Made by a program: the position numbers and the translations under genes
Source: a virus
IMG/VR virus record: IMGVR_UViG_3300032308_000947
Coordinates: 1-20,475 of that record
Direction: 5' to 3' (one strand)
DNA: 20,475 nt
The notes under the pieces: model-generated
The model's database searches: none
Told to the model about the DNA's origin: nothing
Seen by the model: the letters and a program-made list of their open reading frames with translations, nothing else
Part shown: positions 1 to 20,475 of the stretch, one piece after another
Position numbering within the stretch: position 1 is the first letter of the stretch
How the letters are laid out: each line of letters starts with the position of its first letter

Positions 1-16
1 GGTTGAGGTGTTTGAG

Positions 17-46
17 CCAAAGCAGTAGCCAAAAGAGGTCTAGGAT
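17..46 (+). promoter_or_regulatory. Candidate phage promoter, repeat copy 1, upstream of tRNA-Gly
   Basis: A 16-base word, ccaaagcagtagccaa (17-32), is followed by a TANNNT box, TAGGAT (41-46). The start point would lie near base 53, just before the tRNA at 57. The same 16 bases recur at 338-353 with a similar box, TAGGGT, at nearly the same distance. The repeat covers the -35 and spacer region and contains no TTGACA, so any recognition would be of a non-standard type. Promoter function is inference. Confidence 0.4.
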
Positions 47-56
47 GAGGTCATAT

Positions 57-132
57 GCGGATGTAGCGCAATTGGTAGCGCACCACCTTGCCAAGGTGGA
101 TGTTGCGAGTTCGAGTCTCGTCATCCGCTCCA
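57..132 (+). tRNA. tRNA-Gly (anticodon GCC)
   Basis: A complete cloverleaf can be folded. The acceptor stem pairs gcggatg (57-63) with catccgc (122-128). A D arm follows, then an anticodon stem ccacc/ggtgg around the loop ttgccaa, giving anticodon GCC, and a T arm with loop ttcgagt. The discriminator base is T129 and CCA (130-132) is encoded. No integrase gene is visible in the window, so nothing supports use as an attachment site. It probably supplements glycine decoding during infection. Confidence 0.95.
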
Positions 133-149
133 TTATATATAATAAGGCT

Positions 150-320
150 ATGGATCAGCAGTCACACCTATTTGATGAAATAAAGGCCAGTACACGCCTG
201 CAGATGGCCAAAGAGATAATTGAAGGAATTCAGGCGCTTAACATTGGTACGTACCTAGAGGCTCAGACTATAAACAGAGCAATTGAGGTAGTTAAGGGTA
301 CAACAGGAATTTCCCAATAA
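150..320 (+). CDS. Small helical protein of unknown function
   Basis: A 56-residue protein starting just after the tRNA, with a weak purine-rich stretch (aataagg) before the ATG. It is predicted mostly helical (ASTRLQMAKEIIEGIQALNI, then AQTINRAIEVV) with mixed charge and no Cys pair or membrane segment. The reading frame stays open back through the tRNA to base 3, but the tRNA makes a start upstream of 132 implausible; ATG at 150 is the first sensible start. No family is recognised. Confidence 0.55.
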   Translation: MDQQSHLFDEIKASTRLQMAKEIIEGIQALNIGTYLEAQTINRAIEVVKGTTGISQ

Positions 321-337
321 TTTTTTCTCAGTATTAA

Positions 338-366
338 CCAAAGCAGTAGCCAAGAGGGTATAGGGT
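338..366 (+). promoter_or_regulatory. Candidate phage promoter, repeat copy 2 (leaderless start)
   Basis: The word ccaaagcagtagccaa (338-353) repeats the copy at 17-32 exactly. TAGGGT (361-366) lies 9 nt after its cagtagcc core. The ATG of the next gene is at 374, 7 nt after the box, so the transcript would start at or next to the start codon, and no ribosome-binding site is seen. The repeated arrangement in front of two unrelated transcription units supports a regulatory role, but this is inference. Confidence 0.45.
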
Positions 367-373
367 TTATCCC

Positions 374-502
374 ATGAGTACTAATGACTGCGCCACTAAG
401 TGCGAATTTGATCTTGATATGGATGGTCAAGTAACTTGTGTTATGTGTGGTGCAAGAAACCCAACTTGGGGCAATTTACCACCAACTGAGTTTGAGGAGT
501 AG
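374..502 (+). CDS. Small CxxC zinc-ribbon-like protein
   Basis: A 42-residue ORF running from ATG 374 to TAG 502. It has Cys6 and Cys10 (C-x3-C), then Cys22 and Cys25 in VTCVMCGARNP, a plausible zinc knuckle of treble-clef or ribbon type. The C-terminus is acidic. There is no Shine-Dalgarno sequence; a TANNNT box sits 7 nt upstream, so the mRNA is probably leaderless. The next gene follows after 2 nt. It resembles the small zinc-binding protein at 3832-3996 in style (CxxC then N-T-x-W) but function is unknown. Confidence 0.6.
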   Translation: MSTNDCATKCEFDLDMDGQVTCVMCGARNPTWGNLPPTEFEE

Positions 503-504
503 TC

Positions 505-645
505 ATGTATCTATTTGGTCTAGAGTTGCGAAGAGATCGTCGTACTAAGGATGTAGTCATGGTCACCTGTTCCAGGTGCTCTAAGGACTATATGGTCTCC
601 GCAGACAATATGCGAGTTCCTAATTACTGTTCGAGTTGTAAATAA
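505..645 (+). CDS. Small two-CxxC zinc-binding protein
   Basis: A 46-residue ORF with two Cys pairs, TCSRCSKDY (residues 21-29) and YCSSCK at the very C-terminus, typical of a four-Cys zinc ribbon. The N-terminus is basic (ELRRDRRTK). It starts 2 nt after the preceding stop, implying a shared transcript. Such mini zinc ribbons are common in phage genomes and usually have no assigned role. Confidence 0.6.
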   Translation: MYLFGLELRRDRRTKDVVMVTCSRCSKDYMVSADNMRVPNYCSSCK

Positions 646-661
646 CTGATCGGAGAATCAA

Positions 662-832
662 ATGATCTTAATAACTGACTTCTTAGCCTTGACCTGCGTG
701 AGCGTTGTGGCCCTGTATATGTTGTGGTTCTCCCGTAAGAATAGTTCACCTGTATATAAGGTGATGAAAATTATGTCGGTGATTATCGCACTCCTCTGGA
801 TTACCGCCGCAATTCTTTATTCTCAGCAATAA
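662..832 (+). CDS. Small two-helix membrane protein
   Basis: A 56-residue ORF preceded by a purine-rich Shine-Dalgarno (cggaga, about 650-656). It has two hydrophobic segments, residues 2-22 and about 36-54, joined by a short basic loop containing SRKNSS. The second ends in ITAAILYSQQ. The size and two-helix hairpin shape would suit a small inner-membrane phage protein or holin-like protein, but no lysis gene is adjacent and no family is recognised. HNH gene begins 4 nt after the stop. Confidence 0.6.
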   Translation: MILITDFLALTCVSVVALYMLWFSRKNSSPVYKVMKIMSVIIALLWITAAILYSQQ

Positions 833-836
833 CTAG

Positions 837-1205
837 ATGCCCTACAAGGACAGGAAGTCCGATAAGGCTAAGGCGACGAGTAAAAAGGCAGGTAAGAAGT
901 ACTACCTTAAAAATAGAGGCGCCCAGTTAATCCGTAATAAGACCAAGAAGGATCAGATACGTGATTACATCCGTAAGTATAAAGAACATAGAGGCTGTAT
1001 GGATTGCGGCGTTAAATATCCTTATTATGTCTTAGATCTAGATCATCGAGATCCAAGTGATAAGAAGTTTACTCCAGCAGCACTACACAAGACAGGCAGT
1101 TGGGAGAAGATGATTAAAGAGATCCGCAAGTGCGATGTCGTATGTTCTAACTGTCATAGGCAGAGAACGCATCTGCGTGGCCACTATACCCACAAGAATG
1201 ATTAA
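837..1205 (+). CDS. HNH endonuclease, zinc-binding, free-standing
   Basis: A 122-residue protein. The first 50 residues are strongly basic and helical, suitable for DNA contact. The C-terminal half carries an HNH core: CMDCG (Cys54, Cys57), LDLDHRDP with Asp69-His70, then VVCSNCHRQRTH with Cys103, Asn105, Cys106 and His107. The two CxxC pairs are the structural zinc knuckle usual for this subgroup. It is shorter than HNH enzymes with extra domains, so it is a minimal nuclease. It may be a free-standing homing-type enzyme or a DNA-processing nuclease. It sits between small zinc proteins and the first paralogue of the 225-246 aa family. No clear ribosome-binding site is seen; coupling to the preceding gene (4 nt away) is likely. 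Confidence 0.85.
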   Translation: MPYKDRKSDKAKATSKKAGKKYYLKNRGAQLIRNKTKKDQIRDYIRKYKEHRGCMDCGVKYPYYVLDLDHRDPSDKKFTPAALHKTGSWEKMIKEIRKCDVVCSNCHRQRTHLRGHYTHKND

Positions 1206-1265
1206 TACTGAGAAATAAGGCTCATAATACTTTTGAAACTCGAAGAGTTAGTCAGTGGCTTATGG

Positions 1266-1271
1266 TAGGGT
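1266..1271 (+). promoter_or_regulatory. Candidate -10 box for a leaderless start at 1278
   Basis: TAGGGT is followed by exactly 6 nt (gggaat) and then the ATG at 1278. The same hexamer occurs 7 nt before the ATG at 374. The intervening ggg could alternatively serve as a weak ribosome-binding site, so the leaderless reading is not certain. Confidence 0.35.
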
Positions 1272-1277
1272 GGGAAT

Positions 1278-1955
1278 ATGGGCAAAAAAGTTAAAATTAT
1301 AAAATTTGAAAAGTTTCTACCTGAGTTTCTTGATTTACAATCAAGTAAACCTAATATCCCAAAATGGTATAAAGATCTACCAGAATATAATGGACCAGAT
1401 ATCTGGATAGATAAAAGCATAAAATTTTGTATGCCGTTTTTAGACTCTCTAACAAGTGGGTATATGATTCCCTTACAAGTTGATGTGCATGTAAAACAAA
1501 TTGATGGAAATCCCCTTTTTACTTGGGGTAATGGAAACCTTGAGATAGTACATATAAGATCAGAAAAAGATGCCTTTATTCCAGTTCCCCCTGGATACTC
1601 CTTACTAAAACCTGCTTGGAAATTACCGTTGGCTTTAGAATTACCAAAAGGATATAGCATGTTAGTAACACACCCTTTAAATCGTTTTGATCTTCCATTT
1701 ATTACCGTGAGTGCAATTATTGATGACTTTAAACAACCTAATGGAAGTATGCCTTTTATGATTAAAAAAGGTTTTGAAGGATTAATTGAGGCAGGAACAC
1801 CTATCGCTCAAATAATTCCTTTTAAAAGAGAAAATTGGAAAAAAGAAAATTCTCCAGGATTAAAGGAAGCGTCACTAGTAAATGGATTTAGAAGTATAGG
1901 TTCTCTACGAGGTTGGTATAAGCATACCTTTTGGAAACGAAAGACTTACGAATAA
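1278..1955 (+). CDS. Conserved phage protein, paralogue A (related to 7497-8237)
   Basis: A 225-residue protein with no signal peptide or membrane segment. It is clearly homologous to the minus-strand product at 7497-8237. Shared blocks, in order: P-x-W-(Y/W)-K near residue 30, C-M/T-P-hxDxLxSGY (about 50-60), a central beta-rich part with PPGYSLL / PLGYSNI, GYSMLVTHP (about 127-135), DLPF/DLPL, and a C-terminal signature KGFEGLIEAGTPIAQIIPFK followed by R-E/D-N-W-K. The pattern (P-x-GYS, then IxxGTPIxQxxPFKRxxW) is reminiscent of DUF6065-type proteins, but I hold that weakly. The fold is probably all-beta. No catalytic residues are evident. It stands alone upstream of the effector cassette, whose other side is bounded by its paralogue in opposite orientation. 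Confidence 0.7.
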   Translation: MGKKVKIIKFEKFLPEFLDLQSSKPNIPKWYKDLPEYNGPDIWIDKSIKFCMPFLDSLTSGYMIPLQVDVHVKQIDGNPLFTWGNGNLEIVHIRSEKDAFIPVPPGYSLLKPAWKLPLALELPKGYSMLVTHPLNRFDLPFITVSAIIDDFKQPNGSMPFMIKKGFEGLIEAGTPIAQIIPFKRENWKKENSPGLKEASLVNGFRSIGSLRGWYKHTFWKRKTYE

Positions 1956-1976
1956 TCGCCCTCTTTTAAATTTTTT

Positions 1977-2008
1977 GCAGTAGCCCCCCCTAGACAGTAG
2001 CCATAATG
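1977..2008 (+). promoter_or_regulatory. Doubled cagtagcc repeat upstream of the effector operon
   Basis: Two copies of cagtagcc (1978-1985 and 1995-2002) are separated by ccccctaga; a run of seven C (1984-1990) overlaps the first. CATAAT (2003-2008) lies 17 nt after the first copy, so it could act as a -10 box with the first copy at -35. The same core precedes the transcription units at 57 and 374, and I do not see it in the rest of the window. A regulatory role for the cassette is inference. Confidence 0.4.
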
Positions 2009-2021
2009 TCACAATACATTC

Positions 2022-2537
2022 ATGGCCAGATATGCAGAATTCCAAGACTCAGCAGGAAGACACTACGTTGAGCACGATATGCCTGAAGAGACGGCATACA
2101 AGCATCCAATTCGTTCCTACGGTGATGCACGTCGTCTTTCTGTATATGATCCAAAAGATTCAACGCCAAGAACAGTTGATCCAAAAGGTGGCGGAGTTAG
2201 AGAGAATCCAAAGGGTGAACCAGGATTAGTTGGTTACTCAGATTTCTATCGTGAGCCTGTTCGTGATTCTGGTATTACATTTGTAACTAAAGATCAAAAA
2301 GGCAATGAGGTACGTGAGAAATCAAAGCCAATTGCAGATACTAATATCGGCTACATGCGTGTACATGAGCAGTATAAAGGCGGAGGAATTGGCCGCCAGA
2401 TGTTTGATTACATGCACAAGACAACTCCAGAAGGATCAATCCTAAATGTAGGCAAGGCAGCATCTAATGAGACTCTACATATGTCTGAGAAGTTAAAGAA
2501 AGAGAAGCCAGATTCAATCAAGTATAAGTTGTTCTAA
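2022..2537 (+). CDS. GNAT-family N-acetyltransferase-like protein
   Basis: A 171-residue protein. Residues 109-131 fit GNAT motif A: a beta-strand (IGYMRVHEQY) followed by the acetyl-CoA pyrophosphate loop Q117-Y-K-G-G-G-I-G and helix RQMFDYM. Downstream, LNVGKAASNETLHMSEKL resembles the beta-5/helix region with an Asn and a following amphipathic helix. The first 100 residues are polar, Pro/Gly/Lys-rich and not recognisable, so the substrate-binding half is atypical. No Shine-Dalgarno precedes ATG 2022. It overlaps the next gene by one base (TAATG), making it first in a coupled operon. The substrate cannot be told from sequence; host protein acetylation is one possibility given the neighbours. 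Confidence 0.7.
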   Translation: MARYAEFQDSAGRHYVEHDMPEETAYKHPIRSYGDARRLSVYDPKDSTPRTVDPKGGGVRENPKGEPGLVGYSDFYREPVRDSGITFVTKDQKGNEVREKSKPIADTNIGYMRVHEQYKGGGIGRQMFDYMHKTTPEGSILNVGKAASNETLHMSEKLKKEKPDSIKYKLF

Positions 2538-2995
2538 TGGCCGCTGAAGATAATCTTTCTATAGCGTTATTTCATGGAACTATGCAAAAGTTTAAAAAGG
2601 GAGATATCATTCGTCCTGCTGCTCAACTAAACCAAGAAAGTAATTGGGGTTATGCACCTCATAGTTCTGCTTTTGCAACTGAGCATTTAGGGACTGCAAA
2701 GTTCTTTGCAAACAGTAGTTACATAAAAGAGTCATCTCCTAGTTTTGAAGAATCACAAAATATGAGTGTTAAAGAGTTTATTAGTAAATTACCTAAATCT
2801 AAACCAAGAATAGACCGAGTCTATGAGGTAGAGCCACTAGGTCCTACAAAATTAAAGAATCTATCTAAAAGTAGAGCAAAGAATGCTGAAGCAATTGTAG
2901 AACATTCAAGCACCGAAGGTTTTAAAGTTAAAAAGCAAGTGTGGAGAAAACCACGCACAGATAATGATGTACCACGACCAAAGGGGTTAAATTGA
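2537..2995 (+). CDS. Arr-type ADP-ribosyltransferase-like protein 1
   Basis: A 152-residue protein resembling rifampin ADP-ribosyltransferase (Arr) in overall plan. After the N-terminal leader MAAEDNLS come LFHGTMQKFKKGDIIRP (residues 11-27; His13 would be the NAD-binding His), SSAFATEHLGTAKFFA (about 43-58; Arr has YFTA here, so the usual Tyr is Phe46), VYEVEPLGP (95-103, matching VY-x-VEPTG of Arr) and HSSTEGFKV near the end, where Arr has a similar strand. The acidic residue that follows VEPTG in Arr (DDPN region) is not apparent. The fold call is well supported; enzymatic activity is doubtful. A 27-residue insertion rich in Ser/Lys separates the second and third motifs. It overlaps its neighbours on both sides. 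Confidence 0.7.
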   Translation: MAAEDNLSIALFHGTMQKFKKGDIIRPAAQLNQESNWGYAPHSSAFATEHLGTAKFFANSSYIKESSPSFEESQNMSVKEFISKLPKSKPRIDRVYEVEPLGPTKLKNLSKSRAKNAEAIVEHSSTEGFKVKKQVWRKPRTDNDVPRPKGLN

Positions 2996-3303
2996 GTAAC
3001 CTCTCCCAACAGCAATTCGGCCCCATGTACCATGGCACTCGTGCAGATGTAAGTGGTGGCTTTATATTTCCTGCTGTCACTGAAGGTGAAGGCCGTATGG
3101 CTCGTGCATGGGCTACAAGTGATCCAGGACAAGCAAGATTTTTTGGCGAGACTAAGATGCCAAAAGGCGCTGAGAAGAATCCAGTGAAAGTTTACAAGGT
3201 AGAACCAGTTAGCAAGGAAGTTAAAGAAGAATCTGGGAACATAGAGGGTGAACGCTTCTATTCCTCCCCTCACGGGTTTATGATTACTGGAGAACACAAA
3301 TGA
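2992..3303 (+). CDS. Arr-type ADP-ribosyltransferase-like protein 2 (short)
   Basis: A 103-residue protein with a TTG start overlapping the previous stop (TTGA). The start is supported by the leader SNLSQQQF, shared with later genes. Then MYHGTRADVSGG (His14), ARAWATSDPGQARFFGE (37-53), VKVYKVEPVS (65-74) and RFYSSPHGFMITGE (88-101). The last segment closely parallels the C-terminal strand of Arr. It is shorter than Arr (about 140 aa), with compact loops. As in the preceding gene, the Tyr of the H-Y-D/E triad is replaced, here by Trp or Ala in AWAT. It may be a divergent enzyme or a non-catalytic NAD/ADP-ribose binder. Confidence 0.68.
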   Translation: MSNLSQQQFGPMYHGTRADVSGGFIFPAVTEGEGRMARAWATSDPGQARFFGETKMPKGAEKNPVKVYKVEPVSKEVKEESGNIEGERFYSSPHGFMITGEHK

Positions 3304-3431
3304 GCGCCAAATACTCACGTAGCGAACCATTTAACAAGATGCAGATTAAAGATGGCTGGATAGTCATCATGCGAAAAGATGGCACAGTTAAATCACGCCT
3401 TGAGCCATACCGACCAAAGGTTAAAAAATAA
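3300..3431 (+). CDS. Small basic protein of unknown function
   Basis: A 43-residue ORF. Its ATG overlaps the preceding TGA (ATGA) and its TAA overlaps the next ATG by one base (TAATG), a strong argument that it is translated. It is basic, with a beta-hairpin-like centre, IKDGWIVIMRKDGTVKSR, and ends PYRPKVKK. The hairpin with GW...DGT resembles short beta-rich DNA- or protein-binding modules, but no family is recognised. Confidence 0.6.
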   Translation: MSAKYSRSEPFNKMQIKDGWIVIMRKDGTVKSRLEPYRPKVKK

Positions 3432-3835
3432 TGTATGAGTATCGTGTAAAGAAGGTTAACAAGATAGTTGATGGCGATACTATTGATGTTGATATTGATC
3501 TAGGCTTTGCCGTCTCATTTACACAGCGGGTTCGTCTTGCAGGTATTGACACACCTGAGAGCCGAACAACTGATCTGAAAGAAAAAGCCCTCGGCTTGGA
3601 AGTAAAAGAGAAAATTAAAAAAGAAATAGCGGCGGCGAAAGATATCGTCATTAAGACAGAGAAGCCAGACTCATCAGAGAAGTACGGAAGAATCCTAGGT
3701 TGGCTATTCTTAGACGGTGCAGATGTGTCGCTTAATCAGAAACTAATCAATGAAGGTTATGCTTGGACATATGGTGGCGGCACGAAGATTAAAGATTTTG
3801 ATGAATTAATAGCAAAGAGACAGGTGAACCCATGA
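3431..3835 (+). CDS. Staphylococcal-nuclease-like (SNase) endonuclease
   Basis: A 134-residue thermonuclease-family protein covering the whole OB-fold domain. Motifs: KIVDGDTIDVDIDLG (residues 11-25), VRLAGIDTPESR (34-45), and KYGRILGWLF (84-93). The catalytic residues known for the family are all present: Arg35, Glu43 and Arg87, with Ca2+ ligands Asp21, Asp40 and Thr41. LNQKLINEGYAW (101-112) matches the conserved C-terminal helix. There is no signal peptide, so the enzyme would act in the host cytoplasm or inside the virion rather than be secreted. It should cleave DNA or RNA with Ca2+. It sits between effector-like genes and overlaps its neighbours, so host nucleic acid degradation is a reasonable inference. 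Confidence 0.9.
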   Translation: MYEYRVKKVNKIVDGDTIDVDIDLGFAVSFTQRVRLAGIDTPESRTTDLKEKALGLEVKEKIKKEIAAAKDIVIKTEKPDSSEKYGRILGWLFLDGADVSLNQKLINEGYAWTYGGGTKIKDFDELIAKRQVNP

Positions 3836-3996
3836 CGACTATGTGTGAGCATGTCTACAAGAGTATGGGCGTAACGCTGTGCCCTAAGTGCGGCCTCGAC
3901 ACTAACGACACTAATTGGGATAAACAAAACAACTTAATGAAGCAATGGCATATAGATAATCCTAATGCTAAGTATGCGGGATGGATGTCAATATGA
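3832..3996 (+). CDS. Small zinc-ribbon-like protein
   Basis: A 54-residue ORF overlapping the preceding and following stop/start codons (ATGA at both ends). It contains CEH near the N-terminus (Cys5, His7) and LCPKCGLDTND (Cys17, Cys20), a plausible Cys/His zinc site, followed by WDKQNNLMKQWHIDNPNAKY. The C-terminal half resembles short conserved segments in other phage mini-proteins but I cannot name it. Confidence 0.6.
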   Translation: MTTMCEHVYKSMGVTLCPKCGLDTNDTNWDKQNNLMKQWHIDNPNAKYAGWMSI

Positions 3997-4226
3997 GTTC
4001 AAAGAAGTGGATTCCACATCCAACAGATAAGTGGCAAGTTGACTGGCACTCCCTTAAGTATCATAAGCATGCCATGACTTTTGAAGAGTCTAATGCATTT
4101 ATGTCTACACCTAATGAAGATGGCTCACATAAGAGTCGTCTTGATTTTCACAAACACCTACATGATCAAGAAAAATTTGGCCTCGGCGAGCCTCATGATC
4201 ACTTTACTCCCAAGGATAAGAAATGA
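3993..4226 (+). CDS. Small His-rich hydrophilic protein, unknown
   Basis: A 77-residue ORF from ATG 3993, chosen because it makes an ATGA overlap with the previous gene like its neighbours; an in-frame ATG at 3981 would add four residues. It is rich in His, Lys and Asp, with a conserved-looking block WHSLKYHKHAMTFEESNAFM and an end FHKHLHDQEKFGLGEPHDHF. Eleven histidines could bind metal, but no known motif is present. No membrane segment or signal is seen. Confidence 0.6.
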   Translation: MSSKKWIPHPTDKWQVDWHSLKYHKHAMTFEESNAFMSTPNEDGSHKSRLDFHKHLHDQEKFGLGEPHDHFTPKDKK

Positions 4227-4477
4227 AGAAGAAGGGTTTTTCAAAGAGTGGTTATTCTAGATCTTCTTACGGAAAAAAATCCGTTCAGGAAAGGTTTAAG
4301 GTTAAAGATGTGAATGAAGAGGGTGGTCCTGACTTTATTTCTGCATGGGTTAATAACAACTTAAATAAGACACAGATGTCTAATGCTGAGGGAATTAAAG
4401 ATTTGATGCAAGGACCAAAATTAGGTTACAACGTGAAGAAGCGCAAAACATCTGAACCAAAGGAAGAAGATGAGTAA
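4223..4477 (+). CDS. Small charged protein, unknown
   Basis: An 84-residue ORF overlapping the previous stop (ATGA). The N-terminus is Lys/Ser/Gly/Tyr-rich (KKKGFSKSGYSRSSYGKK) and probably disordered; a helical centre (PDFISAWVNNNLNKTQMSNA) follows and the C-terminus is charged (KKRKTSEPKEEDE). The next gene starts 8 nt before its stop, and its purine-rich aaaggaagaag is the ribosome-binding site for that gene. No family is recognised. Confidence 0.6.
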   Translation: MKKKGFSKSGYSRSSYGKKSVQERFKVKDVNEEGGPDFISAWVNNNLNKTQMSNAEGIKDLMQGPKLGYNVKKRKTSEPKEEDE

Positions 4478-4859
4478 TCTATCTCCTAAACAATTTCATG
4501 TATTTCGTGGGTTACAAACTAATGCCTCTGGAATACAAAAAAATATACTGGGAGTTCATTGGACTGATAACCCAGATGTAGCAGAAGATTTTGGAAGTGG
4601 CAAGGGTCTAGGCGGCTATGCAAGTCATCGTGCATCTTATAAAGGTCCCTACTCGGTTATACACGCAACAACAACCAAAAATGCCGTAGAAAGAAACCCA
4701 AAGAAATTACAGACCTATGACATTGCTATGGATGCCGAAGAAGATGAGGTACCTTTAAAAGAAAACGTTAAAGTTAAAGTTCACTCAATAACAACCGTGC
4801 ATCCTAATAAACGTGAAAGAATGCGCCGATATAAAACTCCACGAGAGATGACTACATGA
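4470..4859 (+). CDS. R-S-E type ADP-ribosyltransferase-like protein 1
   Basis: A 129-residue protein with leader MSNLSPKQFH. The pattern matches arginine-ADP-ribosyltransferase-like domains: strand 1 VFRGL with Arg13; LGVHWTDNPDVAEDFG (residues 28-42) in place of the S-T-S strand, followed by the usual helix; SVIHATTTKNAV; and E91-D92-E93 in EEDEVPLKENVKVKVHSI, equivalent to the catalytic ExE loop and the final strand. The tail reads RRYKTPREM. It is shorter than typical 150-200 aa catalytic domains, but the three NAD/catalytic positions are in the right order. It shares this plan with the next two genes. Likely activity is transfer of ADP-ribose to a host protein; the target is unknown. Confidence 0.7.
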   Translation: MSNLSPKQFHVFRGLQTNASGIQKNILGVHWTDNPDVAEDFGSGKGLGGYASHRASYKGPYSVIHATTTKNAVERNPKKLQTYDIAMDAEEDEVPLKENVKVKVHSITTVHPNKRERMRRYKTPREMTT

Positions 4860-5209
4860 GTAACTTATCTCCTAAACAGTTTCATACTCTTTATCGTGGT
4901 TTAAGTTTTACTACAGATGTAAAAAAACCCCTCGGCATGCACTGGACAGATGATCCAGAGAGAGCCGTTGGCTTTGCAAGAAATCCTATTCGGCGAGGAC
5001 CTGGCGTTGTAATTGAAGGACAAGTGGCTAAGAGGAGTCGTGAGACTCGCTCTGATGTATTACAGAAAAATCAAGTATATGACGAGTATTGGGAGAATGA
5101 AGTTCCTGTTAAGAAGGGCAGCACCGTCCACGTAACTGCTGTTACTAAGTTAAGTGATAACCGAGATCGCACACGCACATACAATCCACCAAGGAAGTGG
5201 AAAGCATAA
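4856..5209 (+). CDS. R-S-E type ADP-ribosyltransferase-like protein 2
   Basis: A 117-residue paralogue of its neighbours, beginning with the identical leader MSNLSPKQFH. Motifs: LYRGL with Arg14, LGMHWTDDPERAVGFA (residues 26-41), VVIEGQVAKRS, then E80-N81-E82 in YWENEVPVKKGSTVHVTAV, and tail RTRTYNPPRKWKA. It is the most compact of the three. ATGA overlap with the preceding gene and a TAATG junction with the next. Catalytic residues Arg, Thr and ExE are all retained. Confidence 0.7.
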   Translation: MSNLSPKQFHTLYRGLSFTTDVKKPLGMHWTDDPERAVGFARNPIRRGPGVVIEGQVAKRSRETRSDVLQKNQVYDEYWENEVPVKKGSTVHVTAVTKLSDNRDRTRTYNPPRKWKA

Positions 5210-5673
5210 TGGCTGCTGAAGATAACTTATCTAAACAACAATGGAATCAGTCAGAATTAACTTTTCAAGTACACCGTGGTGTAACTCGTAAGTTTAAAAA
5301 AGATGCGCCACTTGGAATGCACTGGTCAGCAGATCCTCAAGTAGCAAGAAGATTTGCTGGATCCTTTGGCACCGTCATGCATGCCGAAGTTCCTATCAGT
5401 GCTGTAGAGATGAACACTCAAAAACTAAGTCGTGCTCAAGTTGATTTAAGAGATAAAGCAATGAAACGTCCAGAAAAAGAAGTTCCAGTTAAACCTGGCG
5501 CAAAAGTAAAAGTTACAGGTATCTCTGGACCTGAAGCAGATCCTGTTACAGGTAATTGGAATGGATTAAGAAGAAATGATTCTCCAACCTTCTCTTCTTG
5601 GGTAGCAGGTAAAGACAGCAAACGTCCTGCAAGAAAACGCACATATAAAAATCCTAAAGAGATGCAAGCATGA
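5209..5673 (+). CDS. R-S-E type ADP-ribosyltransferase-like protein 3
   Basis: A 154-residue paralogue. The ATG at 5209 is chosen over a GTG 12 nt upstream because it overlaps the previous TAA by one base and gives the leader MAAEDNLSKQQW, matching MAAEDNLS of the gene at 2537. Motifs: VHRGV with Arg23, LGMHWSADPQVARRFA (35-50), VMHAEVPISAVEMN, E89-K90-E91 in PEKEVPVKPGAKVKVTGI, and tail RTYKNPKEMQA. A roughly 30-residue insertion (residues 107-139) separates the ExE strand from the tail and is absent from the two shorter paralogues. The R, S and ExE residues are intact. Confidence 0.72.
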   Translation: MAAEDNLSKQQWNQSELTFQVHRGVTRKFKKDAPLGMHWSADPQVARRFAGSFGTVMHAEVPISAVEMNTQKLSRAQVDLRDKAMKRPEKEVPVKPGAKVKVTGISGPEADPVTGNWNGLRRNDSPTFSSWVAGKDSKRPARKRTYKNPKEMQA

Positions 5674-6131
5674 GTAGAAGTCAAGAATTTTCTCACGGAG
5701 TCTGGAAACAAGAGCCGTTAATTCATACACCCAGAGAATTAACTCATCTTGCAAAAAGCCTTACATCTGATAGCCATCCTGATTTAGGAACTGGAAGTCC
5801 GTTTAACACTAATGAGTTAGGGTATCTTGCTGGAGATAAATGGTCTGCAGAAGGAGAGTGTGACAAGGCTTGTCGTATGGTGCATGACTATCTTCCTCAC
5901 GGTTCTCATGTAAAAGAGTATCGAGATTCAAATGCTAATAATTATCAATTTGGAAATCACTATGTGCACCATGTTCCTACTACTGAAGGTATGCACGTAG
6001 TTGATTACACGCATCGTCAATTTAATGCACGGGCTAAATTTCCAGTAATTGAACCTCAAGAAAAATTTGAAGCACGTAAATCAATGCAACGATTCTCTAA
6101 AAATCGAGATGTGGATTACCGAGTTTTATGA
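5670..6131 (+). CDS. Papain-like Cys-His-Asp protein 1 (putative protease/amidase effector)
   Basis: A 153-residue protein. GECDKACRMVHDYL (residues 61-74) gives a nucleophile candidate, Cys64, at the start of a helix; FGNHYVHHV (94-102) gives His97; MHVVDYTHRQF (108-118) gives Asp112. Spacing and the G-x-C-x2-A ... H-[YW] ... [VL]D-x-T-x2-QF pattern match the gene at 6637-6993, so the two share a fold. This order is that of papain-like or transglutaminase/glutaminase-like enzymes. Whether it cleaves peptides or deamidates is not decidable. The N-terminus reads MSRSQEFSHGVW, close to the C-terminal QFSHGVEW of the gene at 16421. ATGA overlaps on both sides. Confidence 0.55.
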   Translation: MSRSQEFSHGVWKQEPLIHTPRELTHLAKSLTSDSHPDLGTGSPFNTNELGYLAGDKWSAEGECDKACRMVHDYLPHGSHVKEYRDSNANNYQFGNHYVHHVPTTEGMHVVDYTHRQFNARAKFPVIEPQEKFEARKSMQRFSKNRDVDYRVL

Positions 6132-6640
6132 ATAATTTAAATCAAAAACAATTCCATGTTCCTGTTCCTGATAATGTTCAAGTAAGAAAAGCAGGTGGCA
6201 AGGGTCATCTTGAAGGAGATCCGTCAGAGAGTGCTACTGGCATGGTTAGGACTGAGCGCTTAATTCCTTTAATGGAACACAGACGTCTTGGTTCTGATGC
6301 TCAGCCTTCTAGTTCTAAAGTTATTGCTGGAATTAGAGGAGACATTAAAAGTGGCAAAGGTATTAACAATCCAATTATGGTTGCATATGATCATTCTAAT
6401 AAGTGGGGCGTTGTTGGAGAGGGTCACCATAGATTAGAGGCTGCAATGGCAGAGGGCGTCTCCCATGTGCCAGTAACAGTTTATCGTCAGCCAGGATTAG
6501 GTGAACGAAAAGAAAACTTCTTAGGTAATCACTTAGCAATGACTACTAACTTTACTGATAAAGGAAGTTACGAAGATCGTATGGGCAAAGAGTATGTTCC
6601 TACTAATATTCACCCTGGACACTTTAAGCAGTTTCAATGA
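6128..6640 (+). CDS. ParB/Srx-fold nucleotide-binding domain protein
   Basis: A 170-residue protein beginning MNNLNQKQFH, a variant of the cassette leader. Residues 63-117 fit a ParB/sulfiredoxin-like domain: IRGDIKSGKGINNPIMVAYD, then VVGEGHHRLEAA (Gly97, Glu98, His100-His101-Arg102) and GVSHVPVTVY. In this fold the G-E-G-[HN]-H/R-R box binds nucleotide phosphates (CTP in ParB, ATP in sulfiredoxin and some phage kinases). There is no DNA-binding helix-turn-helix, so it is not a partition ParB. About 50 polar residues follow, ending GHFKQFQ. The activity is unknown; nuclease, kinase or CTPase are all known from this fold. Confidence 0.75.
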   Translation: MNNLNQKQFHVPVPDNVQVRKAGGKGHLEGDPSESATGMVRTERLIPLMEHRRLGSDAQPSSSKVIAGIRGDIKSGKGINNPIMVAYDHSNKWGVVGEGHHRLEAAMAEGVSHVPVTVYRQPGLGERKENFLGNHLAMTTNFTDKGSYEDRMGKEYVPTNIHPGHFKQFQ

Positions 6641-6993
6641 ACAATTACGATCATCAAATAGTTTCTAATGTTAGAGAGCATCTAACTGATGACTTACGTA
6701 GTGCAAAGTTTCGTGGACACGAGTGCAAGACCGCTGGACATTGCTACGTCGCCAGTGAGGCGGTCTATCACGCACTTGGTGGTAAGGCTGCTGGATATAC
6801 TCCAATGCAGATTAAGCATGAAGGAAATAGTCACTGGTTCTTAAAGCATTCATCAGGAAAGATACTTGATGCAACCTCAGATCAATTCGCAACTGCAGTT
6901 CCTTATGAGAAAGCCAAGGGAAGAGGCTTCCTCACTAAGGAGCCATCTAGACGTGCAAAGACATTAATGAGTCGTCTGGAATCGAATCCTTAA
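6637..6993 (+). CDS. Papain-like Cys-His-Asp protein 2
   Basis: A 118-residue protein. GHCYVASEAVYHALGG (residues 34-49) provides Cys36, NSHWFLKH provides His66, and GKILDATSDQF (74-84) provides Asp78; the order and local pattern match a papain/transglutaminase-like catalytic triad and the gene at 5670. After the triad, VPYEKAKGRGFLTKEPSRRA is typical of a small phage family I recognise only by pattern, not by name. It starts within the previous stop (ATGA). Its last 47 bases overlap the end of the convergent gene on the minus strand. Confidence 0.6.
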   Translation: MNNYDHQIVSNVREHLTDDLRSAKFRGHECKTAGHCYVASEAVYHALGGKAAGYTPMQIKHEGNSHWFLKHSSGKILDATSDQFATAVPYEKAKGRGFLTKEPSRRAKTLMSRLESNP

Positions 6994-7480
6994 ACTGATC
7001 TACTGGAACTCTCCAACAAGTTCCTGATTTTTCTTGCGACCACCACTCATCTTTCTGACACTCTGATACTGGTAGCCAGCCATATATCTCTACTGAAGAA
7101 AAGTACTCTAGGTCGTAAATTCTAGTACCAACAATTATGGCGTTCTTATTTACATCTTTACTCCATACAGGGATAGCATCCTTTGTTCTAACACAACGAA
7201 CCTCAATATTTTGTCCAACATCTGGGTGATCTATACGGTTCTTATGCTCTTCATTTGTATACCAAGGAACTGTCCACGGCATTTTATAAAGTTTGGCAAC
7301 CGCATACTCTGCAACATTTGATCTGATGTTTGCGTTTAACTCATACTCTAGCCAACCTTGGCGTTTGCCTTCAGCATAGTTAGGGCGATCTTCGCTGCCC
7401 CACTTCATTAACCAGCGTTCCATGCCCAACTGGGCACAGACTCGAATTTCATCTTTTGTTAATTTAACAATCTTTGTCAT
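6947..7480 (-). CDS. PD-(D/E)XK nuclease-like protein
   Basis: A 177-residue protein. Residues 53-95 suggest a restriction-endonuclease-like core: helix RSNVAEYAVAKLY with Glu58, then HPDVGQNIEVRCVR with Asp87 and E93-V-R95, equivalent to the D...ExK catalytic strand with Lys replaced by Arg. Next, DVNKNAIIVGTRIYD and SSVEIYGWLPVSE (about 128-140) match the following strands seen in phage proteins of this type. The C-terminus (CWRVPVDQFKD) looks like the conserved end of the fold. A good ribosome-binding site (aaaagggg) lies before the ATG. It is cotranscribed with the upstream paralogue gene, 16 nt away, and ends inside the convergent gene. Confidence 0.55.
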   Translation of the reverse strand: MTKIVKLTKDEIRVCAQLGMERWLMKWGSEDRPNYAEGKRQGWLEYELNANIRSNVAEYAVAKLYKMPWTVPWYTNEEHKNRIDHPDVGQNIEVRCVRTKDAIPVWSKDVNKNAIIVGTRIYDLEYFSSVEIYGWLPVSECQKDEWWSQEKSGTCWRVPVDQFKDSIPDDSLMSLHV

Positions 7481-7496
7481 TTGTTATCCCCTTTTA

Positions 7497-8237
7497 TTAT
7501 TTATATGACTTTTTAGACCAATGATTTCTTACATAATTGTTAATAAGATTTTTATTAAAATTTTTATCTTCAAGTTTTTCATATTCACCATTTTTTAAAT
7601 AATTAAACTCTGTTTTCCAATTATCTCGTTTAAATGGAGTTAATTGAATTAAAGGAGTTCCTGCTTCAATAACTCCTTCAAATCCTTCCTTTATCCACAT
7701 TGGAGGAATTATTTCTAACTGACTTTTATCACTATCAATAATTGCTGGTATTGCATAAAGTGGCAAATCTTTATAACCAAAAGGTGAAGTTACTAGTACA
7801 GAATAACCATTTGGTGTATGAGGAATCCATGTATTTATATATTTAAACACAATGTTTGAATATCCTAATGGAGCAGGTATTTGTCTTGAACTGAATCCAT
7901 GTTGAGTAAATATACCTAAAGGATACTGTACTCTCCAAGTTATTCTAGGAAAATAATTAGAATTTTCATCTTTAATTTGTCTTACTTGGACATCAGCCCA
8001 TAGAGTAATAATATAACCAGAGACTAAAGCATCTAACATTGGAGTACATTTTTTAAAGGTTGCGTTAGCCTCTTTATTTTCAACTATTAAAGACTTACCT
8101 TCTGGATTATAAGGAGTTACGTCATATGGGGTCATAGATTTCCACCATTGTGGAACCAAGGTGGATGCAGGGACTGGTTTATTTTGAACAGCCCATCCAT
8201 ATTCATCTCTAGCAGTAAAAGTTATAGTATTAGTCAT
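7497..8237 (-). CDS. Conserved phage protein, paralogue B (related to 1278-1955)
   Basis: A 246-residue protein homologous to the plus-strand product at 1278-1955 throughout: PQWWKSMTPY, CTPMLDALVSGYIITLWADV, PAPLGYSNIV, NGYSVLVTSPFGYKDLPLYA, IPAIIDSD, and the C-terminal WIKEGFEGVIEAGTPLIQLT then PFKRDNWK. It is about 20 residues longer, mostly at the N-terminus and in a loop after the central tryptophan. DNA similarity is much lower than protein similarity, so the duplication is old or the copies were acquired separately. A TAGATT box ends 6 nt before its ATG and no ribosome-binding site is present. The function is unknown. Confidence 0.7.
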   Translation of the reverse strand: MTNTITFTARDEYGWAVQNKPVPASTLVPQWWKSMTPYDVTPYNPEGKSLIVENKEANATFKKCTPMLDALVSGYIITLWADVQVRQIKDENSNYFPRITWRVQYPLGIFTQHGFSSRQIPAPLGYSNIVFKYINTWIPHTPNGYSVLVTSPFGYKDLPLYAIPAIIDSDKSQLEIIPPMWIKEGFEGVIEAGTPLIQLTPFKRDNWKTEFNYLKNGEYEKLEDKNFNKNLINNYVRNHWSKKSYK

Positions 8238-8243
8238 GTTAGA

Positions 8244-8249
8244 AATCTA
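8244..8249 (-). promoter_or_regulatory. Candidate extended -10 box, leaderless start at 8237
   Basis: Read on the minus strand, the sequence is TGC-TAGATT, an extended -10 element, followed by 6 nt (tctaac) and the ATG at 8237. No Shine-Dalgarno precedes the ATG. The spacing equals that at 10913 and 12112. Confidence 0.5.
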
Positions 8250-8275
8250 GCATACCTGTCTTATTCTAGGAAATA

Positions 8276-8281
8276 TAGGGT
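8276..8281 (+). promoter_or_regulatory. Candidate -10 box for the endolysin transcript
   Basis: TATAGGGTATTCTATGAG resembles the TATAGGGT segment at 359-366. Transcription would start near 8288, leaving about 20 nt of leader with a strong Shine-Dalgarno (aaaggag, 8298-8304) before the endolysin ATG at 8309. No -35 match is evident. Confidence 0.4.
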
Positions 8282-8308
8282 ATTCTATGAGTTTACGAAA
8301 GGAGCCAG

Positions 8309-9049
8309 ATGGCAGACAAAGGCACAGCAGCAGCAATTATTGAGGTTGCAGAAAAAGAAGTTGGCACTATTGAAGGTCCAAAAGATAATGAGACTAAGTA
8401 TGGCAAATTTACTAAGGCAGACTTTTTACCTTGGTGTGGCTCATTTGTTATGTGGTGTGCAAATCAGGCAGGTGTAAAGGTTCCTAATACCGTTTCAACT
8501 GTGGCTGGCGCAACTGCGTTTAGAAAGATGGGCACCTGGGTAGATGCAAAGGATGCCTCTCCAAAACCAGGAGACATAGCCTATTTTGATTTTCCAGGAG
8601 ATGGTGTAGATAGAATTTCTCACGTAGGTATTGTTGTATCTAACAATGGAGATGGAACAGTTACCTGTATTGAAGGTAATACCGCAGGAAATGCAAAAGG
8701 TGATCAACGTAATGGTGGAGAAGTTTGTAAAAAGGTTCGTGGGTATATACCTAATAAGAAGAAGGTCATGGTATCTGTTGTTGGGTTTGGTCGGCCAAAC
8801 TATGTTGGCAACGAAGTTGAAGCAAGTGTCCCTGTCATAGAGGCACCACCTTTCCCAGGAACTGTTAAACCTGGAAGTAAAGGCAACAGCGTTAAGGTTG
8901 TTCAACGTGCTCTTGGATTAGTGGCTGATGGAGACTATGGTCCAGCCACAAAGAAGGCTGTAATCGCATTTCAAGATAACCATAAGATTTTGGACTCTAA
9001 CGGCATTGTTGGTCCTAAGACTTGGGCAGAATTGGTCAAATTCCTATAA
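8309..9049 (+). CDS. Endolysin: CHAP-type amidase/endopeptidase with peptidoglycan-binding domain
   Basis: A 246-residue two-domain lysin. Residues 1-155 form a CHAP (NlpC/P60-like) domain: PWCGSFVMWCANQAG with nucleophile Cys43, KPGDIAYFDF, ISHVGIVVS with His105, and TCIEGNT with Glu122 as the probable third residue. A Pro-rich linker (about 165-182) leads to a peptidoglycan-binding type 1 domain (about 183-246): KPGSKGNSVKVVQRALGL, DGDYGPATKKAVIAFQ, GIVGPKTWAEL. It cuts the cell wall at the end of infection. There is no signal peptide, so release depends on a holin. The start is fixed by a perfect Shine-Dalgarno, aaaggag, 4 nt before the ATG. A terminator-like hairpin follows. Confidence 0.93.
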   Translation: MADKGTAAAIIEVAEKEVGTIEGPKDNETKYGKFTKADFLPWCGSFVMWCANQAGVKVPNTVSTVAGATAFRKMGTWVDAKDASPKPGDIAYFDFPGDGVDRISHVGIVVSNNGDGTVTCIEGNTAGNAKGDQRNGGEVCKKVRGYIPNKKKVMVSVVGFGRPNYVGNEVEASVPVIEAPPFPGTVKPGSKGNSVKVVQRALGLVADGDYGPATKKAVIAFQDNHKILDSNGIVGPKTWAELVKFL

Positions 9050-9069
9050 ATCGGACAAATTACCCCTAT

Positions 9070-9105
9070 AGCCCTCTAAGAACCTTCTGGTATTCTTGGG
9101 GGGCT
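9070..9105 (+). terminator. Rho-independent terminator-like hairpin after the endolysin
   Basis: A 13-bp stem, agccctctaagaa (9070-9082) with ttcttggggggct (9093-9105), includes two G:U pairs and closes a 10-nt loop. The T tract that follows is short (ttcta), so termination may be partial. It separates the endolysin from the proteasome-like gene. Confidence 0.65.
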
Positions 9106-9126
9106 TTCTACTGAAGGGGGTGCCCA

Positions 9127-9672
9127 ATGACAACCATCATCGGAGTACAGTACGAAGACCGATGCATCTTGTTAGCAGACAATCAAGTAACAGATGAAAG
9201 TGGTCGTATCTATCGACATCCACAAATGGCAAAAATTAACGAACGTGGTGATTTTATAATTGCTGGTTCTGGAGAAGTATCTCCCTGTGATATTGCTCAA
9301 CACATTTGGAATCCGCCAAAATTAACCGCCAAAGATGCAAAAGATATCTATCACTTCATGATTGCAAAGGCAATGCCTTCCTTTAGGAAATGTCTAACTG
9401 AAAATGGATATGATTTTAACGAGGACCATGACAAATCTAAAGAAGGATTAAGGTTTCAATTTTTAATGGCTGTTGGTGGCGAGATCTTTGATATTGACCA
9501 AGATCTTTCGGTAATGAGAAGTATGGATGGCAAATATGCTGTTGGTTCTGGGGCTACCTATGCCTTGGGTGCGTTACATGCTGGAGTTAAACCAATGAAG
9601 GCTATGGAAATTGCTGCAAAACTTACAGCCTTTACTTCAGGTCCATACATTGAAAAGGAACAACTTAAGTAA
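9127..9672 (+). CDS. Proteasome beta / HslV-like Ntn-hydrolase
   Basis: A 181-residue protein resembling the proteasome-type N-terminal-nucleophile hydrolase fold. After Met, TTIIGVQYEDRCILLADNQVT would expose Thr2 as nucleophile once Met is removed; an Asp follows at the position of Asp17 (ADN), then a Lys in MAKINERGDFIIAGSGE near the position of Lys33 and the G-S-G loop. YAVGSGATYALGALHAG (about 139-155) matches the GSG loop and following helix of proteasome beta subunits, and the C-terminus (MEIAAKLTAFTSGPYIE) matches the next helix-strand. No ATPase partner is in the window. Roles could be phage-protein maturation or host protein degradation. A strong purine-rich site (gaaggggg) precedes the ATG. 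Confidence 0.82.
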   Translation: MTTIIGVQYEDRCILLADNQVTDESGRIYRHPQMAKINERGDFIIAGSGEVSPCDIAQHIWNPPKLTAKDAKDIYHFMIAKAMPSFRKCLTENGYDFNEDHDKSKEGLRFQFLMAVGGEIFDIDQDLSVMRSMDGKYAVGSGATYALGALHAGVKPMKAMEIAAKLTAFTSGPYIEKEQLK

Positions 9673-9705
9673 CTTTTGTAGGATTATTACACTTTATAAA
9701 AGTTA
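9670..9705 (+). terminator. AT-rich hairpin at the end of the proteasome-like gene
   Basis: taacttttgta (9670-9680) pairs with tataaaagtta (9695-9705), an 11-bp stem with one G:U pair and a 14-nt loop. The stop codon lies within the 5' arm. No T run follows, so termination is possible but not convincing; an mRNA 3'-end stabilising role is equally possible. Confidence 0.4.
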
Positions 9706-9880
9706 CTCCTGATATAAACATAGACATGTATTAAAATAACAACGTCTATTGTAGATACTGTTCTTTTACTATTTTTAACACTTTCAACAACATTTCGACT
9801 CCTTCAGTGTCTTATTAGATGTAAGAAGATAAGGTATTTAAAGACTCCATCGTGAGCCTATTTTAAGGAGACACAACTAA
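9706..9880. other. Non-coding region upstream of the secreted protein gene
   Basis: About 175 AT-rich bases with no convincing ORF on either strand. The right end has a good ribosome-binding site (ttaaggag, 9862-9869) for the GTG at 9881. TAAGGT (9830-9835) is a weak -10 candidate without a matching -35. It is one of the longest non-coding gaps in the window, consistent with a separate promoter for the downstream gene. Confidence 0.5.
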
Positions 9881-10843
9881 GTGATATCACTGAAAAAAAT
9901 CGCACTTGTCTGTGCTGCAGCATTGACAAGCACAGTTCTTTTAGTTCCATCAGCAAATGCAAATGTATTAACTCTAACCGTTAATGGTTCAGCAGCAACT
10001 GGAGGCACAGCAGCAACTGCTCCTATAGCACTTCCTGTTCCAGCAGATAACAGCGTTGATTTAGCAGATGCATTAAAGATTGCTGTAACAGGTTTAGATA
10101 CTGGTACAGTTGTTACTGCTGTTGCTACAAATGCAACATTAGTGCCAGCCGTAGCAACTTCTACTGCTCCAGTTACTGCATCCTCTGGAACTGCAAGTCT
10201 TTCTATTAGTACAGGAACTGGCACCACTGCTGATATTTTTGTTTATACAAAAACAACTGCAGTAGGATCTGTTGCTGTAACTATCCGTGGAAATACAACT
10301 ACATACTACGTGCAAGGAACTGCTGGTGCTCTTAATGCAATTGCACTAACCGCACCTGATTCAGCAGCGGCTGGAAGTACTCAATCATTAAAGGTAACTG
10401 GATACGATGTATTTGGAAACTTAAAAGGTGGAGCATCTATCAATGCTGTTGTAAGCAATGGGTCTACAGCCTCTGCAACTACTTTAACAACTGACACTGT
10501 TACAGCAACTAACGGAACTAAGACATTTGATGTTGTAATTCCAGCAGCAGGTCAAGTTACTGTAATTGTTTATGCAACTGTTGCTACTGCAATTGCTGGC
10601 ATGTCAACTCCTGTTGGATCAGTTAGCAAAAACATTGCTATTCGTGATCTTGCAGGTGAGTTAGCAGCAGTCCAAGCAGCACTTGCAGCAGAGAAGGTTG
10701 GTCGTGCCGCTGATAAAGCAGCCTATGACTCAGCCACCGCAACTGCTACTAAGCAGATTGCTGATCTAAATGCAGCAATTGCAAGTCTAAAAGCCTTGTA
10801 TAACAAGTTGGCTAAGAAGTACAAATTAAAGACTATTAAGTAG
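9881..10843 (+). CDS. Secreted Ala/Thr/Val-rich surface-type protein with coiled-coil C-terminus
   Basis: A 320-residue protein with a GTG start supported by ttaaggag. Residues 1-27 form a clear Sec signal peptide: KK at positions 5-6, a hydrophobic core ALVCAAALTSTVLLV, and an A-x-A site (ANA) before NVLTLTVNG. Residues 28-255 are beta-rich Ala/Thr/Val/Gly repeats resembling bacterial Ig-like domains. Residues 256-308 form a coiled coil (LAGELAAVQAALAAEKVGRA, later IADLNAAIASLKALYNKLAK), and the end is basic (KYKLKTIK). This plan is that of an actinobacterial cell-surface protein rather than a virion protein. It may be a host-derived moron altering the cell surface, or a fibre. No anchor or LPXTG motif is present. 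Confidence 0.75.
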   Translation: MISLKKIALVCAAALTSTVLLVPSANANVLTLTVNGSAATGGTAATAPIALPVPADNSVDLADALKIAVTGLDTGTVVTAVATNATLVPAVATSTAPVTASSGTASLSISTGTGTTADIFVYTKTTAVGSVAVTIRGNTTTYYVQGTAGALNAIALTAPDSAAAGSTQSLKVTGYDVFGNLKGGASINAVVSNGSTASATTLTTDTVTATNGTKTFDVVIPAAGQVTVIVYATVATAIAGMSTPVGSVSKNIAIRDLAGELAAVQAALAAEKVGRAADKAAYDSATATATKQIADLNAAIASLKALYNKLAKKYKLKTIK

Positions 10844-10912
10844 TATTCCCCTACAACTTAATATGAGCCTCCTGAGCATGAGGACGCAAAAACTGCTCAC
10901 CTAAACTTATGG

Positions 10913-10918
10913 TAAGAT
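10913..10918 (+). promoter_or_regulatory. -10 box, leaderless start at 10925
   Basis: TAAGAT is separated from the ATG at 10925 by exactly 6 nt (ttgagt), so the predicted start point falls on the A of the ATG. No Shine-Dalgarno is present. Confidence 0.5.
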
Positions 10919-10924
10919 TTGAGT

Positions 10925-11188
10925 ATGTCTAAGACTCAAGATAAAAAAAAACAAAGAAAAGAAGAACATGCCGAATTCCTGTGGAATCAGGCTCAATTAA
11001 AATCAGCCCTGATTAAAAATCAATTAGACATTGCTGTCCAAACCTTTAAAGAACTAAGTGGAGAAATGACTGAAGAACAAGTTAAAGCAACTGAAGAACA
11101 GACTCAAATTCAATATAAACGCATTGAAGAGTACCTAATGAGCGAAAAAGAGAAGTATTTAGAAAGACTAGGCATCCAACAGGACTGA
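10925..11188 (+). CDS. Helical charged protein, unknown
   Basis: An 87-residue protein, MSKTQDKKKQRKEEHAEFLW onwards. It is almost entirely helical and highly charged, with long stretches such as QLDIAVQTFKELSGEMTEEQ. There are no Cys residues, signal or membrane segments. In-frame TTG at 10919 is possible but ATG 10925 fits the leaderless promoter. It may be a coiled-coil adaptor or scaffold; no family is recognised. The lipoprotein gene follows after 10 nt. Confidence 0.65.
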   Translation: MSKTQDKKKQRKEEHAEFLWNQAQLKSALIKNQLDIAVQTFKELSGEMTEEQVKATEEQTQIQYKRIEEYLMSEKEKYLERLGIQQD

Positions 11189-11198
11189 TAATTGGTCT

Positions 11199-11399
11199 AT
11201 GTTAAAAAAAGTATTCTTTACAATGATTCTGACCGCCCTTCTTTCAAGTTGTGGTTATGATGGGCACTTCAGGTATCCTTGTCAAGATCCTGCAAATTGG
11301 GAAAATGCAGAATGCAAACCACCAATCTGTACAGCCAACGGGGCATGTCCAGAAGATCTAGTTGGTCAAAAAGAACCAGAAGGAACACAAAATGGCTAA
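11199..11399 (+). CDS. Small phage lipoprotein
   Basis: A 66-residue protein with a lipoprotein signal: MLKKVFFTMILTALLSSC, where LSSC (residues 15-18) is the lipobox and Cys18 would be lipidated. The mature part is short and Cys/Pro-rich: PCQDPANWENAECKPPIC, then ANGACPEDLVG, probably with two disulfides. I recall similar PCQDPxNW...CxPPIC lipoproteins from marine phages, next to a two-helix membrane protein as here. A role in lysis (spanin-like) or superinfection exclusion is possible but unproven, and a Gram-positive-type host would not need a spanin. The next gene starts 8 nt before its stop. Confidence 0.75.
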   Translation: MLKKVFFTMILTALLSSCGYDGHFRYPCQDPANWENAECKPPICTANGACPEDLVGQKEPEGTQNG

Positions 11400-11751
11400 A
11401 GAAAGATTAACACCTCAAGATTTAGATGCAAGATTAAAGTTTATTTTAGGTATTACATTAGGTTCTATTTTGTTTATAACCGCTGTTGGAATTATGTATG
11501 CCCTTATATTTGTTACACAACCAATTACTGGACAATCTGAAAATGATAAGATGTTCTTTAATGTGTTAGGCAGTGTTGCAACTTTTATTACAGGAACACT
11601 TGCTGGTCTTCTTATTGGCAGTAGTAACTCTAATGCAGCGATTACTCCTGTAAACGATATTGTTACTGAAGTTACACCTAGTGTTGCTGAAGTTAAAGCA
11701 GTTACAGAAGAAGTTCCTGCAGCAAAGTTAGACGATCCTAACTACAACTAA
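11392..11751 (+). CDS. Two-helix membrane protein (holin-like candidate)
   Basis: A 119-residue protein from ATG 11392 (MAKERLTPQDLDARLKF), chosen for its gaagga ribosome-binding site; an upstream in-frame ATG at 11362 would overlap the lipoprotein much further. It has two transmembrane segments, about residues 17-41 (ILGITLGSILFITAVGIMYA) and 58-80 (GSVATFITGTLAGLLIG), with a polar loop and a long acidic C-terminal tail. The tandem lipoprotein plus membrane protein pair is seen in other aquatic phages. A holin role is plausible, but it is distant from the endolysin. Its end overlaps the convergent zinc-ribbon gene by 4 nt. Confidence 0.7.
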   Translation: MAKERLTPQDLDARLKFILGITLGSILFITAVGIMYALIFVTQPITGQSENDKMFFNVLGSVATFITGTLAGLLIGSSNSNAAITPVNDIVTEVTPSVAEVKAVTEEVPAAKLDDPNYN

Positions 11752-11927
11752 CGATTGTCTGTCTTGTAAAAACCGCCGCCTTTAAAGACGGTTGTAACAG
11801 GAGAGTAAACTCGAATTAGAGCGTAGCCACATTGTTCACAGAAGTACTTATCTTCTGGATCATTGATGCCACGCTCTTTTTCATAATCAATATCACAACT
11901 AACACATGCGTATGAATAAAGCGGCAT
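11748..11927 (-). CDS. FmdB-type zinc-ribbon protein
   Basis: A 59-residue protein on the minus strand. MPLYSYACVSCDIDYEKERG and KYFCEQCGYALIRVYSPVTT are the hallmark of the FmdB family of putative regulatory zinc ribbons: Cys8, Cys11, Cys30 and Cys33 coordinate zinc, and FKGGGFYKTD is the conserved C-terminal block. It starts at ATG 11927, whose first base is the last of the preceding TAA (TAATG), so it is coupled to the upstream minus-strand gene. The role is unknown; transcriptional regulation is only an annotation tradition. Confidence 0.88.
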   Translation of the reverse strand: MPLYSYACVSCDIDYEKERGINDPEDKYFCEQCGYALIRVYSPVTTVFKGGGFYKTDNR

Positions 11928-12067
11928 TACGAATGGGTAGTCATTACTGAAACCATCTGACCACAGTCAACGCAAGTTTCATAGGTTTTAGCGGTAAATG
12001 GGCATGAACTTTTTTCAGTAACAATATGTTTGCACCAAAACGCTTTAATTACTTCTAGTAGTTTCAT
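11927..12067 (-). CDS. Small CxxC zinc-binding protein
   Basis: A 46-residue minus-strand ORF with a strong ribosome-binding site (aggaggag) 5 nt before its ATG at 12067. It contains FWCKHIV (Cys12, His14), SSCPF (Cys22) and TCVDCGQMV (Cys32, Cys35), enough ligands for one zinc. It heads a two-gene minus-strand unit with the FmdB-type gene and diverges from the DUF7455-like gene at 12124. Confidence 0.7.
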   Translation of the reverse strand: MKLLEVIKAFWCKHIVTEKSSCPFTAKTYETCVDCGQMVSVMTTHS

Positions 12068-12111
12068 TTTTACTCCTCCTGGTATGAGTATACATTACTT
12101 GGTAAACAGGG

Positions 12112-12117
12112 CATAAT
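12112..12117 (+). promoter_or_regulatory. -10 box, leaderless start at 12124
   Basis: CATAAT is followed by 6 nt (tgggtt) and the ATG at 12124. TATACA (12089-12094), 17 nt upstream, is a weak -35 match. The 56-bp divergent region also serves the minus-strand pair. Confidence 0.5.
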
Positions 12118-12123
12118 TGGGTT

Positions 12124-12330
12124 ATGTCTACTACCTTAGAAACGCACAGGCCTATTGAAGTAGTTGAGAGGTGCGACAAATGTGGAGCCCAAGCAATGGT
12201 TCGTGCCACACTGGCAAGTGGTGAACTTTATTTTTGTGGTCATCACGCAAGAGGAACTGCTAATAAGTTAGTTTCGCAAGCCATAGTTGTGTACGACCCT
12301 AGTGGAGTATTTAATTATGGCAGGCAGTGA
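12124..12330 (+). CDS. DUF7455-like actinobacterial Cys/His zinc protein
   Basis: A 68-residue protein whose pattern CDKCGAQAMVRATLASGELY, then FCGHHARG, matches the small actinobacterial DUF7455 family: Cys17, Cys20, Cys38 and His40/His41 as zinc ligands. This family is nearly confined to Actinobacteria and their phages, which supports the host assignment. The start is leaderless. Its last 14 bases overlap the next gene. Confidence 0.82.
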   Translation: MSTTLETHRPIEVVERCDKCGAQAMVRATLASGELYFCGHHARGTANKLVSQAIVVYDPSGVFNYGRQ

Positions 12331-12682
12331 TTACTACCGTACTGGCAAAGGAATATTTGGCGGACCAGGTGGCACATATGGAAGATATGGAGTGAGTCAA
12401 ATGGCAGGTAATCTATCTTCTCAATTTGATAAAGCAGAAAACACAGAAGAAAAACAACGTCGTAGATTTGGACGTAAACGTGAGTCAGGATATTCGGGCG
12501 CAGGATTTTGGTTTGCTAACTACCCGTACATGATTGGTGCAATGAGTTCTGGTACAGATCCTCGTGAAGGAACAATACCTGGCAGAGAACAAGGAATGAA
12601 TGATTCAGGTGAATCTGCTTCAAACAATAGTGGACTAGGAAGTGGCGGAACTGCCGCAGGATTTGTTGGAGGATTAGATTAA
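12317..12682 (+). CDS. Gly/Ser-rich protein of unknown function, probable virion component
   Basis: A 121-residue protein from ATG 12317, with ggag 9 nt upstream inside the previous gene. It is Gly/Tyr-rich at the N-terminus (GGPGGTYGRYG), then charged and basic (EEKQRRRFGRKRES), with an aromatic central block (GFWFANYPYMIGAMSSGTDP) and a Gly/Ser/Asn-rich C-terminus. It is low-complexity and lacks membrane or catalytic motifs. Its place at the head of the structural-type module suggests a minor virion protein, which is inference. It overlaps the next gene by one base. Confidence 0.6.
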   Translation: MAGSDYYRTGKGIFGGPGGTYGRYGVSQMAGNLSSQFDKAENTEEKQRRRFGRKRESGYSGAGFWFANYPYMIGAMSSGTDPREGTIPGREQGMNDSGESASNNSGLGSGGTAAGFVGGLD

Positions 12683-12897
12683 TGGCTCAATTAAATCGTA
12701 AACCGTTAACTATAAATCCAAATCGTAAAACTAGAAAACAAGAATTTAGTTTTAATACTAATTTAGGTTATAAATCAAAAGCAAATCCAAGTATCGTTAC
12801 TTGGGCATCACCTGGTAAAGGCGTACAGGGTGAGTCAGTTAACTCACAGAACACTGCAAGCAAGTTCATTATAAATAGAAATTGGAAGCCGCTATAA
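12682..12897 (+). CDS. Small basic beta-type protein, unknown
   Basis: A 71-residue protein, MAQLNRKPLTINPNRKTRKQ onwards, rich in Asn, Lys and Ser, predicted extended/beta with no Cys. It is joined to the preceding gene by TAATG. No family is recognised. A TATAAT for the next gene lies at its 3' end. Confidence 0.6.
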   Translation: MAQLNRKPLTINPNRKTRKQEFSFNTNLGYKSKANPSIVTWASPGKGVQGESVNSQNTASKFIINRNWKPL

Positions 12898-12898
12898 T
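12893..12898 (+). promoter_or_regulatory. -10 box (TATAAT) upstream of the 761 aa protein
   Basis: A perfect TATAAT overlaps the stop of the preceding gene. It would start RNA near 12905, giving a leader of about 26 nt with a gagggg ribosome-binding site (12920-12925) before the TTG at 12931. No good -35 lies 16-18 nt upstream. Confidence 0.45.
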
Positions 12899-12930
12899 AT
12901 AGTTGGGCTTTAACATTCCGAGGGGAATAA

Positions 12931-15216
12931 TTGAAAATACTGCGTCCATTCGCAGCACTATCTGTAGTACGTAATATTGGAAGACTTATTTTATGTGGAG
13001 GAGTTGTTACTCTCTTCCTTGTATTTGGCATGTCTCAAGAGGTTTATGCTGAAGACAATCAAGAACAAGTTGTGGTAAGTCCTGCTCAACAAGCCGTTAA
13101 CTCAGCACTTGCTACAGCAACTACAGAAGTACAGCAGGCTATTGCAGCCACAGATACTGCCACAGCAGTTATAGCCGCAGCCATTGTTGAAAAAACTCAG
13201 GTTCAAGCAGCGGTAGATTCCGTAACCGTTCTAGTTGCAGTAGCACAAGACAAAGTAGATGTTGCTCAATCTGCCATAGATATAGTCACTGCAATTGATA
13301 CATCGACTGTTCAAATAAAACAAGACTCTCTAGTTATTGTTGATGCACAAACAAGTGTTATAAATGCAACAAATGCTATTAATGCCATCGACACCTCTAC
13401 GGCACAAATACAAATTACTGAATTAATTGTTGCCAAGGCTCAAGCAGACACTGCAACAGCCACTGCTCAAACCGAACTAACCCAAGCAAACATTGCAATT
13501 GATAATGCCCAAACAGCAGTAAATAACTTACAAGCCACAATTGGAACTAGTACAAATGTTCTTGCTGGCGTAGATGATGCTGGAGTTAGAATGAATCTAC
13601 CATTTGATTTATTAATGGGTGGGACTCTTTACAACAATGTTTATGTAGGATCAAATGCAACAGTTACATTTGGTGTAAATCAAGGTAGCACATACCATAC
13701 GACACCAAATGCTCCGTCAATTTCTATTGCAGGTTGGGATTGGACAACTTGGAGTACAGGAACTGGAATTACATATGCAACAACAGAATCTACCTTAGAT
13801 ATTGCTTGGGACTTAAGGCCGTATCCACAACAGGATGCTTCTACACAGATGGTTCAAGTAAGATTTAATGCTGATGTAAATCCAGTTAACGGTGCATGGA
13901 AAGCAGATGTAACTGCAAATGGTCCAATACCAAATCAAGCAAGATTTAATATTAGAGAAACAACTAATGGTGCTATTACTCCTATTATTGATACAAATAT
14001 GGGCTCAGGATTTGCTGGACAAATAAGTCAGGGACCAGAGTTTACTCCAATTGTTAACAATAATACTTCAGGTATTCAAGCAGCAGTAGATGCAGCAAAT
14101 GCAACCATTGCACAATTAAACTCAAGCCTTACTCCAGTTGTTGCTCAAAATACAACTAATACAATCAACAAAAACAACATTGGTAGCACAAACTTTTTTA
14201 CTAATACTTTAACTTTAGCGTCATTAACAAAAACATCTCTTCAAGCAATATTAGATACTAAAGAAGCAGAATTAAACTTTGCAATTAGTTTAATTCCCGA
14301 GGTTGTTGTGGTTCCAGAACCTCAACCTTCTCCTCAGCCTCAACCAGAGCCAATCTTTGAAGGAGTCCCTGATTTTCAACCAGAGTTTGTTGAACCGCCT
14401 GTTGAAACCGTTCCTGACGTTCCTGTTGAAGAAGAGATACAACCAACCCCAGAACCTGAGACTGTTCCTGAGCCAGAACCAGAAGTCGATCTTGAGCCTG
14501 CTCCAGAGCCTGAATTAACTCCTGATGATTCATCTGAAACCTCCTTAGAAGAACAAGAGTCTATAGTAAGTGATTTTATGGATGATGGCGAATTATCAGA
14601 GTCTGATGCGCAAGCAGTGTTAGATGCTTTAAATTCAGATGGAGAAATTACTCAAGAAGAAGTAACTAATCTTGCAGAAATATTATCTGAAGATGGAGAG
14701 TTTACTGAAGCAGAACGAGAACTAGTTGCAGAAGCCTTAATTGAGTCTGCAGGTGAAGAAGCAGTGACTTCTGAAGCAATTAAAGAAGCAGGACTAACTT
14801 ATGAAGATTTACCAGCAGAAACTCCTGTTGAGGTTCGCCAAGATGAAAATGGTAATGAAGTTATAATTACTGCAGAAGTAGCAGCGGCACTTACTGTACT
14901 AGAAAGTCCTGCTGAATTTATTGGTGCAATATTTGATGATCCAGGACAAGCATTAACAGCCGTACTAAATATCGGTGCTGACATGTCTACTGAAGAGCGA
15001 GAAGAGTCAGAGAAAATTATTGTTGCAGCAGTAATTGCGGGACAAGCCGCTATTAATGCAGCAACAATGGCAGCAACAGGTGCTGCAACAACTGCCGCAG
15101 TTAGTGCAGCAGGAACTGCAACAGGAGGAACAACACCAACAAGTGGTGGAGGTGCTGGCGGTCCTGCCGCTGGCAATGACAAACCAAAGAGAACGGTTAG
15201 GAGACGTAAGCCGTGA
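12931..15216 (+). CDS. Large exported, coiled-coil/Pro-rich protein with EF-hand-like repeats (tail or surface protein)
   Basis: A 761-residue protein with a TTG start supported by gagggg. Residues 1-40 look like a signal peptide or anchor (GRLILCGGVVTLFLVFGM, then VYA before EDN). Residues 45-205 are Ala/Thr/Val-rich helical repeats containing two near-identical AIDTS-x2-QI blocks. Residues 210-375 form a beta-rich, Gly/aromatic domain (MNLPFDLLMGGTLYNNVYVG, later AGWDWTTWSTGTG). A second helical stretch follows, then a Pro-Glu repeat spacer (about 455-530). Residues 543-603 hold three DDGE/SDGE/EDGE helix-loop repeats resembling degenerate EF-hands. The C-terminus has hydrophobic Ala-rich helices and a Gly/basic tail. 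It is possibly a fibre or phage-encoded surface adhesin. Confidence 0.7.
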   Translation: MKILRPFAALSVVRNIGRLILCGGVVTLFLVFGMSQEVYAEDNQEQVVVSPAQQAVNSALATATTEVQQAIAATDTATAVIAAAIVEKTQVQAAVDSVTVLVAVAQDKVDVAQSAIDIVTAIDTSTVQIKQDSLVIVDAQTSVINATNAINAIDTSTAQIQITELIVAKAQADTATATAQTELTQANIAIDNAQTAVNNLQATIGTSTNVLAGVDDAGVRMNLPFDLLMGGTLYNNVYVGSNATVTFGVNQGSTYHTTPNAPSISIAGWDWTTWSTGTGITYATTESTLDIAWDLRPYPQQDASTQMVQVRFNADVNPVNGAWKADVTANGPIPNQARFNIRETTNGAITPIIDTNMGSGFAGQISQGPEFTPIVNNNTSGIQAAVDAANATIAQLNSSLTPVVAQNTTNTINKNNIGSTNFFTNTLTLASLTKTSLQAILDTKEAELNFAISLIPEVVVVPEPQPSPQPQPEPIFEGVPDFQPEFVEPPVETVPDVPVEEEIQPTPEPETVPEPEPEVDLEPAPEPELTPDDSSETSLEEQESIVSDFMDDGELSESDAQAVLDALNSDGEITQEEVTNLAEILSEDGEFTEAERELVAEALIESAGEEAVTSEAIKEAGLTYEDLPAETPVEVRQDENGNEVIITAEVAAALTVLESPAEFIGAIFDDPGQALTAVLNIGADMSTEEREESEKIIVAAVIAGQAAINAATMAATGAATTAAVSAAGTATGGTTPTSGGGAGGPAAGNDKPKRTVRRRKP

Positions 15217-15377
15217 AGATATTAAAAGATATGGTTGACCAACTCTGGACATTACTTGGCATGTTTATTGCCTGGGTAGTTTTAGACGGAAGTGCAAAAA
15301 CCATAGTCGGATATGCAATTGTTGGAACTTTAATTGCATGGGCAGTTACGTATCCACTGCGTAATCGAGAAGATTAA
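15213..15377 (+). CDS. Small two-helix membrane protein
   Basis: A 54-residue ORF with a GTG start overlapping the preceding TGA (GTGA). It has two hydrophobic helices: about residues 10-25 (QLWTLLGMFIAWVVLDG) and 30-47 (TIVGYAIVGTLIAWAVTYP), then a basic end PLRNRED. I recall similar W-V-V-L-x-G-S-A-K membrane mini-proteins in aquatic phages; a holin-like role is possible. It stands directly before two further small membrane-associated genes. Confidence 0.65.
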   Translation: MKILKDMVDQLWTLLGMFIAWVVLDGSAKTIVGYAIVGTLIAWAVTYPLRNRED

Positions 15378-15420
15378 GGGATTATTTGTTCTTGAGGTTG
15401 GGCACTTTGTAAGGAGAAGT

Positions 15421-15615
15421 ATGGATAAGAAAGCACTAGAAGCCGCAGCAGGTACGTACCTACGTGCAGCAGCCGCAGCGGTTGCCGCTTTGTATATGAG
15501 CGGTATTACAGATCCAAAGACTTTAGCAAATGCTTTTATTGCAGGTCTTCTCGGTCCATTGGCCAAAGCATTAAATCCAAAGGATCCGTCCTACGGATTT
15601 GGCGCTAAGAAGTAA
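15421..15615 (+). CDS. Small Ala-rich membrane protein, putative holin
   Basis: A 64-residue protein from ATG 15421 with a strong ribosome-binding site (aaggagaag); the frame is open further upstream but that region belongs to the preceding gene. MDKKALEAAAGTYLRAAAAA leads into an amphipathic or transmembrane helix (VAALYMSG), then TLANAFIAGLLGPLAKAL and NPKDPSYGFG. The plan of two short helices and a conserved ALNPxDPxxG tail is common in phage holin-like or tail-associated proteins. It is a candidate holin, together with its neighbours. Confidence 0.65.
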   Translation: MDKKALEAAAGTYLRAAAAAVAALYMSGITDPKTLANAFIAGLLGPLAKALNPKDPSYGFGAKK

Positions 15616-15639
15616 CTTCAAGAAAGGTAAATAAGTCGG

Positions 15640-16011
15640 ATGACCAACAATATGATAATCACTATCTTTGCAACGGTTGGAATAATAACCGCAGCCCTAT
15701 TAGGGCTTCGTCAATTAGTTGAACCTTATAAAGAAAAGGCAGATTTATTTATGAGTTGGTTTGAAGATTTTAAACGAGATTGGTCTGGAGAAGAGGAGTC
15801 TCCAGGCCGAGATCGTGTTCCAGGAGTTATGGAGAGATTAAATCGCCTAGACGGAGAACTTTCCAGTAATGGCGGAAGTTCAACAAAAGATGTAGTAAAT
15901 AAAATGTATGACAACCAGGGAGTCCTAATGGAGGCCTTTGTTGAAATGGGAGAGCGTTTAATTAGCATTGAAGAACATCTAGCAGTTAGCAAGTCTAAAG
16001 AACCTCTTTAA
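15640..16011 (+). CDS. DUF2746-like single-pass membrane protein
   Basis: A 123-residue protein. A single N-terminal transmembrane segment (about residues 5-23, IITIFATVGIITAALLGL) is followed by a helical cytoplasmic part. RVPGVMERLNRLDGELSSNG and then GSSTKDVVNKMYD (about 59-92) resemble the conserved signature of DUF2746 proteins, found in actinobacteriophages. The C-terminal helix (VLMEAFVEMGERLISIEEHL) is probably coiled coil. The third in a row of small membrane proteins, it may cooperate with them in lysis or membrane attachment. Confidence 0.65.
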   Translation: MTNNMIITIFATVGIITAALLGLRQLVEPYKEKADLFMSWFEDFKRDWSGEEESPGRDRVPGVMERLNRLDGELSSNGGSSTKDVVNKMYDNQGVLMEAFVEMGERLISIEEHLAVSKSKEPL

Positions 16012-16025
16012 GAGATGATATACCT

Positions 16026-16421
16026 ATGAGTATGCAGACCCCAAACGATCCAAACCCATTTGCTGTAGCAGGTAGGTTTTTGGCTAGCAAGTACAAAGAA
16101 GGGGCACGTTCTCAACGTGACTCTGATCAAATGAACTTAACTCAAACAACTCTAGCAATGCATGCGGCTCAACATGAGGCAACAACTAGAAGCACCGCTC
16201 AACAAGCACGTCTTGCTGAAAGGTCTGCAAAAGCAAGTCACGGAAGAACAATGCACTTTGCAGAGAGCGTGCAAGGTTTTGCACAACCAGGAACACAAGT
16301 ATCTGTAAAGTATGGAGATGCGTCTGCAAGTTATACCTCTAAAATGTCAACTCCTACTGCTGTTTCAAAACCAGGAAGAGTTCCTGTTAAGAAAGTAAGA
16401 GGCGGAAAGAAAGTTCCGTAA
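16026..16421 (+). CDS. Hydrophilic protein, unknown
   Basis: A 131-residue protein. The N-terminus MSMQTPNDPNPFAVAGRFLA precedes a long Gln/Ala/Arg-rich helix (about residues 40-80, including HAAQHEATTRSTAQQARLAE), then a short beta-like part (QVSVKYGDASASYTS) and a basic tail. No motif is recognised. It shares one base with the next gene (TAATG), and its helical Gln-rich build would fit a virion assembly or scaffold protein. Confidence 0.6.
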   Translation: MSMQTPNDPNPFAVAGRFLASKYKEGARSQRDSDQMNLTQTTLAMHAAQHEATTRSTAQQARLAERSAKASHGRTMHFAESVQGFAQPGTQVSVKYGDASASYTSKMSTPTAVSKPGRVPVKKVRGGKKVP

Positions 16422-16771
16422 TGGCTGGTGCAATAGATAAAGGCCATCAGTCCTATAATGATTTTAACTCTGGTGCTGAAGCAAAACAGGCGCCGCTATC
16501 TGCAATTGATAAAAAGATTTTAAACTTTGCTATGAAAGTTTCAAGGAATCCAGCAATAAAGACTCACGGTCAGATACTACGTAATTTTGGTATGTACCCA
16601 CCTGAGTTCTGGACTCGTGCTCAAAACCTTTCAGATCACCCAGAGGTTGACCCACAATCTAAGGAACAACTGTCTAGGATATTTTCTGAACCATCACGTC
16701 CAGGACCAATGACTGGTGGAGCACCTATAGATGTTTATGGTAAACAGTTTTCTCATGGAGTGGAGTGGTAA
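16421..16771 (+). CDS. DUF3263-like helix-turn-helix protein
   Basis: A 116-residue protein. Residues 25-90 match the pattern of actinobacterial DUF3263 proteins, which are small sigma-region-4-like helical domains: LSAIDKKILNFAMKVSRNPA, then QILRNFGMYPPEFWTRAQNL, then HPEVDPQSKEQLSRI. The actinobacterial domain has L-x-x-x-D-x-x-I-L-x-F, a middle F-G-M-x2-x-x-[YF][YW] and a final R-L. The C-terminus ends GKQFSHGVEW, nearly the same octamer as the N-terminus of the gene at 5670. A regulatory or head-completion function is possible. It overlaps neighbours by one base on both sides. Confidence 0.65.
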   Translation: MAGAIDKGHQSYNDFNSGAEAKQAPLSAIDKKILNFAMKVSRNPAIKTHGQILRNFGMYPPEFWTRAQNLSDHPEVDPQSKEQLSRIFSEPSRPGPMTGGAPIDVYGKQFSHGVEW

Positions 16772-17016
16772 TGAATTGTGTTAATTGTGACAGACGAGCA
16801 ATGTTTGAGTATAAAATTTCAAAAGTAGAATCTATTTTGTATTGTGGTAAGTGTTTGCCTTCCTTTTTAAATGAACGTAAAAAAGCAGGGTTGTTAACCA
16901 TTACCGAAGAGTACAAGGAAGATCAAACATCAGCACTTGCGGCTTTAAAACCTGCAACTACTGAATCCGTTGAAGCACCAAAGAAGAAGGCTGCATCTAA
17001 AAAGTCGGAAAAATAA
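16771..17016 (+). CDS. Zinc-ribbon protein with Ala/Lys-rich tail
   Basis: An 81-residue protein starting within the previous stop (TAATG). CVNCDRRAMFEY (Cys3, Cys6) and LYCGKCLPSFL (two Cys) form a four-Cys zinc ribbon of about 30 residues. The tail is acidic then Lys/Ala-rich (EAPKKKAASKKSEK). It has the same general plan as the DUF7455-like gene. The following gene begins immediately after its stop. Confidence 0.7.
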   Translation: MNCVNCDRRAMFEYKISKVESILYCGKCLPSFLNERKKAGLLTITEEYKEDQTSALAALKPATTESVEAPKKKAASKKSEK

Positions 17017-17256
17017 ATGAAGTTAATTCGTAAGTTTGCAGTGCAGGGCCATGCCATTCCAAAGTCTTCTCATGCTCCTAGGGGTCCATTTCCTCCAGAA
17101 GTTTTAGCGGGACCACAAATGGAGCAGGACCTTGAACATGCTGATTCTTTACATGTGGCATTAGATGATGTCAGGTTTTTTAAATGTAAAGATTGTGAAC
17201 GTATTCTAGAAGAGTTAGAGTTAGAAGAACATCAATGTGATGAGTGGGATGATTAA
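17017..17256 (+). CDS. Small protein with C-terminal Cys/His zinc site
   Basis: A 79-residue protein: a basic N-terminus (MKLIRKFAVQGHAIPKSSHA), a Pro-rich stretch, and a C-terminal zinc-finger-like unit, FKCKDCERILEELELEEHQC (C-x2-C, 13 residues, then H-x-C). The end is acidic. It is the last gene before a promoter and hairpin, so it probably ends the transcription unit. Confidence 0.65.
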   Translation: MKLIRKFAVQGHAIPKSSHAPRGPFPPEVLAGPQMEQDLEHADSLHVALDDVRFFKCKDCERILEELELEEHQCDEWDD

Positions 17257-17259
17257 ACC

Positions 17260-17288
17260 CTGACATTTTAACTATCTTCTTGGATACT
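17260..17288 (+). promoter_or_regulatory. Sigma-70-type promoter for the PASTA-protein unit
   Basis: CTGACA (17260-17265), a 17-nt spacer and GATACT (17283-17288) form the best conventional promoter seen in the window (5/6 and 4/6 to consensus). Transcription would start near 17295, with a leader of about 55 nt before the ATG at 17349. Confidence 0.6.
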
Positions 17289-17299
17289 TGCTTTTAAGG

Positions 17300-17318
17300 T
17301 CCCCTAAGCGCATGGGGA
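17300..17318 (+). other. Leader hairpin upstream of the PASTA protein
   Basis: tcccc (17300-17304) pairs with gggga (17314-17318) over a 9-nt loop, close to the predicted 5' end of the transcript. A 10-bp palindrome, tctctagaga (17328-17337), follows and overlaps the purine-rich ribosome-binding region. It may stabilise an abundant mRNA or, alternatively, be a weak terminator for the previous unit. Confidence 0.35.
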
Positions 17319-17348
17319 AAATAAACCTCTCTAGAGAAAGAAGAAAAC

Positions 17349-18020
17349 ATGGCAGTAAATAACAACGGTAATCTTTTAGATACCGCTGGTGAAGTCGCAA
17401 TTGATTTTGTATGGGGAAATCTTCCTATGCAACCAAACGACGTTCGTCCAAATGCCGTAAGTGCAGTTGGCACACCAGGTCGTCTTGATCCATTATTAGA
17501 TAATCACATCACCGCTCTATCTGGATGGGGTGGATATCCTTTATTTGCCGCAAACAGTGCAGGAGAAGATGTCGCAGGTCCAACCGATTACGTACTTGTA
17601 CCAAGCGTAGTTGGTTTAACAACAGCAGAAGCAACTGACGCAATGAAAGATGCAAGTCTTGTTCCAACAACTGCAGCAGCAGCAGCAAATGCTGCAAAGA
17701 CAGTAACTGCTCTACAACGTGTTGCAGGTACAACCGTTCTTCAAGTTGCTGTAGCAAGTCACGGCTATTCTATTGGTCAAAAAGTAACACTTGCAGGACT
17801 TAGTGCTGATTTCAATGGAACCTATTCAGTTACTACTGTTGCAAGTGCAAACCAAATTAACGTAACAACAACTGAAACTACTTCATATAACGCATCTGGT
17901 CTTTCTGGAACCGTTGCTGGAGTTGCAGGAACTATAAAGACTCAATCAGTTGCAGCAGGAGCAAACAACATCTCTGTAGGTGCAGCAGTAACAATTACAC
18001 CATTCGCAGCAGCATCTTAA
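17349..18020 (+). CDS. Structural-type protein with split PASTA domain
   Basis: A 223-residue Ala/Thr/Val-rich protein preceded by agaaagaaga. Residues 1-80 are not recognised (DFVWGNLPMQPNDVRP, then GWGGYPLF). Residues 81-106 begin a PASTA domain: YVLVPSVVGLTTAEATDAMK, then DASLV. Its expected continuation, GTIKTQSVAAGANNISVGAA then VTITP, appears only at 194-218. Between them, about residues 119-190 form a separate beta domain (HGYSIGQKVTLAGLSADFNG, then TYSVTTVASANQINV), a type common in phage virion proteins. It has its own promoter and leader, consistent with high expression; a decoration or fibre-type virion role is inferred. Confidence 0.7.
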   Translation: MAVNNNGNLLDTAGEVAIDFVWGNLPMQPNDVRPNAVSAVGTPGRLDPLLDNHITALSGWGGYPLFAANSAGEDVAGPTDYVLVPSVVGLTTAEATDAMKDASLVPTTAAAAANAAKTVTALQRVAGTTVLQVAVASHGYSIGQKVTLAGLSADFNGTYSVTTVASANQINVTTTETTSYNASGLSGTVAGVAGTIKTQSVAAGANNISVGAAVTITPFAAAS

Positions 18021-18039
18021 TCGGAGTCTAAATAGACAA

Positions 18040-18798
18040 ATGGCACGTATTGCAGGTGGAGGAGCGGCTCGTCGTAATAAACGGGTTGCTCTTCCTTCTG
18101 CTCAAGAATTATTAGGAGCGTTTTACGGTTTAGGCTCTAAACAAACCGCAGGAATTTCTAAAATAACAGGATCAGGCGCCAGTATGTTTGCTGGTCTACC
18201 AACAGCAAGTTCTGTTGGTGAATTTAGTGAGTTTATATCTTTAACTAAAGCAAATGACACAATGCGTTATTACACTGGCACAAAAAAAGTTGCAAACTTA
18301 GCGGGAGAAGCATTAGCCCCAAATCTTGATAGTGATGTTTATTATGTAGACAAAGATGGAAACTTTGTTGATAGGTCTGTTTATCGCCAGTCTTACGATG
18401 TTGATGAGGACACAGGTGAGTTGATTGTCCCTGGTGAAAGAGGACCTCAATTTGGAGAGTCCGACGCCCCTGCTCCCATAACAGTTGTTCCAACTAGTAC
18501 CTCTGATCCAGCACGGCCACGTACCGTCGCCGCAGGCTATGACAATACCCGTGAGGTTATTACAGTTGTGTTTAGAGATGGAACCTTCTACAATTACTAT
18601 GAATGTTCGGCAGGAGATTGGCAAAAGTTTAAGTCTGTAGTTTCTAAGGGCCAGTACATCTATACGTTTTTAGATTACAAACCTCGTGGCGCTGCGGATG
18701 TTTCTAGTTTATCTGCAAATGCTAGAAAAACTTTCTACAGGTTTACTCGTGCTGCTCAATTAAACTATGGAGGACGTCCGCCTAAGAAAAGGAAATAA
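18040..18798 (+). CDS. KTSC-domain protein, probable virion component
   Basis: A 252-residue protein with ggag upstream of the ATG. The N-terminus is basic and Gly/Ala-rich (MARIAGGGAARRNKRVALPS); the middle (residues 60-130) has beta strands and acidic DEDTGELIVPGE. Residues 161-217 match a KTSC domain: RTVAAGYDNTREVITVVFRD, then GTFYNYYECSAGDWQKFKSV and SKGQYIYTFLDY. In this fold the Y-D/N...V-x-F-x-x-G-x-x-Y-x-Y pattern is diagnostic. KTSC domains occur in lysyl-tRNA synthetase C-termini and many phage proteins, probably as binding modules. The basic tail is PPKKRK. It overlaps the next start by one base. Confidence 0.75.
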   Translation: MARIAGGGAARRNKRVALPSAQELLGAFYGLGSKQTAGISKITGSGASMFAGLPTASSVGEFSEFISLTKANDTMRYYTGTKKVANLAGEALAPNLDSDVYYVDKDGNFVDRSVYRQSYDVDEDTGELIVPGERGPQFGESDAPAPITVVPTSTSDPARPRTVAAGYDNTREVITVVFRDGTFYNYYECSAGDWQKFKSVVSKGQYIYTFLDYKPRGAADVSSLSANARKTFYRFTRAAQLNYGGRPPKKRK

Positions 18799-19196
18799 TG
18801 CCCAAGGTACATAAAATTGGATCAAAACATTTCGTACAATTAACAAATTTTCCTTTTAAATGGGGTTTTAAGTTCTTTGTTCGTGGTTGGACTCAAGAGA
18901 TTGAGTACCCATTTCGCACATCCACTCCCTTTATAGTACGCTTGCCACGATATAAAGCGTTAGTGTTTGGAAAGTGGACTGGTACAAAAGATGAAGAAGA
19001 AGCATTAACCATGGCCCTAGGAAAGCGGGAAGTAACCTACGATGATTTTACGGAAGAAGCAGGATGGACACCAGCCCCAGACTCGGATCGAGAAGCGGGT
19101 GGCAATAATCCCTACTCCAGATTTGATTTCATGGATGGAGCAGTCGATGTATACGATTGGAAAACACATTACAATCTGGCAAAGACAACAGAGTGA
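18798..19196 (+). CDS. Conserved hypothetical protein, probable virion protein
   Basis: A 132-residue protein starting inside the previous stop (TAATG). It is aromatic- and beta-rich: KHFVQLTNFPFKWGFKFFVR, then TPFIVRLPRYKALVFGKW, with an acidic C-terminal half (EEEALTMALGKREVTYDDF) and an aromatic end. No Cys pairs, signal or membrane segments. It is unrecognised; position between the KTSC protein and terminase suggests a head or head-tail component. Confidence 0.6.
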   Translation: MPKVHKIGSKHFVQLTNFPFKWGFKFFVRGWTQEIEYPFRTSTPFIVRLPRYKALVFGKWTGTKDEEEALTMALGKREVTYDDFTEEAGWTPAPDSDREAGGNNPYSRFDFMDGAVDVYDWKTHYNLAKTTE

Positions 19197-19284
19197 AGCA
19201 GATCTTGACGAAATATTAATGGGAGCAGAAGCCTTCCATGCAATTGCTAAAGAGTTAAAGCGTAGATCTAAGTCTGTGCTATGA
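19147..19284 (+). CDS. Small helical protein upstream of terminase
   Basis: A 45-residue ORF, MYTIGKHITIWQRQQSEADL onwards, ending AIAKELKRRSKSVL. The start at 19147 is chosen because ggag (19137-19140) lies 6 nt upstream; it lies inside the previous gene, overlapping 50 nt in another frame. Longer or shorter starts in the same frame exist (19042, 19219). The C-terminal half is a basic amphipathic helix. A small DNA-binding or terminase-associated role is possible but unproven. Confidence 0.5.
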   Translation: MYTIGKHITIWQRQQSEADLDEILMGAEAFHAIAKELKRRSKSVL

Positions 19285-19317
19285 TTAATTGTCTTACTCT
19301 CTTACAGGTCAGGCGTT

Positions 19318-19349
19318 AACCCATCCTTGGTGATGGGTTTCGCTGTTTA
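19318..19349 (+). terminator. Hairpin terminator before the terminase gene
   Basis: aacccatc (19318-19325) pairs perfectly with gatgggtt (19332-19339) over a 6-nt loop, cttggt, followed by tcgctgttt. It sits in the only gap between the structural-type genes and terminase. The T tract is interrupted, so read-through is likely. Confidence 0.6.
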
Positions 19350-19360
19350 ATAAGGACATA

Positions 19361-20475
19361 ATGGAATCTAAATACGACAAAGATAAATTTGAAGAGATCA
19401 GTCCTGAGTTTTATCAGGCTGAAGAAAAACCTGTAGAAGATCCTGTAGAAGATTTACTTGATGAGTTATCGCAAAAATTTGTAGATACATTAATAGATAA
19501 GATGATGGACTTTTTAAAGGTTCTTGTCGGGCATGATTTACATGCTTATCAGAAACCTCTAGCCCGTCGTATTATGGAATCAGTAATTATCAACGACGGT
19601 GAAGAAGTAACTGCTCTTGCTTCACGTCAGTCTGGTAAGTCTGAAACCGTTGCTGACACTGTAGCCACACTGATGATTCTCTTACCTCGTCTTGCTAAGT
19701 TATATCCTGATTTACTAGGTAAGTTTAAAGATGGAGTTTGGGTTGGGTTATTTGCACCAACTGAATCTCAGGCCGAAACATTGTTTGGTCGTGCTGTAAC
19801 TCGGTTAACCTCTGAAAGAGCCGTAGATATTATGGGCGATGTTGAGATTGATGATTCTGCAATTCGTGTTGGCGGTGTAACCAGACAACTAAAATTAAAG
19901 AAATCAGGTTCAACAATAACCATGATGACTGCAAACCCACGAGCAAAAATTGAGTCTAAGTCTTTTCATTTGATTGTCGTAGATGAGTGTCAAGAAGCAG
20001 ATGACTTTGTAGTTTCTAAGTCCATCTCTCCCATGCTTGCATATTATGCGGGAACGATGGTTAAGACAGGAACTCCTACTACAAGTAAAAATAACTTTTA
20101 TAGATCTATTCAATTAAATCGCAGACGTCAAACTACCAAAGGTAACAGACAAAATCATTTTCAATGGGATTGGAAAGATGTAGCAAAATTTAATCCAAAC
20201 TATGAAAAGTTTATTCGTAAAGAGATGTTGCGTATTGGAGAAGAGTCTGATGAGTTTCAAATGTCTTACAACTGTAAGTGGCTCTTAGAAAGAGGAATGT
20301 TTATTACCTCTTCAATTATGGATGACTTAGGCGATACATCTCAAGAACTTGTTAAGGTATGGCACAAGACCCCAGTTGTTGTTGGTATTGATCCTGCTCG
20401 TAAAACTGACAGTACAGTTGTTACTGTTGTTTGGGTCGATTGGGATCGTCCTGATGAGTTTGGTTATTTTGATCA
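19361..20475 (+). CDS. Terminase large subunit (TerL), partial at the right edge
   Basis: 371 residues are visible from ATG 19361 (ribosome-binding site taagga), and the frame is still open at the window end. The ATPase domain has Walker A SRQSGKS (residues 88-94), FAPTESQAET (motif I-type coupling region, about 131-140) and Walker B FHLIVVDE with Asp208-Glu209, then TGTPT (coupling motif III, 246-250). The nuclease domain begins with VVVGIDPARKTDST, Asp344 being the first metal ligand. It belongs to the T4 gp17-like fold and packages phage DNA into proheads. The full protein should be about 500-600 residues. Confidence 0.95.
   Translation, partial: MESKYDKDKFEEISPEFYQAEEKPVEDPVEDLLDELSQKFVDTLIDKMMDFLKVLVGHDLHAYQKPLARRIMESVIINDGEEVTALASRQSGKSETVADTVATLMILLPRLAKLYPDLLGKFKDGVWVGLFAPTESQAETLFGRAVTRLTSERAVDIMGDVEIDDSAIRVGGVTRQLKLKKSGSTITMMTANPRAKIESKSFHLIVVDECQEADDFVVSKSISPMLAYYAGTMVKTGTPTTSKNNFYRSIQLNRRRQTTKGNRQNHFQWDWKDVAKFNPNYEKFIRKEMLRIGEESDEFQMSYNCKWLLERGMFITSSIMDDLGDTSQELVKVWHKTPVVVGIDPARKTDSTVVTVVWVDWDRPDEFGYFD

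What the first reader, a model, noticed from the sequence alone, without database searches (positions are those of the whole stretch)
2022..6993. A coupled operon of effector-like genes: GNAT, five ADP-ribosyltransferase-like, SNase, two papain-like and a ParB/Srx-fold protein
Fourteen plus-strand genes follow each other with almost every stop and start overlapping by 1, 4 or 8 nt. Most have folds that modify or degrade host macromolecules: two Arr-like proteins, three R-[ST]-ExE proteins, an intact SNase (Arg35/Glu43/Arg87), two Cys-His-Asp proteins, a GNAT and a ParB/Srx fold. T4 carries three ADP-ribosyltransferases (Alt, ModA, ModB), but five ART-like genes in 3 kb beside other effector folds is unusual. 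The inference is a dedicated host-takeover or virion-borne effector cassette.
Basis: partly seen in the sequence, partly recalled or inferred. Interest (0 to 1): 0.85.

Follow-up and report, generated by a model that had tools for sequence, protein, structure and literature searches.

The report
Shared tag on phage effector proteins
A group of uncultured phages, probably of actinobacteria, carries a swappable set of small enzyme genes that probably attack or rewire the host cell, and many of them begin with the same short peptide, which looks like a shipping label for loading them into the virus particle.

Summary
The cassette is real: 14 co-directional genes at 2022-6993, with 13 junctions overlapping by 1, 4 or 8 nt. 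Several enzyme assignments hold. Gene 4470 models as an R-S-E ADP-ribosyltransferase, 5670 as a papain-like, deamidase-type fold, 3431 is an SNase, and 6637 is YunG/papain-like. The Arr-like, GNAT 2022 and ParB calls are weaker.

Six of the 14 products begin with the same peptide, N-L-[S/N]-x-x-[Q/L]-[F/W], and a seventh with a degenerate form. In related IMG/VR loci it heads 188 distinct proteins in 17 cargo clusters: ART, Arr-like, GNAT, ParB/Srx, papain-like and unknown. The strict form occurs 144 times at N-termini and never in 133,199 later residues. Synonymous sites are randomised, so selection is on the protein. Relatives of several cassette domains are fused in single polyvalent proteins of cultured phages Tonenili and Mx1.

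Best reading: an unfused polyvalent effector arsenal whose members share a virion-targeting tag, working like the T4 and P1 capsid targeting sequences. Virion location is inferred, not shown.

The parts
2022..2537 (+). GNAT-like protein, no tag
   Evidence: Acetyltransf_7 18.7 bits, below cut-off 27; family present in 14 of 38 anchored loci, tagged in 0 of 14
2537..2995 (+). Arr-like ART candidate, tagged
   Evidence: Arr-ms E 0.0011, below cut-off; alignment A2
2552..2572 (+). tag NLSIALF (Q replaced by L)
   Evidence: sequence
2992..3303 (+). Arr-like (YHGT) ART candidate, TTG start, tagged
   Evidence: alignment A2; family profile best PDB hits are rifampin ARTs at E 0.033
2998..3018 (+). 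tag NLSQQQF
3300..3431 (+). 43-aa protein, untagged
   Evidence: family in 16 loci, 0 tagged
3431..3835 (+). SNase-fold nuclease with R35/E43/R87, untagged
   Evidence: PF00565 E 1.7e-13 and phrog_452 E 3e-45; residues; 0 of 16 tagged
3832..3996 (+). small Cys-containing protein, untagged
   Evidence: no Pfam hit at E 0.05; 0 of 23 tagged
3993..4226 (+). His-rich small protein, untagged here; relatives carry the tag
   Evidence: family F4, 9 of 25 tagged
4223..4477 (+). 84-aa protein, untagged
   Evidence: 0 of 20 tagged
4470..4859 (+). R-S-E class ADP-ribosyltransferase, tagged
   Evidence: AlphaFold2 pLDDT 79.5; VIA Z 7.1 TreX, 6.4 pertussis S1, 6.3 cholera A1
4476..4496 (+). tag NLSPKQF
4856..5209 (+). 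paralogous ART; R and ExE present, S/T position is V; tagged
   Evidence: (42% identity to 4470)
4862..4882 (+). tag NLSPKQF
5209..5673 (+). paralogous ART, tagged (start corrected from 5197)
   Evidence: (36% identity to 4470); weak match to phrog_3147 positions 105-178, E 0.0042
5224..5244 (+). tag NLSKQQW
5670..6131 (+). papain-like, deamidase-type fold (C64, H97/H100, D112); degenerate tag
   Evidence: alignment A5; model pLDDT 67, SseI Z 8.8, protein glutaminase Z 7.2, PMT Z 6.9
5685..5705 (+). degenerate tag EFSHGVW, aligned with NLSKGQW of relatives
6128..6640 (+). ParB/Srx-fold protein, tagged
   Evidence: PHROG ParB-like E 6.5e-5; matches the ParB segment of Tonenili gp97 and Colt gp73
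6134..6154 (+). tag NLNQKQF
6637..6993 (+). YunG/papain-like protein, untagged
   Evidence: PF24585 28.4 bits, cut-off 27; 56.5% identical to residues 12-119 of a 1479-aa Mx1 protein

Best explanation
The cassette is an unfused, shuffling version of a phage polyvalent effector protein. ARTs, acetyltransferases, ParB/Srx-fold and papain-like enzymes, which other phages string together in one polypeptide predicted to be injected, are here separate small genes translated in a coupled series next to the lysis and head genes. Physical fusion is replaced by a short shared N-terminal tag, L-[SNG]-x(1-2)-Q-[FW], usually preceded by N. The most likely role of the tag is to bind a head or virion component during assembly, so that whatever follows it is loaded into the particle and delivered with the DNA, where the enzymes modify host proteins or blunt defences. 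Shown: the cassette, the tag, its N-terminal confinement, its protein-level conservation, its presence on unrelated domains, tagged and untagged relatives, and homology of several domains to fused polyvalent proteins. Inferred: late expression, packaging, ejection and the host targets.
For: Strict tag NL[SN]..QF: 144 occurrences in the first 30 residues and 0 in the remaining 133,199 residues of 1,270 called genes in 50 loci; four permuted motifs gave 0 in both parts. 100 of the 144 lie beyond one per locus, so they are not explained by fetching loci through the tag. In the window alone 5 of 14 genes match the Q form, P about 8e-10 from the internal rate. Tagged cargo forms 17 clusters; 10 of the 38 families seen in 3 or more loci have tagged members. 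Third-position identity between clusters is 0.438 against about 0.455 expected from codon usage. Tagged and untagged relatives coexist. Homology to fused proteins: Tonenili gp97 (ParB 38-128, GNAT 166-258, ART 469-573, GNAT 599-727) and Mx1 (6637-like, GNAT, ART-PolyVal, NUDIX); 147 alignments from 671 queries against 2 for shuffled queries. Late-strand placement. T4 internal proteins share only a CTS (PMC3012670, passages); the first 30 residues of P1 DarB suffice for capsid targeting (PMC9024508, abstract and passages).
Against: I saw no virion proteomics for these phages, so packaging is not shown. Several cassette proteins are never tagged (SNase 0 of 16, GNAT 2022 0 of 14, 6637 family 0 of 13), and a phiCbK homologue of 6637 sits among replication genes. 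Tag-like N-termini also occur in a block with a queuine tRNA-ribosyltransferase-like gene, whose virion role is unknown. The tag runs straight into the first ART strand (residues 8-15), with no obvious cleavage site. Phages with related head or RNR genes lack the tag: BRock (first 100 of 112.5 kb) has none and the one match in DSL-LC01 is in an annotated glycosyltransferase. With a looser motif, two control motifs gave 3 N-terminal matches over the six contigs, against 30 for the tag.
Confidence: 0.6

Rival explanations
1. The tag is functional but is not a packaging signal. It is an N-terminal recognition peptide for something inside the infected cell, for example a degron or adaptor site for the phage HslV-like Ntn hydrolase or a host protease, or an anchor to a replication or host complex.
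For: An HslV-like gene lies about 2 kb downstream at 9127-9672, and proteasome-like genes occur in relatives; N-terminal degrons are known (recalled).
Against: DSL-LC01 encodes an annotated HslV homologue but has no tags, so the two do not go together. No HslU-like unfoldase was noticed, though none was searched for. A shared degron on effector folds has no clear purpose.
Confidence: 0.17
2. The tag is a DNA-level feature: a recombination landing pad, or a translation-enhancing start region shared by gene conversion, with no protein role.
For: Cassette content shuffles between loci and starts overlap upstream stops.
Against: Synonymous positions between cargo clusters are randomised to background level (0.438 against about 0.455), and 121 distinct tag DNA sequences encode the tag.
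Confidence: 0.05
3. The enzymes are made in the infected cell as ordinary late or lysogenic effectors, or as a 'Trojan horse' against grazing protists, and are not delivered by the particle.
For: Freshwater phage ARTs were proposed as toxins against eukaryotic grazers (PMC6802176, passages). An integrase in relative G001 suggests a temperate life style. The ART model resembles secreted toxins.
Against: The cassette also holds ParB/Srx and GNAT domains homologous to phage polyvalent proteins, which fits bacterial targets. The Trojan-horse idea does not explain one tag on unrelated folds.
Confidence: 0.15
4. The small proteins are minor structural components and the enzyme folds are coincidental or inactive.
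For: Low sequence similarity for several folds; a conserved late-region protein and other small proteins also bear tag-like motifs.
Against: Catalytic R and ExE are invariant in 16 of 16 ART rows, and C, H and D are invariant in 10 of 10 papain-like rows.
Confidence: 0.03

Closest known systems
T4 internal proteins and Alt with the capsid targeting sequence (CTS)
   Same: Diverse proteins sharing only a short N-terminal sequence (PMC3012670, passages); Alt is a head-packaged ART (PMC5512222, passages)
   Different: The tag here is L-S-x-x-Q-F, abuts the fold and has no visible cleavage site, whereas the 10-20 residue T4 CTS is removed by gp21 (PMC5694885, passages); the phages belong to another lineage (capsid of relative G001 60.7-63.1% identical to six Streptomyces phage records including BRock); packaging is not shown
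Phage polyvalent proteins (Iyer et al. 2017), including Tonenili gp97 and the Mx1 1479-aa protein
   Same: Shared domain repertoire with direct sequence homology for ParB, GNAT, ART and YunG-like domains; near late genes
   Different: Here each domain is a separate gene, often with a tag, instead of one fused chain; Iyer et al. mention solo versions (section 34), but no tag in the parts I read. That Tonenili gp97 and the Mx1 protein are polyvalent proteins is my reading of their domains; the records do not say so
P1 Dar proteins
   Same: Several packaged antirestriction proteins; N-terminal targeting in DarB
   Different: The authors found no consensus among Dar N-termini by BLAST (PMC9024508); here there is one
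SPN3US and other giant-phage head propeptides
   Same: N-terminal propeptides thought to target ejection proteins into the head; two diverged proteins share an identical N-terminus (PMC5694885, passages)
   Different: Those propeptides are mostly over 100 residues and are cleaved; here the tag is 6-7 residues on many unrelated folds
R-S-E ADP-ribosyltransferases (TreX/TreTu, pertussis S1, cholera A1, Scabin)
   Same: Fold and R/ExE residues of 4470
   Different: Minimal 117-154 aa single domains; 4856 lacks the S/T residue
MuF-linked phage effector domains
   Same: Effector domains tied to a head-associated element (MuF fusions are mentioned in PMC5512222, section 32)
   Different: No MuF hit in the 13 of 14 cassette proteins scanned with Pfam

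Membership tests
Polyvalent proteins | Two or more disparate domains in one polypeptide | tested here: not met
   14 separate ORFs
Polyvalent proteins | Domain repertoire shared with known polyvalent proteins | tested here: met
   ParB, GNAT, ART and YunG-like domains match Tonenili gp97, Colt gp73 and the Mx1 protein, one of which holds PF18760 ART-PolyVal
Polyvalent proteins | Gene near late or virion genes | tested here: met
   co-oriented with lysin, TerL, portal and capsid genes in G006 and, by homologous genes, in G001; the window itself holds the lysin but no recognised capsid gene
Polyvalent proteins | Injected with the DNA | not testable with these tools
   needs experiment
T4-type CTS-bearing internal proteins | Short N-terminal sequence shared by otherwise unrelated proteins | tested here: met
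T4-type CTS-bearing internal proteins | Present inside the virion | not testable with these tools
   no proteomics held
T4-type CTS-bearing internal proteins | CTS removed by prohead protease gp21 | not tested
   no protease or cleavage site was searched for systematically
T4-type CTS-bearing internal proteins | Sequence relationship to the T4 CTS | not tested
   T4 sequences were not compared
R-S-E ADP-ribosyltransferase (4470) | ART fold | tested here: met
   model pLDDT 79.5; listed matches dominated by ARTs, best Z 7.1; Z is moderate and no Foldseek E is below 0.001
R-S-E ADP-ribosyltransferase (4470, 4856, 5209) | Catalytic R, S/T and ExE | tested here: inconclusive
   R and ExE in 16 of 16 rows; S/T in 12 of 16, V in the 4856 type; which column is the catalytic S/T is my reading
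Arr rifampin ART, PF12120 (2537, 2992) | Pfam match above cut-off | tested here: inconclusive
   2537 19.6 bits against 25, 2992 no hit
SNase, PF00565 (3431) | Pfam match and catalytic R/E/R | tested here: met
   51.4 bits, residues
Papain-like fold (5670) | Conserved Cys, His and Asp on a papain-like core | tested here: met
   invariant C64, H97, H100, D112; SseI Z 8.8, rmsd 3.1, 118 aligned; pLDDT only 67; no Foldseek E below 0.001
YunG, PF24585 (6637) | Pfam match above cut-off | tested here: met
   28.4 bits, cut-off 27
GNAT (2022) | Pfam match above cut-off | tested here: inconclusive
   18.7 bits against 27
ParB/Srx (6128) | Match to ParB-like families | tested here: inconclusive
   no Pfam hit; PHROG E 6.5e-5; homology to a segment of Tonenili gp97
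Known anti-phage defence system | PADLOC hit to a defence protein | tested here: not met
   10 of 14 proteins scanned; only an SNase-type hit (3431) and a weak methyltransferase hit (6128, E 0.0022)

The most novel reading that the evidence does not exclude
These phages use one universal short N-terminal label that loads any attached domain into the particle. The phage thus evolves its injected arsenal by swapping tagged single-domain genes rather than by rebuilding a giant polyvalent protein, and the same motif in a conserved late-region protein (window 12287-12682) marks part of the docking system.
Probability: 0.5. Interest if true: 0.85.

Novelty: new variant of a known kind. Interest (0 to 1): 0.7.

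Why it matters
If the tag is a virion-targeting signal, any protein that begins with it can be read as injected cargo, turning many nameless small genes of these phages into predicted early-infection effectors. N-terminal capsid targeting is shown for T4 and P1 and proposed for giant phages such as SPN3US in the papers seen here; this would add a distant lineage with a clear consensus across many folds, which P1 lacks. It also gives a natural contrast between fused and unfused forms of related arsenals, a route to new effector folds (the unknown tagged clusters), and a possible delivery peptide for actinobacteria.

Tried and rejected
Searches that gave nothing: tblastn of 4470 in 50,697 phage records, no match at E <= 1; tag pattern in genome contigs of 84,980 species, 0 stretches; ART profile A1 in genome contigs, 22 pattern stretches, none a relative; ART profile A1 against PDB sequences, one chain at E 0.53, not an ART by its name; PADLOC, no defence system. 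Paper searches for the tag idea: 'polyvalent protein' + actinobacteriophage, 0; 'capsid targeting' + polyvalent + phage, 0; ejection/packaging-signal terms, 0, nothing relevant in 8 listed. Virion proteomics of phiCbK and Bxz1 was looked for in listings only, without a useful find. I saw no printed description of this tag in the listings or in the parts of the seven papers opened; most subscription papers are not held.

Rejected: DNA-level recombination pad or translation element (codon test); degron for the HslV-like protein (DSL-LC01 has HslV but no tags); chance (four permuted controls 0). A queuine tRNA-ribosyltransferase-like gene was first taken by me for a terminase and corrected. A DUF7178 protein in G006 with a tag-like NLAESQF start, compared with homologues in two Streptomyces phages, was too weak to use. 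An evolutionary tree, Rfam search and promoter scan were not run. The 5670 model has residues 1-16 and 42-60 under pLDDT 50. My simple gene caller lost tagged window genes 2537 and 2992, probably to opposite-strand ORFs, so its counts are low; searches use the genes read out one by one. Some of the 38 families are probably spurious ORFs.

Selection caveat: loci were fetched by tag patterns, and one search used one peptide overlapping the tag. The patterns left third codon positions free, but admit only TCN serine. Near-duplicate loci were removed before (71 held, 49 kept, plus the window); L001-L003 (parts of the window) and the named-phage loci were left out.

Full report
WHAT WAS CHECKED. 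The window is one whole IMG/VR virus record of 20,475 bases. Fourteen plus-strand genes fill 2022-6993, and all 13 junctions overlap by 1, 4 or 8 nt. I moved two of the listed starts (to 5209 and 3993); 2992 starts with TTG.

FOLDS. SNase 3431 is secure (R35, E43, R87). For 4470 a 16-sequence alignment gave a model of mean pLDDT 79.5. In the PDB comparison the 50 listed rows are dominated by ADP-ribosyltransferases and relatives: Rhs toxin TreX Z 7.1, pertussis S1 Z 6.4, cholera A1 Z 6.3, Tpt1 Z 5.7, Scabin Z 5.0. Foldseek ranks TreX, cholera and pertussis first but with no E below 0.001. 4856 and 5209 are homologues (42% and 36% identity). R13 and E91/E93 are invariant in 16 of 16 rows; the S/T position is V in 4 of 16, the 4856 type. 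The Arr-like pair 2537/2992 is weaker. 5670 has invariant C64, H97, H100 and D112 in 10 of 10 rows, and its model (pLDDT 67) is closest to the SseI deamidase (Z 8.8, rmsd 3.1, 118 aligned), then protein glutaminase (7.2) and the PMT C-terminal domain (6.9). That suggests a papain-like deamidase rather than a protease. 6637 is YunG. GNAT 2022 and ParB 6128 are weak as profiles, though 6128 aligns with a segment of two fused proteins.

THE TAG. The unreported feature is a shared N-terminal peptide. 4470 and 4856 begin MSNLSPKQF, 2992 [M]SNLSQQQF, 6128 MNNLNQKQF, 5209 MAAEDNLSKQQW, 2537 MAAEDNLSIALF; 5670 has a degenerate form, EFSHGVW, that aligns with NLSKGQW of its relatives. In 50 non-redundant loci (1,270 called genes), NL[SN]..QF occurs 144 times within the first 30 residues and 0 times in the remaining 133,199 residues; four permuted motifs occur 0 times in either part. 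One hundred of the 144 are beyond one per locus, and 37 of 50 loci have two or more. In the window, which was not chosen through the tag, 5 of 14 genes match L[SNG]x(1-2)Q[FW], P about 8e-10 from an internal rate of 20 in 107,755 residues measured on six longer contigs. In those six contigs the looser motif occurs at 4, 7, 7, 2, 9 and 1 N-termini (30 in all) against 0.34, 0.44, 0.56, 0.6, 0.23 and 0.1 expected; these counts include the genes through which the contigs were fetched and at least one probable chance match (a 481-aa protein of G002). Two control motifs gave 3 N-terminal matches in all. BRock (100 of 112.5 kb) has 0 and DSL-LC01 has 1, in an annotated glycosyltransferase.

CARGO. 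The 188 distinct tagged proteins fall into 17 clusters once the tag is removed (all 188 N-termini inspected): R-S-E type ARTs, Arr-like ARTs, GNATs, ParB/Srx proteins, papain-like proteins, a 43-aa peptide, His-rich small proteins and unknowns; six clusters are single proteins. In 38 loci with a lysin or HslV anchor, gene content and order vary. Ten of the 38 families seen in three or more loci have tagged members: R-S-E ART 49 of 54, Arr-like 38 of 41, GNAT 25 of 30, 43-aa peptide 14 of 16, ParB 20 of 49, His-rich 9 of 25, papain-like 4 of 13, and three small ones (3 of 8, 5 of 5, 5 of 5). SNase is 0 of 16, the 2022 family 0 of 14 and the 6637 family 0 of 13. Many 'untagged' members have variants such as MLNQKQF or HLGRQW, so the counts are conservative. 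Tagged and untagged relatives of one domain suggest that the tag is an add-on.

PROTEIN OR DNA? 121 distinct DNA sequences encode the tag. Between clusters, codons for the same residue share their third base in 2,639 of 6,020 comparisons (0.438; up to six proteins from each of 11 clusters), close to 0.455, the mean of the values expected for N, L, S, Q and F from codon usage. Selection therefore acts on the peptide.

RELATION TO POLYVALENT PROTEINS. Mycobacterium phage Tonenili gp97 (751 aa) carries in one chain domains homologous to the separate genes: ParB 38-128, GNAT 166-258, R-S-E type ART 469-573 and a second GNAT 599-727; Colt gp73 (504 aa) carries the ParB and a GNAT. They lie upstream of tRNA genes and the portal gene. 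A 1,479-aa Myxococcus phage Mx1 protein, about 3 kb past the capsid gene, starts with a domain 56.5% identical to 6637 and continues with GNAT, ART-PolyVal and NUDIX domains. ART 5209 (scanned with its longer start 5197) and ParB 6128 match different parts of PHROG 3147, the family of Tonenili gp97 and Colt gp73, though weakly (E 0.004 and 0.008). The 671 queries (cassette-zone ORFs, many redundant, plus window genes) gave 147 alignments to the three fused proteins, shuffled queries 2. No match to them was found for 4470, 4856, 2537, 2992 or 5670 themselves.

GENOME CONTEXT. In G006 the cassette shares its strand with lysin, terminase, portal and capsid genes, and G001 has the same order by homologous genes; integrase and WhiB are on the other strand (in G006 the last two were recognised by their N-termini only). 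WhiB in G001 (E 4.2e-17) points to an actinobacterial host, a marker used the same way in PMC6802176 (passages). A tail sheath gene shows a contractile tail in G006; the 2022 survey of viral NAD/ADP-ribose systems states that packaged ARTs are frequent in such phages (PMC9503650, abstract and passages). The G001 capsid and G006 portal are 60-63% identical to those of Streptomyces phage BRock and relatives. None of these marker genes is in the window itself, which joins the group through its cassette and late genes.

MECHANISM. [quoted passage not shown] In P1 the N-terminal 30 residues of DarB suffice to direct a reporter to the capsid, and its authors found no consensus among Dar N-termini (PMC9024508). 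Giant phages such as SPN3US are thought to use much longer propeptides in this way (PMC5694885, passages). The tag here fits that role: N-terminal, short, shared by unrelated enzymes of the injected kind and attached to rotating cargo. I put packaging or ejection targeting at about 0.6, and that the tag is a functional protein element at above 0.9. Packaging, late timing, cleavage and targets are inferred.

AGAINST. I saw no virion proteomics. Some cassette proteins never carry the tag. phiCbK keeps a 6637 homologue among replication genes. Tag-like starts also occur in a block with a queuine tRNA-ribosyltransferase-like gene of unknown virion role. A degron role is possible but does not track the HslV-like gene, since DSL-LC01 has one and no tags.

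VERDICT. The cassette and several folds are confirmed and the effector reading is supported in part. The stronger finding is the shared tag. Novelty: a new variant of a known kind, combining a CTS-like signal with an unfused polyvalent arsenal.

Noticed in passing
window 12287-12682: A conserved late-region protein contains the tag core NLSxQF internally in the window, G001 and G006; in G002 it directly follows a GTG codon that could be a start, though a TTG lies 22 codons upstream. It could be a structural protein using the same docking motif.
   Followed up: partly
window 9127-9672: HslV/proteasome-like Ntn hydrolase (phrog_1040 E 1.5e-25) beside the endolysin; proteasome-like genes also in relatives and an annotated HslV in DSL-LC01; no HslU-like partner was noticed.
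   Followed up: partly
window 1278-1955 (+) and 7497-8237 (-): Two divergent, similar proteins (the first phrog_7084) flank the cassette on opposite strands; related genes appear at shifting positions in other loci.
   Followed up: no
window 57-132: tRNA-Gly(GCC) at the left edge, about 2 kb before the cassette; relative G001 has a tyrosine-type integrase, so this could be an attachment site or a phage tRNA.
   Followed up: no
L085:13807-14049, L096:8076-8708, L016:14200-14409: Small proteins with tag-like N-termini (SLSSSQF, LSDAQF, NLSASQF) outside the cassette; the first and third lie in a block with a queuine tRNA-ribosyltransferase-like gene.
   Followed up: partly
L005:5383-5514 and relatives: A 43-aa family that is almost only the tag plus MPKEMYVNVAMQMTPPS..., 14 of 16 members tagged; a possible minimal packaged peptide.
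   Followed up: no
window 9881-10843 and 12931-15216: Ala/Thr/Val-rich proteins with starts that look like signal peptides by eye; 12931 had no Pfam or PHROG hit and 9881 only a weak DUF6384 hit.
   Followed up: no

Follow-up and report, generated by a model that had tools for sequence, protein, structure and literature searches.

A phage-encoded Ntn hydrolase of the proteasome/HslV fold and its relatives in freshwater actinophages

The window, i.e. the whole stretch of 20,475 nucleotides analysed here (IMG/VR virus record IMGVR_UViG_3300032308_000947), carries a gene coding for an Ntn hydrolase directly downstream of an endolysin gene. The features of the locus are collected in Table 1. RNA folding of the gap between both genes (9060-9126) gave a z-score of -3.56, and a consensus stem across 18 relatives displayed compensatory changes at 4 of its 10 pairs. 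Most simply, this stem-loop is the endolysin terminator. The protein encoded downstream of the Ntn gene is widespread in related viral contigs, where its gene is sometimes found 3' of the Ntn gene. A fixed partnership between the Ntn hydrolase and this putatively secreted protein was rejected, the two genes being close in 31/31 near-identical loci but in only 6/49 more distant ones. Elsewhere in the window, three consecutive small ORFs share a common N-terminal motif, with a G.HW(T/S) stretch after an RG motif, and are tandem paralogues.

Table 1. Features of the window around the Ntn hydrolase gene.
Feature	Coordinates	Strand	Remarks
Three small ORFs	4470-5673		
Endolysin	8309-9049	+	CHAP and peptidoglycan-binding domain; upstream neighbour of the Ntn gene; same position in 63 loci
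Stem-loop, terminator-like	9070-9105	+	between endolysin and Ntn genes; conserved
Shine-Dalgarno-like AAGGGGG	9114-9120	+	6 nt 5' of the Ntn ATG; predicted from sequence
Ntn hydrolase, proteasome/HslV-like	9127-9672	+	ATG start, 181 aa, N-terminus MTTIIG
Downstream neighbour	9881-10843	+	signal-peptide-like N-terminus, coiled-coil-like C-terminus; frequent in this position, not exclusive

The initial annotation had described the product of the Ntn gene as a phage-encoded proteasome/HslV-like hydrolase, a proposal made dependent on the predicted fold. The protein scored barely above the cut-off of the Pfam Proteasome family PF00227 (22.5 bits for a cut-off of 22.4, E = 9.9e-5), and phrog_1040, annotated as 'peptidase HslV family', matched its residues 1-175 with an E-value of 1.5e-25. 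When a profile of 18 relatives was compared with the PDB, HslV (8.7e-16) and BPH (3e-14) were retrieved, with the mature Thr1 aligned on Thr1. The AF2 model was confident (pLDDT 90.8, pTM 0.88), values below 50 being confined to residues 102-106. Its closest solved structure was BPH (5ovt, Z = 18.0, 164 residues aligned), followed by the archaeal proteasome beta subunit, HslV (Z of about 16-17) and Anbu. On the basis of the PDB profile matches, the confident model and the BPH match, the product is an Ntn hydrolase with a proteasome/HslV fold, the match being far beyond chance. The phrog family, the profile matches and the modelled fold are all in agreement with the earlier description, AF2 giving a proteasome-type fold and not another one. 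That the enzyme is phage-encoded was also supported. Relatives occur in about 100 annotated phages, the nearest annotated ones being those of two cultured phages (OX376640 and OX376641, phages LanE43AprE7/F5, hereafter E7 and F5; 41%).

In mature numbering, to which one is added if the Met is counted, the catalytic set consists of Thr1, Asp17, Lys35, Gly48 and Ser140. The active sites of the phage Ntn set, Td-BPH and E. coli HslV were aligned. Thr1, Asp17, Lys35 and Gly48 were invariant across the aligned phage proteins and correspond to Thr1, Asp17, Lys37 and Gly50 of Td-BPH, which have been named as active-site residues (PMC5777263). Lys35 occupies the position of proteasome Lys33 and Gly48 is the oxyanion glycine. 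Ser140, located in the GSG loop, aligns with Ser139 and is a Ser in most of the phage set, a Thr or Asn in a few. At the position of proteasome Asp166, a Thr was found by hand alignment. The Thr, Asp17, Lys and GSG loop listed in the initial annotation are thus all present, the Lys being now placed at mature position 35 and not 33. The protein has no propeptide: a Thr comes immediately after the start Met, so that normal Met removal would free Thr1. The Thr-Thr pair encoded directly 3' of the start codon was found in all full-length close relatives, with ATG, GTG or TTG starts, and the free N-terminal Thr on which the proposal also hinged is therefore conserved in homologues. Within the window clade, dN/dS was about 0.04-0.11, except for the closest comparison (L002, 0.23), which points to a strong purifying selection on the Ntn gene.

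The context of the Ntn gene was surveyed in 172 loci. The gene immediately follows the portal gene in 92 loci (E7-type, as in phage E7 itself, L083 5698-8036) and the endolysin gene in 63 (window-type). It was also found beside recombination genes in L063, L064 and L073 (families named by eye) and after a thioredoxin gene in L094. Among the E7-like portal loci with downstream DNA, the Ntn gene was next or next but one in 58/67 and absent in 9/67, and no second copy was found on those nine contigs. Where a related endolysin was followed by enough downstream DNA, the Ntn gene came next in 27 of the 58 loci. The most similar proteins from the portal and endolysin slots are 62-72% identical to each other. 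The earlier remark that the gene follows the lysis gene holds for the window and for the endolysin-slot loci, but this position is not diagnostic, since synteny in related phages also places the same clade after the portal and in other modules. Because the position of the gene varies and because it is cleanly absent from nine portal loci, we conclude that it is an accessory gene whose function is self-contained and that it behaves as cargo gained, lost and re-inserted by freshwater actinophages. Its benefit is therefore probably general and not tied to any set stage of lysis or of capsid assembly. A function dedicated to lysis was rejected in view of the presence of the same clade after the portal and elsewhere, an essential prohead protease is unlikely in view of the Ntn-less portal loci, and the enzyme is, as a whole, unlikely to be devoted to lysis or to the capsid.

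WhiB, an Actinobacteria-specific gene, was detected in 12/21 kin records and in 0/3 non-actinophage records; one of the WhiB-carrying records encodes an 85% relative in the same gene order as the window, and no WhiB was found in the window itself. The cultured phages E7 and F5 infect Planktophila (PMC10202952). The WhiB genes of the kin records and the host of E7 and F5 make an actinobacterial host likely for the window virus, as judged from its kin and as the initial annotation had supposed. In three large actinophages, a WhiB-like gene stands close to the Ntn gene: it adjoins it in DSL-LC01 (L082 8001-8954) and lies within about 2 kb in L073 (5818-8549) and L094 (6701-8555). The last of these (CAINGU010000031.1) belongs to a 5.4 Mb bin labelled cyanobacterium and carries the only WhiB gene of this bin, together with thioredoxin, GroES-like and Ntn hydrolase genes. 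It is probably a misbinned large actinophage contig. The cyanobacterial host at which it hints was ruled out, WhiB being present on that contig alone of the bin, and no relatives of its protein were found in the viral scan.

The absence of a partner ATPase, claimed from the window, was also observed among its relatives. An HslU/ClpX-type AAA_2 domain scored above the cut-off in 0/21 phage records, most of which may be fragments, in which an unlinked ATPase could escape notice. Weak AAA matches were present in 13 records. Two of them were scanned further: that of E7 proved to be a DnaB-like helicase, that of G004 a CobS/MoxR-like ATPase. No phage-encoded ATPase partner was found in the 21 records.

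On balance, we favour the view that the Ntn protein is a self-contained group I (HslV/BPH-like) peptidase of a freshwater actinophage, probably ring-forming, unfoldase-independent and carried as accessory cargo. Met removal would expose a free Thr1 on the subunit and, by analogy with BPH, the subunits would form a single or double ring in which Thr1 faces inward. Such a ring may need no dedicated unfoldase to cleave peptides or unfolded proteins, and the phage might benefit, for instance, from the turnover of peptides, from quality control of its proteins or those of the host, or from the elimination of a host factor during infection. BPH has been described as a double ring without known unfoldase, for which unfoldase-independence was proposed; once purified, it was inert on standard substrates, though epoxomicin bound its Thr1 (PMC5777263). 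As BPH was inert, catalysis by the window enzyme cannot be assumed. The Thr at the proteasome Asp166 position and the only mild acidity of the pore-position loop (see below) also speak against the favoured view. HslV relatives classically need an ATPase and no recognised unfoldase is encoded by these phages, two points that would suit an alternative peptidase serving a host AAA+ unfoldase (ClpX, ClpC or Mpa). We consider this decidedly unlikely, since the closest solved structures are those of BPH, in which the residues contacting HslU are lost and which retrieved no ATPase in pull-downs (PMC5777263). A host ATPase could all the same act as a partner of the phage enzyme.

The enzyme might also be aimed at a host system, either by joining or blocking the host proteasome, HslV or Clp complex or by degrading a defence or regulatory protein. 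Its accessory status and mobile spread are typical of host-takeover genes and the WhiB genes standing near it in DSL-LC01, L073 and L094 would fit this role, but an intact and conserved catalytic set is needless for a passive poison subunit and the PADLOC defence families gave 0 matches, so that this role appears rather unlikely. As prohead proteases usually sit just after the portal, the place of the Ntn gene as the first gene past the portal in E7-type phages could indicate a proteasome fold in the prohead-protease role, maturing heads or degrading the scaffold. No window-type or E7-type record matched the Peptidase_S78 family of prohead proteases, and the head gene lists that were read showed no evident one either; the head operon of window-type phages continues after the terminase with portal, scaffold-like and major head protein genes, no protease being apparent among them. 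Against such a role, which we hold to be very unlikely, stand the nine portal loci devoid of the gene, its place after the endolysin and away from the portal-scaffold-head protein genes in window-type phages, and its presence in recombination modules. To our knowledge, head or scaffold processing by a proteasome-fold enzyme has no precedent. Even less probable is a dual use in which the portal-slot enzyme of E7-type phages processes head or scaffold proteins and the same enzyme works late, around lysis, in window-type phages.

For phage-borne proteasome-like proteins in general, no tested function was found in the papers retrieved. Viruses of abundant lake Actinobacteria commonly carry the branch to which the window protein belongs, and the presence of a relative in two cultured phages (E7 and F5) of a cultured host makes the benefit of such a peptidase to the phage directly testable.

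Among the known systems, the window protein stays below the cut-offs of the curated HslV equivalog (21.4 bits for 157.75) and of the curated bacterial 20S proteasome beta-subunit (12.6 bits for 191.9), its lack of a propeptide being a further difference from the latter. Membership of PPH was rejected: these proteins have about 140 residues and no helix H2, whereas the window protein has 181 residues and helices 51-60 and 74-92 are both present in its model. Anbu was rejected as well, since it possesses a long C-terminal coiled-coil helix whereas the window model ends in a strand (174-180). BPH (PDB 5ovs, 5ovt and 5ovu), a homo-tetradecameric double ring, is the top structural match and likewise has no known unfoldase; a longer loop at the pore position may be another common trait. 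This loop is short in HslV, long in BPH and of about 17 residues in the window protein, where 5 acidic and 3 basic residues make it mildly acidic, whereas that of BPH is strongly acidic. BPH differs further by an identity of only about 20-24% and by being encoded by a cellular gene of bacteria; its name refers to Betaproteobacteria.

The phrog_1040 proteins of phAPEC8, the Microbacterium phages WaterT and Pumpernickel and the Actinomycetia phage DSL-LC01 are likewise phage-encoded Ntn hydrolases with a Thr after the start Met and with Asp17 and the Lys kept, but they share 23-33% identity with the window protein and form a distinct clade, with a long C-terminal tail in phAPEC8. The enzymes of the Planktophila phages E7 and F5, also freshwater actinophages, are closer: the 41% identity extends over the full length and Thr1, Asp17, the Lys and the oxyanion Gly are kept, whereas the GSG-loop Ser is replaced by Thr and the gene is found behind the portal instead of the endolysin. 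A phage-borne proteasome-like protein is thus already known and the window enzyme is not the first: group I proteasome-like homologs, including the AAH and PPH groups, were described in phages by Fuchs, Alva and Lupas in 2021 (PMC8665760), and both groups resemble the window protein in being group I homologs disseminated by phages. In our tree, a 100/100 branch separates the window clade from AAH-like Streptomyces and Sinorhizobium proteins, which alone stood for AAH. On Sinorhizobium plasmids (L085 4001-4546, L086 3902-4447), a proteasome-like gene is flanked by nifQ on one side and by an iron-sulfur assembly gene on the other. The 2021 survey reported AAH in no Actinobacteria-specific phage (PMC8665760), a gap that the window branch, related to this group, partly fills. 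That group I relatives are indeed present in actinophages is shown by the Microbacterium phages, DSL-LC01, E7/F5 and the window clade.
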